DNA from: Bdellovibrio sp. ZAP7 | Lineage (GTDB): Bacteria; Bdellovibrionota; UBA1018; CAIMNF01 | Assembly (NCBI GenBank): GCA_945874535.1 | Contig: CAMCGZ010000013.1 | Span: 1 to 64,000, forward strand | Direction: 5' to 3' | DNA: 64,000 bases | Shown here: positions 1 to 64,000 of the stretch, one piece after another | Position numbering within the stretch: the first letter of the stretch is position 1 | How the letters are laid out: the number at the start of each line of letters is the position of its first letter | The notes under the pieces: model-generated | Told to the model about the DNA's origin: nothing | Database searches by the model: none | What the model saw: the letters and a program-made list of their open reading frames with translations, nothing else | Translations under genes and position numbers: made by a program

Positions 1-566
1 GTGGGGGTTGGGGTCGGGGTCGGGGTCGGGGCGGCAGAACAAGTGATGGGAGGTGCGAGACAAACCGCGGTAGGGCCGGAAGTGCAGCAGGCACTTCCAT
101 CCCAAGACCCGGTCAGGGTTCCATTCGTACAACGGTCACCCACGCTACAAGCAGATGGAGCAGGAGCGGATCCCCCACTCGTTCCAGACCCGGAGCCACC
201 TCCGCCCGGCAAGACGCACGCGGTTCCGGATCCATTCAGGATGTAACCTGACGCACACGTGCAATCATTCATGCCCGGGGACTGCACACGGTTCGCGCCG
301 CAAGGGCTGGAAATTCCACAACCCGTTCCCCCAGGAAGCCCCTGGAAGGGCAACGTTCTGACTCCACAAGTGTAGGAACCCGCCCCGGAATAAACGCAGG
401 CACCGCCCGAAAGATTGTACTGTGCGGGGCACCTGATTTCACAATCTCCGAAGGAGTTCAGTTGGGCTGTTCCTCCGGAAGGCGCATTGCACACCGACCA
501 AGCCGATTCAGCGGTCAGTAGAAAGAAAAAAACCACCCCGAAACGCAACCACCCCGTTTTGAACAT
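1..566 (-). CDS. Cys-rich secreted protein with Pro-Thr repeat tract, truncated by window start
   Basis: Manually translated on the minus strand from ATG at 566: MFKTGWLRFGVVFFFLLTAESAWSVCNAPSGGTAQLNSFGDCEIRCPAQYNLSGGACVY...CSAAPTPTPTPTPT. It is open to the window edge with a signal peptide and many Cys. It is absent from the ORF track because it has no stop inside the window. Confidence 0.8.
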   Translation of the reverse strand, partial: MFKTGWLRFGVVFFFLLTAESAWSVCNAPSGGTAQLNSFGDCEIRCPAQYNLSGGACVYSGAGSYTCGVRTLPFQGLPGGTGCGISSPCGANRVQSPGMNDCTCASGYILNGSGTACVLPGGGGSGSGTSGGSAPAPSACSVGDRCTNGTLTGSWDGSACCTSGPTAVCLAPPITCSAAPTPTPTPTP

Positions 567-602
567 GCGAAACCCTCTTCGGTTATCTTAACAGCTCGGT
601 TT

Positions 603-2759
603 TCAAAGCTCTTCTTTTTTTTTATAGACGAAAACCGTTGATTTCCGCAGGCGCCGGAACAAAAGCACCATCCAAAAACTCGCTGAAATCGCATAAGCCA
701 ACCCCATCCATGGAGTTCTCCGGTATTCCACTTCCACCTTTCCGGCCCCGTGGAATACCAGACCCGGATAAGCCTTGAAGAGCGTCAGATCGCGACCCGC
801 CTCGTCCCGGATTCGCATGCCGGGTTGAGGGTGAACCCGGAGATGAACCCAGGCCCCTGAGGACGGGAGATCAAAAAGGTAGCGTCCTTTCGTGTCTTGT
901 TGAAACTGCGGAAGCCCGGACGGGACTTTCGATCCGGACCCGTTCAGCAATGCTTGCTCGAAGGCATCGCGGTTCTCGGGGAAGATGCCAGGCGCCCGGG
1001 TGGATAGGCCATCCACAGCGGCTCTCATCCTTCCCAAAACAGGCCCTCCGAAATAGGGGTACTTACCGGTGGGTGTAGCAAAAAAAGCCTCGTGCGGATT
1101 GAAGAACACCGCACGTGCATGGAGGCTCGGATCCACGATCAGGATCTTCCGGTCTTCACCCTGGAACCGGAAGCCTCCACCGGGGATCCAAGGAGTCCCT
1201 TGCAATCCATTCTGTAAGACCTGCTTCCAGCAAGAACGCTTCGGTTCGGGGATCCATTCAAGATCAGTAGCGCCATAAGTGATGTAACCGATATCGAATA
1301 CATCGATCGCGTCCTTCAGCACCCTTTCGAATTCTTCGCATTGATTGAGAACCAGGTAGAAGTAATCCAACACCACGGGAGGGGAGAACAAGGTCACCAG
1401 GTAAGAACTGATCACAGCGTTTCCGTTGGAGCCTTCCCAGTGAAGCCCTCGGATGGACGAGAATCCCGGAAAGGCGCCGAGCAAGATGTAGTCGAGTCCG
1501 AAGTCACAGGCTCGAGTCCGACCGAGCACCAGGGTCCTGCCTCCCGCTCCCCGCCTCCACCCCTCCGGGTAGGCCTCGACCTCAAGCGGAGGCTTGAGTG
1601 ACAGACTCCCCATCGGGACATCCCACCACGGCCGCATTTGACTCCCGAGGGTGATCAGGCCCGCGACGATACTCCCTGCCATGCACCATCGGACCGTCCG
1701 ACGCGTGGATCCCGCATCGGCAGACAACAGAAGCCCGGACCAGAAGAGAATCCAAGCAGGCATCGCCAGGCGGTAAAAATGAAAAGGAGTCGACCAAGCG
1801 AAGTGCTCTTCCAAAGGAGGAAACAGGATCAGGGGTGCGTAAAGGATCGCTGCCAGAACCATCCAGACCGCACCTTTCCATCTTTGCCAGATCGAAAGAC
1901 CGCCGGTCAGGGTCATGAGGACGAGGACCCAGGTCGACTGCTGGAAGTAGATGGTCGAGGAAATCATCCAGTTCTTGTAAACCAGGAAGGGCAGCGTGAA
2001 AAAAGCGGTGGCAGCGAAGAGAGTCCCGAGTCCCTTCAACAAATCAGATCGCTTCCAACGACGGGAAACAGCAATCACCAGGTAGAGCAACCCTGCAAGA
2101 ATCCCCGTGATCAGATGCGATAGCACACAGTAACCGGTCCAAAAAAGCACCGACGTGCGAGGGGGGGGCGCCTTACTGAAGGCCAATCGGAGCAATTGGA
2201 AAAACCCGATGCCGGAAAGAAACTGGCTCGAGAGTCCGATCACCACAGCATCGAAAATGGACCACCCCTGCAAACTGGAGGATTCGAATTTTTGCATGTG
2301 GAACAGCCAAAGCAAGCCAGCAGCGAAGCAGATCCGGGTCCAAGCTTTTTGAAGGGTCAACACCCAGGAGCATTGCGATGCGAGAAAGAAAAATAAGATG
2401 GCCGCGACGTAGATCGGATAAATCTCGAACCCCGTCCAGCCACTCAACAGCTGAAGTCCGGCAAGGATGAAGTCCTCGAGCGGGGGATAAAAAAGGTTCT
2501 GAATCGAACCCATGAAAACCCGGTCCTGGAATCCGTGATACCCGACCTCCAGGAGTTGGGTCCCCCCGTAGGCGTGCCCCCCGTGATCAAAGTGATACCA
2601 GGTGAAATACCGGTAGAGCTGGTGCCAGGCCCACAACACCGAAAAGACATACCCTGCCAGGATCACCCAGGTGCTTTTCCTGATTTTAAGATGCCACTGT
2701 TTCAGTTTAGCCAAAGGTCGGGAAAAAATCGATCTTTTCACTCCATTTCTTTCTTGCAT
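603..2759 (-). CDS. Large polytopic membrane protein, YfhO/glycosyltransferase-like
   Basis: 718 aa with many hydrophobic helices and a C-terminal soluble region; no strong family motif recognised. Confidence 0.75.
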
Positions 2760-2793
2760 TTTTTACACGGAGCGTATAGAATCCGACCACCTT

Positions 2794-4176
2794 ATGGGAA
2801 GCCCCTCAGCACTCCACACCATTCAGAAGCTCCAGCAGGAATTCGACGGAAGTCTCGAGTTTCTGAATCGCGAACTTCCTTTCGCGCGGTTCGCAATCGC
2901 CCGCTTCGATGCCAAGGGCGGCCTCCCTCAACAACTTTTCACCTCAGCTTCCTCTTTTCCGGCATTCGACCCTCGAACCCTCGACCAGGCCACCCGCCTG
3001 CGCCAAAGTATTGTGGAACCGCTCCATCAGGTGTTCATTGTACCCTGCCTCCATCAGGGTCAGATGAATGCGGTGCTGTTCGCAGCGCACGAAGGTGGCA
3101 AGTGGTCGGCAGGAGAACAGATCCTGGTGGAGCTTGCAGCTAGCGAACTCGGCCGGATGCTGGCACCGGTCCGTCCTGGCCTCACCCTGGGAACTCCTGT
3201 ACGGAACCTAGCCAAGAATCGGTCGGCATCCCACTCGACCCTGATCGGCTCGAGCAAAAAGCTCAAAGAAGTGCTTCACCTCGTGGAGCGCGTGGCTCCG
3301 ACCTCGGCCAGCGTGTTGGTTCTCGGCGAGAGCGGAACCGGTAAGGAACTCCTCGCTCGCCGGATTCACGAGCTCAGCCCCCGTAAGGATCACCCCTTCG
3401 TGGCCATCAACTGCGGAGCCATCACCGAGTCCTTGCTCGAGTCCGAGCTCTTCGGGCACGAGAAGGGTGCATTCACCGGCGCTGTGAACACCAAAAAAGG
3501 GCTGACCGAAGTGGCCCATGGCGGAACCCTGTTCCTCGATGAGATCGGCGAGCTGCCCCTCGCCCTCCAATCCAAGCTCCTTCGCTTCCTTCAGGAGGGA
3601 GAGATCTTCCGGGTGGGCGGAAAAGAATCCATCCGGGTGGACGTGCGGATCGTTTCGGCCACCAACCGCGACCTCGATGCCGAAATCCGTACCGGACGGT
3701 TCCGTGAAGACCTCTTCTATAGACTGAACACCATCACCGTCCAGTCGCCCGCCCTCCGGGAACGGATGGAAGACCTGAAGGACCTGATGGAACACTTCGC
3801 ACCGGGCCTGCACGGGCGGATGAGTCCGGAAGCCTTGGCCTTGATCCAGGCTTACCGCTGGCCGGGAAATATCCGTGAGCTTCAAAACCTGACCGAACGT
3901 CTCCAGATCTTGAGCGGTGGCTCTAAAATCGAAGGCAAGGATCTCCCAGCTTCGATCCGCGAGCAAGCAATTACGGGCGGCAGCCTGGTCCTGTCGGGCC
4001 CCCCTCCGGTCGAGATGGCTCTTGAAGAGCTCGAGCGGATCCACATCTTACGTTGCCTTCAACACCACGATGGAAACAAGACCCGGGCGGCACAGAGCCT
4101 CGGGATCACGATTAAAACCCTGTATAACAAGCTTCATCGCTACGGAATCTTGGACAAAAGTGAAGCAAAACTGTAA
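2794..4176 (+). CDS. Sigma-54-dependent transcriptional regulator with N-terminal GAF-like sensor region
   Basis: GESGTGKE Walker [16 protein letters not shown] motif, and C-terminal Fis-type HTH ([24 protein letters not shown]). Start chosen at MGSPSALHT rather than the upstream ORF start. Confidence 0.92.
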
Positions 4177-4207
4177 AACCAACCCCTGACCCCGGAAGGA
4201 AAAACCC

Positions 4208-4708
4208 ATGGCAAAAGCAAAAAAAGAACTGACCAAAAAAACCAAAAAAACCAAAAAAACCACCCCGGCCACCCAGGCCACCACCAAGACGGCAACCAAA
4301 GCGACCTCTAAAGCCGCTGCCAAGCCCGTGGCCAAAAGCGCCAAGAAGGTAGAACCCAAAGTGAAGCTCGCCATCGAAACCAAAAAGGGTGACAAAAAGT
4401 CGAAGGTTCTCGAGGTCAAAGCCGAGATCCTCACCGAAGGCCAGACCAACGAAGAAGACGAGGAGGAGCTCGAAGCCGCCCAGGCTCAGGCTTCCGCCTC
4501 CGGTTTGGCTATGGCAGCAGCGACCGCAGGTGCTGAAACCACCGCCGGATCCCTCAAGAATTTCCGTCATCACCCCGACATCGAGAACTTCTACCGCTTC
4601 ATCTATGAGAACGATCTGCGTTACGAAGCACTCGACATCATCGCCGTGATGGCCTCCCAGCGCGCGAACATTCGCGCCAACAAGGCCGCAAAAGCCAAGA
4701 CGAACTGA
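4208..4708 (+). CDS. Histone H1-like Lys/Ala/Thr-rich protein with acidic linker and distinct C-terminal region
   Basis: N-terminus MAKAKKELTKKTKKTKKTTPATQATTKTATKATSKAAAKPVAKSAKK, then EEDEEELEAAQAQ, then NFRHHPDIENFYRFIYENDLRYEALDIIAVMASQRANIRANKAAKAKTN. Confidence 0.8.
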   Translation: MAKAKKELTKKTKKTKKTTPATQATTKTATKATSKAAAKPVAKSAKKVEPKVKLAIETKKGDKKSKVLEVKAEILTEGQTNEEDEEELEAAQAQASASGLAMAAATAGAETTAGSLKNFRHHPDIENFYRFIYENDLRYEALDIIAVMASQRANIRANKAAKAKTN

Positions 4709-4717
4709 ACCGGCGTA

Positions 4718-5335
4718 TCAAACCTTCTCAGCCAGGAGGAGCAGACTCGGGAGCGGATGCCCCCGGGACGGATCCGCCGGCTGACGCCCCACCTTCCGGA
4801 TACGAAAGCCGCTTTGCTCGATCATCGAGCAGGCGGCTTTTTCGTTCCAGGGATGCAGGTACCTGGATGGACCGGAAAGATCCCCCTCGCGATCCTCGAA
4901 AGACTCTTGCCCCTCGTAAAGGATCAGTCCGAATATGCCCTGTGGCTTCAATCCCCGGAAGGCGGTGGCCACGATTCGCTGGGTCTCTTCGGGAGTGAAG
5001 TGATGGAGGGATCGGTTGGCCCAGATCGCATCGTAGTCCCCTTCCTTGAGCGATAAGAGCAGGAGGTTCCGCTCCAGAACCTCGACCCCGGGAACCCTCT
5101 CCCTGGCCCACTTGGCCCGTACGGGTCCAAGCTCAACCCCGACTCCCCGGAAGCCTGCTTTCGAGAAAAGGATCAAATCATCGCCTGCACCACATCCCAG
5201 ATCCAAGACCCTGCCCCCCGGAGGCAGAAGTTCGGCGAAAGGAAGGAGCTCGCCCGGATTCCGGGTCCGGGAAGAGAGCTCCAGCAGGCGATGGGCATGA
5301 TGCTCGTAATAGGCGACGGAGTCTGGGCTTTTCAT
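4718..5335 (-). CDS. Class I SAM-dependent methyltransferase
   Basis: Motif GGRVLDLGCGAGDDLILFSKAGFRGVGVELG. Confidence 0.88.
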   Translation of the reverse strand: MKSPDSVAYYEHHAHRLLELSSRTRNPGELLPFAELLPPGGRVLDLGCGAGDDLILFSKAGFRGVGVELGPVRAKWARERVPGVEVLERNLLLLSLKEGDYDAIWANRSLHHFTPEETQRIVATAFRGLKPQGIFGLILYEGQESFEDREGDLSGPSRYLHPWNEKAACSMIEQSGFRIRKVGRQPADPSRGHPLPSLLLLAEKV

Positions 5336-5366
5336 TTGGGGGTCCTTCGGCTACAAGACTACCTCC

Positions 5367-6329
5367 ATGAGAGCGAGAATCACAATGTTTCAGGCCCTGT
5401 TGACCCTCATCGGCACCCTGTTTGCCCCCACCTCCCAGGCACAGTCGGATTATCCCTGGATCGAAGTCACCCGGACCATCGAAGGGATGGAGGATCCGGC
5501 CCGCATCAAGGAAGTGATTGAGAACCGGATTCCCGGTTTTTTGAAGCAGCTCGAACAGGACCATGAGACGCCGCTCCTGTTTCAATTCTGGGGCATGAGC
5601 CGGAACATCGACGAGAGCCACCTCTCGACCGGACGGAGAACCGTCCCCCCCACCATCCTGAGGGCCTTCAACACCATTTGGAATGTGGGCTACGACTCGT
5701 CTTATATTCATGGCCACGCAGGCCTGACCCACACCTACGGTTACCTGTTTTCGAACCTCGAGACCCCCTTCGGCCACAAGCGCGCACGCTACACCCGGAA
5801 TGAGATCGAGACCGGCTTCGGTCTTCCAGCCGGACTTTTCTCAGGACGTCCCTCCAAAGGGACTTTGTTTTCGAACCTAACCGTGTTCGCCGGAAAGATC
5901 GCCTTCCGGGATCATGAACCTGCAGTGAAGCTCCTCGACGAGGCGATCGGCCTGATCGGGCGGACCGCTCCTGCAGAATTGCTCTCTTATCCTTATGGCA
6001 CGCTTAAGGTGCGCCGCTTGGTGGAATGGACCCGGAACGACGCGTTCACTCTCGAACTCCGCACCGACATCGTGAGCTTTCCGAGAGCCAATACCGCCGG
6101 CCGGAATACCGCACTCCTCATTTATTCGATCGTCTATAAGAAGGACGGAAAAGACCGCGCCCGCCCGAGACTGATCACTGTGTTCCCGGTGGACTCCGGC
6201 TTTGCGAACAACCTCTTTAAGATCGAGGGACTTGGAGAACGAGTCCCCTTCAAGCTGAAATACAATGCCTCCGTACCAGGGGATCTGAATCCGGCCCTAC
6301 TCGTGGGCCGCAGGTTCATTGTCGAATGA
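5367..6329 (+). CDS. Secreted/periplasmic protein of unknown function
   Basis: 320 aa with an N-terminal signal-like segment (FQALLTLIGTLFAPTSQAQ). Its TGA overlaps the ATG of the downstream ABC ATPase. Confidence 0.75.
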   Translation: MRARITMFQALLTLIGTLFAPTSQAQSDYPWIEVTRTIEGMEDPARIKEVIENRIPGFLKQLEQDHETPLLFQFWGMSRNIDESHLSTGRRTVPPTILRAFNTIWNVGYDSSYIHGHAGLTHTYGYLFSNLETPFGHKRARYTRNEIETGFGLPAGLFSGRPSKGTLFSNLTVFAGKIAFRDHEPAVKLLDEAIGLIGRTAPAELLSYPYGTLKVRRLVEWTRNDAFTLELRTDIVSFPRANTAGRNTALLIYSIVYKKDGKDRARPRLITVFPVDSGFANNLFKIEGLGERVPFKLKYNASVPGDLNPALLVGRRFIVE

Positions 6330-7324
6330 GCGCGCCGACACCCGCCATTCGAGTGGATGGAGTCACCCGGAGCTTCCGCTCGGTTAAAAAAGAAGAAGGC
6401 CTAAAGGGCACCCTGAAGCTCTTGTTCAACCCCGAGTACGTGACCCACGAAGCACTGAAGGGGATCACCTTTTCCATTCCACCCGGTGAGTTCACCGGCC
6501 TCATCGGTGCGAACGGTGCGGGCAAGACCACCCTTCTGAAGATCCTGTCCGGATTGATCCCGCCGACCTCGGGCGAGGCCAAGGTGCTCGGCTTCACTCC
6601 TTTCGAGCGCTCGCTCGAGTTCAGAAAGCAAATTTCGATTGTCATGGGCCAAAAGGCCCAGCTCTGGTGGGACCTCCCTGCCATCGAAGCGTTTGATCTG
6701 CTCCGGGCGCTTTACCAGATCCCGCGTGATCTTTACAGGAAGAGAGTGGAAGAGCTCACGACGCTCTTGGGAGTGGACAAGCACCTGAACACCCAGATCC
6801 GTCGCCTCTCTCTTGGAGAGCGCATGAAGATGGAAGTGATCGGCGCGATCCTCCATCTGCCTCGGGTGATTTTCCTGGATGAGCCCACCATTGGCTTGGA
6901 TGTTTTAGCGGCCAAGCGCCTGCGCGAGTTCCTGAAAGCCCACAACCAGAAAGAGGGCGCGACCATCATCCTGACTTCGCACAACATGGACGACATCTCG
7001 GAGCTCTGCCGGAGGATCCTGCTCATCAAGGAAGGCTCGATGATTTTCGACGGCGATCCGCACACCCTCATGCGCCAGGACGAATGCGTGCTCAGAATCA
7101 AACTCCTCTCGGAGCCCGTGCTCGAAGAGTTTGCACGCAAGATGGAAGCTCCTTCGGACCGGGTCCAAAAGGACGAGGAAGACCCGACCACCTATCTGCT
7201 GACCATTCATCGCACCCGGATGACCGAGACCTTCCAACGTCTGCTCGCCCAGTTCGAGGTGGCCGACATCGGAATCCAGGAAGCCTCGCTCGAGCGGGTC
7301 ATCCAGAAGATCTACCAGAACTGA
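6326..7324 (+). CDS. ABC-2 type transporter ATP-binding protein
   Basis: Walker A GANGAGKTT, signature LSLGERMKMEVIGAILH, Walker B RVIFLDEPTIGLD. Confidence 0.95.
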   Translation: MSAPTPAIRVDGVTRSFRSVKKEEGLKGTLKLLFNPEYVTHEALKGITFSIPPGEFTGLIGANGAGKTTLLKILSGLIPPTSGEAKVLGFTPFERSLEFRKQISIVMGQKAQLWWDLPAIEAFDLLRALYQIPRDLYRKRVEELTTLLGVDKHLNTQIRRLSLGERMKMEVIGAILHLPRVIFLDEPTIGLDVLAAKRLREFLKAHNQKEGATIILTSHNMDDISELCRRILLIKEGSMIFDGDPHTLMRQDECVLRIKLLSEPVLEEFARKMEAPSDRVQKDEEDPTTYLLTIHRTRMTETFQRLLAQFEVADIGIQEASLERVIQKIYQN

Positions 7325-7334
7325 GGATGCGCGG

Positions 7335-8150
7335 ATGAGTCTTGCAAGCAGTCTGGCATGGCATTTGGAATGGAGACGGGCGGCGATCGCAAACGGGATC
7401 AAAGCCGCGCTGGCCTACCGGGGTGAGTTCTTTGTAGGACTCTTCGGGTCAGCGATTGTGCCAGTCGGGATCCAACTCATGCTCTGGAATGCCATCTTCA
7501 AATCGGGTGGTGTCGAGAGCTTTGCCGGGATGTCCTACCCCGAGCTGATCGCCTATACCTGGACCACGCTCCTGTTCAGCCAGATCCGGGGTGGCGACTA
7601 CGACTTCGAACTGATCGAGCATATCCGGACCGGAACGCTTTCGAACTTCTTGCTCCGACCGGTGGGCGTGGTCGAGTTCGTGTTCTTTCAGGGCTTCGGA
7701 GACAAACTCTACACCACGGCTCTTTGCCTCCTGGCCGGGTTCGCGGCGACGGCTTTTACCAAGCTCACTTTGGGCCACCTGTTGCTCGCCATCACGCTCG
7801 CTCTCATGGGGAATGTGATCGGCTACCTCTTTGGAGCCCTGCTATCCGCCACCGCTTTCTATTGGGAGAACGCCTTTGCGGTCCTGATGGTGAAGAACAT
7901 GGTGGTGAGTCTTCTTTGCGGAGAAGTGATCCCACTTTCGATCGTTCCTGAACAGTATTCTTGGGTCTGGAAGAGCACTCCCTTTTATCTCTTTGTATAT
8001 GGTCCGACCCAGATCGCACTCGGCAAGTGGGAGCTCGCGCAGATCTATCGCGAATTCGGAATCGCACTCCTTTGGATACTGGCCCTGCTCGGGGCGGTCA
8101 AACTCGTGTGGCGTCATTCGATTCGCCACTATCAAGGAATCGGAGGCTGA
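7335..8150 (+). CDS. ABC-2 type transporter permease
   Basis: Hydrophobic, about six TM segments, directly downstream of the ATPase; resembles the uncharacterised ABC-2 permease pair families. Confidence 0.85.
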   Translation: MSLASSLAWHLEWRRAAIANGIKAALAYRGEFFVGLFGSAIVPVGIQLMLWNAIFKSGGVESFAGMSYPELIAYTWTTLLFSQIRGGDYDFELIEHIRTGTLSNFLLRPVGVVEFVFFQGFGDKLYTTALCLLAGFAATAFTKLTLGHLLLAITLALMGNVIGYLFGALLSATAFYWENAFAVLMVKNMVVSLLCGEVIPLSIVPEQYSWVWKSTPFYLFVYGPTQIALGKWELAQIYREFGIALLWILALLGAVKLVWRHSIRHYQGIGG

Positions 8151-8153
8151 GCC

Positions 8154-8939
8154 GTGCGCGTGTATTGGGATGTGTTCCTGACCAGCCTCAAAAACAATTT
8201 CGTCCGGGAGTTCATCTACCGTTCGAACACCATCGCCCTCACACTGGCCGACATGGTTTGGGTGGTGGTCGAGTTCGCCTTCTTCGAGGTGATCTACTCG
8301 AACACTCTTTCGATCAATGGCTGGACCCGCGAGCAGGTGTTCTTTTTCTTGGGCCTCTTCATCGCCTCGGACTCGCTCTTCACGACCTTCTTTCAGCGCG
8401 CCTTCTGGACCTTTCCGTTCATGGTGAACCACGGGGACTTCGACGCCCTTCTGACCAAACCCACGAACGCGGTCTTCCTCGCCACCTTCCGCGACATCAA
8501 CTTCACTCAGATCGTGAATCTGTTTCTGGGACTCTACATGGTCCATCACTACGGTGAGGCCGCAGGGTTCGCGGGCGGGCTGGCTTGGTTCGGAGTCGCC
8601 TTTTGGGTGCTGATCGGATTACTGACCCAGTATCTGGTTCGATTCTTTTTTGTGATCTGGGTGTTCTGGATCGAGCGCGGGATCATGGTGTCGCGTCTCT
8701 ACTACGCGTTCTATGCATTGGCGAACAAGCCCGAGGGGCTCTATCCACAGGCCGTGCGCTACCTGATCAAGACCGCACTCCCGTTTGCCTTCATGGGTTC
8801 GATTCCGGCCGAAGTGCTCACCGGTCGCGGAAGCGCCTGGAACTACGCACTCGTGATCGGGGTGCTCTCGCTTTACGGACTCTCGCTCGTGTTTCTTTGG
8901 AGGCGCGGTTTGCGCCGTTATCAGAGCGCGAGCTCCTGA
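8154..8939 (+). CDS. ABC-2 type transporter permease (second subunit)
   Basis: GTG start MRVYWDVFLTSLKNNFVREFIYRSN; polytopic; contiguous with the first permease. Confidence 0.85.
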   Translation: MRVYWDVFLTSLKNNFVREFIYRSNTIALTLADMVWVVVEFAFFEVIYSNTLSINGWTREQVFFFLGLFIASDSLFTTFFQRAFWTFPFMVNHGDFDALLTKPTNAVFLATFRDINFTQIVNLFLGLYMVHHYGEAAGFAGGLAWFGVAFWVLIGLLTQYLVRFFFVIWVFWIERGIMVSRLYYAFYALANKPEGLYPQAVRYLIKTALPFAFMGSIPAEVLTGRGSAWNYALVIGVLSLYGLSLVFLWRRGLRRYQSASS

Positions 8940-8953
8940 AGCCGACACGCTTG

Positions 8954-9020
8954 CGGTCGCCGTGGCGACCGGTTGGGATTTCGGATGTTGATCCTTGCAT
9001 CGGTCGCCACGGCGACCGAT
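8954..9020. repeat. Two 18-bp palindromes, CGGTCGCC-GT-GGCGACCG and CGGTCGCC-AC-GGCGACCG, exact inverted copies of each other
   Basis: Copies at 8954-8971 and 9001-9018. Each is a self-palindrome with 8-bp arms and a 2-bp centre. The second extends to ATCGGTCGCCACGGCGACCGAT. Confidence 0.95.
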
Positions 9021-9086
9021 CGAAGATTTTGGTGGATCTTTGACGGCGAGCCTCTACACTTGAGTAGAAAGATCAAGGAGGCATCT

Positions 9087-10145
9087 ATGTTCCAACAACT
9101 GGTTTTCACCCCGAACGAGTTCGCACAACTCGCAAAAATCGATAAGAGTCTCATTCCCGCACTCGAGACGAACGGCGCCATTCACACCGAGCGCAAGCGC
9201 ATCGGCAATGTGGATCGCAAGATCATCGCCCTAGAAGAAGTCCAAAAGTTCTTCCAAATGCTTCGCGAGTTCGACGAAGCGAAACACCCTGAAGTGAGCC
9301 CCGAAAGCATGGGTACCGGAGCCGAAGCCGCCGGAAGCGCCAGCATCGTCAGCGAAGTCCTGCACGAAGCCAGCAAATATGTTGCGGCGCACCCAAAGCA
9401 TAAAATCCAGATGTTCTACAACGTGAAGGGCGGAACCGGAAAGTCCACCCTGACGGCGCAGTTTGTCATGATGGCCTCCATCCTGGGCTACCGGGTTCTG
9501 GCCATTGATCTCGACGGCCAAGGCCACCTCAGCGTGAACCTGGATGTGCTCGATGCCCACGAGCGCCCCACGATTTACGACGTGCTCATCAACGACCTGC
9601 CGATCGCGGATGCCGTGATGAATGTGGCTCCCGGACTCGATCTGATTCCAGCCAACCTTCAGCTCTGCAATATTGAGATCCCTCTCAACAACAAGACGCG
9701 CAGGGAATACCGGCTCTCGGAAGCCCTCGAAAAGATCTCGGGCAATTATGACCTGATCGTCGCCGACACGAACCCGGCCGCATCGATTCTGAACGGCTCC
9801 ATGCTGGTCGCTTCCGAGCGGGTGAATGTGATCTGCGCGACCAACCCCCTCTCCTTTCACGGAATGTCACTCGTGATGGCGACGATCGAAGAGATGCAGC
9901 GCGAGTTCCGCCGCACTCTCGATGTGAAAATCATCCCGAACATGTACGACAACCGCGAAGTGATCAGTCAGGAAGTGCTCGGTGAACTCCGGGCTCAGTT
10001 CCCTGAAAACTGCGCAAAATCGGTCATCAACCGGAGCGCGGACCTGAACGAAGCGACGAAGCGCCGGACCACTGTGCTCGACGTGAACACCAAGGGTACG
10101 GCCGCCGGAGACATCCACGGCCTCACCCACGAACTGCTCGGCTGA
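9087..10145 (+). CDS. parA: ParA-family partition ATPase with N-terminal helical/HTH-like extension
   Basis: Deviant Walker A YNVKGGTGKSTLTAQF and LAIDLDGQGHLS; about 100-aa N-terminal extension. Start at MFQQLVF preceded by AAGGAGG. Confidence 0.9.
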   Translation: MFQQLVFTPNEFAQLAKIDKSLIPALETNGAIHTERKRIGNVDRKIIALEEVQKFFQMLREFDEAKHPEVSPESMGTGAEAAGSASIVSEVLHEASKYVAAHPKHKIQMFYNVKGGTGKSTLTAQFVMMASILGYRVLAIDLDGQGHLSVNLDVLDAHERPTIYDVLINDLPIADAVMNVAPGLDLIPANLQLCNIEIPLNNKTRREYRLSEALEKISGNYDLIVADTNPAASILNGSMLVASERVNVICATNPLSFHGMSLVMATIEEMQREFRRTLDVKIIPNMYDNREVISQEVLGELRAQFPENCAKSVINRSADLNEATKRRTTVLDVNTKGTAAGDIHGLTHELLG

Positions 10146-10168
10146 AAACACCAGGAAGGAACATCATC

Positions 10169-11056
10169 ATGGAACAGAAAAAAGAAGCAAAAACCCGTCA
10201 AGGCAGCGGTTACCTCAAGCAACTCTATTCGACTGCCAGAGTCAGCGCAGACAATACCCACAGCGGACTGAAGGGGCTCACCACCTTTTTGGTGAACTTC
10301 ATTCCGGTCGAGAAAGTGGACGCATCCGAACTGCAGGTCCGGACCCACTTTGATGAAGCCGAAATCGCGGCACTGGCTCACTCAATCAAGGAACACGGCG
10401 TGCTCCAGCCGATCCTGGTGGTCCAAGACGGTGATCGCTACAAAGTGATCGCCGGTGAGCGCCGCTTGCGCGCCTCGAAAATGGCTGGCCTGGAGCGCAT
10501 TCCGGCCCGCGTGATTCACTCGAGCGACAAAGCGGTGCACGAGATCGCCCTTCGCGAAAACCTCGACCGGGTGGACCTGCATCCGATCGAAGAAGGCGAA
10601 GGCTATCAGTCCCTGATCACGGCAGGTGCCTATCCGAGCCACGATGCGATCGCCACCGCCTTCGGCAAGAAAAAATCCCGCGTCACCGAGTGTATCGGCT
10701 TCACCCGACTTCCAACTGAAACCAAACAACTCTTGATCGAGAAGAGCCTGAAGGGCCGCGCCATCCTGCGCACCCTTCTGAACTCTCCCGTCGAAGAGCA
10801 TGTGGCAATCATAGCAAAGGCCACCGATGACGATGAAACCGGACTCCTCGTCGAGACCAAGGGAAAGGTGCTGAAAACGAGCACGGAACCCAAGGAAAAC
10901 GGCCCGAAGCCCTTCCTCTTTGCCGTGACCCCGAAGAAAGTGAAAGTTCCCGGATTCACCTGGAAAGCCGGCGAAGGCAAGGACCGCCTGCTCGAGATGC
11001 GTGAAGAGCTCAAAAAGCTCTCGGACGCGATCGATCAGACCCTCTCGAAGATGTAA
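10169..11056 (+). CDS. parB: ParB-family partition protein
   Basis: KEHGVLQPILVV...GERRLRASKMAG...ALRENLDRVDLHPIEEGEGYQ, the ParB/Spo0J N-domain motifs. Confidence 0.92.
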   Translation: MEQKKEAKTRQGSGYLKQLYSTARVSADNTHSGLKGLTTFLVNFIPVEKVDASELQVRTHFDEAEIAALAHSIKEHGVLQPILVVQDGDRYKVIAGERRLRASKMAGLERIPARVIHSSDKAVHEIALRENLDRVDLHPIEEGEGYQSLITAGAYPSHDAIATAFGKKKSRVTECIGFTRLPTETKQLLIEKSLKGRAILRTLLNSPVEEHVAIIAKATDDDETGLLVETKGKVLKTSTEPKENGPKPFLFAVTPKKVKVPGFTWKAGEGKDRLLEMREELKKLSDAIDQTLSKM

Positions 11057-11073
11057 GAGTCGCCCTTAAATAC

Positions 11074-11111
11074 AAAAAGCCCGGGTCGGGGTTTCCGATC
11101 CGGGCTTTTTT
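11074..11111. terminator. Bidirectional Rho-independent terminator between parB and the convergent CobW gene
   Basis: AAAAAGCCCGGGTCGGGGTTTCCGATCCGGGCTTTTTT. Confidence 0.9.
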
Positions 11112-12307
11112 CATTCCTCAATCACTTCCCACTCCGGGAACGGATCTTTGGCCTTCCGCCAGTGACCCCCACCGAGTTTTTGTTCCTCAGGAGTAAGCAA
11201 ACAGGCCTGAAGCATCTCCGTCAGGCGGCCGCGGTCGAGATCCTGTCCGATCAGGACGATCTCATTCAGGCGATCGCCGAATACCGGATCCCAAAGCTTA
11301 CGGATCCGAGTGAGCTCTTCTTCGTCGACGTCCCATTCGTCTTCGGGGGTTGCAGCAAACCAGTTGCCACCGGATTCGACATTGCTCACACAACCCGCTT
11401 GCGACCAAACCCCGATCAGATCGGGACGCGTGGCAATCCAGAAAAACCCCTTCGAGCGGATCACTCCTTCCCAGGGAGTGTGGAAGAGATTCCAAAGCCG
11501 CTCAGGATGAAAGGGCTCCTTGGCACGGAAAACAAAACTCTCGATTCCGTATTCATCGACCTCCGATTTTTCCTCGCCGCGAATGATCTTGAGCCAACCG
11601 GGATTGCTTTGTGCCCGCTCGAAACTGAATCGACCGGTATTGAGCACCAAGTCGAGACTCACCTTGGATCGAACGGTTTCGATCACCGTGGCATCCGGAT
11701 TCAAGCGCTGGATGAAGCTCTTCAGCGCATTTTTCCGGTCTGAATCCATCAAATCCGCTTTGTTGAGGAGAATCACATCCGCGAACTCCACCTGGTCGAT
11801 CAAAAGATCTGTAATGGTCCGCTCATCCTCTTCACTGATCTCGAGTCCATCGGCTTTGAGCTCGCGCCCCTCTTGCACCTGCTCGAGAAAGTTCGCGCCA
11901 TCCACCACCGTGACCATCGTGTCGAGCCGGGCAAAACGCGAAAGGGACTCACCGTTTTCGTCCTCGAATGTGAAGGTCTCAGCCACAGGCAAAGGCTCCG
12001 AAATCCCCGTGCTCTCGATCAGAATGTGATCGAAGCGCCCCTCGGAAGCGAGGCGCTTGACCTCGATCAGCAGGTCCTCCCGGAGCGTGCAACAGATACA
12101 GCCATTCTGCATCTCGACGAGCTTTTCTTCGGTTCGCGAAAGCGCCATTTCGTTTTTGACCAGGGCGGAGTCGATATTGACCTCGCTCATGTCATTCACA
12201 ATGACCGCCACACGCTTTCCCTCACGGTTGTGAAGGATGTGGTTCAATAAGGTGGTTTTGCCGGCACCCAAAAAGCCGGACAAGACGGTAACAGGCACGG
12301 TATTCAT
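11111..12307 (-). CDS. CobW/COG0523-family GTPase (putative metal chaperone)
   Basis: [36 protein letters not shown] motif, C-terminal CobW domain. Confidence 0.93.
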
Positions 12308-12355
12308 GCAACCGTCGTACAGTAAGTGCAAACCGCTTGCAACAAAAAGCGGGAA

Positions 12356-13546
12356 TCAGGTCCCGTCACCCGGGCGTTCACCGGGGGCGTTGTAGTCCTT
12401 TTCGCAGCGCAGGCTTTGCTTCCAAGTCTGGGCATTCCGCTCGGTGAAGTTCTGATACATGTGCTGGGCAAGTTTCTTTACGAACTCAGGCTCTTCAGTA
12501 AAGATCCCGAACTCCCGGTTCCGCGTCAGACTGGCGTTCGAACCGTTGACAGACCCCACCCAAGCGCGCTTGCTATCCACCAAGATGGCCTTGGTATGCA
12601 GATAACCCGGGCGACCATTGACAGGGATGCTCGCGTTGAAAGTTTTGGTATTCACGCCGGCTGCGTCGAACTCCGAGTAAATCCGGGTCCAGCCCGCCAC
12701 TGCGTTCTCGTCAGGACGACCAAACGCACAGGCGCTTGCGACCATGATGAACACCTTCACTCCCCGGCGGGCCGCACGCACGATGGCGGCATTCATCTCG
12801 GGGTTTTTCAGGTATTGGTTTTCGAGTTGGACGGTTTTCTTGGCCGAGTCGATGAACCGGACCAAAGGATCAAGTGAGAAGGGACTGACCGAGATCCGGC
12901 CTCCGGTCGAGTTCACGATCGCAGGGATGTCCACGGCGCGATTCTCCGTGTCGGCCCTGACAATCGACTGGATCGCCTTGACCACCACGGGATCGCGACT
13001 GACCACGGTGTAATCACGATTGCAGATCGGCGGATTCTCGGATTTCTCGCAAAGATTGGAGGGATTGAAGTTCCCGGTGCTGAGCATGACCAGCTTCGAG
13101 TCGGCCACGACGATTTTTCCATGCTGGAAGCAAACTCCGCCGGGTGCACACAGGCTCTTGTTGAAGGGGGCGTACACTCCGCCGTTTTTACGGACGTGTT
13201 TGACGAAGCCCTTCATCTCCTGGCACTTGGCATCGTCTGCCGGACCTACCGGATAAAACACTTTGCATGCATCCACCGGATCCGCATCCTGGACAATGCT
13301 CAGCTTCACTCCACGCTCCATGGCTTTCTTGAGCGCGTTCATGATCTTGGTGCTCTTCAGCGTATAAACTTCGAGCTCGAGAGTCTTCTCGGCGCCATTG
13401 ATCAGGCTCAGATGGGGAGCCCCTTCGGAGTTCTCGTAAAAGCGGTCAAGGGATTGAGCCGAAGCCGAAACGACCGGCAAGTAGGCCTGCGAAACGATCG
13501 CGACCACCGCTAAGAACCGAACCAGCTTGGATTGCGCTTGGATCAT
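12356..13546 (-). CDS. Secreted phospholipase D-like protein
   Basis: Signal peptide plus two HxK motifs: FQHGKIVVADSKLVMLSTGNFN and YLHTKAILVDSKRAWVGSVNGS. Confidence 0.88.
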   Translation of the reverse strand: MIQAQSKLVRFLAVVAIVSQAYLPVVSASAQSLDRFYENSEGAPHLSLINGAEKTLELEVYTLKSTKIMNALKKAMERGVKLSIVQDADPVDACKVFYPVGPADDAKCQEMKGFVKHVRKNGGVYAPFNKSLCAPGGVCFQHGKIVVADSKLVMLSTGNFNPSNLCEKSENPPICNRDYTVVSRDPVVVKAIQSIVRADTENRAVDIPAIVNSTGGRISVSPFSLDPLVRFIDSAKKTVQLENQYLKNPEMNAAIVRAARRGVKVFIMVASACAFGRPDENAVAGWTRIYSEFDAAGVNTKTFNASIPVNGRPGYLHTKAILVDSKRAWVGSVNGSNASLTRNREFGIFTEEPEFVKKLAQHMYQNFTERNAQTWKQSLRCEKDYNAPGERPGDGT

Positions 13547-13811
13547 TCCGAACCCCCGCAACGGTTTTGCCAGAAGAAAGCACGGGATTCAAGCACTTGT
13601 TCTGATGGGGTACGTTTTTTTAAGGGCTTGAAACTAAAAGAGTTTAGCTGAATTCGAATCAAGCCGCCCGATACGGTGGAGTTCATCAAGATGGAAGGGG
13701 GCACGGAGCTGGGCATATCCCAATAGGAGCAAGGACCGTTCCAGCAAGGCCTGCTCCCAGTTCGACCCCGGCACCCCTCAGTGTAAAAAACTTCGACAGG
13801 TGAAAACAGAA

Positions 13812-13840
13812 CCGCCTCTCCCGGAATCCGGAAGAGGCGG
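13812..13840 (-). terminator. Intrinsic terminator downstream of tig
   Basis: CCGCCTCTCCCGGAATCCGGAAGAGGCGG stem-loop; read on the minus strand it is followed by TTCTGTTTT. Confidence 0.75.
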
Positions 13841-13867
13841 CCATTCGATCGTCTGGAAAAGGAAGGG

Positions 13868-15214
13868 TTACTTGGCCTTCTTCTCTTTGATCTTGGCAGC
13901 TCCGAGGATGAACCGGATGGTCAACTCCTCGCGAACCCGGTATTCAAAATTGGAACGGTCCCGTGGATTGGCTTCGAACCGTGACTTCAGGGACTCGGCA
14001 TCGGTGCCGAAGCCGGCGGCCATCTGCTGGAGCTCGGCATCCAGATCGGCCTCCTTCGCCTCAATCTTCTCTTTTTTGGCGATCGAATCGAGAAGGATTC
14101 CTGCACGGACCTGGGTCTCAGCGCGCTTTTTGAAATCCTCGAGCTGGCTCATGATCGCAGACTGGACCATCTGGTCATTGAAACCGTAACGCTTGAGCTC
14201 GTTTGCGTAGTCATCCGCAAGAGCGCGCATCTGGCTGTAAACCAGAGCCTGTGGCACCTCGAAACTGTTCTTTTCGATCAGCTTCTCGATCATCTGGTTG
14301 CGAAGAAGGTTTTCGTTCTCTTCCTTCTTGGTCTTGGCCAAACGCTCTTTGGACTTGGTTTCGAAATCGGCGGAGCTTTCAAAGCCGAACTCTTTAGCCA
14401 ACTCCTCGGTCCACTCGGGAAGCTTCTTTTCTTTCACTTCGCGAACATCGATCGTGTATTCGGCTTCTTTGCCTGCGAGATTCTGGTCCTTGTAGTCGCT
14501 GGCGTAAGTCATCTTGAAGGTGTTCGTTCCACCGGCCTTCACACCGATCAGACCCTTTTCAAATTCGGGAATCAGCTGGCCGCTGCCGATTTCGGCGGTG
14601 CGGTTGCCTGAGAGATTGGCATCCGGGGTGAAGCCCGCATCGGTCTTCAATTTTCCTTCGTATTTGAAATCCACATAATCGCCGGTTTTTGCGGCGCGAT
14701 CGACGGGAAGCATCTCGGCCTTGCGGTTCAGGAGATTCTTTTTAACAGCATCAAGGTCTTCTGCGCTCACTTCATCGGTGGCTTTTTCGAGAGCCAGTCC
14801 CTTGTAATCCTTAGGCTCGACTTCTGGCACGATTTCGACCGTGGCCGCGAAAGAGAGCGGCTCACCATCGTGAATGTGAATGTGGTGGTGCTGGTGACCT
14901 TCTTCTCCTTCGTGTCCGTGGGGAACACCCTCGATCTGGGGCTCGCCGACGATGCGAAGCGGGTGCTGCTGGAGCGCCTCGGAGTAGGATTCGCTGATCA
15001 GCGACTGGAGGGCGCGCTGCTTCACGTCCTCGGCGTAAAATTGCTTCACCATGTTCAGAGGAACCTTGCCGGGGCGGAACCCTTTGATCGATGCCGTCTT
15101 CTGAGTCTCGAGGAACTTCTTCTCAACGGTCTTCTGAACCCGGTCTGCCGGGATGGTGACCAGGAACTTCTTCTGAATGGGGGAAATGGTTTCCAACTTG
15201 ATTTGAGTTTGCAT
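13868..15214 (-). CDS. tig: Trigger factor (ribosome-associated PPIase chaperone)
   Basis: KGFRPGKVPLNMVKQFYAEDVKQRALQSLISESYSEAL; FKBP-type middle domain; Tig C-domain. Confidence 0.95.
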   Translation of the reverse strand: MQTQIKLETISPIQKKFLVTIPADRVQKTVEKKFLETQKTASIKGFRPGKVPLNMVKQFYAEDVKQRALQSLISESYSEALQQHPLRIVGEPQIEGVPHGHEGEEGHQHHHIHIHDGEPLSFAATVEIVPEVEPKDYKGLALEKATDEVSAEDLDAVKKNLLNRKAEMLPVDRAAKTGDYVDFKYEGKLKTDAGFTPDANLSGNRTAEIGSGQLIPEFEKGLIGVKAGGTNTFKMTYASDYKDQNLAGKEAEYTIDVREVKEKKLPEWTEELAKEFGFESSADFETKSKERLAKTKKEENENLLRNQMIEKLIEKNSFEVPQALVYSQMRALADDYANELKRYGFNDQMVQSAIMSQLEDFKKRAETQVRAGILLDSIAKKEKIEAKEADLDAELQQMAAGFGTDAESLKSRFEANPRDRSNFEYRVREELTIRFILGAAKIKEKKAK

Positions 15215-16025
15215 AGGGCTCTGGTTTATACCAAACCCGCTCCAAAGTCAGCCCTTTTGCAGGCGCAGTGGGTCCGACGGCGTGCCGGTCACCGTTACGC
15301 AACAAATCGGGCATTTCTGAGGATTTGCGATGTTTTTCGCCGATTTGGAGCAGGGTCCCCGCGATTCCGCGGACCATCTGCTTCAAAAACCCCGTTCCGA
15401 CGAGCCTGACCCGGACCATGGAATAGCCGGCCTCATCCAAATCCTGACCGGGAAAGGCGGGCATCGGAAGCCGGGAGACCTCCGCCTCGAGGATCGTCCT
15501 GACCGTGGATTTCCCCGGGTTTCCGCCGGAGGCCTGGAACACCTTGAAATCATGTTCCCCCACCAGGCAGGAGACCGCCTCTTGCATGGCAACTTCATCC
15601 AACCGGCGGTGAATCCACCAGGAGACTTCCTTCCATTGGGGCAGATCGGAGGGCCCCTGAAGGAAGTAGTAGCTGTATTGCTTCTTGATCGCGGACCTTT
15701 GGGCGTGAAACTCCTCGGGAACGCGCATGGCTTCCATGATCCGAATGTCGCGTGGAAGCAGTGAGTTCAGCCCCCGCCTGAGCACATCAGTGGTGAACCG
15801 GTCCGTGGACAAACGAAAGTGGACCACCTGTCCGAGCGCATTCACCCCCGCATCGGTCCGTCCGCTTCCGACCACGGTTACGGCATGATTCGCCATTTTT
15901 GAAAGTGCGGCCTCAACCGTTTCCTGAATGCTCGGAAGAAGGTCCGGGCGCTCCTCCGCCAACTTCTGCCGTTGCCAACCGCAGTAGTTCCGTCCGATGT
16001 AAGAGATCCGGAGTGCGTACTTCAT
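15123..16025 (-). CDS. truA: tRNA pseudouridine synthase A
   Basis: MKYALRISYIGRNYCGWQRQ; VVGSGRTDAGVNALGQVVHF; start chosen at MKYAL. Confidence 0.93.
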   Translation of the reverse strand: MKYALRISYIGRNYCGWQRQKLAEERPDLLPSIQETVEAALSKMANHAVTVVGSGRTDAGVNALGQVVHFRLSTDRFTTDVLRRGLNSLLPRDIRIMEAMRVPEEFHAQRSAIKKQYSYYFLQGPSDLPQWKEVSWWIHRRLDEVAMQEAVSCLVGEHDFKVFQASGGNPGKSTVRTILEAEVSRLPMPAFPGQDLDEAGYSMVRVRLVGTGFLKQMVRGIAGTLLQIGEKHRKSSEMPDLLRNGDRHAVGPTAPAKGLTLERVWYKPEPYANSNQVGNHFPHSEEVPGHHPGRPGSEDR

Positions 16026-16030
16026 GCCCG

Positions 16031-18241
16031 TCAGATCTCGAATAGGAAGCCGGCGTAGACCCCGGAGCGTCCAAATGAGACTCCCGTACGATTGAAAGAG
16101 GACAGATAAAAGTATTCTGCCACGAGATAAGTGTGTTGGATTCCACGGGAGAGCCATCCGTCGAGCGCAGTCTTGGAATCGAAGAAATCGAGTGCGAGCG
16201 CCAACCCGCCACTTCCGGTGAAAGCGAATGAGTAACCCCGCTTGTCGCCCGCATCATCTTCACGGATCTCGGAGTAAAACACCGCTCCTGCTCCGGCCGA
16301 AACATAGGGCCTCAAAAACCGGAGAAGGTTGAAGCGGTATGTGGCGTTCAGGAGCAAGGGAATCTGAAGGAAGGTGAATCGGGTTTGGGAAACAGAGCTG
16401 CTGTTGAAGTTAAAACTGAGGAGTCCGTAACCTGTCGAGTAGCTGAGCCCCGTATCGAACCCCAACCCAAAACTCCCGAGAAATTCTGAATGGAACAACT
16501 GTCGCTCATAATGGAGCATGAGCTCCGGTTGCCAGTTCGTTCCGTAGAGTGCGTCGAAACCGATGGTCCCGGTGGAGTTGGTGACCGTCATGCCGGGAGA
16601 GACGCCGATCTTGAAGCCGATGGCTGATTCGATGTCGGGACGTTCCAGCACCGCCTTTTTGGAATCCGATGACTTCTGCTCAAGCGGTCCCGACAGCCAG
16701 GGATCTTCACCGATTTTCTGTCGTTCTTTTTCCGTATACCCTTCGACCGATTCCTCTTCTGGAAAGTTGGTGCCGATTCTTTGTGAATAAGTTCCGGGCC
16801 GCGAAGGAGGTGCTGCTGGAGCGGTCGGTGGATTCGCTTCGTCCGGGATGTCGAGGGTCGGATTCCCTTTCTTGAGACGATCGATGTAGGGCTGTGGGGA
16901 TGAAGCCTCATCGGCCCCCGAAAACTCCAACCAGAGCCAAGCGGCCAGCTCGACTGGTGCCAGTAAACGGAGTGCGAAGGAGCGGATCACCGGCTTGTCC
17001 CAGGCCCACTCCGCGAAGGCCGGCGAGTGCCGGTAGTAGGTCCGGATGAACTCACGACCGAAAGCGGTTTTGGCGAGAATCCGGTCTCGGAACTTCCGGA
17101 GCATCATCACCGGTGCAGCACGTCCGTCTTGGTAGGCGGCTGTTGCAATGAAGCACTTGCTTTCGGTCAGAACACCTTTGATGGACTGCGAAGCCACATA
17201 GGGTGACGGGACGGTACAAGAAAGGGACGAAATCAGGCCAACCTCGTTTTGCGAATGAAGGTAGGCCTGGTAAACGTTGTCGGCCCCGTTCACCGAATTG
17301 ACGAAACCCGTTACGGCCTGACTCCCACCCACAATATCGACGTAGGCGGTGATCTCGTTCGACGGAAGCGTGTTGGTGGTGATCGCATTCAGAGGAAAAC
17401 CGGAACTCACCCGGCTCGCCATGAAGAGCAGCGACTCGACCGAAACCCCCGAATCACTCACGGTCGCTCCGGCACCCGTACCGGAACTGTAGTTGGAGGG
17501 ATTGATGTAAACCTGTCCATCTCCTGGAAAGTAGTAATCGCTGATTCCTCCGGAGGGGCAGGAAACGGTGGGTGCGATATCGGAAACAGACAGCGTGAAA
17601 GTTGTCGTATCGACGGTTCCGCCGCTGACGGCTCCCGTTGTGACGTAATCGTTCACCACGCTGAAGGTGACGACGATCGGTTGAGTGAGCGTTTTTCCGG
17701 CCAAGGTGCTGTAAGCATTACTGGCACAGAGGCTGCCCGTAGAAGCGCCCGGAGTATTGCACAGGCTCGAGAATGAGAATGCGACTCTGAGCACGGTTCC
17801 GAACTGATAGGCCGCGGAGAGGTTCGAAGCTCCCGTGCGGGAACCTTGGCAGGAAATGTTTCCGTTGGCCCCGCAAACCGGAGGCTCGGTATTACTTGAA
17901 ACGATTCCTGCTCCGTAAAGTGGAATTTCGCTCCCAGCGGTGGAGTTCACGGACAGTGTCACCACGATGTGCTGATTGGCGTTGACCGTGAAAGGTTTGT
18001 TGCTGCTCACATCGAGCCAAACCATATCGTCCACAGTGGAGGAATCCGTTTCGAGAAAACGGTAGCCCGCTGTCCCGTTGACGAAGCCCGAAAAAGGATT
18101 CCCGCTCGCACTTCCCGCCAGCGAAATGGTGTATCCGGTGTCACCCAGTACTCTCTGGGGCAAAGGAGCAGGCGGATTCACCAGGACCGTGGCACCTGCA
18201 CTCCAGCTGAAAACCAGTCCTGCCAGAATCCAAGCCAGCAT
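16031..18241 (-). CDS. Secreted protein: N-terminal passenger, internal CFI-box domain, C-terminal outer-membrane beta-barrel
   Basis: Signal peptide; CFIATAAYQDGRAAPVMMLRKFRDRILAKTAFGREFIRTYYRHSPAFAEW in mid-protein; alternating amphipathic strands ending ...GRSGVYAGFLFEI. Confidence 0.8.
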   Translation of the reverse strand: MLAWILAGLVFSWSAGATVLVNPPAPLPQRVLGDTGYTISLAGSASGNPFSGFVNGTAGYRFLETDSSTVDDMVWLDVSSNKPFTVNANQHIVVTLSVNSTAGSEIPLYGAGIVSSNTEPPVCGANGNISCQGSRTGASNLSAAYQFGTVLRVAFSFSSLCNTPGASTGSLCASNAYSTLAGKTLTQPIVVTFSVVNDYVTTGAVSGGTVDTTTFTLSVSDIAPTVSCPSGGISDYYFPGDGQVYINPSNYSSGTGAGATVSDSGVSVESLLFMASRVSSGFPLNAITTNTLPSNEITAYVDIVGGSQAVTGFVNSVNGADNVYQAYLHSQNEVGLISSLSCTVPSPYVASQSIKGVLTESKCFIATAAYQDGRAAPVMMLRKFRDRILAKTAFGREFIRTYYRHSPAFAEWAWDKPVIRSFALRLLAPVELAAWLWLEFSGADEASSPQPYIDRLKKGNPTLDIPDEANPPTAPAAPPSRPGTYSQRIGTNFPEEESVEGYTEKERQKIGEDPWLSGPLEQKSSDSKKAVLERPDIESAIGFKIGVSPGMTVTNSTGTIGFDALYGTNWQPELMLHYERQLFHSEFLGSFGLGFDTGLSYSTGYGLLSFNFNSSSVSQTRFTFLQIPLLLNATYRFNLLRFLRPYVSAGAGAVFYSEIREDDAGDKRGYSFAFTGSGGLALALDFFDSKTALDGWLSRGIQHTYLVAEYFYLSSFNRTGVSFGRSGVYAGFLFEI

Positions 18242-18250
18242 CCGACCTCC

Positions 18251-18985
18251 TCAGCCTTCCTGGGGCTTTCTCAGAATGCAGATGTATCCGGCCCAAAGTA
18301 CCGACAACACGAGATACAGGTATCCGGTCAGAAACAAGGTCATCTCGGGAGCCTGGATGGCCGAGAGTATGAACAACACCGGCACCAGCAGGATCCAAGC
18401 CTTTCCCTTTGAGCGCCAGTTGACCTCCTTGAAGGAAGGAAAAGGAACATGACTGACCATGAGCAAGCCGAACAGAATTCCAAGTGCGCTCATGAAAATG
18501 GGAAGGCTTTCTACCGGGAACCAGGAGAACTTATCCTGAACGAGCACGGTGGTCACAATCAGACCCGCCGAGGCCGGAGAGGGAAGTCCCTGGAAATACC
18601 CTTTTCTAATCTTGGCGAGCTTGGTCGGATCTTTTTCTTCCACGCTGACGTTGAAGCGTGCCAGGCGGAGTGCTGCTCCGATGGCATAGAGAACTGCGGC
18701 ACTCATTCCGAGGCTGGCGTTTTGGGCAGCGAAAGAATAAAGCAAAATGGCAGGAGCGATCCCGAACGAGGTGAGGTCAGAGAGAGAATCGTACTGAACA
18801 CCGAAGGCTGAAGTGGCCCGAGCGAATCGGGCGATCCTTCCATCGAGGGAGTCACAAACCGCTCCGATCACGATGTACCAGGCCGCTCTGAAATGGTCTC
18901 CCTGCAGGGAGTGGATCATGGAGAGAATGCCACAGACCAGATTGGCCGTAGTCACCAGATTCGGAAGGATGTAGATCTTCTTCAT
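18251..18985 (-). CDS. pssA: CDP-diacylglycerol--serine O-phosphatidyltransferase
   Basis: CDP-alcohol phosphatidyltransferase motif DSLDGRIARFARATSAFGVQYDSLSDLTSFG. Confidence 0.92.
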   Translation of the reverse strand: MKKIYILPNLVTTANLVCGILSMIHSLQGDHFRAAWYIVIGAVCDSLDGRIARFARATSAFGVQYDSLSDLTSFGIAPAILLYSFAAQNASLGMSAAVLYAIGAALRLARFNVSVEEKDPTKLAKIRKGYFQGLPSPASAGLIVTTVLVQDKFSWFPVESLPIFMSALGILFGLLMVSHVPFPSFKEVNWRSKGKAWILLVPVLFILSAIQAPEMTLFLTGYLYLVLSVLWAGYICILRKPQEG

Positions 18986-19037
18986 ACGATGATTTCATCA
19001 TAACAGAAAGCCGGAGCACCGCAATGAAAGCCGGAGG

Positions 19038-19880
19038 TCAGGACTTTCCACCCCGCGGATGCATCGGGCTCGGAAGGATTCGTCCTTTTTGCAGATTGAT
19101 CTCGGCTTCGGAAGCACGCAAGTAACGGGGCCTGAGCCCTGAGGGAGAGCGGACGATGCCTTGCTGGATCGCCTCGAAGGCGAGACGGGTGAGAGCCGAG
19201 GTCTGGACCCGATGAATTTCGGGATCCTCGATCCGGATCCGGCGGGTTTGGGGCAAGCTCTTCAGAAGATCGGGGTAACGGAGCACGGACTGACCCACAG
19301 CGATCCAACGGGCCTCGGGATATTGATCGAGCTTGGCAGAAAGTTCTTGAATGGCCGCTTCGGGCGGAATCGCCTCTTCACGGACGCCTCTCGCCCAGAC
19401 TCCGGGAAGGTCACCCTCCGCCAGTGCAACACACTCCCGAACGGACTTCCATGAGCCCGAGAGAACAAACCACTCTCCCTTGGCAGCGTCCGTCGCAGCC
19501 AGAATCCGGATCGATCCGGAATCCTCGCGTTCCTCGAGCCATGCAGAAGCCCCTCTGGCCAGGATTGCAAGGCTGGAAACAGGAATCACGGGGATTCCGA
19601 GAGTCCGTGCGAGCATCTTGGCCGTCGTGATGCCGATACGCAGTCCGGTGAAGGAACCCGGACCCACTCCGACTGCGATGCCTGAAAGCTGGTCGACTCG
19701 CCATCCAGCGCTTTGCAGAACGGTGTCGAGGCTCCAGAGCAAACGCTCCGAGTGCTTCGAGGTTTCCAGACTGAGTGACCAAGTCGCCACAGGCTTCAGA
19801 GCACCCTTTTCCACCTCGAATGCCGAGAGGATCCCAGTCAAAGAAGAGGTGTCCCAAGCGATGTAGCGCCCGTCCGTCAC
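19038..19880 (-). CDS. tsaB: tRNA threonylcarbamoyladenosine biosynthesis protein TsaB
   Basis: AWDTSSLTGILSAFEV, GVGPGSFTGLRIGITTAKMLA. Confidence 0.9.
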   Translation of the reverse strand: MTDGRYIAWDTSSLTGILSAFEVEKGALKPVATWSLSLETSKHSERLLWSLDTVLQSAGWRVDQLSGIAVGVGPGSFTGLRIGITTAKMLARTLGIPVIPVSSLAILARGASAWLEEREDSGSIRILAATDAAKGEWFVLSGSWKSVRECVALAEGDLPGVWARGVREEAIPPEAAIQELSAKLDQYPEARWIAVGQSVLRYPDLLKSLPQTRRIRIEDPEIHRVQTSALTRLAFEAIQQGIVRSPSGLRPRYLRASEAEINLQKGRILPSPMHPRGGKS

Positions 19881-19887
19881 ATGTGCC

Positions 19888-21498
19888 TCAGTTGAAAATG
19901 GGCAATCTTGAAATGTCGTTCTTCATCACCACAATCATGATGAGGAGAATGAACACGAGACCGACAGTCTGAGCCACCTCGAGTTGCTTCAGGGACAGGG
20001 CTCTGCCCCGGATCGCCTCGATGCCGAGCAATACGATGTGCCCACCGTCCAAAACAGGAATCGGCAGGATATTCAACACCCCGAGGCCGATCGAAAGGAT
20101 CGCCATCATTCTCAGGAAATCCATGAGACCGCGACTGATCGAGTCTCCAGCCAGCTTCCCGATCAGAATCGGCCCACCCAGCGACTTCACCGATACCTGG
20201 CCTTGAACCATCTTTCCAATCGACACGATGTTGCGGACACTCAAGTCGATCATCCTGCCAACACCCTTGTATACGAGAACAAATGGGTTGAGGATACGCT
20301 CGATCACCATCTCGGGTTCGAGCATGGTTGCGACCGGAATGACGCCGACTGTGAACTGTTTCAGGGTTTTCAGCATCGGATCACGCTCGGTGGTCATGGT
20401 CGGAATGACCTCGTAAGTGACGGTCTTCCCTTCCCTGACGACAGTCAGATTCAACTTGCCGTGGGCCTCTCCCGCTTTCTGGATATTCTTGCGGAGCTCG
20501 AAAAAGCTCCGGATCGGGACCGCGTTCACGGCCACCAGCTGATCGCCTTTCCGGATTCCGATTTTCTCTGCCGGGGACTCCTTCACCGCCTGCTCCACGA
20601 ACAACTCCGAAGAGAAAATTCCGAGATCGGTTCCGGGATTACCTGTGGACTTCGCTTCGATTGTGACCTCACGGACCTTTTGGTCGGACTTGACCTCAAA
20701 ACGGAACGGAGGAGTCGCACCGGAATAAGCCGACTCGAACTCTTCAAAGCTCTTCAACGGCTTGCCCATGAATGACACCAGTTCGTCTCCGGTTTTCAAT
20801 CCAGCCTTCCCGGCGGCACTCTGAGGGGAGGAAATCCCGATCTTGCCCGAGCGCCCCGAAGGAATCAGACCATCGAGGTTCCCGACAGGCTTGTTCTCTC
20901 CATATTGGGTGAAGCCGTCTTCGGTTCCGGTCCTGGCCCGGAGACTCATGCGAGCGGAGGATCTCTCCACTTCGAGAACGACCTCGCTCGCTGGACGGTC
21001 AGATATCTTCTGCATCAGTTCTTCAAACTTCGATACCGGCTCACCCGCAACGGAAAGGATCTTGTCGCCGGGACGGAGCCCCGCGGTTGCTGCAGGGGTA
21101 TCGGGAAGAACCCGCCCCACCACTGTCGCCACCTGTTGCTCGCCGATCGCCATCATGGCCATGAACACGAGTGCAGCCCAGATGAAATTGAACAAAGGGC
21201 CGCCGAAAAAAATGAAAAACCGCTTCCAAGGCACCTGGGAATGAAGGGCCCGCTTCCGCTCCTCATCTGTGAGGGGAGCCGTCGGATCTTCTCCCAACAG
21301 CTTCACATACCCACCGAGGGGAATGGCTGAAAGGCGGAACTCGGTTTCTCCGAAAGTCTTCTTCCACAAGACCGGACCGAAACCGACCGAGAATGCATCG
21401 GCACGGACACCGAAAAGTTTGGCAAAAAGAAAATGCCCGAGCTCATGCACGACCACGAGCGGAATCAAAACGACCACGAAACCGATTAAAGAAATCAC
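19888..21498 (-). CDS. rseP: Site-2 protease RseP/RasP family zinc metalloprotease
   Basis: VVHELGHFLFAKLFGVRADAFSVGFGP; three PDZ-like segments; NILPIPVLDGGHI. Confidence 0.94.
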   Translation of the reverse strand: MISLIGFVVVLIPLVVVHELGHFLFAKLFGVRADAFSVGFGPVLWKKTFGETEFRLSAIPLGGYVKLLGEDPTAPLTDEERKRALHSQVPWKRFFIFFGGPLFNFIWAALVFMAMMAIGEQQVATVVGRVLPDTPAATAGLRPGDKILSVAGEPVSKFEELMQKISDRPASEVVLEVERSSARMSLRARTGTEDGFTQYGENKPVGNLDGLIPSGRSGKIGISSPQSAAGKAGLKTGDELVSFMGKPLKSFEEFESAYSGATPPFRFEVKSDQKVREVTIEAKSTGNPGTDLGIFSSELFVEQAVKESPAEKIGIRKGDQLVAVNAVPIRSFFELRKNIQKAGEAHGKLNLTVVREGKTVTYEVIPTMTTERDPMLKTLKQFTVGVIPVATMLEPEMVIERILNPFVLVYKGVGRMIDLSVRNIVSIGKMVQGQVSVKSLGGPILIGKLAGDSISRGLMDFLRMMAILSIGLGVLNILPIPVLDGGHIVLLGIEAIRGRALSLKQLEVAQTVGLVFILLIMIVVMKNDISRLPIFN

Positions 21499-21550
21499 CA
21501 GGACACCTTCACTTTCGTCTACCTAGAATAGCGGGATTGGCGCCGTGATC

Positions 21551-22417
21551 CTAGCCCAAATACCGGAGCATCAAGTATGTGACGGGGAGCGCGAAAACCA
21601 CCCCGTCAAAACGATCCATGAATCCACCGTGCCCCGGCAGAATGGATCCGGAGTCCTTCTCCTTGGAAGCCCGCTTCAAAAGACTCTCCGCAAGATCACC
21701 GACAATCCCGGCCGCACTCAAAGTCAAAATCATAACGCCCACGAACCACGGGGACTCATAGGGGAGAAACCACCCGGCATAGGCGCCCGCCAGGAGGCAG
21801 GCACCCAAAGTTCCGCCCCAGGCCCCTTCCCAGGTCTTCTTCGGACTCACCATCTCGAACAGTTTGCGTTTCCCGAAGAAACGCCCTGCAAAATAGGCAA
21901 AGGTATCGCCCGACCAGATGACAATCATGGTGAGCATGAGCCAATGCTTACCCTCGATCATGCTGCGAATTCCGACCATCAGGAGCGGAAACCAGACACA
22001 GTACATCCAACCGAATCCGAGCGACATCAACTCCCGGACATGGGCACTGAGCGCCTCCGTACCTTCCGTGCTGTTGAGCGCATCACGACCGCCGTATCCG
22101 AGCACCCGTGGGACTGTGAAAAGGAAGTAGAGGAAAAAGAGCACGAAGGGAACCAGCGCGAGGACCACCGCAGGCAGACCCACCGGAATCACATAATTGA
22201 GTGCGTGTGCGATCGTTCCGACAAGCAACATGAGGAAGGTTTTTTCACGCGCGTCGGCAAGACCGAGAAACATCCTGCAAAACTCATACAGCATGCCCAT
22301 CGAGACCACCCAGGCGAAGAACGCGACTCCCCCGACCCCGAGACCGAGCAGCAGCCAGAGAATCACCGGTACTCCGACCAGTGCCGTTAAGATACGCTTC
22401 TTCAAATTTTCATTCAT
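21551..22417 (-). CDS. cdsA: Phosphatidate cytidylyltransferase
   Basis: Polytopic; SPKKTWEGAWGG and LPGHGGFMDRFDGVVFALPVTY signature. Confidence 0.93.
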   Translation of the reverse strand: MNENLKKRILTALVGVPVILWLLLGLGVGGVAFFAWVVSMGMLYEFCRMFLGLADAREKTFLMLLVGTIAHALNYVIPVGLPAVVLALVPFVLFFLYFLFTVPRVLGYGGRDALNSTEGTEALSAHVRELMSLGFGWMYCVWFPLLMVGIRSMIEGKHWLMLTMIVIWSGDTFAYFAGRFFGKRKLFEMVSPKKTWEGAWGGTLGACLLAGAYAGWFLPYESPWFVGVMILTLSAAGIVGDLAESLLKRASKEKDSGSILPGHGGFMDRFDGVVFALPVTYLMLRYLG

Positions 22418-23130
22418 AATCCGCCAAACCGGCGCTTTCTAGCGCCATAACGACCCAGTGACTTCCGGAACTCACTCACATTGAAGTCGGGCCAAAGGGT
22501 ATCGGGAAAATCGAACTCGGCATAAGAGCACTGCCACAAAAGGAAATTACTGAGTCTCTGCTCGCCACTGGTCCGGATCATGAAATCCACATCTGAATGT
22601 TCCCCCAGACCGGAGCTCCAGAGCCTGCCCTCGACGGTGGCTTCCGTGATCTCCGAAGATTTCATCATTCCATTCTCGCATTCCGAAGCGATCTTCCGGA
22701 CCGCATCGGTGAGCTCGGCCCGCGATCCGTAAGAGAGAGCGAACACGAGATCCATTTTCTCACCGTCGGCAAGGGTCTCCATCGCCTGGGAAAGCTCCCT
22801 CCGTGCTTCTTCCGGAAGCCTGGTCCACTCTCCGATCACCCGGAGACGGATGCCGTTCTTCTTCAGTTCCGCCACTTCGCGACGGATGTATTTGCGCAGA
22901 AGAGTCCACAAGACCGAAAGCTCTTCCTCGGGGCGCTTCCAGTTTTCGGTGGAGAAGGCATAGAGGGTCAGGGCACGGACGCCGAGAGTCCTGCACTCAC
23001 GAACGATTTCACGGACCCGGGCTGCGCCACGGATGTGTCCGTAAAAACGGGGATACCCCCGCGAAACGGCCCAACGGCCGTTTCCATCCATGATGATTGC
23101 AATGTGGGCGGGCAGAGTGGAAGCAGTCAC
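22414..23130 (-). CDS. uppS: Isoprenyl (undecaprenyl) diphosphate synthase
   Basis: IAIIMDGNGRWA, ALTLYAFSTENWKRP, IRTSGEQRLSNFLLWQCSYAEF. Confidence 0.95.
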   Translation of the reverse strand: MTASTLPAHIAIIMDGNGRWAVSRGYPRFYGHIRGAARVREIVRECRTLGVRALTLYAFSTENWKRPEEELSVLWTLLRKYIRREVAELKKNGIRLRVIGEWTRLPEEARRELSQAMETLADGEKMDLVFALSYGSRAELTDAVRKIASECENGMMKSSEITEATVEGRLWSSGLGEHSDVDFMIRTSGEQRLSNFLLWQCSYAEFDFPDTLWPDFNVSEFRKSLGRYGARKRRFGGL

Positions 23131-23137
23131 GACTGGA

Positions 23138-23692
23138 CTAGATCGTCATGATCTCTTTTTCTTTGGTCGCGATGATCTTGTCGATATCGGCGACTTTCTC
23201 GTCAGTCTTCTTCTGGACCTGCTCTTGGAATTTTTTGGACTCATCCGCGGAGATGGCTTTGTCTTTCTCCTGCTTCTTCACGTCTTCATTCGCATCACGG
23301 CGGTGATTCCGGATGGCGATTTTGGCGTCCTCACCCATTTTTTTGATCATCTTCACCATTTCTTTACGGCGCTCCTCGGTGAGTGGCGGCATGGTGATGC
23401 GAATGACCTTTCCGTCATTCTGTGGAGTGAAACCGACGTTCGCCTCGAGAATGGCTTTCTCGATGGCACCCAGCATGTTCGTCTCCCAGGCCACGATCTG
23501 GATGGTCCGGGCATCGGGGGTCGTCAGGTTGGCAACCTGGCTGATGGCGGTTTTTGAACCGTAATAGTCGACATGGACGTGATCGATCAGCGCAGTGGAA
23601 GCGCGTCCGGTCCGGACCTTCAGAAGATCCTTCTGGAGAGACTGGATGGTTTTATCGGATTGTGCGGTCAGGTCTGTAAGTGCTTTAGACAT
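23138..23692 (-). CDS. frr: Ribosome recycling factor
   Basis: LLKVRTGRASTALIDHVHVDYYGSKTAISQVANLTTPDARTIQI; 184 aa. Confidence 0.96.
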   Translation of the reverse strand: MSKALTDLTAQSDKTIQSLQKDLLKVRTGRASTALIDHVHVDYYGSKTAISQVANLTTPDARTIQIVAWETNMLGAIEKAILEANVGFTPQNDGKVIRITMPPLTEERRKEMVKMIKKMGEDAKIAIRNHRRDANEDVKKQEKDKAISADESKKFQEQVQKKTDEKVADIDKIIATKEKEIMTI

Positions 23693-23716
23693 GGTGTCCT
23701 CCTTGGAAAATCGGTT

Positions 23717-24433
23717 TCAAACATGAACCAGGGTGCCGATGGCCTCACCCCGGATGACTTTGGCCATCGCTCCGCGCTCGCGCAGATTGAAGACGATGAT
23801 CGGAAGCTTGTTGTCCATACAAAGCGAAATGGCCGTGGAGTCCATGACCTTGAGACGCTTCTGGAGCACATCCATGTAGGTCAGATCCTCGAACCGGGTC
23901 GCTTCGGGATGGAGTTTCGGATCGGCTGTGTAGATGCCGTCGACGCTGGTTCCCTTCAGCAACACCTGGCAATTCATTTCCATGGCCCGGAGCGCGGCAG
24001 TGGTGTCGGTGGTGAAGTAGGGGCTTCCCACACCGGCTGCGAAAATGACAACCCGGCCTTTTTCCAGATGGCGTACCGCTTTACGGCGGATGTAAGGCTC
24101 GGCAAGCGCGCGCATCTCGATCGCGGACTGAACCCGGGTATAAACGTTTTTGCGTTCGAGCGAGTCCTGGAGAGCGAGGCAATTCAGAACGGTTGCCAAC
24201 ATTCCCATGTAATCGGCAGTCGCCCGATCCATACCCTTGGTCGCACCCTTCACCCCGCGGAAGATATTCCCCCCGCCGACAACGATTGCGACCTCGGTTC
24301 CGGCATCCCGGAGCTCTTTCACCTCATTGGCGATCACATCCAGGGTGTCGGTATCGATTCCGTATCCGAGATCCCCGGCCAGGGCCTCTCCGGACAACTT
24401 CAACAGAACTCTTTTGTATGGTTCTCTTTTCAT
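23717..24433 (-). CDS. pyrH: UMP kinase
   Basis: [34 protein letters not shown]. Confidence 0.96.
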
Positions 24434-24440
24434 AGTGACG

Positions 24441-24476
24441 AAAAAAAAGGGGCCTTGATCGAAATCAAGGCCCCCC
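24441..24476 (-). terminator. Rho-independent terminator between tsf and pyrH
   Basis: Minus-strand GGGGGGCCTTGATTTCGATCAAGGCCCCTTTTTTTT. Confidence 0.92.
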
Positions 24477-24481
24477 AGTTC

Positions 24482-25387
24482 TCAGTGTTGGGTCTCCTCG
24501 GCGGCGACTTCAACGCCATCACCCAGCACAAAGCGGGTGAAACGGGCGATGCTGATCGTCTCGCCGATCGACTTACCGATCTCGTTGGTCAGCGCTTCGA
24601 TCGTCTTCTTGTCGTCTTTGACGAACTTCTGGCGGATCAGACAAGTTTCTTCATAGTACTTGTTGATCTTCCCGGAAGCGATCTTCTCGAGTACGTCAGC
24701 GGGCTTGTTCTGCCCCTGAAGTTGAGCGAGAGCGATTTCCTTCTCCTTGGTCACCACATCAGCAGGCACTTCCTCGGGCTTGAGGTAGAGCGGGCTTGCG
24801 GCCGCAACATGCATGCACAGATCGCGGATGTAACCGGCGAATGGCTCCTGGGCGGCCTTGGATGCGTTGGCAAGATTCACCTCGGCCAACACGCCCACTT
24901 TTCCACCCATGTGGATGTAGCTCTTCACTTCTTTGCCTGCGGCGATCGGATAGCGGGCGAAGCGACGGACCATGATGTTCTCACCCAGTGCCGCGATGGC
25001 TTCCTTGACGAACTCTTCCACGGTCGCACCCGAATCCATTTTCTGGGTCAGGAGGGCTGTGGCGTTCTCAGGGTTGGCTTTTGCGATGTGACGGGCGATT
25101 CCGGTCACGAACTTCTGGAAATTCTCCGTCTTGGCGACGAAGTCGGTTTCACAGTTCACTTCCACGATCACAGCGGCCTTCTGGTCGGTGTCGATCAGGG
25201 AGAATACAGTCCCGTCTTTAGCGGTTCGTCCGGCCTTTTTTGAGGCGGATGCGATCCCCTTCTTACGGAGGTATTCGATGGCTTTATCGAAGTCACCCGC
25301 GTTTTCAGTGAGTGCCTTCTTGCAATCCATCATTCCCGCGCCGGTACGCTCGCGGAGCTTGGCTACCTGTTCAGCAGTGATTTGCAT
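24482..25387 (-). CDS. tsf: Elongation factor Ts
   Basis: VAKLRERTGAGMMDCKKALTENAGD; VEVNCETDFVAK. Confidence 0.97.
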   Translation of the reverse strand: MQITAEQVAKLRERTGAGMMDCKKALTENAGDFDKAIEYLRKKGIASASKKAGRTAKDGTVFSLIDTDQKAAVIVEVNCETDFVAKTENFQKFVTGIARHIAKANPENATALLTQKMDSGATVEEFVKEAIAALGENIMVRRFARYPIAAGKEVKSYIHMGGKVGVLAEVNLANASKAAQEPFAGYIRDLCMHVAAASPLYLKPEEVPADVVTKEKEIALAQLQGQNKPADVLEKIASGKINKYYEETCLIRQKFVKDDKKTIEALTNEIGKSIGETISIARFTRFVLGDGVEVAAEETQH

Positions 25388-25407
25388 AGTCAGGATTCCT
25401 TTCAGGA

Positions 25408-26256
25408 TTACTTGGTTTCGGGTTCAGTGGTTTCAGTCTGTTCCATCGCCTCGAGATCGGCGGCGTCCACACCCTTCAGGTCGATGTCCCCTTCGAAACG
25501 GGAGACTTTCTTGCCAGCAGAATCGTCTTCGTCCTTAGAGGAAGCGGAGCCAGCGGCGCGGAGCTTCTCCTGGTGAACGGTCGTGCCTTCGAGGCAAGCA
25601 TCAGCGATCATTTTGGCGAAAAGATTGACCGCACGGAATGCGTCGTCGTTTCCTGGAATCACGAAATCGATCCCGGAAGGGTCACAGTTCGTGTCGACGA
25701 TAGCGACAGTTGGAATTCCGAGACGACGGGCTTCCTTGATCGCATTCGCTTCTTTGGTGGTGTCGATGATGAACATCGCGCCCGGAAGCTTCTTCATTTC
25801 CTGGATCCCGCCGAGACCGCGCTTCAGTTTGGTGAGCTCGCGATCAAAACCGGATTGTTCTTTCTTGGTGTAGTCATTCCAGCCATCGGTGGCCTTCAAA
25901 GACTCGATCTTCTTCAGACGGTCAATGGATGCTTTCACGGTTTGGAAATTGGTGAGCATGCCGCCGAGCCAGCGCTCGGTGACGTAGTACATTCCAGCGC
26001 GCTGAGCTTCTTTTTCGACCACTTCCTTGGCTTGCTTCTTGGTGCCGACGAAGATCACTTTCTTGCCTTCGGCAGTGACAGACTTGATGAAATCGCAGGC
26101 CTTGCGGGCGCGATCGACAGTCTGCTGGAGGTCCACGATATAGATCCCGTTGCGGGCACCGTAGACGTAAGGTTTCATTTTAGGGTTCCAGTGATTGGTC
26201 TGATGACCGAAGTGGACCCCAGCTTCGAGCATGTCTTTCATGGAGATAGTAGGCAT
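25408..26256 (-). CDS. rpsB: 30S ribosomal protein S2
   Basis: SMKDMLEAGVHFGHQTNHWNPKMKPYVYGARNGIYIVDLQQT. Confidence 0.97.
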   Translation of the reverse strand: MPTISMKDMLEAGVHFGHQTNHWNPKMKPYVYGARNGIYIVDLQQTVDRARKACDFIKSVTAEGKKVIFVGTKKQAKEVVEKEAQRAGMYYVTERWLGGMLTNFQTVKASIDRLKKIESLKATDGWNDYTKKEQSGFDRELTKLKRGLGGIQEMKKLPGAMFIIDTTKEANAIKEARRLGIPTVAIVDTNCDPSGIDFVIPGNDDAFRAVNLFAKMIADACLEGTTVHQEKLRAAGSASSKDEDDSAGKKVSRFEGDIDLKGVDAADLEAMEQTETTEPETK

Positions 26257-26477
26257 TGCCTGTTTCCTTTCCGATTGAAGCGGGAATGCAAATCGTCTTC
26301 TTTTCAGGAAAGGATTTGGAGATCCCGCGGTTATTCCTCCACTTCCTGAATCAGGGCCCCCGAGGGAACCTTGACACCACGTTTAATTGGAAGTGTGTGT
26401 AGTAGTGCAATGGAATAGCCCAAAAGGCAGATTTCCGCAATGCTGTTCTCGTGACGCCGCGGGGATAGCGCGGCGCA

Positions 26478-26927
26478 CTAATCAAAAGGTCCTGCCTCCA
26501 CCGGCTCGGGTGCATGCCCCGTACCGCTACCGGCATCGGTGATGGCACAAGTCTGAGACCGGGCACCGGTCCTGACCCGGGTGTAAACCTGCCCCGACGG
26601 AGCAGCGATCGGCGCCGGTGTGGTCACAGGCATGCGAGGGCCCCACACTCAGGTCGGTAACTCCGGAAGAGAACCCCGGAACCACCACAGGCGCAAAAGA
26701 AGGCACGGTGTTTCCAGTGCCGTCTCCCGTGATGACAGATTTACCCCAACACAACAGCGAGCTGTTCCGAGAAATCCGACAGGGATTCCGAAATGGGCGG
26801 GGAGAGGAAACGGGGTCGGCGTGGGAGTTGCCAAAACCGTGAGGATCACGACGCGCTCTTCCACCGACGTGGTGCACGCAGCAACAAGGAGCAAAAATAC
26901 ACCTGCCAGGGCCTGGATCCGAAACAC
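26478..26927 (-). pseudogene. Decayed RCC1-repeat-type lipoprotein gene
   Basis: Lipobox start MFRIQALAGVFLLLVAACTTS in one frame; SSLLCWGKSVITGDGTGNTVPSFAPVVVPGFSSGVTDLSVGPSHAC in a second; QVYTRVRTGARSQTCAITDAGSG...stop in a third. This implies at least two frameshifts. Confidence 0.55.
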
Positions 26928-26974
26928 TCCCCGACTTCCCTTCGCTCCTGAATGCTGATAAATCTCACAGAATC

Positions 26975-27262
26975 GTGAGCAACGCCGATCCCTTCGAGAA
27001 ATTCCGCACCTTGTTAGAGGCCCATTACACCTTTCCTTGCGTGTACACCCATAAGTTCATCGGAAAGAACTCCACCATCTTCAAAACCTCGGTCGAGGAA
27101 TTCGAAAAGAAATTCATCGGGCTCACTCGGAGCGGCGAACGCCTGAGCGCCTCCGGTAAACACCTTTCCCTGACCTACGAATACCATGCCGCGAACGCGA
27201 ATGAGGTGATCGCGCTCGCAGTCGAAACGCAAAAGATCAACGACCTGATCTACATCCTCTAG
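26975..27262 (+). CDS. DUF493/YbeD-family protein
   Basis: 95 aa; FPCVYTHKFIGKNS...LTYEYHAANANEVIALAVETQKINDLIYIL pattern. Confidence 0.75.
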   Translation: MSNADPFEKFRTLLEAHYTFPCVYTHKFIGKNSTIFKTSVEEFEKKFIGLTRSGERLSASGKHLSLTYEYHAANANEVIALAVETQKINDLIYIL

Positions 27263-27271
27263 CCGGACAAC

Positions 27272-28264
27272 TTAAAACTTCACCCGCCCCAGCATCTCGT
27301 CGGTGACAGGATCAGTGGTGAGAGCCAAGGCTCGAGTGCGCGCTTCCTCTCCGAGCAAGGTGGAAAGGTAGCGCTCCGTGTGGCTGGCCAGGATCACCAC
27401 GATGGTTTTTCCGGCATGCTCCGACTTGGAAGCCAGACGGAGAGCCGCGACAATGGCGGCACCCGAACTGATCCCCACCGGCACGCCCTCTTCCCGGATC
27501 ACCTTTTTGGCCATGGCGAGCGCCTCTTCGCTCGAGACGGTCTCGACGGAATCGAGCAAACTGCGATCGAAGTTTTTGGGAACGAATCCGGCACCGATGC
27601 CCTGAATCTTGTGCGGGCCGGGCTTGCCGCCCGAGATGACCGGAGATTCGGCAGGCTCGACCGCCACCATCTGGAGCGAGGGTTTTTGCTCCTTCAGGAA
27701 CTTACCGACTCCGCTGAAGGTTCCGCCGGTGCCGACACCCGACACGACCAGATCCACCGTGCCTGCGGTGTCGTTCCAGATCTCGGGACCGGTGGTGCGG
27801 TAATGAATGAGCGGGTTGTCGCCGTTCTCGAACTGCCGGGGCATGTAGGCGTTCGGAGTCTGCGAGAGCAGATCGATCGATTTGGCGATCGCGCCCTTCA
27901 TACCGAGCGAACCGGGTGTCAGGACGAGGTCGGCGCCAAGAAGCAGGAGGAGCGTCCGACGCTCTTGCGACATCGTCTCGGGCATGACGAGCGTGAGCGG
28001 ATAGCCCTTGGCTGCGCAAACAAAAGCGAGACCGATGCCGGTGTTACCAGAGGTGGGCTCGATGAGCCGCATGCCAGGCTTGAGCTCGCCGGATTTTTCG
28101 GCCTCAGTGATCATGCTCATCGCGATCCGGTCTTTGACCGAGCCGAGCGGATTGAAGAACTCGAGCTTAAAGAGCACGCGTGCCGGAAGCCCACGAGTGA
28201 GCTTCTGGAAGGGAACGAGCGGAGTGGAACCGATGGTGTCGAGAATGGAAGCGTGAATGGCCAT
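27272..28264 (-). CDS. cysK: Cysteine synthase A (O-acetylserine sulfhydrylase)
   Basis: ILDTIGSTPLVPFQKL; NPLGSVKDRIAMSMI; PTSGNTGIGLAFVCAAKGYP. Confidence 0.93.
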   Translation of the reverse strand: MAIHASILDTIGSTPLVPFQKLTRGLPARVLFKLEFFNPLGSVKDRIAMSMITEAEKSGELKPGMRLIEPTSGNTGIGLAFVCAAKGYPLTLVMPETMSQERRTLLLLLGADLVLTPGSLGMKGAIAKSIDLLSQTPNAYMPRQFENGDNPLIHYRTTGPEIWNDTAGTVDLVVSGVGTGGTFSGVGKFLKEQKPSLQMVAVEPAESPVISGGKPGPHKIQGIGAGFVPKNFDRSLLDSVETVSSEEALAMAKKVIREEGVPVGISSGAAIVAALRLASKSEHAGKTIVVILASHTERYLSTLLGEEARTRALALTTDPVTDEMLGRVKF

Positions 28265-28292
28265 AGGTAAGATATTAACAGGTTCTGAGCGA

Positions 28293-28670
28293 TTATTTTT
28301 CCAAATTGCGAATCGCCACCGATTCGAGCTCATCTAGCGTGAGATAATCGAGCAGACTTTCGTGTGTCGCCTCGAGCACCAGGGGCGTACGGATCCCGGC
28401 ACGGAAGGCCTGAACATAACGGCCGGCGCAGACACACCACTGATCGCCGGGCTTCAGGCCGGGGAATCCGTATTGGGGTGCGGGGGTACTGAGATCGTTC
28501 CCGGCCTTTTGTTGAAACTCGAGGAACTCCGCGGTGACCCGAACACAGGCGGTGTGCTCGCCGGCATCCTCAGCGTCGGTTTCACAACAGCCGTTCCGGA
28601 AGAATCCGGTCAATGGGTCGCGGGAACAGGTTCGAAGCGGAGTGCCGAGGACATTTTTTTGGAGTGACAT
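28293..28670 (-). CDS. DUF2237 family protein
   Basis: KNVLGTPLRTCSRDPLTGFFRNGCCETDAEDAGEHTACVRVT...GDQWCVCAGRYVQAF. Confidence 0.8.
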   Translation of the reverse strand: MSLQKNVLGTPLRTCSRDPLTGFFRNGCCETDAEDAGEHTACVRVTAEFLEFQQKAGNDLSTPAPQYGFPGLKPGDQWCVCAGRYVQAFRAGIRTPLVLEATHESLLDYLTLDELESVAIRNLEK

Positions 28671-28747
28671 GGGCGACATTCTAGCTCGGGAAAAAGGTTT
28701 GGCAACCTTAACGCAACGCTCAGCACTCCCATAGGTCCCCATTGTAT

Positions 28748-28762
28748 TATTATTGCATAATA
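28748..28762. promoter_or_regulatory. AT-rich inverted repeat TATTAT-TGC-ATAATA upstream of the MBL-rhodanese-YeiH operon
   Basis: Perfect 6-bp arms with a 3-bp spacer, in an unusually AT-rich stretch 24 bp before the predicted start. Confidence 0.5.
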
Positions 28763-28786
28763 TTATATAAGAGTTATATTTACAGA

Positions 28787-29518
28787 ATGAGCAACACTTC
28801 CGTCAAATCCTTCCAATCCCTCTGCCTCGACGGATCTTCCCTTCCGGATTCTTGGGAACTGAAAACGCTGGTGAACGGCGACAATCTGACCTATCTCGCA
28901 TTCCACAACCGGACCCGCGAGGCGATCTGGGTGGATCCCCTGAAGGATGACTTCGACCTCACTCTGGAGATTTCGAGAGAGCTCGCGGACTACCGCTTCG
29001 TTGCAGTGATCGATACTCACACCCATGCGGATCACTTGAGCTCTGCGAGTGAGCTCTCCCGCGCACTCGACACGCCCTTGGTGATGCATCGGAACGCGCC
29101 CTCTTCAAAGGTGGACTTCCGAGTGAGCCGAGATACGCACCTTTCTACCGCTGCGGGACCACTCCGATTCCTGATCACTCCGGGCCACACCTGGGACAGC
29201 CTGACCCCGATTTGGGGCCCCTTTGTCTTCACAGGGGATACCGTGTTTTACGCGGACACCGGGCGTGACGATCTGCCGACCGGGAATCCGGCAGAACATT
29301 ATGAAAGTCTTCAAAAACTGAAGGTGGCGATCCGGCCGGAACAAGTGGTACTACCCGGTCACGATCTCGAGGGAGGTCGATTCAGCAGCTGGGAAACCCA
29401 ACTCCGGATCAATCCGGCCCTGCGCCAGACCCTGGAGGAGTACCTCGAGGATGGGGGATCCTGGGTGGGCAGTCCGCCGAAGCTGTTGAAGGAGTCCCTG
29501 TTCTATAATTTCAAGTGA
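28787..29518 (+). CDS. MBL-fold hydrolase, ETHE1/persulfide dioxygenase-like
   Basis: DTHTHADHLSSASELSR, TPGHTWDSL, VFTGDTVFYADTGRDDLPTG, VLPGHD. Confidence 0.85.
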   Translation: MSNTSVKSFQSLCLDGSSLPDSWELKTLVNGDNLTYLAFHNRTREAIWVDPLKDDFDLTLEISRELADYRFVAVIDTHTHADHLSSASELSRALDTPLVMHRNAPSSKVDFRVSRDTHLSTAAGPLRFLITPGHTWDSLTPIWGPFVFTGDTVFYADTGRDDLPTGNPAEHYESLQKLKVAIRPEQVVLPGHDLEGGRFSSWETQLRINPALRQTLEEYLEDGGSWVGSPPKLLKESLFYNFK

Positions 29519-29528
29519 GGAGAATCCC

Positions 29529-29942
29529 ATGACGAAAAAAAATATCCTGAATGCTTTTTTGATGGCCTTAGCTGCGACAGTGCTTTTTCTCCAATCGGGT
29601 TTGGCGAACCGACTCTCGAAGCATCACATTGCGGCTGAAGAAGCGGTCAAGATTGCAAAAGCAAGCGATGGAATTTTTGTCGATGTCCGTGAAAAAGACG
29701 AAGTCGATGCCGGAATGCTTGAAGGCGCGAAATGGATCCCGCTCTCCGGCCTGAAAGAGAACTCGGCAACTGCAGAAGCCGAGCTTGCCAAGCTGGAACG
29801 TTCGAAAGAAATCCTCCTCTACTGCCGGAGCGGAAACCGCTCGGGGCAGGCTGCTTCCATCCTCGAAAAACGCGGATTCAAGGTCCGGAATGCCGGGAGC
29901 TATTCGGGACTGCTCGGTGCCGGATTGAAGTCGACCCGATGA
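29529..29942 (+). CDS. Secreted/membrane rhodanese-like sulfurtransferase
   Basis: Signal-like N-terminus; active-site loop LLYCRSGNRSGQAA. Confidence 0.9.
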   Translation: MTKKNILNAFLMALAATVLFLQSGLANRLSKHHIAAEEAVKIAKASDGIFVDVREKDEVDAGMLEGAKWIPLSGLKENSATAEAELAKLERSKEILLYCRSGNRSGQAASILEKRGFKVRNAGSYSGLLGAGLKSTR

Positions 29943-30871
29943 GGTTCATCCGGGCCCTTCCTGCCCTCGCCGCCCCTGGGCTGGTGTTGCTCCCGGTAAG
30001 CGGAGCACAGGCTTTGTTTTCGGGACTCGTCCTGGCTGTGGGGTTCGGATGGTCGCGTGATCCCGGCAAGCTCACTCCGAAGCTCCTTCAACTCTCGGTC
30101 ATCGGCCTCGGTGCCGGAATGAACATCGATACCGTGATTCGAACCGGCGTCGATGGAGTCGGGTACACCCTAGCGTGCCTGTTGATGGCGATCGCGCTTG
30201 GATTCGCACTTCAAAAGGCATTGCGTGTGGCGCGTGAAGAAGCAGTCCTGATCACGGCCGGAACAGCCATTTGTGGAGGCAGCGCCATCGCCGCCGTGGG
30301 CCCGGCCATCGGCGCGAGTGCCACAGCGATGAGTGTCGCGCTGGGGACTGTTTTCGTCTTGAACTCGGTGGCCCTCCTGATTTTTCCTTCCATCGGACAC
30401 GCGCTCGCAATGAGCCAGGAACAGTTCGGACTCTGGAGCGCGCTTGCCATCCACGACACAAGCTCGGTCGTGGGTGCGACCCTAGCCTATGGCCCTGAAG
30501 CCGCGCAAATCGGCACCACGGTCAAGCTGTCGAGAACGCTTTGGATCATCCCTCTCACCTTCATCGCCTCACGCTGGTTCGCGGGGCGCGGACCGGACGC
30601 AACCCGCTCGCCAACCAAAAAGCCCTGGTTCATCCTCGGTTTTCTGGGAGTTGCTGCGCTGGTGACTTGGGTTCCCCTTCTTCAGCCCGCAGGAAAAACG
30701 ATCGAGTGGCTCAGCCGGAGGGGCCTGGTGCTTACTTTATTTCTGATCGGACTCGGACTCAGCCGAGAAAAGCTCCGGCAGGTGGGATTCCGCCCCTTTT
30801 TGTTCGGGGTGGTGCTTTGGGTGATCCTCGCAAGTGTGTCTGTTGCCTGGGTTGGAGCGGCTCGGATTTAA
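29939..30871 (+). CDS. YeiH/UPF0324 family putative sulfate exporter
   Basis: LSVIGLGAGMNIDTVI, TAGTAICGGSAIAAVGPAIGA, AIHDTSSVVGATLAYG; ATGA overlap with the rhodanese gene. Confidence 0.88.
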   Translation: MRFIRALPALAAPGLVLLPVSGAQALFSGLVLAVGFGWSRDPGKLTPKLLQLSVIGLGAGMNIDTVIRTGVDGVGYTLACLLMAIALGFALQKALRVAREEAVLITAGTAICGGSAIAAVGPAIGASATAMSVALGTVFVLNSVALLIFPSIGHALAMSQEQFGLWSALAIHDTSSVVGATLAYGPEAAQIGTTVKLSRTLWIIPLTFIASRWFAGRGPDATRSPTKKPWFILGFLGVAALVTWVPLLQPAGKTIEWLSRRGLVLTLFLIGLGLSREKLRQVGFRPFLFGVVLWVILASVSVAWVGAARI

Positions 30872-30875
30872 AACA

Positions 30876-30913
30876 AGAAAGGCCCGGGTTGGAATCCAGG
30901 CCTTCCTGCTTTT
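30876..30913 (+). terminator. Probable terminator downstream of the YeiH gene
   Basis: AAGGCCCGGGTTGGAATCCAGGCCTTCCTGCTTTTC. Confidence 0.6.
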
Positions 30914-30922
30914 CACTGAATT

Positions 30923-30944
30923 TTGGTGGGCGATGAGAGGCTCG
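30923..30944 (-). repeat. 22-bp duplicate of the tRNA-Val 3' end (orphan copy)
   Basis: TTGGTGGGCGATGAGAGGCTCG is identical to 31134-31155, the 3' end plus CCA of tRNA-Val(TAC). Confidence 0.9.
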
Positions 30945-31086
30945 GCCAAGCGCTCGTCGGTTCATCACGAACCTCCTCCGCCTGGCCACCTCAGGAAGCT
31001 TTTGTTCGCATCACGCTCACAAACAGTCCACCGGACTGACGCTTCCCTCGCTTCTCGCCCCTCATCGCAAAACAAACCTACAAAAT

Positions 31087-31121
31087 AAAAAATCCCCGGA
31101 TCTTTGACCCGAGGATTTTTT
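31087..31121. terminator. Rho-independent terminator downstream of the tRNA-Val genes
   Basis: AAAAAATCCCCGGATCTTTGACCCGAGGATTTTTT. Confidence 0.8.
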
Positions 31122-31134
31122 ATTTAATGAAACT

Positions 31135-31210
31135 TGGTGGGCGATGAGAGGCTCGAACTCCCGACCTTGACGGTGTAAACATCCTGCTCTACCAACTGAG
31201 CTAATCGCCC
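31135..31210 (-). tRNA. tRNA-Val (anticodon TAC)
   Basis: GGGCGATTAGCTCAGTTGGTAGAGCAGGATGTTTACACCGTCAAGGTCGGGAGTTCGAGCCTCTCATCGCCCACCA; cloverleaf, encoded CCA. Confidence 0.95.
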
Positions 31211-31274
31211 GGATGCAAAAACTGATTCCTCTTTTCTTACTCCAGAAATGGTGTTTTGCCAAGCTGGAGAAGAA

Positions 31275-31349
31275 TGGTGCGAGCAACAGGATTTGAACCT
31301 GTGACCCCTACCGTGTGAAGGTAGTGCTCTACCGCTGAGCTATGCTCGC
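31275..31349 (-). tRNA. tRNA-Val (anticodon CAC)
   Basis: GCGAGCATAGCTCAGCGGTAGAGCACTACCTTCACACGGTAGGGGTCACAGGTTCAAATCCTGTTGCTCGCACCA. Confidence 0.93.
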
Positions 31350-31396
31350 CCGAAAAACCCGGGACCGACCAACGGTCAGCCCCGGATCCTAAAAAA

Positions 31397-34300
31397 TTAC
31401 ATGCTTCTCAGGGAAGCGGTTTCCGCCTCTTGTGAAGGCGCGGTCTCGACTGTGGTTTCGACCACTTTCGAAACGAGGTTCCGGTATTTTCCGAGACCTG
31501 TTCCGGCAGGGATCAGACGACCCATGATCACGTTTTCCTTGAGACCCTTCAGGTAGTCGACCTTGCCGTTAATCGCGGCTTCGGTGAGCACCTTGGTGGT
31601 TTCCTGGAACGACGCGGCCGAGATGAAGCTCTCGGTAGTCAGTGACGCCTTGGTGATCCCGAGCAACAGAGGCTCGTAGGTCGCAGGGGTTCCACCGTTG
31701 CCGAGTACCTTGCGGTTCTCTTCGTCGAATTGGAAACGCTCGACCGATTCCCCGGAGAGGAACCTGGTATCACCGCTCTCGACCACCTTCACCTTGCGGA
31801 GCATCTGACGGACAATCACTTCGATGTGCTTGTCGTTGATCTTCACGCCCTGGAGACGGTAGACCTCCTGGACTTCATCCACGAGGTACTTGGCAAGAGC
31901 TTTATCGCCGAGGACCTTCAGGATGTCGTGCGGATTGACCGGACCGTCGCAAAGGGGCTCACCCTTTTTGACGTAGTCGCCTTCGTTCACAGTCAAGTGC
32001 CGGCCCTTGGAGATGCTGTACTCCTTGAAGGAGCCGTCGTCGGCGGTGACGATGAGCTTACGCTTACCCTTGGTGTCCTTACCGAAGGAAACGGTTCCGT
32101 CGATTTCGGTGACCGTAGAGGAGTCTTTGGGTTTACGCGCTTCGAAAAGCTCGGCAACCCGAGGAAGACCCCCGGTGATGTCCTTGGTCTTGGAAGTCTC
32201 ACGATGGATCTTGGCGATCAGATCACCCGGAAGAATGTCCGAGTCCTTGATCACAATCAGGTTCGAGCCCACAGGAAGGTTGTACACACCCATGCGCTTC
32301 GAGCCGGGGACCTGAACCACATTGCCATTGGCGTCTTTCACCATGACTTTAGGGCGCTTGTCGGTCTTCGACTCGATGATCACTTTGTGCGAAAGACCGG
32401 TGACGGCGTCATGCTGTTCTTGCATGGTCACGCCTTCTTCGAGGTCTTCGTATACCAGACGACCGCCGACATCAGAGATGATCGGAGTGGAGTACGGATC
32501 CCACTCGGCAATCATGGTTCCACGCTCGACCGCCGTACCGTCTGCGATGAGGAGCTTGGCTCCGTACACGACGGAGTAGCGCTCGCGCTCACGGTTGTTG
32601 GCGTCGATCACAGTGACTTCCCCGTTACGGCCCATCACGATGGTGGATCCGTCACGGCTCTTCACAGTGTTCACATTGTGGAACTTCACAGTACCCTTGG
32701 TCTTGGCCTGGAGAGTGGACTGTTCGGCAGAACGGGAGGCCGCACCACCGATGTGGAAGGTCCGCATGGTGAGCTGGGTTCCCGGCTCCCCGATGGACTG
32801 GGCTGCGATGACTCCGGTGGCTTCACCGATGTTCACCGGACGTCCGCGTCCGAGATCGCGTCCGTAACAAGCGGCGCAGATCCCCCAACGGGACTGACAG
32901 GTGAGCACCGAGCGGATCAGAACCTGATCCACACCAGCGAGCTCGATGGCCTTCACTTGCTCTTCTTCGAGCAAGGTGCCTTCTTTGTACATGACCTCTC
33001 CGGAATTCGGATGGAGGACGTCTTCGAGAGTGACCCGTCCGAGGATCCGGCTGGTCAGGGTCTCGATCACTTCCCCGCCCTCGATGAGCGCGGTCATGAC
33101 GATGCCGTCTTTGGTGTGACAATCAAACTCGGTCACAATCACGTCCTGAGCCACATCCACGAGACGACGGGTGAGGTACCCGGAGTTCGCGGTCTTGAGA
33201 GCGGTATCGGCGAGACCTTTACGCGCACCGTGGGTCGAGACGAAGTACTGGAGAACCGACAGACCTTCGCGGAAGTTCGCGATGATCGGGGTTTCGATGA
33301 TGTCCCCGCTCGGCTTGGCCATAAGGCCCCGCATCCCGGCCAACTGACGGATCTGGGCATTCGAGCCCCGCGCTCCGGAATCGGCCATGATGAACACCGA
33401 ATTGAACGCAGGTCCGGTCAAGGTCTTGTCCTTGCCGGCCCAGCCTTCTGGTGCGTGGTAGGTCTGGGTCGAGATGTGCTTCATCATCGCCATGGTGACC
33501 TGTTCAGCGGTCTGGGCCCAGATGTCGATCACTTTATTGTAGCGTTCGCCATCGGTGATCAGACCTTCCTGGTACTGGTTCTCGATTTCCTGAACCTGTC
33601 CGTAGGCGGTGTCGACGAGCCCCTTCTTTTCAGAAGGGATGATCATGTCGTGGATCGAGATGGAGATCCCGGCCTTCATCGCCTGACGGAAACCGGTCTG
33701 CATGATCTGGTCAGCAAGAATGACGGTCTTCTTGTTGCCGGTTTTACGGAAACAGACGTCGATCAATTCGGCGAGTTCTTTTTTGCCAAGAACCCGGTTG
33801 AAGGTCTTGAACTCGATCTCGGTCGGAACGATTTCGGACAACAGAGCTCGACCGACAGTGGTCTCTTCGAGCTTGCCGTTGATCCGGCACTTGATGCGGG
33901 CCTGGAGATCCACCACTCCGGAGTCGTAGGCGAAACGCACTTCGATCGGATTGGAGAAAATCTTTCCTTCGCCGCGGGCGAACGGACGTTCGCGGGTCAT
34001 GTAGTACATTCCGAGGACGATGTCCTGGGAAGGAACGATGATCGGCTTACCGTGGGCCGGAGAAAGGATGTTGTTGGTCGACATCATGAGCACGCGAGCT
34101 TCGATCTGTGCTTCGATCGAGAGCGGAACGTGAACCGCCATCTGGTCGCCGTCGAAGTCCGCGTTGAATGCGGTACAGACGAGAGGATGGAGCTGGATCG
34201 CCTTACCTTCGATCAGGATCGGCTCGAAAGCCTGGATCCCGAGACGGTGAAGGGTCGGAGCGCGGTTCAGGAGCACAGGGTGTTCCTTGACCACTTCTTC

Positions 34301-35536
34301 GAGGATGTCCCAGACTTCCTGGCGCTGCTGTTCCACCATCTTCTTGGCAGACTTGATCGTAGTGACGTGACCGTACTCGATCAGCTTGTTGAAGATGAAC
34401 GGTTTGAAGAGCTCGAGAGCCATCAACTTGGGAAGACCGCACTGATGCAAGCGAAGCTCAGGACCGACGACGATCACGGAACGGCCGGAGTAATCCACCC
34501 GCTTTCCGAGAAGGTTCTGACGGAACCGGCCGGTCTTGCCTTTCAGCATGTCTGACAACGAACGGAGCGGACGCTTGTTCGGTCCGGTGAAAACCTTGCC
34601 ACGCTTACCATTGTCAAACAGGGCGTCAACAGATTCCTGGAGCATGCGCTTCTCGTTCCGGATGATGATATCCGGAGCGTTCAGCTCGACCAGGCGCTTG
34701 AGACGGTTGTTCCGGTTGATCACACGGCGATAAAGATCGTTCAGGTCGGAGGTCGCGAAACGGCCACCATCGAGCGGCACGAGAGGACGCAGTTCAGGCG
34801 GGATGACCGGGATCACTTCCAGCATCATCCACTCGGGCTTATTCATGCCGCTGGACTTGAATGCTTCCACAACCGAGAGGCGCTTCGAAAGCTTGGTCCG
34901 CTGGGCTTCGGAGGTGGTCTCCTTCAGCGCCATACGGAGCTTACGGGACTCGAGATCGATGTCGATCTTGCGCAGAAGCTCGCGGATCGCCTCGCCGCCC
35001 ATACCGGCGGTGAATGCGATTCCGTCCGTAATGAGCTGATTGTACTTATCCTCGGTGAGGATGGTACCGTCTTCGACGTCGGAGTTCCCTTTGTCGAGCA
35101 TCACGTAAGATTCACAATAAAGGACCTTTTCGAGATCTTTCAGGCTGAAATTCAGCAGGGCTCCGATCCGCGATGGAGCAGAACGGAGGAACCAGATGTG
35201 GGCCACCGGGCTGGCAAGCTCGATGTGGCCGAGACGCTCACGACGAACCTTGGACTGGATCACTTCCACTCCGCACTTCTCGCAAACGACTCCGCGGTGC
35301 TTCATCCGCTTGTACTTACCGCAGTTACACTCGTAGTCCTTGACCGGTCCGAAGATCTTCGCGCAGAAGAGACCGTCCCGCTCGGGCTTGAAGGTCCTGT
35401 AGTTGATGGTCTCGGGCTTCTTCACCTCTCCGAGACTCCATTCACGGATTTTCTCAGGGGATGCCAGGGAAATACGGATTCCCTTGAAGCTCAGTGGATC
35501 TTTCGGCTTATCAAAAAAATTCAACAAATCTTTCAT
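31397..35536 (-). CDS. rpoC: DNA-directed RNA polymerase subunit beta'
   Basis: 1379 aa; [16 protein letters not shown]; zinc-binding [23 protein letters not shown]. Confidence 0.99.
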
Positions 35537-35594
35537 GTTCTTGCCCTCATGGATAGCCGCGGGCCCCCGTCGGGGTCCGCGGCCATTGGATGAT

Positions 35595-38500
35595 TTAGAG
35601 TAAATCCGCCTTCAGTTCCTTGTTGTCTTCTTCTTCGATCAACTCGACGTTGAGCGCGAGAGACTGGAGTTCCTTCACCAGAACGTTGAAGGATTCGGGG
35701 AGACCCGGCTCGAGGAGCTGTTCACCCTTCACAATCGCTTCGTACATCCGGTTACGGCCAGTGACGTCGTCGGACTTCACTGTGAGGAATTCCTGGAGTG
35801 CGTGAGCTGCACCGTATGCTTCAAGTGCCCACACTTCCATCTCTCCGAGACGCTGACCACCGAACTGGGCTTTACCCCCGAGCGGCTGCTGCGTGACGAG
35901 ACTGTAAGGCCCGATGGAACGGGCGTGGATCTTTTCTTCGACCAAGTGGTGGAGCTTCAGGATGTACATCACCCCGACGGTCACTTCCTCGGCGAACGGC
36001 TCTCCGGACACGCCATCGTACAGCGTGGTCTTCCCGAGTGACGGAAGATCGGCAAGCTTCAACATCTTCTCGATATCGGCTTCCGAAGCACCATCGAACA
36101 CAGGAGAGGAGAAGTGCGCTCCGTCTTTGAGGTGACGGGCCATCCGGATCAGGTCCTCGTCAGAGGCCTTTCCAAGATAGTCCTGCACCGACTTGTCCGG
36201 ATACACGTCCTTGAGGAGCTTGCGGATATTCTCCGGCTTGTACTGCTCGAGGTAGTGGGTGATCTTATCGCCCAGACCTTTTGCAGCCCAACCGAGAGTG
36301 AGCTCGAGCAACTGCCCGATGTTCATCCGGGAAGGAACGCCGAGAGGATTCAACACCATGTCCACCGGACGTCCGTCCGCGGTGTAAGGCATGTCTTCCA
36401 TCGGCATGATCCGGGAGATCACACCCTTGTTACCGTGGCGGCCGGCCATCTTGTCACCGACCTGGAGCTTCCTCTTGATCGCGATCTGGATGCGAACCAT
36501 CTTGATCACGCCCGGGGCGAGATCATCGCCACGCTTCAGCTTTTCGGTCTTTTCCTTGAAGACGAAGCGGACGGACTCGATGCGGTTCTTGGCACCCTTC
36601 ACGAGATTCGTGACTTCCTGCTCGAGGTCGCTCTTCACAGGAATGAATCCGAGAAGTTCGAAAGGAACCTTCTCTAGAGTCGCCAGATCGAGCTTCTGAC
36701 CCTTGGTGAGGAGCTCTTCAGATCCGTCTTCGGAAAGGAGCTTGCCCGTGGTGGTCGCACCGTTCAGAGCCTTGGCAACGCGCTCGTAAGTGGTGTGCTT
36801 GATCGCGTCGATTTCGATCTTCTGATCGCGAAGGATCTTCGCTACCGACTCTTCCTGGATCTGCTTGGAGCGCTCGTCATGCTCGGTTCCTTCGCGGGCC
36901 AGAACCTGAGCACTGATCACGGTTCCGTAGACTCCGGAAGGAGCACGGAGGGAGGTGTCACGCACATCGCCGGCCTTCTCACCGAAGATCGCACGGAGGA
37001 GCTTTTCCTCGGGAGAGAGCTGGGTCTCACCCTTGGGAGTCACCTTACCGACCAGCACGTCGCCGGGCTTCACTTCAGCGCCGATGCGGATGATGCCGCT
37101 CTCGTCGATGTCTTTCAGCGCCTCTTCACCGACGTTCGGAATATCGCGGGTGATTTCTTCTTTGCCGAGTTTGGTGTCACGGGCCATGCACTCGTATTCT
37201 TCGATGTGCACGGAAGTGAACACGTCATCCTTGATCACGCGTTCGGAGATCAGGATGGAGTCCTCGAAGTTGTAACCGCCCCAAGGCATGAAGGCCACGA
37301 GCATGTTCTGTCCGAGGGCCAACTCACCGGCATCGGTGGAAGGACCGTCGGCAAGCACATCGCCCACCTTCACTTGATCGCCCACGCGGACCACGGCCCG
37401 CTGGTTCACACAGGTATTCTGGTTGGAACGCATGTACTTGGTGAGGTTGTAGATATCGACGCCGGATTCATCTTCAGAGAGATCATCCGTGCGACGAACG
37501 ACGATCTTGCCACCGTCCACCATCAGCACTTCACCCTCGTGCTTCGAAGTGATCACATGACCGGAGTCACGGGCCACCACGCGCTCGATCCCGGTTCCGA
37601 CCAGCGGAGCCTTGGAGCGAAGCAGGGGAACTGCCTGACGCTGCATGTTCGATCCCATGAGCGCCCGGTTCGCATCGTCGTGCTCAAGGAAAGGAATGAG
37701 CGATGCGGCGATGGAAACCAACTGGCTCGAGGACACGTCCATGAGCTCGATATCGTCGGAATTCACCAAGGCGAATTCACCCTTCTTCCGGGCAGGTGCG
37801 TGCTCGGTTTCGAATTTCTTCTTGGCGAGCGCTTCTGGGTTGGCCTGTGCGATGATCCGGTTTTCTTCTTCGGTCGCAGTGAAGAACTGGATCTCGTCGG
37901 TTACCTTGCGTTCCTTGATCACACGGTAAGGAGTCTGGATGAAACCGAACTCGTTCACGCGCGCAAAAGTGGAGAGGGACGCGATCAAACCGATGTTCGG
38001 ACCTTCTGGGGTCTCGATCGGACAAATCCGGCCATAGTGGGTATTGTGTACGTCACGGACTTCGAATCCGGCGCGGTCACGAGTCAAACCGCCGGGCCCG
38101 AGGGCAGACAAGCGGCGCTTGTGAGTCACTTCGGACAAAGGGTTGGTCTGATCCATGAACTGGGAGAGCTGGCTCGACCCGAAGAACTCCTTCACCACAG
38201 CCGAAACCGGCTTCTGGTTGATGAGGTCGTGTGGCATCAGAGTTTCGATCTCCTGGATGCTCATACGCTCCTTCACGGCGCGCTCCATCCGGACGAGGCC
38301 GATGCGGAACTGGTTCTCGACCAATTCACCCACTGCGCGAACACGGCGGTTTCCGAGGTTGTCGATATCGTCGATCACACCGCGACCGTTGTTGCACTCG
38401 CAGAGATAAAACAGAGTGGAGAGCACATCCTGATGGGTCAGAATCGTGGATTCTTTGCTGTCTTTATTCTCAGGGAACTTCTGGTTGAACTTCATCCGAC

Positions 38501-39737
38501 CGACGAGCGACAGGTCATAGCGCTCGACATCGAAGAAGAGGTTCTGGAAAAGGACGCGGGAAGCGTCGAGAGTCGGAGGATCTCCCGGACGCATGCGCTT
38601 GTAGATGTCGATCAATGCCTCATCTGGGGTATTGATCTTATCGATCATCAGGGTGTCACGGATGAACGAGCCATGGGTGAGATTGTCGGTATAGATCACC
38701 CGGACATCTTTCACCTTCTTGGCCACCAGGTCCTTCAACTTGGATTCGGTGATTTCTTCATTGGCCTCCATGAGGACTTCGCCGGTCTTTTTATCGACCA
38801 GATCCTCGGAGAGCACACGGCCGATCATGGCTTCTTGCGGGATCTCGAGACGCTTCACGCCCGCCGCACGGAGCTTTTCAATCACAGTGGTGCTGAACTT
38901 ACGATTCTTGGCGATGATCAGATCCTTGGACTTGGGATCATGAATGTCATGCTCGGCACGCTGGCCTGCCAGAATCTCGAGGTTCACCACGCGGAAGAAT
39001 TGGGCACTCTTGCCTTCCGCTTCGATCTGAAGGGTTTCGATCTTGTAGAAGCGGTTGAGGATCTCGGTCACGGTCATGCCGAGCGCCTTCAGGAGCGTGG
39101 TCGCAGGAAGCTTACGCTTGCGATCGATCCGGGCGTAGAGATGATCTTTATGGTCGAACTCGAAATCAAGCCAGGATCCGCGATGCGGAATGATCCGGGC
39201 GGAATAAAGGATCTTGCCCGAAGAATGGCCCTTGCCGTGGTCGTGGGCGAAGATCACACCCGGAGAACGGTGCAACTGGGACACGATGACCCGCTCGGTT
39301 CCATTGATGATGAAGGAGCCACTCTCGGTCATGAGAGGAATCTCTCCCATGAACACTTCTTGTTCTTTGATATCGCGAATATTGCGATTGCCGGTCTCTT
39401 CCTCGACATCATAAACCACGAGGCGGACAGTGATCTTGAGAGGAGCGGCGTAGGTACCGCTGCGCTGGCGGCACTCATTCACGTCGTACTTGGGCTTTTC
39501 GAGAGTGTAGCTCTCGAACTCGAGGGCTGCGGTCTTATCGAAGTCCTCGATCGGGAAAATGGATTTGAACACAGCCTGGAGGCCGGTATTGAGACGGCGA
39601 TCGGCCGGCACATCGGCCTGGAGGAAAAGATCGTAGGAGCGTCTCTGGAGCTCGATCAGATTGGGGATTTCAAGAGGAGTTTTGATTTTAGAAAACTCGC
39701 GTCTTACTCTTTGACCTTCTGTGAACGGTGCGATCAT
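35595..39737 (-). CDS. rpoB: DNA-directed RNA polymerase subunit beta
   Basis: [42 protein letters not shown]; start at [15 protein letters not shown]. Confidence 0.99.
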
Positions 39738-39957
39738 GAATTCTCCTTTAGCCGACAAAACAAAAAAACATTCCACTCGTCCGCCAGACCATTTGTCCGC
39801 TCACTCGGTGGATGGAAGCTGACGCAACCATCCCCATCCTGGAAAACGCTTCGTGCGCGTTCCGGGTGAGCCATATTCCGCACTGGCTAAAGCTCGAATC
39901 GTATTATTGGGATTGTCCGAACCCCAACTGATAACCTGTTTTAAACAAAAACACAAT

Positions 39958-40001
39958 GATTCAGGCACAAACCCGGCTTCTCACGGATTTGTGCCTGAAT
40001 C
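39958..40001 (-). terminator. Strong hairpin (attenuator/terminator candidate) in the rplL-rpoB gap
   Basis: GATTCAGGCACAAA...TTTGTGCCTGAATC, perfect 14-bp stem; followed on the minus strand by ATTGTGTTTTTGTTT. Confidence 0.75.
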
Positions 40002-40059
40002 GAAAATTGAAGAGGAACCGACCTCACCCCAAGTTGGGAGTAAAGTCTTTTACTTTCAA

Positions 40060-40437
40060 TTACTTGAGCTCAACCTTGGCGCCAGCGGCCTCGAGCTTCT
40101 TCTTCATTTCTTCAGCATCTTTCTTGGCAATGCCTTCCTTGACGGCCTTAGGAGCTCCTTCAACGAGGTCCTTGGCTTCTTTGAGGCCCAGGCCGGTGAT
40201 GGCGCGGACTTCTTTGATCACGTTGATCTTGTTGTCTCCACCGGAGGTCAGGATGACGTCGAATTCGGTCTTCTCAGCGGCAGGAGCACCGCCAACTGCG
40301 CCACCGGCAACGGCCATAGCGACCGGAGCGGAGGAAACGCCGAATTTCTCTTCGAGTTCCTTCACGAGCTTGGAGAGCTCGAGAACGGAAAGGTTTTCGA
40401 TGTAAGTGATGACTTGTTCTTTAGATACGGTAGACAT
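40060..40437 (-). CDS. rplL: 50S ribosomal protein L7/L12
   Basis: [51 protein letters not shown]. Confidence 0.98.
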
Positions 40438-40483
40438 GGTTTTGTTCCTCTTCTTCTTTTATTCGTTCTTCACGAAACTGGGT

Positions 40484-40999
40484 TTAGTTGCCGGCAGGCT
40501 CAGACTCGGTTCTTTTCTTCTCGAGCTGACCCAACACGGTCACGAAGCTACGCACAGGTCCGTTGAAGACCGAGAGTAGCATCGACAAAAGGACTTCCCT
40601 CGAGGGAAGGTCCGCAAGCTGAGTGACGTCAGCCGGCGAAAGAAGCTTCTTCCCGAAAAGGCTTTCCTTGATCTTGAGCGCTTCGTGAGCCTTGGCGAAA
40701 TCATTGAATGCCTTCGCTGCCGCCGCAGGATCACCATACGCAAACGCCACGAGAGTAGGACCGACCACACGGTCCATCACGCCCTTGGCATCCTCACCCA
40801 TCTCGCCACCTTTGGTGATGAGACGGCCGATGTTGTTTTTCAAAACTTTGATTTCGGCTTTCTGAGCACGCAGAGCACGACGGAGATTGTCCGCCTCGGA
40901 GGCTTTCAGCCCCTTGTAATCCGCGAAGAAGGTGATGTTCGCCTTCTCGAATTTCTCCCTCAGAGTCGCCGCCAGGTTTTCTTTGTTAGTACGATCCAT
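40484..40999 (-). CDS. rplJ: 50S ribosomal protein L10
   Basis: FADYKGLKASEADNLRRALRAQKAEIKVLKN; position upstream of rplL. Confidence 0.96.
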   Translation of the reverse strand: MDRTNKENLAATLREKFEKANITFFADYKGLKASEADNLRRALRAQKAEIKVLKNNIGRLITKGGEMGEDAKGVMDRVVGPTLVAFAYGDPAAAAKAFNDFAKAHEALKIKESLFGKKLLSPADVTQLADLPSREVLLSMLLSVFNGPVRSFVTVLGQLEKKRTESEPAGN

Positions 41000-41017
41000 G
41001 ATCTTTACTCCTCAACC

Positions 41018-41779
41018 TCAGTTGCCGCTTGCGGTAGCTTCAGAGACCTCGAGCTTCACGCCCGGGCTCATGGTTGCAGCGATGGTGATCGCCTTCATAT
41101 AGGTCCCTTTGCTGGTAGGGGGCTTCGCGCGCATGAGCGCTCCCGCAACCGCCAGGAAGTTTTCTTTCAACTTTTGGGCGCCGAAAGATTTTTTTCCTAC
41201 TTTTACGTGAACGATACCGGCTTTTTCAGCGCGATACTCGACCTTACCCTTGCGCTGCTCACTCACAGCCTTGGTGACATCGAGAGTGACCGTTCCGAGC
41301 TTCGGATTCGGCATGAGATCGCGAGGCCCGAGGATCTTACCGACCTTCGAGATCGGAACCATCATATCGGGGGTGGCGATGAGCTTGTCGAAATCCAGGA
41401 AACCACCCTGAATGCGCTCGATCAGGTCTTCAGCACCGATGATATCAGCACCAGCCGCCTCGGCTTCTTTGGCCTTCTCGCCCTTGGCGACGACAGCGAT
41501 TTTGAGCTTCTTGCCGGTTCCATGAGGAAGCACGACAGCTCCGCGAACCTGCTGGTCGCCTTGCTTGGTGTCCACTCCGAGACTGAAAGAAGCATCGATG
41601 GTTTCATCGAATTTCGCACCGGCGATCTTGCAGATCAGCTCGAAGGCCTCGTCCAGATTATAGAGTTTTTGAGTATCGACTTGAGCCAGAGCGGCAGCGT
41701 AGCGCTTGCCGAATTTGGCGACGATCGGATTCTTCGGAGCGGATGCCTGATTGGCGCCTTCCGCTTTTTTCTTTGCCAT
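41018..41779 (-). CDS. rplA: 50S ribosomal protein L1
   Basis: [40 protein letters not shown]. Confidence 0.98.
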
Positions 41780-41904
41780 GTTGTTCTCCTTTGGTTCGAA
41801 CGCTCCGGAACCAGTCCGGTAGCTCCCAAATGTTTGGACCCCGAAAGGCCCGGTTTACTGCTCTATCGACCCCTGTCCCAGCGGGAGCGGGATCATAAAC
41901 TTTA

Positions 41905-42330
41905 TCAGCCCTGTACCGTCAGACCGCAGCTCTTCGCAGTACCTTCGATGGAGTTCATCGCGGTCTCAACGGTTGCGGCGTTCAGGTCTGGCATCTTGAT
42001 CTTTGCGATATCTTCAATCTGCTTGCGGGTCACGGAACCGACCTTTTTGCGGTTCGGCTCGCCGGATCCCTTTTCAAGCTTCGCGGCCTTCAACAACAGG
42101 ACTGCCGCAGGGGGAGTCTTGGTGATAAAGGTGAAAGAACGGTCCGAATAAACGGTGATGATCACCGGAATGATCATACCCTTCTGGTCCGCGGTCTTCG
42201 CATTGAAGGCCTTGCAGAATTCCATGATGTTCACACCGCGCTGACCGAGCGCGGGACCCACTGGAGGGGCCGGATTCGCGGCGCCACCGGGGATTTGCAA
42301 CTTGATTTGTCCTGTCACTTTCTTTGCCAT
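41905..42330 (-). CDS. rplK: 50S ribosomal protein L11
   Basis: [40 protein letters not shown]. Confidence 0.99.
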
Positions 42331-42354
42331 AAGGGGAACTTCCTATCAGATCGG

Positions 42355-42912
42355 TTAAACTTTTTCAACTTGAATAAAATCGAGCTCCACGGGAGTCGAA
42401 CGCCCGAAGATGCTCACTAACACTTTCACTTTGCCCTTGTCCTGATTCACTTCCTCGACAGTGCCGTTGAAGTTAGAGAAAGGACCATCCACCACTTTGA
42501 CCGTCTCGCCTTCCTGGAAGGAGACCTTCGGACGGGGCTTCGCCTGTCCTTCGACAATTCTGTTGGTCATCCGCATGATTTCGGACTCGGACACCGGAAC
42601 CGGCTTCACTTTGTCACCCACGAAGCCTGTGACCTTGGGGGTGTTCTTCACGATGTGCCAGGTCTCGTCGGTCAGAACCATTTTCACCAGGATATAACCC
42701 GGGAAAAAGCGGCGCTTGGTGGTCCGCTTGACGCCCTTCACGAGCTCAACGACATTCTCCTCGGGCACAACGACTTCACCAAAGAATTTTTCTTTCTTCA
42801 GGGACTTCGCACGCTCCTCAAGGGAGATCTTCACCTTGTGCTCGAACCCGGAGTACGTGTGAACCACGTACCAGCACATTTCCGGAAGTGTTGTATTCTC
42901 TGTATTTTCCAT
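42355..42912 (-). CDS. nusG: Transcription termination/antitermination protein NusG
   Basis: WYVVHTYSGFEHKVKISLEER; KRRFFPGYILVKM; KOW domain GETVKVVDGPFSNFNGTVEEV. Confidence 0.98.
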   Translation of the reverse strand: MENTENTTLPEMCWYVVHTYSGFEHKVKISLEERAKSLKKEKFFGEVVVPEENVVELVKGVKRTTKRRFFPGYILVKMVLTDETWHIVKNTPKVTGFVGDKVKPVPVSESEIMRMTNRIVEGQAKPRPKVSFQEGETVKVVDGPFSNFNGTVEEVNQDKGKVKVLVSIFGRSTPVELDFIQVEKV

Positions 42913-42938
42913 AAAATAATCCGAAAAATCCCGCCCGA

Positions 42939-43313
42939 CTACAGAAGCATCTTAATGATCCAAGACCAGAGCGAGTCGAACGCCCCCAAAAGGGCTCCCG
43001 CTACGATCACGAACAGAATCACCCAGATGGTCGCGTTCGTCGTATCCTTGGACGCGGGCCAAGTGACCCTGGACATTTCCAGAACCACCTCGTTCACGAA
43101 CGCATTGGACTTGTCATTGAAGTAAAGACCGAAACCCAGAGCAGCACCGAGCACAATCGACCCGATCCGGAGATAAAGATCGATTTGCTTGAAGCTCGAT
43201 TCGAGATTGTAAACCGCACTCAACTTCGAGAGGCCGACAAACGCCACACCCGCCACCATCAAGGAGGCGAAGAGCAACGTCATATTGACCCATTTTTGTC
43301 TCTGATTTTCCAT
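42939..43313 (-). CDS. secE: Preprotein translocase subunit SecE
   Basis: FVNEVVLEMSRVTWPASKDTTNATIWVILFV; position upstream of nusG. Confidence 0.93.
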   Translation of the reverse strand: MENQRQKWVNMTLLFASLMVAGVAFVGLSKLSAVYNLESSFKQIDLYLRIGSIVLGAALGFGLYFNDKSNAFVNEVVLEMSRVTWPASKDTTNATIWVILFVIVAGALLGAFDSLWSWIIKMLL

Positions 43314-43339
43314 TTTTTCAGCTTCTTTGGTTTATTGGA

Positions 43340-43415
43340 TGGCAGGCCGGGAGGGATTCGAACCCACAACCCACGGATTTGGAATCCGTTGCTCTACCGT
43401 TGGAGCTACCGGCCT
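43340..43415 (-). tRNA. tRNA-Trp (anticodon CCA)
   Basis: AGGCCGGTAGCTCCAACGGTAGAGCAACGGATTCCAAATCCGTGGGTTGTGGGTTCGAATCCCTCCCGGCCTGCCA. Confidence 0.95.
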
Positions 43416-43440
43416 CCATATTGGAACCAAACTCCAATTA

Positions 43441-43480
43441 AAAAAACAGGTGGCTCCGGAATCCGGAGCCACCCGTTTAT
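43441..43480 (-). terminator. Rho-independent terminator downstream of tuf
   Basis: Minus-strand ACGGGTGGCTCCGGATTCCGGAGCCACCTGTTTTTT. Confidence 0.9.
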
Positions 43481-43484
43481 TGGA

Positions 43485-44675
43485 TTATTCTACGATTTCG
43501 GACACAACGCCGGCGCCGACGGTACGACCACCTTCGCGAATTGCGAAGCGCAGGTCTTTTTCCATCGCGATCGGAGTGATGAGTTCGACTTCCATGGAGA
43601 TGTTATCGCCAGGCATGACCATTTCCACGTTTTCTGGAAGGGTCACGACACCGGTCACATCAGTGGTGCGGAAGTAGAACTGAGGACGATAGCCCTTGAA
43701 GAACGGGGTATGACGTCCGCCTTCTTCCTTGGTGAGGATGTAGGCAGCGCCCTTGAACTTCTTGTGAGGGGTGACAGAGCCTGGCTTGGCCAGAACTTGT
43801 CCACGCTCGACGTCTTCCTTCTTGGTTCCGCGGAGAAGCGCACCGATGTTATCGCCTGCTTCGCCCGAATCCAGAAGTTTACGGAACATTTCAATTCCGG
43901 TGATGGTGGTCTTGGTGGTCGGACGAATACCGATGATTTCAACTTCATCGCCAACCTTCAGAACACCACGCTCGATACGGCCGGTGACAACAGTACCGCG
44001 ACCGGAGATCGAGAAAACATCTTCCACAGGCATCAGGAACGGCTTGTCGAGCAAGCGCTGAGGCTGAGGAATGGACGCATCCACTGCGGCCATGAGCTTC
44101 ATGATTGCAGCTTCACCGAGCTCGCCAGCATCACCCTCGGACGCCTTGAGAGCAGATCCGCGGATCACTGGAATGGTGTCGCCAGGGAAATTGTACTTGG
44201 TGAGGAGGTCGCGAACTTCCATCTCAACCAGGTCGATGAGTTCGGCATCATCCACCATGTCGCACTTGTTCAGGAACACGACGATCGCAGGAACGCCGAC
44301 CTGACGAGCAAGCAGGATGTGCTCGCGAGTCTGGGGCATTGGGCCGTCGGAAGCGGAACAAACGAGGATCGCGCCGTCCATTTGAGCAGCACCGGTGATC
44401 ATGTTCTTCACATAGTCAGCGTGGCCCGGGCAATCCACGTGAGCGTAGTGACGATTTTCAGTCTCGTACTCAACGTGAGTGGTGTTGATGGTAATCCCGC
44501 GCTCTTTTTCTTCGGGGGACTTGTCAATGCTGGCGTAGTCCATCGCCTTGGCACGACCTGCTTTTGCGAGCACCTTGGTGATCGCGGAAGTCAGAGTGGT
44601 TTTTCCGTGGTCGACGTGACCAATGGTTCCGATGTTACAGTGCGGTTTCGACCGCTCGAATTTTTCTTTAGACAT
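43485..44675 (-). CDS. tuf: Elongation factor Tu
   Basis: [30 protein letters not shown]; 396 aa. Confidence 0.99.
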
Positions 44676-44797
44676 AGTAGTCTCTCCCTTTCCCGGTTAA
44701 AGAAAATGATCCTATGGATTTTCTGGTGTCCTCAGTACTTACCAAGAAAATCCTTCGAAAATCCAGTGTTTTTTTCAGGCTTTTTGATCAAATCAAA

Positions 44798-44872
44798 TGG
44801 AGCTGATGATGGGGATTGAACCCACGACCTCTCCCTTACCAAGGGAGTACTCTACCACTGAGCTACATCAGC
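44798..44872 (-). tRNA. tRNA-Thr (anticodon GGT)
   Basis: GCTGATGTAGCTCAGTGGTAGAGTACTCCCTTGGTAAGGGAGAGGTCGTGGGTTCAATCCCCATCATCAGCTCCA. Confidence 0.95.
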
Positions 44873-44918
44873 ATCGATTTGATTTGTCCAACCAGCCAGA
44901 ATCGCGGTTTGAAAATTT

Positions 44919-44995
44919 TGGAGCGGGAGACGGGTCTCGAACCCGCAACCCTCAGCTTGGAAGGCTGATACTCTAGCCAATTGAGCTACTCCCGC
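44919..44995 (-). tRNA. tRNA-Gly (anticodon TCC)
   Basis: GCGGGAGTAGCTCAATTGGCTAGAGTATCAGCCTTCCAAGCTGAGGGTTGCGGGTTCGAGACCCGTCTCCCGCTCCA. Confidence 0.95.
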
Positions 44996-45042
44996 CCGAA
45001 TTTTCAAACTATCACTTAAAACAATTGTTACAAAGTTTTAAG

Positions 45043-45128
45043 TGGTGGTGAGGGAAGGAATCGAACCTTCGAAGGCTGACGCCGCCAGATTTACAGTCTG
45101 GTCCGTTTGACCGCTCCGGAACCTCACC
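45043..45128 (-). tRNA. tRNA-Tyr (anticodon GTA)
   Basis: GGTGAGGTTCCGGAGCGGTCAAACGGACCAGACTGTAAATCTGGCGGCGTCAGCCTTCGAAGGTTCGATTCCTTCCCTCACCACCA; long variable arm. Confidence 0.95.
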
Positions 45129-45153
45129 ATTCGCCAAAACTTGAACCCGAGGC

Positions 45154-45229
45154 TGGAGCTGGAGACCGGACTCGAACCGATGACCTGCTGTTTACAAAAC
45201 AGCTGCTCTACCAACTGAGCTAATCCAGC
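45154..45229 (-). tRNA. tRNA-Thr (anticodon TGT)
   Basis: GCTGGATTAGCTCAGTTGGTAGAGCAGCTGTTTTGTAAACAGCAGGTCATCGGTTCGAGTCCGGTCTCCAGCTCCA. Confidence 0.95.
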
Positions 45230-45385
45230 GCCTAATCCTCGAAATTCAAACTTGTACGCCGGAACCCCGACGCACACCTCTGACTTTTGATAACGCCACA
45301 TCTTTTCCAAGACCGGCCCTGTTTGTCAATCAAAAACGCCCCACCGGGCCTTGCATCCCGGTCCGGGGCGGGATACGGAACCCCC

Positions 45386-45955
45386 ATGAGCTCCTCGTCG
45401 GCCAACCCTTTCCGATCCCTTCAAGCCAATGCAAGTGGGCTATTTTCAAGGATTCTGACTCAATACGGATCCCAGATGATGTGTGCCTCCGGGTGCGCGT
45501 CTTGCTGCGCCGCGGAATTCTCCATTCACCCGGGTGAGGCCGCCCTGATTCTGGAGCATTTCCTCGAACTGGAGGACTCCGCACAAAAACGTCTCCGGGA
45601 ATCGTGGGGTCAGAGTCGTCCCGGGACCTGCGCCTTCTTGGTCGACAATCGGTGCACCACCTATGAGTCCCGCCCCGTGATTTGCAGAACCCAGGGCGCA
45701 CCGCTTTGCACGAGCGATGAGTTGGCGCGGACCAAACGGATCACAGCCTGCACCCTCAACTTCAACGGCGGAGAGACTCTGCCCTCGCGGCCCGAAGACT
45801 GGTTCGAACTCAACCGCCTGACAGAGCTTCAGTCGGTGGCTGAGCAGTTTTTTGAGAAAACTCTCGGAATTCCCGAACCACTCCGCCCCCTGCTCGATTC
45901 GGAGAACCGGATTCCACTCCGGAAGCTTCGGGATCTACTCGCCCGCCTGCCCTGA
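45386..45955 (+). CDS. YkgJ-family cysteine cluster protein
   Basis: MCASGCASCCAAEFSIHPGEAALI...GTCAFLVDNRCTTYESRPVICRTQGAPLC. Confidence 0.85.
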   Translation: MSSSSANPFRSLQANASGLFSRILTQYGSQMMCASGCASCCAAEFSIHPGEAALILEHFLELEDSAQKRLRESWGQSRPGTCAFLVDNRCTTYESRPVICRTQGAPLCTSDELARTKRITACTLNFNGGETLPSRPEDWFELNRLTELQSVAEQFFEKTLGIPEPLRPLLDSENRIPLRKLRDLLARLP

Positions 45956-46894
45956 AAGAACCCGGGCCGCCTCATAAGGGGCGATTTCCTTCCGGTAAAG
46001 ACGCTCGAGCAAGTCCTTGCCCCCGTCCGTGGCGAGCACGGAATCGAGTGAAGTCCGCAGCCCCTCGATCAGAATGTCGACCAGCTCCTCTTTCAAAAAA
46101 ACTTTCGCTTTTTCGGCCTTTTTCCCGGACTTTTCCAGATATTCCTGGTGGCGCGCAATTTCTCCGAGGAGTTCAACCGTCCCCACATCGCGGGCAGCTT
46201 CGGTCTTCAGGACGGGGATGATCCAGGAATGCTCGTCGTGCGGATTGAGCCCCACATTGGCCACCAACTCACGCACGAGCTTGTCGGCCTCGGGGCGGTC
46301 GGACTTGTTCACTGCGAACACATCCGCAATCTCCATCAGTCCGGCCTTCATCACCTGGATGGAGTCTCCGCTCTCGGGCACCAGAACGACAATCACCGTT
46401 TGGGCGAGCCTTAAAATGTCGAGCTCGGTCTGACCGACACCTGCCGTCTCAACCAGAATCGCATCGAATCCCGCCGCATCCAGCGCCAATACCGCTTCTT
46501 TGGTGGAATGCGACAAGCCACCATGGCGCCCGCGGGTTCCGAGACTGCGAATGTACACCCCGGGATCGGAAGTGTGTTTTTGCATCCGGATCCGGTCTCC
46601 GAGAATGGCCCCACCCGAAAAAGGACTGGAGGGATCCACCGCGACCACAGCGACTGACTTGCCCTGTTCGCGCAACTTGGAGACCAGACGGTCGACCAAG
46701 GTGGACTTCCCGGCTCCGGGAGGCCCGGTAATGCCCCAAACCTGGGCTTTTCCGGTATGGGGGTAAAGCCAGCTGATCAAGGTCCGCGTATCCTGATTGC
46801 GATGTTCGATCCGCGAGATCAAGCGCGCCAAAGCCGCACGATTCCCCGCGCGGGCGCTCTCCACCAGTAGTTTCGGATCACTCGGGATACCCAT
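45935..46894 (-). CDS. meaB: MeaB/ArgK-family GTPase (methylmalonyl-CoA mutase-associated)
   Basis: WGITGPPGAGKSTLVDRLVSKLREQGKSVAVVAVDPSSPFSGGAILGDRIRM; ETAGVGQTELDI. Confidence 0.93.
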   Translation of the reverse strand: MGIPSDPKLLVESARAGNRAALARLISRIEHRNQDTRTLISWLYPHTGKAQVWGITGPPGAGKSTLVDRLVSKLREQGKSVAVVAVDPSSPFSGGAILGDRIRMQKHTSDPGVYIRSLGTRGRHGGLSHSTKEAVLALDAAGFDAILVETAGVGQTELDILRLAQTVIVVLVPESGDSIQVMKAGLMEIADVFAVNKSDRPEADKLVRELVANVGLNPHDEHSWIIPVLKTEAARDVGTVELLGEIARHQEYLEKSGKKAEKAKVFLKEELVDILIEGLRTSLDSVLATDGGKDLLERLYRKEIAPYEAARVLSGQAGE

Positions 46895-47984
46895 GATGCG
46901 TTTCCGTTTCTGCCCTGAGCTTGCCTGAAACCACGGCGTCGTTAAAGTATTTTTCAAGTGAGCTCTCCGGCTCGGGAGCGGAGCACCACTCCCGGACCTC
47001 CTGCATTCTTTGACCGGCACGCCGGGACCCGACCGTGAGCCATCGATGGCGGGAAAAATCATCGGGGTGCCACCAGATCCGGGCTGACGCCGGACGCCCG
47101 CTCCTCCCCACTCTTCCAACCGCTTGGGCAAGAGCGAGCAGACTGAAGGGTGGCTCGAACAGGATGCAGACCTCGAGAAAATCGTAGTCCATTCCCATCC
47201 CGAAGGCCGAGGTGGCCACAATCCAGACTGGCTGACCCCGACCTCGCTCCCGGAATTCGACCTCGAGCGCCAGACGCTCCTCTCGGGTCATCCCCGCATG
47301 ATAGGGGCGCGACCGGATTCCGGCGGCCTTGAGCCAGGCCCCGACCCGTTCAGAGGCTTCACGGGTGTTCACAAAGATCATCCCGCTCTTCCCAGGGAAG
47401 AGTTTCGGGATTTCGAGCAGGCGCTCGAACCGGAGCGAGGGATCGATCCGCTCGACCAAGAGCTGAAGGGAGGAAGGAAGTCCGAATCGCCCCAACTCGT
47501 TCACCTCTCCCCCGAGAGCATGGATCAGTTCCGCCCGGGAGGAAGCGGGAAGCGTGGCGGAAAGCCAAAGGGTCTTGGGGATGCTGAGGAGCCGGGGAAC
47601 GCTGGGGAGATCACTGAAACTGGGGCGGAAGCGGTCTCCCCACTCCTCGATGCAATGGGCCTCATCGACCACCAGGAGATCGGGACGCCATTCTTCGAGC
47701 TTTCGAAAAGCCGTCCCGAAAAGGCGCTCGGGACTCATGACCCGGACCCCCGGGCCGGATTCCGGATTCAGGGGGATTCCGATTTTTGCAAATGCGGCCT
47801 CGTGCTGCCGGACCAGCGCACTCAAGGGCGCCACAACCACGGCGCGGATCCGGTTACGGTGGAGTTCGATGTAGCGCTGAAAAACAAGACTTTTGCCGCT
47901 ACCGGTGGGTGCGATCAGCAAGGTGTGCTCCACGGAATCGAGAGACTCGAGCGCTTGTTTTTGAAAGGACTTCAGGGTGTGCAC
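46878..47984 (-). CDS. RecQ-like DEAD/DEAH-box ATP-dependent helicase, core only
   Basis: LLIAPTGSGKSLVFQ; VVDEAHCIEEWGDRFRPS; WLSATLPA; TSAFGMGMD; AQAVGRVGRSGRPA. Ends without obvious RQC/HRDC domains. Confidence 0.88.
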   Translation of the reverse strand: MHTLKSFQKQALESLDSVEHTLLIAPTGSGKSLVFQRYIELHRNRIRAVVVAPLSALVRQHEAAFAKIGIPLNPESGPGVRVMSPERLFGTAFRKLEEWRPDLLVVDEAHCIEEWGDRFRPSFSDLPSVPRLLSIPKTLWLSATLPASSRAELIHALGGEVNELGRFGLPSSLQLLVERIDPSLRFERLLEIPKLFPGKSGMIFVNTREASERVGAWLKAAGIRSRPYHAGMTREERLALEVEFRERGRGQPVWIVATSAFGMGMDYDFLEVCILFEPPFSLLALAQAVGRVGRSGRPASARIWWHPDDFSRHRWLTVGSRRAGQRMQEVREWCSAPEPESSLEKYFNDAVVSGKLRAETETHHGYPE

Positions 47985-48012
47985 CGCAGAGCCGGGTGCA
48001 GGGATTGTGCCC

Positions 48013-49038
48013 TCAGGCCCGCTCGGACAAAACCTTCAGGTAGATCACTCCCCCGACGATTCCGACCAGGACCTGGTACAGGACGATCATGCTGAACACT
48101 TCGGCCCCAAGGGGAGATCCGACCATCATGAAGAGCGCGTAAAACGCGGCATGCCCCGTTCCCACCCCGGCCGGCAGCACGGGAATGGTGGTGGCCAGCA
48201 TCCCGATCGGAACGATCACCGCCACCGGAAACACCGGCAAAGCATCGACCGAGATGGCCTCGGTGATGAAGTAGGCCATGAGGATCAGTAAAAGATGGAT
48301 TGCCAACGACAGCCCGACCGCCTTGATCACCCGACGGGGATAGGCCCGGTAGGCCATGATGCTCGAATAGAGTCTCTCCACCGAGCCGAGCTTCGGGAAC
48401 TTCACCACCAGAATCCGGAGCAGATCTCCGACGGGGTCTTTTTTTCCGGAAGCGAAGAGGTAAATGAAAAACGCCAAAGCTGCGGCGCCCGCTCCGCCGA
48501 TGGACCCAAGCAAAACGGGGGGCAAGGTCCCGCCCCACGGAACCACCAGGGAAAGCCCGGCCGAAAAAGCCCCGATGAACACCATCGCAGAAACTCCGAG
48601 CATCCGGTCCAATACGATGGTTCCAAAAATCGGGGCCCGTTTGTCTGGAAAGCGCTTCATGAGGTGGACCCCTTTGACGAGGTCTCCGCTGACCGCACCG
48701 GGGAGTGCGATATTGAAAAAGCTGCCGACCAGGCTCAGCTTCAAGGTCTGAAGGAAACCGAGATCGGCCCCATGGGTCTTGAGCAACACCTGCCAACGGA
48801 GCGCCCCGGAAAGGGTGTTCAGGGTCATGAAGGCGAGGCAGAGAAACAGGGTCTTTGGAGAGGCCGCCATCTTCCGGAAGCTATCGGCCGTGATGAGTCC
48901 CTTCCGGTAAAGGTAGTAGAACACGGCGCCCACCAAAGCGAATTTGAGCACCAAGGTGAGACGGCTTTTCCACGAGACCGGAGCTAATGCCGGATCCGGG
49001 ATGGATTCAAGTGTTTGCGATTCTGAAGAAGTTTCCAA
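48013..49038 (-). CDS. Lysylphosphatidylglycerol synthase TM-region/YbhN-like flippase domain protein
   Basis: Polytopic; LKLSLVGSFFNIALPGAVSGDLVKGVHLMKRFPDKRAPIFGTIVLDRMLG. Confidence 0.85.
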   Translation of the reverse strand: METSSESQTLESIPDPALAPVSWKSRLTLVLKFALVGAVFYYLYRKGLITADSFRKMAASPKTLFLCLAFMTLNTLSGALRWQVLLKTHGADLGFLQTLKLSLVGSFFNIALPGAVSGDLVKGVHLMKRFPDKRAPIFGTIVLDRMLGVSAMVFIGAFSAGLSLVVPWGGTLPPVLLGSIGGAGAAALAFFIYLFASGKKDPVGDLLRILVVKFPKLGSVERLYSSIMAYRAYPRRVIKAVGLSLAIHLLLILMAYFITEAISVDALPVFPVAVIVPIGMLATTIPVLPAGVGTGHAAFYALFMMVGSPLGAEVFSMIVLYQVLVGIVGGVIYLKVLSERA

Positions 49039-49735
49039 AGATTCTGATTCCCACGTTTTCGTCGTAAAGCTTTTTTCCCATTCCCGGATTCAGGATCCAA
49101 TCCCGACGCTCGCCTTTTTTGAGTTTATTGGCAAGGGACTCCTCGGCATACTCGATCGAGTGTTCGGGATGGAACTGGATGCCGAAAACCGGCGCCCCCT
49201 CGACCTCGAAGGCCTGCACGGCGCAACGGTCGGTCTCGGCAATCCGACGGGTGCCGGGAGGTGTCTCGGCTACTTCCTCGTAGTGCGACTGATACGAGAC
49301 AAAAGTCTCTCCAAGGCCCTCGAAAATGGAATCCCGCCGGAGCGCAGTGATGGTCTGCCAGCCGAGTTCAGCGTCTTTTGAACGCCCGAGCGCCGGTGCT
49401 TTCCCTGCCATCCTGAAGAGACACCGGGCCAGGGTCTGGTGTCCGTAACAGATCCCGAGAATGGGAGTCCTCGCACGGATGTGTTCCGTGACGTAGTCGT
49501 CGTAAGCGCGAATCCAAGGCTCATCCTCAGTCATGCAGGAGGTGACCGACCCGGAAATGCAGATGGCATCGAATCGGTCGCTTGGGGGGAGGTCACCGTG
49601 CGGAGGTCTCATCACCACCACCTCGGACCCGACAGGCGCCATCCGGATCACCCAGGCTTGGAGACTCGCGCTCCCGAAATAACGTTCTTCGCGGGTATTA
49701 TCGAGAATCAGGATCCGCATCGGCTTCATGCTCAC
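49007..49735 (-). CDS. Class I glutamine amidotransferase-like protein
   Basis: ILGICYGHQTLARCLF nucleophile elbow; VFGIQFHPEHSIEYAEE. Confidence 0.88.
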   Translation of the reverse strand: MSMKPMRILILDNTREERYFGSASLQAWVIRMAPVGSEVVVMRPPHGDLPPSDRFDAICISGSVTSCMTEDEPWIRAYDDYVTEHIRARTPILGICYGHQTLARCLFRMAGKAPALGRSKDAELGWQTITALRRDSIFEGLGETFVSYQSHYEEVAETPPGTRRIAETDRCAVQAFEVEGAPVFGIQFHPEHSIEYAEESLANKLKKGERRDWILNPGMGKKLYDENVGIRIFGNFFRIANT

Positions 49736-50649
49736 ATCTTCCCCTCAATCGAATAGTTTTTGAACTCGAAGGGCCGGTGTCCGGTCAGGCGCTCCCAGAG
49801 GTCGAGCACCACTTTTTTGGTATCCGAAGCCGAAAAAACGAAGGGCGAGGCCCGGAGATCCCAATTCCAACCCTTTTCGGCAATCCGGCCGGCCATGACC
49901 CGTGGATGGGTCCCGCGGTACTCCCGAAGCCCCCAAAACCGCTTGTAGAGGTAGTTGCTCCCGGAGTGGGGCGTATCGGCATCGGGCGCTTGATCCCCAT
50001 GATACAGACGGTCCATGAACAGGGTCTTCTCCTTCATGGCCTCGGGGGTGCGAACCCAACCGTAATGAAATATCCGCGCCGGAGTCAACAGCGCGCGAAG
50101 CTTGGATCCGTCGGGCTTGCGGAAGCTCTGGGCATCGCCCACACTGCGGGCCCCGGATGATTTCCGGATCAGACGCATCTCACGCCGGTAGGCCGAGCGG
50201 GTCTCCTGGATCACGTTGAAAGATCCGTAGAAATGCCGGTATTCGAAGACCAGCGCTTCAAGACCTTCCCGTGCCGCGCGCTCGACGCCCGCGCGCAGAT
50301 TTGCCGCATCGTCTTCATGCAACACTTCGTCGGCCTGAAGGTACAGGCACCAATCGTGCGTGCATCGCTCGAGCGCAAGATTGGTCTGCTCGGAGAGGAT
50401 CAAGCCGGACTTTTTCTTTTCCGGGTCGTTGAGCGGCCAGACCGAGGTGAAAATCCTCACTTTTCCCTGCCCCTCTTCGAGCGCGAACCGCTCGCACTGG
50501 ACCAGGGTATCGTCATCGCCCTCGCCGACATTCAGGACCAATTCGTCCACGAGCGGCAATAGAGAGCGGAGCGACTCCATGAAAGGATAATCGAACTGAA
50601 TGCCGTTCCGGACGAGGCTAAATCCCGAGATCTTTTCCATGCGAATCAA
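49732..50649 (-). CDS. Family 2-like glycosyltransferase
   Basis: GFSLVRNGIQFDYPFMESLRSLLPLVDELVLNVGEGDDDT; WCLYLQADEVLHEDD. Confidence 0.75.
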   Translation of the reverse strand: MIRMEKISGFSLVRNGIQFDYPFMESLRSLLPLVDELVLNVGEGDDDTLVQCERFALEEGQGKVRIFTSVWPLNDPEKKKSGLILSEQTNLALERCTHDWCLYLQADEVLHEDDAANLRAGVERAAREGLEALVFEYRHFYGSFNVIQETRSAYRREMRLIRKSSGARSVGDAQSFRKPDGSKLRALLTPARIFHYGWVRTPEAMKEKTLFMDRLYHGDQAPDADTPHSGSNYLYKRFWGLREYRGTHPRVMAGRIAEKGWNWDLRASPFVFSASDTKKVVLDLWERLTGHRPFEFKNYSIEGKM

Positions 50650-51715
50650 ATACCCGCCTCACCTGGGCGAACACCTCGTCCGCACCGATCCGGGTCATGC
50701 ATTGATGGGCCTCGACGATGCACTCCTGAAGTCCGCACCAGGGCGGAGATCCGGGCTCCTGGTTGTTCCGGCAAGGAAGTGGCTCGACAAACAAACGGGG
50801 ATGCCGGTCTTGTGCGTAAGGGTGCCACTCCATCGGATGCTCGGGACCGAAAAGAGTCACCGTCGGCACTCCGAGCGCGGCTGCGAGATGGCGAGGTCCG
50901 GAGTCGTTTCCAAGGAGCACATTCAGGTTCGAAATCCGCGCTGCTAGCACCCGCACATTGCAAGGTGGCATGACTTGGATCCGGTCTCTCAATCCATCCG
51001 CCTGAGGAATGGACTTGAAGAACTCCTCGGTCAGGCGCTCCTCACCCGGGCCGCTGATCACCAGTACCGAGCCACCCGTCTCCCGCACCCACTTCTGGGC
51101 GACTTCGGCAAAACGATGGAGAGGCCAGATCTTGGTCGCCCGGGAAGCGCCGAGGGCGAGCCCGAGCACCGGACGGTTCATTCCCCAAGCCTTGAACTCC
51201 TCACGCGCGAGGTCCTTTTCTCCCGGCTTCAGAAAAATCTCGGGCATCACGCCTTCCGCCACCTTAAGACCGAGTCCGCGGATGGTGTCGAGATCCCGCT
51301 CGACCACCGGCTTCATGATCCCCTTTCCGGGGATCTCGACCGTGGAGTACATGTTTTTCGCTTTGAAACTGTGGAAGTGGATCGAGCGGATCTTGGCCCC
51401 GGTCGAAAGCGCGACCATGGCGGCCGCTGGAGAAGAGTGGAACCCGCACACGATGTCGTAGGACTCTTTCCGGAGCTGGAAGGCGAGACGGGTTGCCGCT
51501 TTGGTGCGTGCGGCGCGGTCGTTGTGCCAGGTGATCGGCCAGAGCTTGGTGACGCCAGGGAATCCTTCGAGGAGCCACACCCAAGGCTCCGGGACCGCCG
51601 CGTGGATCTGGGCCAGGGGGAACTGACGGTGCAATTCCTTCAATGCCGCGGTGAGGAGGATCGTGTCCCCCATAGCGCGGAACTTGGTGACCAGGATGCG
51701 TTTGGGATTGAGCAT
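50618..51715 (-). CDS. Glycosyltransferase family 9 (heptosyltransferase-like)
   Basis: KRILVTKFRAMGDTILLTAALKELHRQFP; LLGNDSGPRHLAAALGVPTVTLFGPEHP. Confidence 0.9.
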   Translation of the reverse strand: MLNPKRILVTKFRAMGDTILLTAALKELHRQFPLAQIHAAVPEPWVWLLEGFPGVTKLWPITWHNDRAARTKAATRLAFQLRKESYDIVCGFHSSPAAAMVALSTGAKIRSIHFHSFKAKNMYSTVEIPGKGIMKPVVERDLDTIRGLGLKVAEGVMPEIFLKPGEKDLAREEFKAWGMNRPVLGLALGASRATKIWPLHRFAEVAQKWVRETGGSVLVISGPGEERLTEEFFKSIPQADGLRDRIQVMPPCNVRVLAARISNLNVLLGNDSGPRHLAAALGVPTVTLFGPEHPMEWHPYAQDRHPRLFVEPLPCRNNQEPGSPPWCGLQECIVEAHQCMTRIGADEVFAQVRRVFDSHGKDLGI

Positions 51716-51741
51716 GATGGACCCGATGCTACCATGGGGCC

Positions 51742-52353
51742 ATGGCAAATCCGAACCCTTATCGCTTGTTTCTCAGCCCCCGATCCCCCTTTGCACGGCG
51801 CGTCCGACTGGCCCTGCGGCGCCTCGGCCTCCCGGTGCTCGAACATCCACTGAACGTACTCGAATCAAACCCGGACTTGGAGGCAAGCAACCCGCTCGGA
51901 CTGGTCCCCGCTCTGATTTTGCCGGATGGCCGGGCACTTTCGGATTCATCTGCCATCCTAGAAACCCTGCATGATCTGCACGGTGGGATTTGGCCAGAGC
52001 GTCCAACCGACCGGATCGAGGTCAGGCAGGCGTCGACTCTTGCCACCGGACTCATGCAGGCCGCCGTCTCGTATTTCCAGGAGACCCGCATGCACGAAGT
52101 CCCCTCTCCAGCCTGGGCCCAAGATCACCTGATGACCGTCTACCGCACCCTCCGTTATCTGGCCGAATTGAGATCGGATCTCTGGAGTCGATCCGGTGAA
52201 CTCACCCAGGCGGGCTGGGATCTGTCGTGTGCGCTCGAATACCTCGAGTTCCGCATGCCGGAGTGCCGGGACGCGATCCCGCCCTCCCTGAAGGCGTCAC
52301 TCGAACTCGCCCGGATGATCCCAGCATTTGGGGAGACCGCTCCCCGGATTTAA
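51742..52353 (+). CDS. Glutathione S-transferase family protein
   Basis: YRLFLSPRSPFARRVRLALRRLGLPVLEHPLNVLESNPDLEASNPLGLVPALIL...LSDSSAILETL. Confidence 0.88.
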   Translation: MANPNPYRLFLSPRSPFARRVRLALRRLGLPVLEHPLNVLESNPDLEASNPLGLVPALILPDGRALSDSSAILETLHDLHGGIWPERPTDRIEVRQASTLATGLMQAAVSYFQETRMHEVPSPAWAQDHLMTVYRTLRYLAELRSDLWSRSGELTQAGWDLSCALEYLEFRMPECRDAIPPSLKASLELARMIPAFGETAPRI

Positions 52354-52359
52354 AACAAA

Positions 52360-52389
52360 CAGGCCCCACCGGAAATCCGGCAGGGCCTG
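52360..52389. terminator. Terminator-like hairpin between convergent genes
   Basis: CAGGCCCCACCGGAAATCCGGCAGGGCCTG. Confidence 0.7.
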
Positions 52390-52416
52390 AGGAAGATTCA
52401 ACCAGAGGATCGGGGA

Positions 52417-52992
52417 TCAGTAACCGGACGGGCAGGTCATGGGCTGACCCGCGGTGTCCTTACAGCGTCCGATGTAAACGCCGCCCATCATCTGAATCTG
52501 GAACTGCATGTCGCTCTCGTTGTAGAGGCTCTCGGTCAGGTAGTTGAAGGAGAGCTTCAAGGTTCCCGCCTGGCTCACATTGTACTGGGCTGCCAAACCG
52601 GATCCCACCAACTGATTGTTGATCGAAACGTTGAGCGCCTTCAGGGACGACTGGACGTTGATATTGAGGATGCCACCCACGATCTTGCGGGCGTAGACCA
52701 CGTTGTTCGCGGCATTCACCACGATCTGGTCACCCGCCTGGACCTGGGCGGTCTCACTGAAATTCTGGCTTCCGTAAACCAGGGCTCCACCGTTGATCAC
52801 GGGAGTCAGGGTCTTGGTTCCGCCCGGAACGGCGTAAGTGTTGGACCCGGTCTGTCCGCCTGGGTTGTAAGGGTTGTAAGTGGTATTGCCACCCGAGTAA
52901 GGGTTGTAAGCAATCGAAGAAGGTTGTTGCGTTCCGCAAGCCGCCAAGCCACCTACTGCTGCCATCAGTCCAAGGATCTTAAAAATTTTCAT
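52417..52992 (-). CDS. Putative lipoprotein with NPY-rich N-terminal segment
   Basis: Lipobox MKIFKILGLMAAVGGLAAC; YNPYSGGNTTYNPYNPGGQTGSNTY. Confidence 0.8.
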   Translation of the reverse strand: MKIFKILGLMAAVGGLAACGTQQPSSIAYNPYSGGNTTYNPYNPGGQTGSNTYAVPGGTKTLTPVINGGALVYGSQNFSETAQVQAGDQIVVNAANNVVYARKIVGGILNINVQSSLKALNVSINNQLVGSGLAAQYNVSQAGTLKLSFNYLTESLYNESDMQFQIQMMGGVYIGRCKDTAGQPMTCPSGY

Positions 52993-53180
52993 AGTGAATC
53001 TCCTGCACACCCATTGAGCAGGAACCATGCCACATCGCCCCATGCCCGAAAAGCGATAAATTCGATCCCAGACCTTTCTTATCTGCTATCTGTGTAAAAA
53101 CTCCATACACCTGCCCCGATTCTGAACAGCACCGGCACCCTATTGCGTCCCGCTCCCATTTCAGTGAAGATGGGGTCACC

Positions 53181-53831
53181 ATGACCGAAGCGATGCAACT
53201 CCGACTCGAACCTGTGATCCGGGAATTCACCACCGGCGAATACTACCCCGAGGTATTCAGGGCCAAAGAGGAGTTCTTCGCGCGGGCAGGCGTGGTCCAC
53301 GATGACGACGCCGAGTTTGAACAAAGAATGAACCTGTTCATGGACTGGTACCTCTTCGACCGGGACCTGCCGGGAGTGGACCTGCCCCCCATCCGTTATT
53401 TTGTCCGCCAGCACCAGGCTGAGTTCAATCCCGAAGAAAAACAGATCTTCGAGGACCTGTCGAACTCGATCCACTCCCTGTTTCTACTGAGTCGGTTTAC
53501 TTTTTTCGGCAGGAACCTGATCGTCCAGGACCTGTTTTCACGCAAGAAGTACCTCGTGGTCGACCCCAAGCTGAAGTACGCGTTCTCCCGGGGCGACATT
53601 TTCGAGGGCCGGATCTTCCCCCACGAGAGCAAGTGGCACTTCACCCAGGGGTTCTGCTTTCACCCGGTCGAGATGCGCTCGTTCATCATGGGCGAAATCA
53701 AGAAGATCCGATTCCAGGACCGCTCCCGCCACCTGAAACTCATCCTTCAGTTGGCCCAAATGAAGCTGAAGCACCAGCGTTTCGCCCACATCGACGTGAA
53801 GCACATTTACGGCTTCAATTCGAAGTTTTGA
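53181..53831 (+). CDS. Conserved-looking hypothetical protein
   Basis: 216 aa ORF, no TM; GRNLIVQDLFSRKKYLVVDPKLKYAFSRGDIFEGRIFPHESKWHFTQGFCFHP; no recognised family. Confidence 0.75.
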   Translation: MTEAMQLRLEPVIREFTTGEYYPEVFRAKEEFFARAGVVHDDDAEFEQRMNLFMDWYLFDRDLPGVDLPPIRYFVRQHQAEFNPEEKQIFEDLSNSIHSLFLLSRFTFFGRNLIVQDLFSRKKYLVVDPKLKYAFSRGDIFEGRIFPHESKWHFTQGFCFHPVEMRSFIMGEIKKIRFQDRSRHLKLILQLAQMKLKHQRFAHIDVKHIYGFNSKF

Positions 53832-53832
53832 G

Positions 53833-54945
53833 TCATCCCATCATCTGGATGAAGCGGTCGAACAGGTAGCCCGAATCATGGGGTCCGGGAGAACTTTCCG
53901 GGTGGTACTGGACCGAGAAGGCCTGCTTCGATGGAATGGCCATCCCCTCACAACACTGATCGTTGAGGTTCACGTGGGTGAGCTTTGCCTCAGCCGGAAA
54001 AGTAGCGGGATCGACTGCATAACCGTGATTGTGGGAGCTGATTTCGACTGAGCCCTGCTCGAGGTTCTTCACCGGTTGGTTTCCACCCCGATGCCCGAAC
54101 TTGAGCTTGTAGGTTTTGGCACCGACAGCCATCGAGAGCACCTGGTGCCCCATGCAGACGCCGAACATGGGAACCTTGCCAAGCAGCGCGCGAACGTTTT
54201 CTACCGCGTAGGTGGCCAACTTCGGATCGCCGGGACCGTTCGAGAGGAACACTCCGTCTGGCTTCATTTCGAGAACTTTCGCAGCCGGATAGTCACAAGG
54301 AACCACCGTCAGCTCGCAGCCCCGGGCAGCGAGGTCGCGCAGAAGCTGGCCCTTGATGCCGTAATCGTAAGCTACGACTTTGAATTTTTTAGCGGATACC
54401 GGCGCAGTGGACGGGAAGGTGTAGGCCTCTTTGGTGCTGACCTTTCGGATCCAATCGATCTGGTCGTAGTTTTTGGAGGCGAGTTCCTTTTTCAGTGAAT
54501 CGATTTCTGAGCGCAAAGACTCCGGAATGATGAAGCCGGGAGTGACGCCTCGGTCACGGAGCAAGAGAGTCAAGCGACGGGTATCCACACCATGAATGCC
54601 GATGCGACCATTCCGCTTCAGGAACTCTTCGAGGGTTTCTTCCGACCGGTGATTCGAGGGCTTGGGGGTATAAGAGGCGAGGATCAGGCCTTCGGCATGG
54701 ATGGAACGGCTCTCGAGGTCTTCACGATTGGCGCCCGTATTGCCGATGTGAGCTGCCGTAAAGCAAACGACTTGCCCTGCGTAAGATGGATCAGTCAGGA
54801 TTTCCTGATAGCCGGTCATCGAGGTGTTGAACACCAATTCGGCGAACACCACATTCTTTTTGGGATCCGAGGAAACCGCTCCAAAAAGGGTTCCTTCGAG
54901 AATCACATCCTGCTCGGCTCCGGGGAGAACTATGAGACCTTTCAT
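53833..54945 (-). CDS. carA: Carbamoyl-phosphate synthase small subunit
   Basis: VFNTSMTGYQEILTDPSYAGQVVCFT; FGVCMGHQVLSMAVG. Confidence 0.96.
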   Translation of the reverse strand: MKGLIVLPGAEQDVILEGTLFGAVSSDPKKNVVFAELVFNTSMTGYQEILTDPSYAGQVVCFTAAHIGNTGANREDLESRSIHAEGLILASYTPKPSNHRSEETLEEFLKRNGRIGIHGVDTRRLTLLLRDRGVTPGFIIPESLRSEIDSLKKELASKNYDQIDWIRKVSTKEAYTFPSTAPVSAKKFKVVAYDYGIKGQLLRDLAARGCELTVVPCDYPAAKVLEMKPDGVFLSNGPGDPKLATYAVENVRALLGKVPMFGVCMGHQVLSMAVGAKTYKLKFGHRGGNQPVKNLEQGSVEISSHNHGYAVDPATFPAEAKLTHVNLNDQCCEGMAIPSKQAFSVQYHPESSPGPHDSGYLFDRFIQMMG

Positions 54946-56240
54946 TTCCAGTCTCCTCCTACCATTGTTTTCAGGACTTTGCCCTTAAATTTTCGACCGA
55001 TGAAAGGACTGTTCTCGCTGATCGAGACCAGATCCTCCCTGCGAAGGATGAACTCCAAATTCGGGTCAATCACCACCAGATCCGCGGGTTTGCCCGCACC
55101 GAGGATCCCGAGATCCCTGAGACCGAGAAGACTTGCCGGGGCGAGGGTCAGGGACTCCACCATTCTGGACCAGGACAGAACTCCACTCTGCACCAACTCG
55201 AGCAGGAGCGGGACCGTGGTTTGAAGGCCGAGGATGCCGTTGGCGGCCAGCTCGAACTCCACCTCCTTGTCCACGCAACCGTGGGGAGCATGGTCGGAGG
55301 CCACGAGATCGATCACACCCTCCCGGAGCGCCTCCCGGAGCGCCTCCTGATCCTGCTCCGACCGGAGCGGCGGAGCCATTTTGTAATCCGTCCGGGGTTG
55401 GTGGTGCACGCAGGAGTGTCCGGAGTTCAAGAGCGAAAACTCATTCAGCATGAGGTGATGCGGGGTCACCTCGGCAGTGACGGGAAGCCCGTCCTCCTTG
55501 GCCCGACGGACCAGGGCCACACCCTCACGGGTGGACAAGTGAGCCAAATGCACCCGGGCACCCGTGGCCCGGCAAAGCGCGATCTCGCGCGCGACCATGA
55601 TTTCTTCGGAGGCATTCGGGTTTCCGGGGTAACCCAGCAAAGAGGAAACCGCCCCCTCGGTCATGGGCGCCCCCTTCGAGAGCGTCGCGTCCTCGGCATG
55701 ACTGATCACGGGAAGGTCGAACATCCGGGCGTATTCCATCGCCCGACGCATGAGTGCCGAATTCATCACCGGCAGGCCATCGTCACTGAGGGCACGGATC
55801 CCCTCTTTTGCCATCAGGCCGATTTCAGCGAGCTCTTCGCCCTTTTGGCCCTTGGTCACGGCACCGATCGGGAAAACCCGCGCCAGGTTGGCGCTCCGGG
55901 CGCGATCGAGAATGAACCGGGTCACGATGGCGTTGTCGTTGACCGGATCGGTGTTGGCCATCGGGGCGATTGAGGTGAAGCCCCCGCGCACGGCTGCAAG
56001 TGATCCGGTGTGGACCGTCTCTTTGTGCTCGAACCCGGGCTCCCGAAGGTGGACGTGCACATCGATCAACCCCGGAGCGACCACACAACCCTTCAAGTCG
56101 TGCGATTCTCCGACCGCCATTCCATGGAAGGCGCCCGGCAGATCGATGGAGCGGATCTTTCCTTTTTCGATCAGGAGATCCCGTTCACCATCCAGACTGG
56201 AAGCTGGATCGATCACCCTTGCGTTCTTGAGAAGAATCAT
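54942..56240 (-). CDS. pyrC: Dihydroorotase
   Basis: GLIDVHVHLREPGFEHKETVHTGSLAAVRGGFTSIAPMANTDP; DLVASDHAPH. Confidence 0.95.
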   Translation of the reverse strand: MILLKNARVIDPASSLDGERDLLIEKGKIRSIDLPGAFHGMAVGESHDLKGCVVAPGLIDVHVHLREPGFEHKETVHTGSLAAVRGGFTSIAPMANTDPVNDNAIVTRFILDRARSANLARVFPIGAVTKGQKGEELAEIGLMAKEGIRALSDDGLPVMNSALMRRAMEYARMFDLPVISHAEDATLSKGAPMTEGAVSSLLGYPGNPNASEEIMVAREIALCRATGARVHLAHLSTREGVALVRRAKEDGLPVTAEVTPHHLMLNEFSLLNSGHSCVHHQPRTDYKMAPPLRSEQDQEALREALREGVIDLVASDHAPHGCVDKEVEFELAANGILGLQTTVPLLLELVQSGVLSWSRMVESLTLAPASLLGLRDLGILGAGKPADLVVIDPNLEFILRREDLVSISENSPFIGRKFKGKVLKTMVGGDWK

Positions 56241-57172
56241 GCGCGAAGCCCTCCCACGAGCGCGCCCAGGACCGCCATGCGGACCAGGACACCATTTTCA
56301 ACCTGGTCGAGCACCAGCGCCCGATCCGAATCGGCCACTTCAGGATCGATCTCGACCCCGCGGTTCATGGGCCCGGGATGCAGGATCGGAGCCGAGGGCT
56401 TCATCCGGCTCACCCGCTCTTCGGTCAGGCCCCAGAACGTCCGGTACTCTTCGACAGAAGGAATCAAACCCTTGTGACCGCGCTCGAACTGGACCCGAAG
56501 CGCCATGACCGCATCGACTTCGCTGATCACTTCATCCGGAAAATCGACTTTTGTGACTTCAGGAAACAGACTCACATCACGAATGGCCAAGGTTCGGGGA
56601 CCACTCAGGATCACCTGCCCGCCGAGCGCTGAAAACAAATGAATATTCGAGCGGGTGACCCGGGACTGCAAGGTATCGCCGATGATCAACAGCTTCCGGC
56701 CCCGGAAGGGCTCCGGACGATCGAGATCACTCCCCCAAGCCTCGGCAAGCGTGAAGGCATCGAGCAGGGCCTGGGTCGGGTGCTCGTGGCTGCCGTCACC
56801 CGCATTGATCACCGGGAGCCCTGTGGCCCGCGCCACAAAATCCGGGGACCCCCCGGACGAGTGCCGCATGACAATCGCATCGACACCGTACTGCTGAATC
56901 ACCCGAACGGTATCGAGCAGGGTCTCGCCTTTTTGCAAACTCGAGGTGGCCGCAGCGAACGCGATGCTGGCCCCACCAAGCCGGCGGGTCGCGGCCTCGA
57001 AGGACATACGCGTCCGGGTGGAGTTTTCGACAAAAAACTGGAGGATGGTTTTCCCCTTCAACGCGGAAGAAAAACGGGCAGGCTCAGCTTTGATTTTTTT
57101 GCCCAAACGGAGCAGGTCCCGGAGCGTGTCGGGTGCGATGCCGCGAATCGAGGTGAGATGTTCCGGGAACAT
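56237..57172 (-). CDS. pyrB: Aspartate carbamoyltransferase catalytic subunit
   Basis: QFFVENSTRTRMSFEAATRRLGG; VINAGDGSHEHPTQALLDAFT. Confidence 0.96.
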   Translation of the reverse strand: MFPEHLTSIRGIAPDTLRDLLRLGKKIKAEPARFSSALKGKTILQFFVENSTRTRMSFEAATRRLGGASIAFAAATSSLQKGETLLDTVRVIQQYGVDAIVMRHSSGGSPDFVARATGLPVINAGDGSHEHPTQALLDAFTLAEAWGSDLDRPEPFRGRKLLIIGDTLQSRVTRSNIHLFSALGGQVILSGPRTLAIRDVSLFPEVTKVDFPDEVISEVDAVMALRVQFERGHKGLIPSVEEYRTFWGLTEERVSRMKPSAPILHPGPMNRGVEIDPEVADSDRALVLDQVENGVLVRMAVLGALVGGLRA

Positions 57173-57232
57173 GAGGAGGCCTCCCGGAGGTTCAAGCTAC
57201 CTCATCCCCTCCGCCCCCTCAACGGGAAACCC

Positions 57233-57982
57233 TCAAGAAGTGGTGAAGACTTCCCGGATTTGAACCGCCATCAGGAGGAGCACCACAAACACCAATACCG
57301 GACGGACCACCTGCTCGGCCTTCTTGGAAGCCAAGCGAGCTCCCATGAAGCTCCCGGCCGTCATTCCGATGGCCATGATCAACCCGAAACGGGTGTGAAC
57401 AAAGCCCTGGATGCCGTAGGAGGCGAGCGAAACCGCGGCCGACAGGGTATTGGCCAGCTTAGAAAGAAGCAGGGCCTCGAAAAGGGACATCCGGGCCCCG
57501 GCCAGAAGACCGATCAACATGAAGGTACCGCCCCCCGGGCCGAAGAACCCATCATAGAACCCGACCGCGACACCGGTGGAAACCAGCGCGCCGAAGGAGG
57601 CCCGGGCCTGGTCGCGGACCTCTTTCATGAGCCCCTGTTTGTTCCAGAGGACGAACAAGATCAGCGGACAGGCTGCGATCAGAAAGTATCTGAAATACAA
57701 TCGGGGGACTAACGGAGAACAGAGGGAGCCGAGCACCGACCCCACTCCGACCGCCACGATGAAGGACAACCCCTTCTTCAGATGAAGGGGATGTTTGCGG
57801 AGATAAACCAGAAAGGCCATCAAGGCCCCAGCAGTACCGACAATTTTGTTGGTTCCGATGGCATGCGGACCGGGCTCAAGGAGCGTGGAGAGCGACGGAA
57901 GTGTGATCAATCCCCCCCCGCCGGCAATACTGTCGATCACACCGGCGACGAATCCGGCAAATACCAGAAACAGATCACTCAT
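57233..57982 (-). CDS. TauE/SafE-family membrane exporter
   Basis: GFVAGVIDSIAGGGGLITLPSL; GFYDGFFGPGGGTFMLIGLLA. Confidence 0.9.
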   Translation of the reverse strand: MSDLFLVFAGFVAGVIDSIAGGGGLITLPSLSTLLEPGPHAIGTNKIVGTAGALMAFLVYLRKHPLHLKKGLSFIVAVGVGSVLGSLCSPLVPRLYFRYFLIAACPLILFVLWNKQGLMKEVRDQARASFGALVSTGVAVGFYDGFFGPGGGTFMLIGLLAGARMSLFEALLLSKLANTLSAAVSLASYGIQGFVHTRFGLIMAIGMTAGSFMGARLASKKAEQVVRPVLVFVVLLLMAVQIREVFTTS

Positions 57983-59502
57983 GGCTTCGACTCCTCGAGG
58001 AGCCCGCACCTTCCTGGAAGAAATGGAGGATAAAACTTCCGGATTGCGGGCTGAAGCACGTCTTCTCGGTAATCCATTGCGCGGAACCCCTCACCCACGA
58101 TCAACATGTACTCGACTCCCCGGAAATTCCGGACGCTCACTTCCATCTTAGTGAAAAAGTGCTCCCAATTCTCGCGGAAAAAAAACCCGGGAGTCACGAT
58201 GGCGATCCGCTTTCCGCGAAGCTTACCCGCGTCGAGAGCCCAATCGAAAGTCCGTCCGAACCGGGACCCCTCACCCCAGACCAGAAAATCCGTGGGATGC
58301 CCGGACTTCCGGAAGAGGTATTCCAGCTCGCTCGAAAGGGTGTACCCGCCCGTGAAATAGGCCGCGACACCCGGAGTGGCGGCACGGATCTCATCCACAA
58401 AATCGTCGGGACGGGTCAGCACCCGGTACTCGAATGCCCATCGTTTTTTGAGCAGGGGGGCCAACAGGCGGTCCGGGAATACCGAAGCCAGCATGAGGCT
58501 CACCGCCAAAACCCCGGAGGCGACCGCAGAAAACGATAGCGCAAGCCGGAATCTTCCACGCGGAAACCGGAGTGCCACCCAAGCTGCGAAAAAGGGGGTC
58601 AAAAAGAGAAGCCAATGAAGCCCCTGCCCTCTTCCGAATGCCGCGGTCACCAAAAAAACAAGAGTTGGAAAAGCCCAAAGCCAGAAGAAGAACCGGCCGA
58701 GATCCTGTTCCCGCTCCCAAACCGGACCTAACTCACGGCGTTCGATCGGGAAGAACAACCCGGACAGCAATACAGGTGCCGATACGACGAGCACGTTGAC
58801 GAGGAAACCCCCCAGGGTCTGATCGATCGTGCCCTCATCCACCCGCTGCCGGGTGATCAGGTTGAACACGAAATTCGACCAGCAATGATCGCGGTTCCAG
58901 ATCAGGTGCTGAAACACAAAAGGAAGCGCCCCAAAGAAAAAGGCCGGAGCGTTCCGGTACCTGCGTCCACGATCGAGAACAAACGCTCCGACAAATACGG
59001 GCAGCAGAAATACCGCAAAGTACTTGGAGAGAAACGCACACCCCCAGAGCACACCAGAAAAAAAGCCCTCGTAAGGCAGCCCCGGGCGTTGAGATTCCTG
59101 CGCACGATGAAACAAATAAGCCGAGAAGAAAGAAAAAAACATCAATGGCACGTCGGGAAACGAAATCACGGCCAGGAATGGAAGCGGCAAGAAAAAGAAC
59201 AAAGCGGCCGCCCCGAGAGCACGATCCTTGCCCACTCTGGGATGCAGCCATTCGTAGAGAGTGAAAGCCGGCAACACCGTGGCCAGCAGATTGAACATTC
59301 GAATCCAAAGCGGATTCAAAGAAAGACTCACCAGTGGCGCCAGCCACCACCCGATCATGGGCGGCAAATCATAGTACCCGCCCGCAGGATGAAGTCCCCA
59401 ATAGAGGTAATAGGACTCATCGCCAAAAACAGGAAAAAGAGCCGCCAATCCGATCTTCAGGATCAGAAGTGCCGCGGTGAGGGGCACGAGAGCGTGCACC
59501 AT
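57979..59502 (-). CDS. Glycosyltransferase family 39 (ArnT/PMT-like) membrane protein
   Basis: FGDESYYLYWGLHPAGGYYDLPPMIGWWLAP; polytopic. Confidence 0.87.
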   Translation of the reverse strand: MVHALVPLTAALLILKIGLAALFPVFGDESYYLYWGLHPAGGYYDLPPMIGWWLAPLVSLSLNPLWIRMFNLLATVLPAFTLYEWLHPRVGKDRALGAAALFFFLPLPFLAVISFPDVPLMFFSFFSAYLFHRAQESQRPGLPYEGFFSGVLWGCAFLSKYFAVFLLPVFVGAFVLDRGRRYRNAPAFFFGALPFVFQHLIWNRDHCWSNFVFNLITRQRVDEGTIDQTLGGFLVNVLVVSAPVLLSGLFFPIERRELGPVWEREQDLGRFFFWLWAFPTLVFLVTAAFGRGQGLHWLLFLTPFFAAWVALRFPRGRFRLALSFSAVASGVLAVSLMLASVFPDRLLAPLLKKRWAFEYRVLTRPDDFVDEIRAATPGVAAYFTGGYTLSSELEYLFRKSGHPTDFLVWGEGSRFGRTFDWALDAGKLRGKRIAIVTPGFFFRENWEHFFTKMEVSVRNFRGVEYMLIVGEGFRAMDYREDVLQPAIRKFYPPFLPGRCGLLEESKP

Positions 59503-59505
59503 GCC

Positions 59506-61302
59506 TCAGTCCACCTTCAGAACTGCCAGGAACGCCTCTTGCGGGATCTCGACCGACCCGACCTGTTTCATCCGCTTCTTGCCTTCCTTTTGCTTCTCGA
59601 GGAGTTTTCGTTTACGCGAAATATCCCCGCCGTAACACTTGGCGGTCACGTTCTTGCGGTAAGCGGAGATGGTCTCACGCGCAACGATTTTGGAACCGAT
59701 CGAGGCCTGGATCGCGATCTCGAACATCTGTCGCTCGATCAATTCCTTCATCTTCTTGGCCAGCTCGCGGCCGCGAACATGGGCCTTGTCTTTGTGAATG
59801 ATCAAAGACAATGCATCCACCGGTTCGGTATTGATGAGGATGTCCATCTTGACCAGATCCGATGGACGGTAATCGAGCATCGAGTAATCCATCGATGCAT
59901 AGCCGCGGGTCGAAGACTTCAATTTGTCGTAGAAGTCGAACACCATTTCAGCCAGTGGAAGTTGATAGACCAGGGTCACGCGCTCGCTTGTCACGAAGTC
60001 GAGTTTCTCCTGGACACCGCGACGATCGTTACAAAGCGCCATCACCACTCCGACGTACTCGGAGGGCATGTGGATGCTGAGGCGGATGTAGGGCTCTTCG
60101 ATGGTTTCAATACGGATCGGATCGGGAAGTTTGGCCGGATTCTCGACCATCATGACTTCGCCGTCGGTTTGGGTCACACGGTACACCACAGACGGCGCCG
60201 TGGTGATGATGTTGAGCCCGTACTCCCTCTCGAGACGCTCCTGGACGACATCCATGTGCAGGAGCCCGAGGAATCCGCAACGGAAGCCGAAGCCGAGGGC
60301 AGTCGAGGTTTCGGGCTCGAATGCGATCGCCGAGTCATTGAGGCGCAACTTCTCGAGCGCCTCTTTCAGATCGTGGTAGTCATCCGATTCGACGGGATAA
60401 ACTCCGCAAAACACCATCGGCTTCGCCTCTGCAAAACCGGAAAGCGGTTCGGAGAGGGGATCCTGGAAGGACATGATGGTGTCACCGACCTTCATGTCGC
60501 GGACATCTTTGATGCCGCAGATGATGGCGCCGACTTCGCCCGAGGCGAGCTGGTCGACATCGCGGTACTTGGGCGCGAAGGTTCCGACCTTTTGGACTTC
60601 GTATTCCCTGCCGACATGGAACAGCTTGATTTTCATGCCGGGTTTCACGACGCCGTTGAACACGCGGATGAGCGCGATCACACCCTGATACGGATCGAAC
60701 CAGCTGTCAAAAATGAGGGCCCTCAACTTACCCTGGTCATCGTCCGTCGGAGGGGGAACGTATCTCACCACCGCTTCGAGAACATCTTCAATTCCGATCC
60801 CGGATTTGGCACTGGCCAGAACGGAGCGCGAAGTGTCCACCAGACCGATGGTGTCTTCGACCTCCTTCTTGACCTTCTCGGGGTCGGCGGAAGGCAGATC
60901 GATTTTATTGATGACCGGGAATACCTCGAGATTGTTCTCGAGAGCCAGAAAGACATTGGCCAGAGTCTGGGCTTCAACTCCTTGGGTGGCATCGACCACC
61001 AGAATGGCCCCTTCGCAAGCGGCCAGCGAGCGCGAAACTTCATAAGTGAAGTCCACGTGACCGGGAGTATCGATCAGATTGAGAATGTATTCCTGTCCGT
61101 CCCGGGCCTTGTACTTCAGACGGACGCTTTGGGCCTTGATAGTGATCCCCCGCTCTCGCTCGAGCTCCATGTTGTCGAGGAACTGGGCCTCCATCTCACG
61201 GGCGGTGACCGTACCCGTCTTCTCCAGGAGCCGGTCAGCCAGGGTGGACTTGCCGTGGTCGATGTGGGCAATGATGCAAAAGTTACGGATATTCTTAGAC
61301 AT
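59506..61302 (-). CDS. lepA: Elongation factor 4 (back-translocating GTPase)
   Basis: [46 protein letters not shown]; 598 aa. Confidence 0.98.
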
Positions 61303-61405
61303 GGATGAGGGGAATCTATCAGGAAGCGCCCTCGAACGCCACCCCGGTCAAAATTCTTGTCAATTCCGCTCAACTTTTTAACCCCACCACCCGAAGAGAA
61401 GACGT

Positions 61406-61792
61406 ATGGTGAAGCAGATCTTGTCTTCCAGCTTGGGTCTTTTGAGCCTCCTCCTCATTGCGTCGGGTTGCGCCAGCCTGAAAGGTGCCGAATACGCTAA
61501 AAATGTGGAGAAGCTCCAAAGCGGCATGACCACGAGCTCGGTCTTGAGCCTGCTCGGCACCCCCGACTCCGTGTACCGGAAGAACGGGGTCGATAAGTGG
61601 GTCTATGAATTCCGCAAACAAAGCAAAGGTGCGCGGAATATCGCTATCGAGTTCCGTGCCGGAAAAGTCTCCAAACACGGTGAAATGAGCGGCCGCGAAA
61701 TCGCAGCAGCCGAAGATCACCGCGAATCCGGGGTTTGCACCCGCTTGGTTGCTCCTCGCGAATTCAGATTCGAACCTCTCTGTGCAGACTGA
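61406..61792 (+). CDS. Small SmpA/BamE-like lipoprotein
   Basis: Lipobox LLLIASGC; LQSGMTTSSVLSLLGTPDSVYRKNGVDKWVYEF. Confidence 0.75.
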   Translation: MVKQILSSSLGLLSLLLIASGCASLKGAEYAKNVEKLQSGMTTSSVLSLLGTPDSVYRKNGVDKWVYEFRKQSKGARNIAIEFRAGKVSKHGEMSGREIAAAEDHRESGVCTRLVAPREFRFEPLCAD

Positions 61793-62897
61793 CACACCCG
61801 TTGAAGTCAGAATCCACGACTTGGCCCGCGGCGGCGCCGGAGTAGGGCGTCTCTCCACAGGTGAGATCATTTTTGTTCCTTTTACCGCTCCGGGCGATCT
61901 GGTTCGCGTCCGCGTGGTCGAGCGAAAAAAGTCTTATGTTCATGGCGAACTGATCGAGGTTCTGGAGGCGTCGCCGGAAAGGGTCGTCGCACCCTGTCCC
62001 GCCTTTGGTCGCTGTGGCGGGTGCTCCTGGCAACACATCCCCTACCCACTCCAGTTCGAGACCAAGGTGAAAGGCCTCCACTCAGCCCTGGCCCGAGCCG
62101 GAGTCCAGAGCCCTTCGGTTCCATTGGACCTGCTCCCCGCCGGAGAACCTTACCACTACAGGAACCGGATCCAGATCCGAGGCAACCCCTCTACTCGGGA
62201 GGCCGGATTCTACCGCCCGGGATCGCACTCTCTGGTGCCGGTTTCCGAGTGCGCCATTGCAGACCCGAAGATCAATTCTGCATTGGGTAAACTGCTGGAA
62301 GAGGGATTCTCCCGGTTCACCGAACCCTTCAAACTCGAGATCAGCAAGAAACCGGACGGAGGGATTCGCGCCGACTGGAATGAACGCCATGCTGCGACCG
62401 GGTTCCAACAGATCAACGACCGTCAAAACCGATTGCTCCAGGAATGGGTGAAAACCCATGCCGGTACCGGAGACCTGCTCCTCGATCTCTACGGAGGAAA
62501 CGGAAACCTCAGCCTTCCGCTCATCGCGGACTTCAAGAGAATCGTTTGTGTCGACAGTAGCGCGACCGAAGAGGAAGCACCCGCACCGCATTTCAGTTTT
62601 GTCCGGAAAAGCATCCAAGCCTGGTCCGGAACTGACGATGCGAACGAACCCGCGGGTCCGGCAGTGGCCCTGCTCGATCCGCCCCGAGAGGGAATCGGAG
62701 AACTCTTCCCGAAGCTCGAGGCGCGACTCTCCGCACTCGGAGTCAGTCGGGTCATCCTGGTCGGATGCGATGTCGATGCGTTCGCACGGGACACCTCCCG
62801 TTTCATTTCGGCGCGATACCGTCTAGCAAGACTCGGGGCACTCGATCTCTTCCCCCAGACTCCCCATCTCGAATCGCTTGCCCTTTTTTTGAAATGA
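61749..62897 (+). CDS. 23S rRNA (uracil-5-)-methyltransferase RumA/RlmD family
   Basis: TRAM-like N-terminus; CPAFGRCGGCSWQHIPYPLQFETK; LLDLYGGNGNLSLPL; ALLDPPREGIGE. Confidence 0.92.
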   Translation: MLLANSDSNLSVQTDTPVEVRIHDLARGGAGVGRLSTGEIIFVPFTAPGDLVRVRVVERKKSYVHGELIEVLEASPERVVAPCPAFGRCGGCSWQHIPYPLQFETKVKGLHSALARAGVQSPSVPLDLLPAGEPYHYRNRIQIRGNPSTREAGFYRPGSHSLVPVSECAIADPKINSALGKLLEEGFSRFTEPFKLEISKKPDGGIRADWNERHAATGFQQINDRQNRLLQEWVKTHAGTGDLLLDLYGGNGNLSLPLIADFKRIVCVDSSATEEEAPAPHFSFVRKSIQAWSGTDDANEPAGPAVALLDPPREGIGELFPKLEARLSALGVSRVILVGCDVDAFARDTSRFISARYRLARLGALDLFPQTPHLESLALFLK

Positions 62898-62913
62898 GCG
62901 TTAAAATCGAGGC

Positions 62914-63675
62914 ATGAAAACCCCATCCAGGATCACCCTCCCGGGTCTTTTGCTCATCCTGTTGTCGGCATGCTCCACCACTGCGACCTCCAAACAAGCG
63001 GCTACCATCGAGGGCATGCTCAACATCGCAGGAGCGGCCATCAATGAAGGCGATCACATCACCGCGCTCGAGTACCTGAATCAAGCACACGCACTTGAGC
63101 CGGACAACGCCAAGGGGCATCACCTGTACGCACTGGCCTACATCGGAAAGCGCGAATACCACTTGGCTGAAGAATCAGCGCGCCAAGCCGTACGCCTCGA
63201 TCCGAGACTCACCGCTGCCCGGAATACCCTTGGAAAGATCCTGATGGATCTCGGTAAGTTCAATGAAGCGGAAACCCTTTTCAAACAGGCCGCAAGCGAC
63301 CTTCTCAATCGCGAGGCCGATCGTGCCAAACTCAATCTCGGAATTCTTTACACCAAGACCCTGAGGCCCGACCTGGCCGAGCACTGGTTCAAACAGACCC
63401 TGGAAGACCGCACGGCGATTTCTTGCCTGGCTCACTTTCAACTCGGCAAGATCGCATTAGAAAAGAACGATCTCCCGAAGGCCGAGCGCCACTATCGGCT
63501 CTCAGCAAAGGGAATGTGCTCGGGAATGAGCGAAACCCATCTGGCGATCGCCCAAGTCCTCTCCCGCCAAAGGCGCTACGAAGAAGCCCGCGCGAAGCTG
63601 GTCGAAATCCAGAGGATCTTCGTAGGTACGGATGCTTCTGAAAAGGCCATCGAACACCTGAGAGATCTTCCGTGA
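62914..63675 (+). CDS. TPR lipoprotein, PilF/PilW-like
   Basis: Lipobox LLILLSAC; TPR units (LEYLNQAHALEPDNAKGHHLYALAYIGKREYHLAEESARQAVRLDP...). Confidence 0.82.
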   Translation: MKTPSRITLPGLLLILLSACSTTATSKQAATIEGMLNIAGAAINEGDHITALEYLNQAHALEPDNAKGHHLYALAYIGKREYHLAEESARQAVRLDPRLTAARNTLGKILMDLGKFNEAETLFKQAASDLLNREADRAKLNLGILYTKTLRPDLAEHWFKQTLEDRTAISCLAHFQLGKIALEKNDLPKAERHYRLSAKGMCSGMSETHLAIAQVLSRQRRYEEARAKLVEIQRIFVGTDASEKAIEHLRDLP

Positions 63676-64000
63676 CACTCGGAGCCCACCTCAAGAAACG
63701 CAGACTGGAATTGGGCCGGAGCCTCGAGCAGCTGGCCGCCTCGACCAAAATCCACATCCGAATCCTCTCTGCGATCGAGGAGGATCGCTACAGCGAGCTG
63801 CCCGCACGCGCCTTCACCCGAGGGTTCATTGTCAATTACACCAAAGCCCTGAAGCTCAACCCCAACGAAATACTCGAGACCTATCAAGCCTTTCTCGAGT
63901 CCAAGTTCTCCGAGCGTCCGGATCGGGATCATGGTCACCAGGGCTACGCTTTTGAAGGCCGGGAACTCGAGCAGAATCGCCGATGGATGATGGTGGGAGG
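63672..64000 (+). CDS. RodZ-like helix-turn-helix domain protein, truncated by window end
   Basis: Manual translation from GTG: TLGAHLKKRRLELGRSLEQLAASTKIHIRILSAIEEDRYSELPARAFTRGFIVNYTKALKLNPNEILETYQ. Overlaps the upstream stop (GTGA). Not in the ORF track. Confidence 0.85.
   Translation, partial: MTLGAHLKKRRLELGRSLEQLAASTKIHIRILSAIEEDRYSELPARAFTRGFIVNYTKALKLNPNEILETYQAFLESKFSERPDRDHGHQGYAFEGRELEQNRRWMMVG

Follow-up and report, generated by a model that had tools for sequence, protein, structure and literature searches.

The window analysed here is a 64,000-nucleotide stretch of DNA from Bdellovibrio sp. ZAP7, and the subject of this work is one open reading frame in it, located at 16031-18241 on the (-) strand and encoding 736 amino acids plus a stop codon. 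A ribosome-binding site, GAGGAGGT, with a GGAGG core can be read from the sequence before the ATG (18245-18252 (-)). The upstream neighbour is a pssA-like CDP-alcohol phosphatidyltransferase (18251-18985 (-), Pfam PF01066), which ends 9 nt upstream of the frame, and the downstream neighbour is truA (15123-16025 (-), Pfam PF01416), which starts 5 nt downstream of it; both types of neighbour are found at the same place in other families. The same gene cluster also contains an RseP-like M50 intramembrane protease with PDZ domains (19888-21498 (-)). The 736-aa protein was matched in 56 of the 58 genomes searched as relatives. Nearly all genomes compared are metagenome assemblies, and pattern and hydropathy, rather than a trained predictor, were the basis for calling signal peptides, transmembrane (TM) helices and cleavage sites.

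The encoded chain begins with a putative signal peptide (residues about 1-17, SAGA|TVLV, 18191-18241 (-)), which was read from the sequence and is modelled as a helix at residues 2-9. The AlphaFold2 model, built on 33 aligned sequences, then gives a beta-rich passenger (residues about 18-350, 17192-18190 (-)), a CFI region made of helices, a linker modelled as disordered and a C-terminal barrel, the eight strands of which span residues 539-735. The CFI-box domain occupies residues 363-429 (16955-17155 (-)) and starts with the invariant Cys363, the codon of which lies at 17153-17155. The distal CFI helix (417-440) and a remnant hydrophobic segment, delineated by the structure model and by hydropathy, make up residues 417-443 (16913-16993 (-)), and at the end of this segment there is a signal-peptidase-I-like site S-G-A|D-E (residues 441-443, 16913-16921 (-)) that fits the pattern [AS]x[AS]|[DEQA]. 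The linker (residues 444-535, 16637-16912 (-)) has low pLDDT and the lowest conservation in the protein; it carries YIDRLKK/GYTEKER-type motifs, and in relatives several copies of a Y-x-x-x-x-K-x-x-L-like motif are present between signal peptide and barrel. The outer-membrane beta-barrel (residues about 536-736, 16034-16636 (-)) was assigned from NCBIfam matches and Foldseek.

The CFI_box_CTERM model (NF041770) matches residues 363-429 with an E-value of 1.5e-20 and 72.8 bits, above its curated cut-off of 40. The protein thus has a full domain match including the invariant Cys, like the CFI-box-CTERM proteins, but differs from them in that 307 further residues follow the domain in the encoded chain, whereas elsewhere the domain is C-terminal. 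The CFI region is also the best conserved part of the protein, with 24 of 69 columns invariant. The barrel blocks mostly have pLDDT > 80 and their best PDB matches are OmpA (E 4e-8), NspA, Ail and OmpX; the predicted fold is shared with these proteins, while sequence identity is about 12% and the domain context is different. According to the curated rules the barrel is a homologue and not a member of the MXAN_2562 family (NF040596: 70.2 bits, E 1.8e-19, cut-off 100), and it likewise stays outside OM_Bd0486 (NF053801: 71.5 bits over the barrel part only, cut-off 370). The NCBIfam search of the window protein gave no match to the MXAN_2561 passenger (NF045522) or to the TraB model, and no HMM match to MYXO-CTERM (TIGR03901), of which the Cys is present and the TM helix and Arg-rich tail are absent; the Pfam search gave nothing significant. 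The first-pass annotation, made from the sequence alone, had described a CFI box inside one chain at these coordinates, between a secreted passenger and a C-terminal barrel: the HMM match and the structure model agree on this order of parts, and the barrel is a real outer-membrane barrel with eight OmpA-like strands.

A separate model of the CFI box (81 sequences, pLDDT 79) is all-helical, and the search for a known fold returned no PDB match better than E 5.8. The alignment shows little or no variation at the Cys, F-x-A-T-A, an R, a G, a Y and other columns. The G-C-F motif brought to mind self-processing at Gly-Cys as in Hedgehog proteins, but with a predicted fold that is all-helical this is no more than an analogy. 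The box had been taken for a C-terminal element of Bdellovibrio-type and related bacteria. It is indeed usually C-terminal (51 cases with a TM helix and 20 without; long extensions follow it in 4 sampled proteins), but it is not confined to such bacteria and occurs in many phyla, including an archaeon. None of the texts searched mentions 'CFI-box'; MXAN_2561, MXAN_2562 and Bd0486 were not found in them either, and Bd0487, which two papers mention, could not be tied to the gene studied here.

Each of the 13 genomes from the window's genus and family carries the fused gene, and the rest of the order has either two genes or one gene that keeps a TM helix, a basic loop and an internal signal peptide. 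In the split form, a TM helix and a basic tail close the CFI protein; the separate barrel gene encodes a signal peptide of its own and in most cases shares a few nucleotides with the CFI gene. On a tree of the order built from CFI region plus barrel, fused and split states alternate several times; outside the window's family its deep branches have weak support, which makes any count of fusions approximate. This sequence-based tree shows that the fusion arose, or was reversed, several times. Within the window's family the TM helix survives in a single member, G005, which is the first to branch off; the other 12 members have lost it together with the basic loop. The open reading frame is a fused form of an old, syntenic gene pair with the order pssA-(asd)-CFI protein-barrel-truA.

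The fusion had been proposed to tie the passenger to its barrel, and the two are joined in the encoded chain, but a bridge in the mature protein is doubtful given the alternation of fused and split forms, the internal signal peptides and a conserved cleavage-like site. This [AS]x[AS]|[DEQA] site lies 79-84 residues after the CFI Cys in 12/12 TM-less fused family members, compared with a mean of 19% and a maximum of 58% for the same pattern in background windows of equal size; the 12 members are related to each other and their agreement is support, not proof. A cut after residue 443 would leave 81 residues counted from the CFI Cys on, and the TM-less C-terminal CFI proteins of other phyla (20 of the 71 C-terminal cases) end 73-89 residues from the Cys. 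Because the signal-peptidase-like site is kept in 12/12, the encoded chain is probably cleaved, which would put the CFI box back at its usual C-terminus. The hydropathy of the remnant segment is 1.24-1.59 in the window's family, while fused relatives that have a TM helix are at about 2.0-2.5. The one hydrophobic stretch left is thus marginal, which weighs against ready access of signal peptidase to the site and makes any topology tentative.

One could argue that the chain stays whole. A covalent link would then tether passenger and CFI box to the barrel within the periplasm, with the CFI box serving as a structural bridge for which a TM anchor is no longer necessary. The loss of the TM helix and basic loop, the marginal remnant stretch and the high conservation that the CFI box keeps in the window's family are all consistent with such a tether. 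However, the same proteins kept the signal-peptidase-like site, and the fusion comes and goes in the tree of the order, as expected of a link without a function of its own. We thus consider a lasting tether rather unlikely and prefer a precursor that is cleaved.

The pairing of CFI box and barrel is not restricted to the window's order. We surveyed 144 Bdellovibrionota genomes and, among the matches listed for Bdellovibrionota outside this order (short second CFI proteins left out except one), 34 of the 50 CFI matches are followed directly, at 345-885 nt and on the same strand, by a barrel of the MXAN_2562/Bd0486 type, and none has it upstream. The 16 listed matches lacking the barrel comprise 12 from one family, 1 at a contig end, 1 short paralogue and 2 further large paralogues. 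The commonest form is a CFI box with a TM helix and an Arg/Lys tail, followed by a barrel gene with its own signal peptide, often with a 4-nt overlap. Other families preserve the gene order pssA, asd (in some of them), CFI, barrel, truA; the names asd and truA were read from the sequence there. One Bdellovibrionota family (f15: L216, L217, L218, L219) has CFI-like proteins of ~430 aa that end in a TM helix, and no downstream barrel was detected there.

Members of the MXAN_2562 family that score above the cut-off are located beside CFI genes, or fused to them, in Nitrospirota, Pseudomonadota and Myxococcota. A second, weakly TraB-like barrel was found downstream of CFI genes, and never upstream, in 10 of 30 sampled loci from Omnitrophota and their neighbours; 4 of these 10 repeat loci used to build the model, which makes the fraction rough. 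Barrels of this kind, downstream of CFI proteins or fused to them, were seen in Omnitrophota-like and other genomes at L061 1731-2693, L068 4504-5484, L113 4273-5142, L076, L081 and L059. For the majority of the CFI proteins sampled in other phyla, the models used detect no neighbouring barrel. The recurrence across phyla makes the combination of CFI box and barrel more general than had been proposed from the window alone.

A close known counterpart is MXAN_2561/MXAN_2562 (NF045522/NF040596), which we take to be neighbours in M. xanthus, judging from the locus tags and the Myxococcota loci analysed. In both cases an exported passenger with a Cys-headed tag immediately precedes an eight-stranded barrel, which is of one and the same type, and fused forms exist in Myxococcota as well. 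The window differs in that its tag is a CFI box of about 68 residues instead of the short MYXO-CTERM, its passenger and barrel lie below or outside the curated models, and its TM helix and basic loop are lost. The window's passenger shows a weak similarity to the MXAN_2561-type passenger of Myxococcota (hhalign E 1.9e-4, probability 48%), which is suggestive of remote homology at the sequence level.

The Myxococcota loci illustrate an exchange of tags. Judged by pattern, the passengers upstream of MXAN_2562 barrels carry a MYXO-CTERM-like tag at 22 loci and a CFI box at 6; one more locus (L200) is a seventh of CFI type, with a degenerate box. At E-values up to 1, NF045522 matches 28/28 of these passengers, TIGR03901 matches 15 and CFI_box 6. 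A profile of the MYXO-type passengers detects the CFI-type ones with E 1e-32 to 1e-54, both types share a single invariant alignment column at the tag Cys, and on the barrel tree the type of tag requires at least 3 changes, 2 of them forced by well-supported branches. The Cys of MYXO-CTERM is required for cleavage by the myxosortase MrtX, MrtX is required for surface anchoring in M. xanthus, and lipidation of MYXO-CTERM proteins is predicted in this organism (PMC11980579). Because homologous passengers beside the same barrel carry either tag at one shared invariant Cys, the CFI box probably does the kind of job that MYXO-CTERM does, often in genomes with no known sorting enzyme. The earlier suggestion that this architecture bears on the function of the CFI box was well founded.

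A further parallel is the outer membrane exchange pair of M. xanthus: the gene of the MYXO-CTERM surface protein TraA overlaps the gene of its outer-membrane partner TraB by four bases (PMC3325183). The weakly TraB-similar barrels downstream of, or fused to, the Omnitrophota CFI genes (E 5.6e-9 at best, far below the TraB cut-off of 700 bits) recall this arrangement. Contrastingly, the window barrel is of the MXAN_2562/Bd0486 type and nothing indicates a TraA PA14 domain or Cys repeats. It is an attractive but tentative generalization, with a little less than an even chance in our estimation, that MYXO-CTERM has a widespread counterpart in the CFI box, independent of known sorting enzymes. The box would be a helical tail, headed by a Cys, by which an exported protein is placed next to an outer-membrane barrel of its own, and TraA/TraB and MXAN_2561/2562 would be two cases of a general arrangement found in several phyla.

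Another possible reading is that CFI boxes are processed by a CPBP protease exactly like MYXO-CTERM, and the same position and same Cys of the two tags on homologous passengers favour this view. However, CPBP proteases (PF02517, the class of MrtX; E 1e-5) have no match in 12 of the 22 CFI-bearing Bdellovibrionota genomes, including that of the window (96% complete), whereas 9 of the 11 comparison genomes that lack the CFI-barrel pair do have a match. Processing by a myxosortase is thus improbable. Exo/archaeosortase and, above its cut-off, rhombosortase are each found in 0/15 CFI genomes, and the rhombosortase matches below the cut-off also appear in 14/14 control genomes. CPBP, exo/archaeosortase and rhombosortase were accordingly all rejected as the CFI enzyme.

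The order of signal peptide, passenger and C-terminal barrel also led to the proposal of an autotransporter-like, self-secreting pore, with the barrel delivering the passenger of the same chain to the cell surface. This reading fails because an eight-stranded barrel is too small for the passenger: the translocator barrel of type V autotransporters is twelve-stranded, and the fold predicted here is of the OmpA/NspA/Ail type. Both termini of such eight-stranded barrels are expected in the periplasm. Moreover, in relatives the barrel has a gene and a signal peptide to itself, and GspD of the type II secretion system is present in 15/15 genomes checked, so that we regard autotransport as very improbable. 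Finally, most genomes here are metagenome-assembled and an assembly or reading-frame error could in principle mimic a fusion, but the chance of this is negligible, as independent assemblies of 11 related genomes besides the window's carry the same stop-free fused frame and fused frames occur in further families and phyla.

The explanation that we favour, with modest confidence, is that the window gene is a fused two-gene module, the precursor of which is cleaved so that the CFI box holds the passenger at the membrane beside the barrel, as MYXO-CTERM would. One part of the module would be a beta-rich surface protein that is exported by Sec and has at its C-terminus a localisation signal headed by a Cys, the other a small eight-stranded outer-membrane barrel. 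The fusion, which arose or was reversed several times, left the TM helix, the basic loop and an internal signal peptide in place, and the window's family then lost the helix and loop and retained the signal-peptidase-like site. Signal peptidase would split the precursor after residue 443 into a passenger with a C-terminal CFI box and a free barrel, which would insert through BAM. By its invariant Cys and its helices, the CFI box may keep the passenger membrane-bound and close to the barrel, a role that MYXO-CTERM has for the homologous myxobacterial passenger and that, in many genomes, would be performed with no known sorting enzyme.

The natural exchange with an experimentally characterised tag (PMC11980579) provides a concrete hypothesis for the function of the common CFI box. 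As known sorting enzymes are missing from many CFI genomes, the box would depend on another, unrecognised processing route or on none. The recurrent barrel partner defines a gene pair that is testable in a cultivable Bdellovibrio or myxobacterium.

The CFI box is also found in a protein that a purely export-side anchor does not explain. The window's genome encodes a second CFI protein of 239 aa on contig C1 (L002 1006-1725 (+)), beside genes read as priA and lepB, in which pattern and hydropathy gave no evident signal peptide or TM helix. This paralogue is conserved: similar short CFI proteins are present in most Bdellovibrionota genomes searched.
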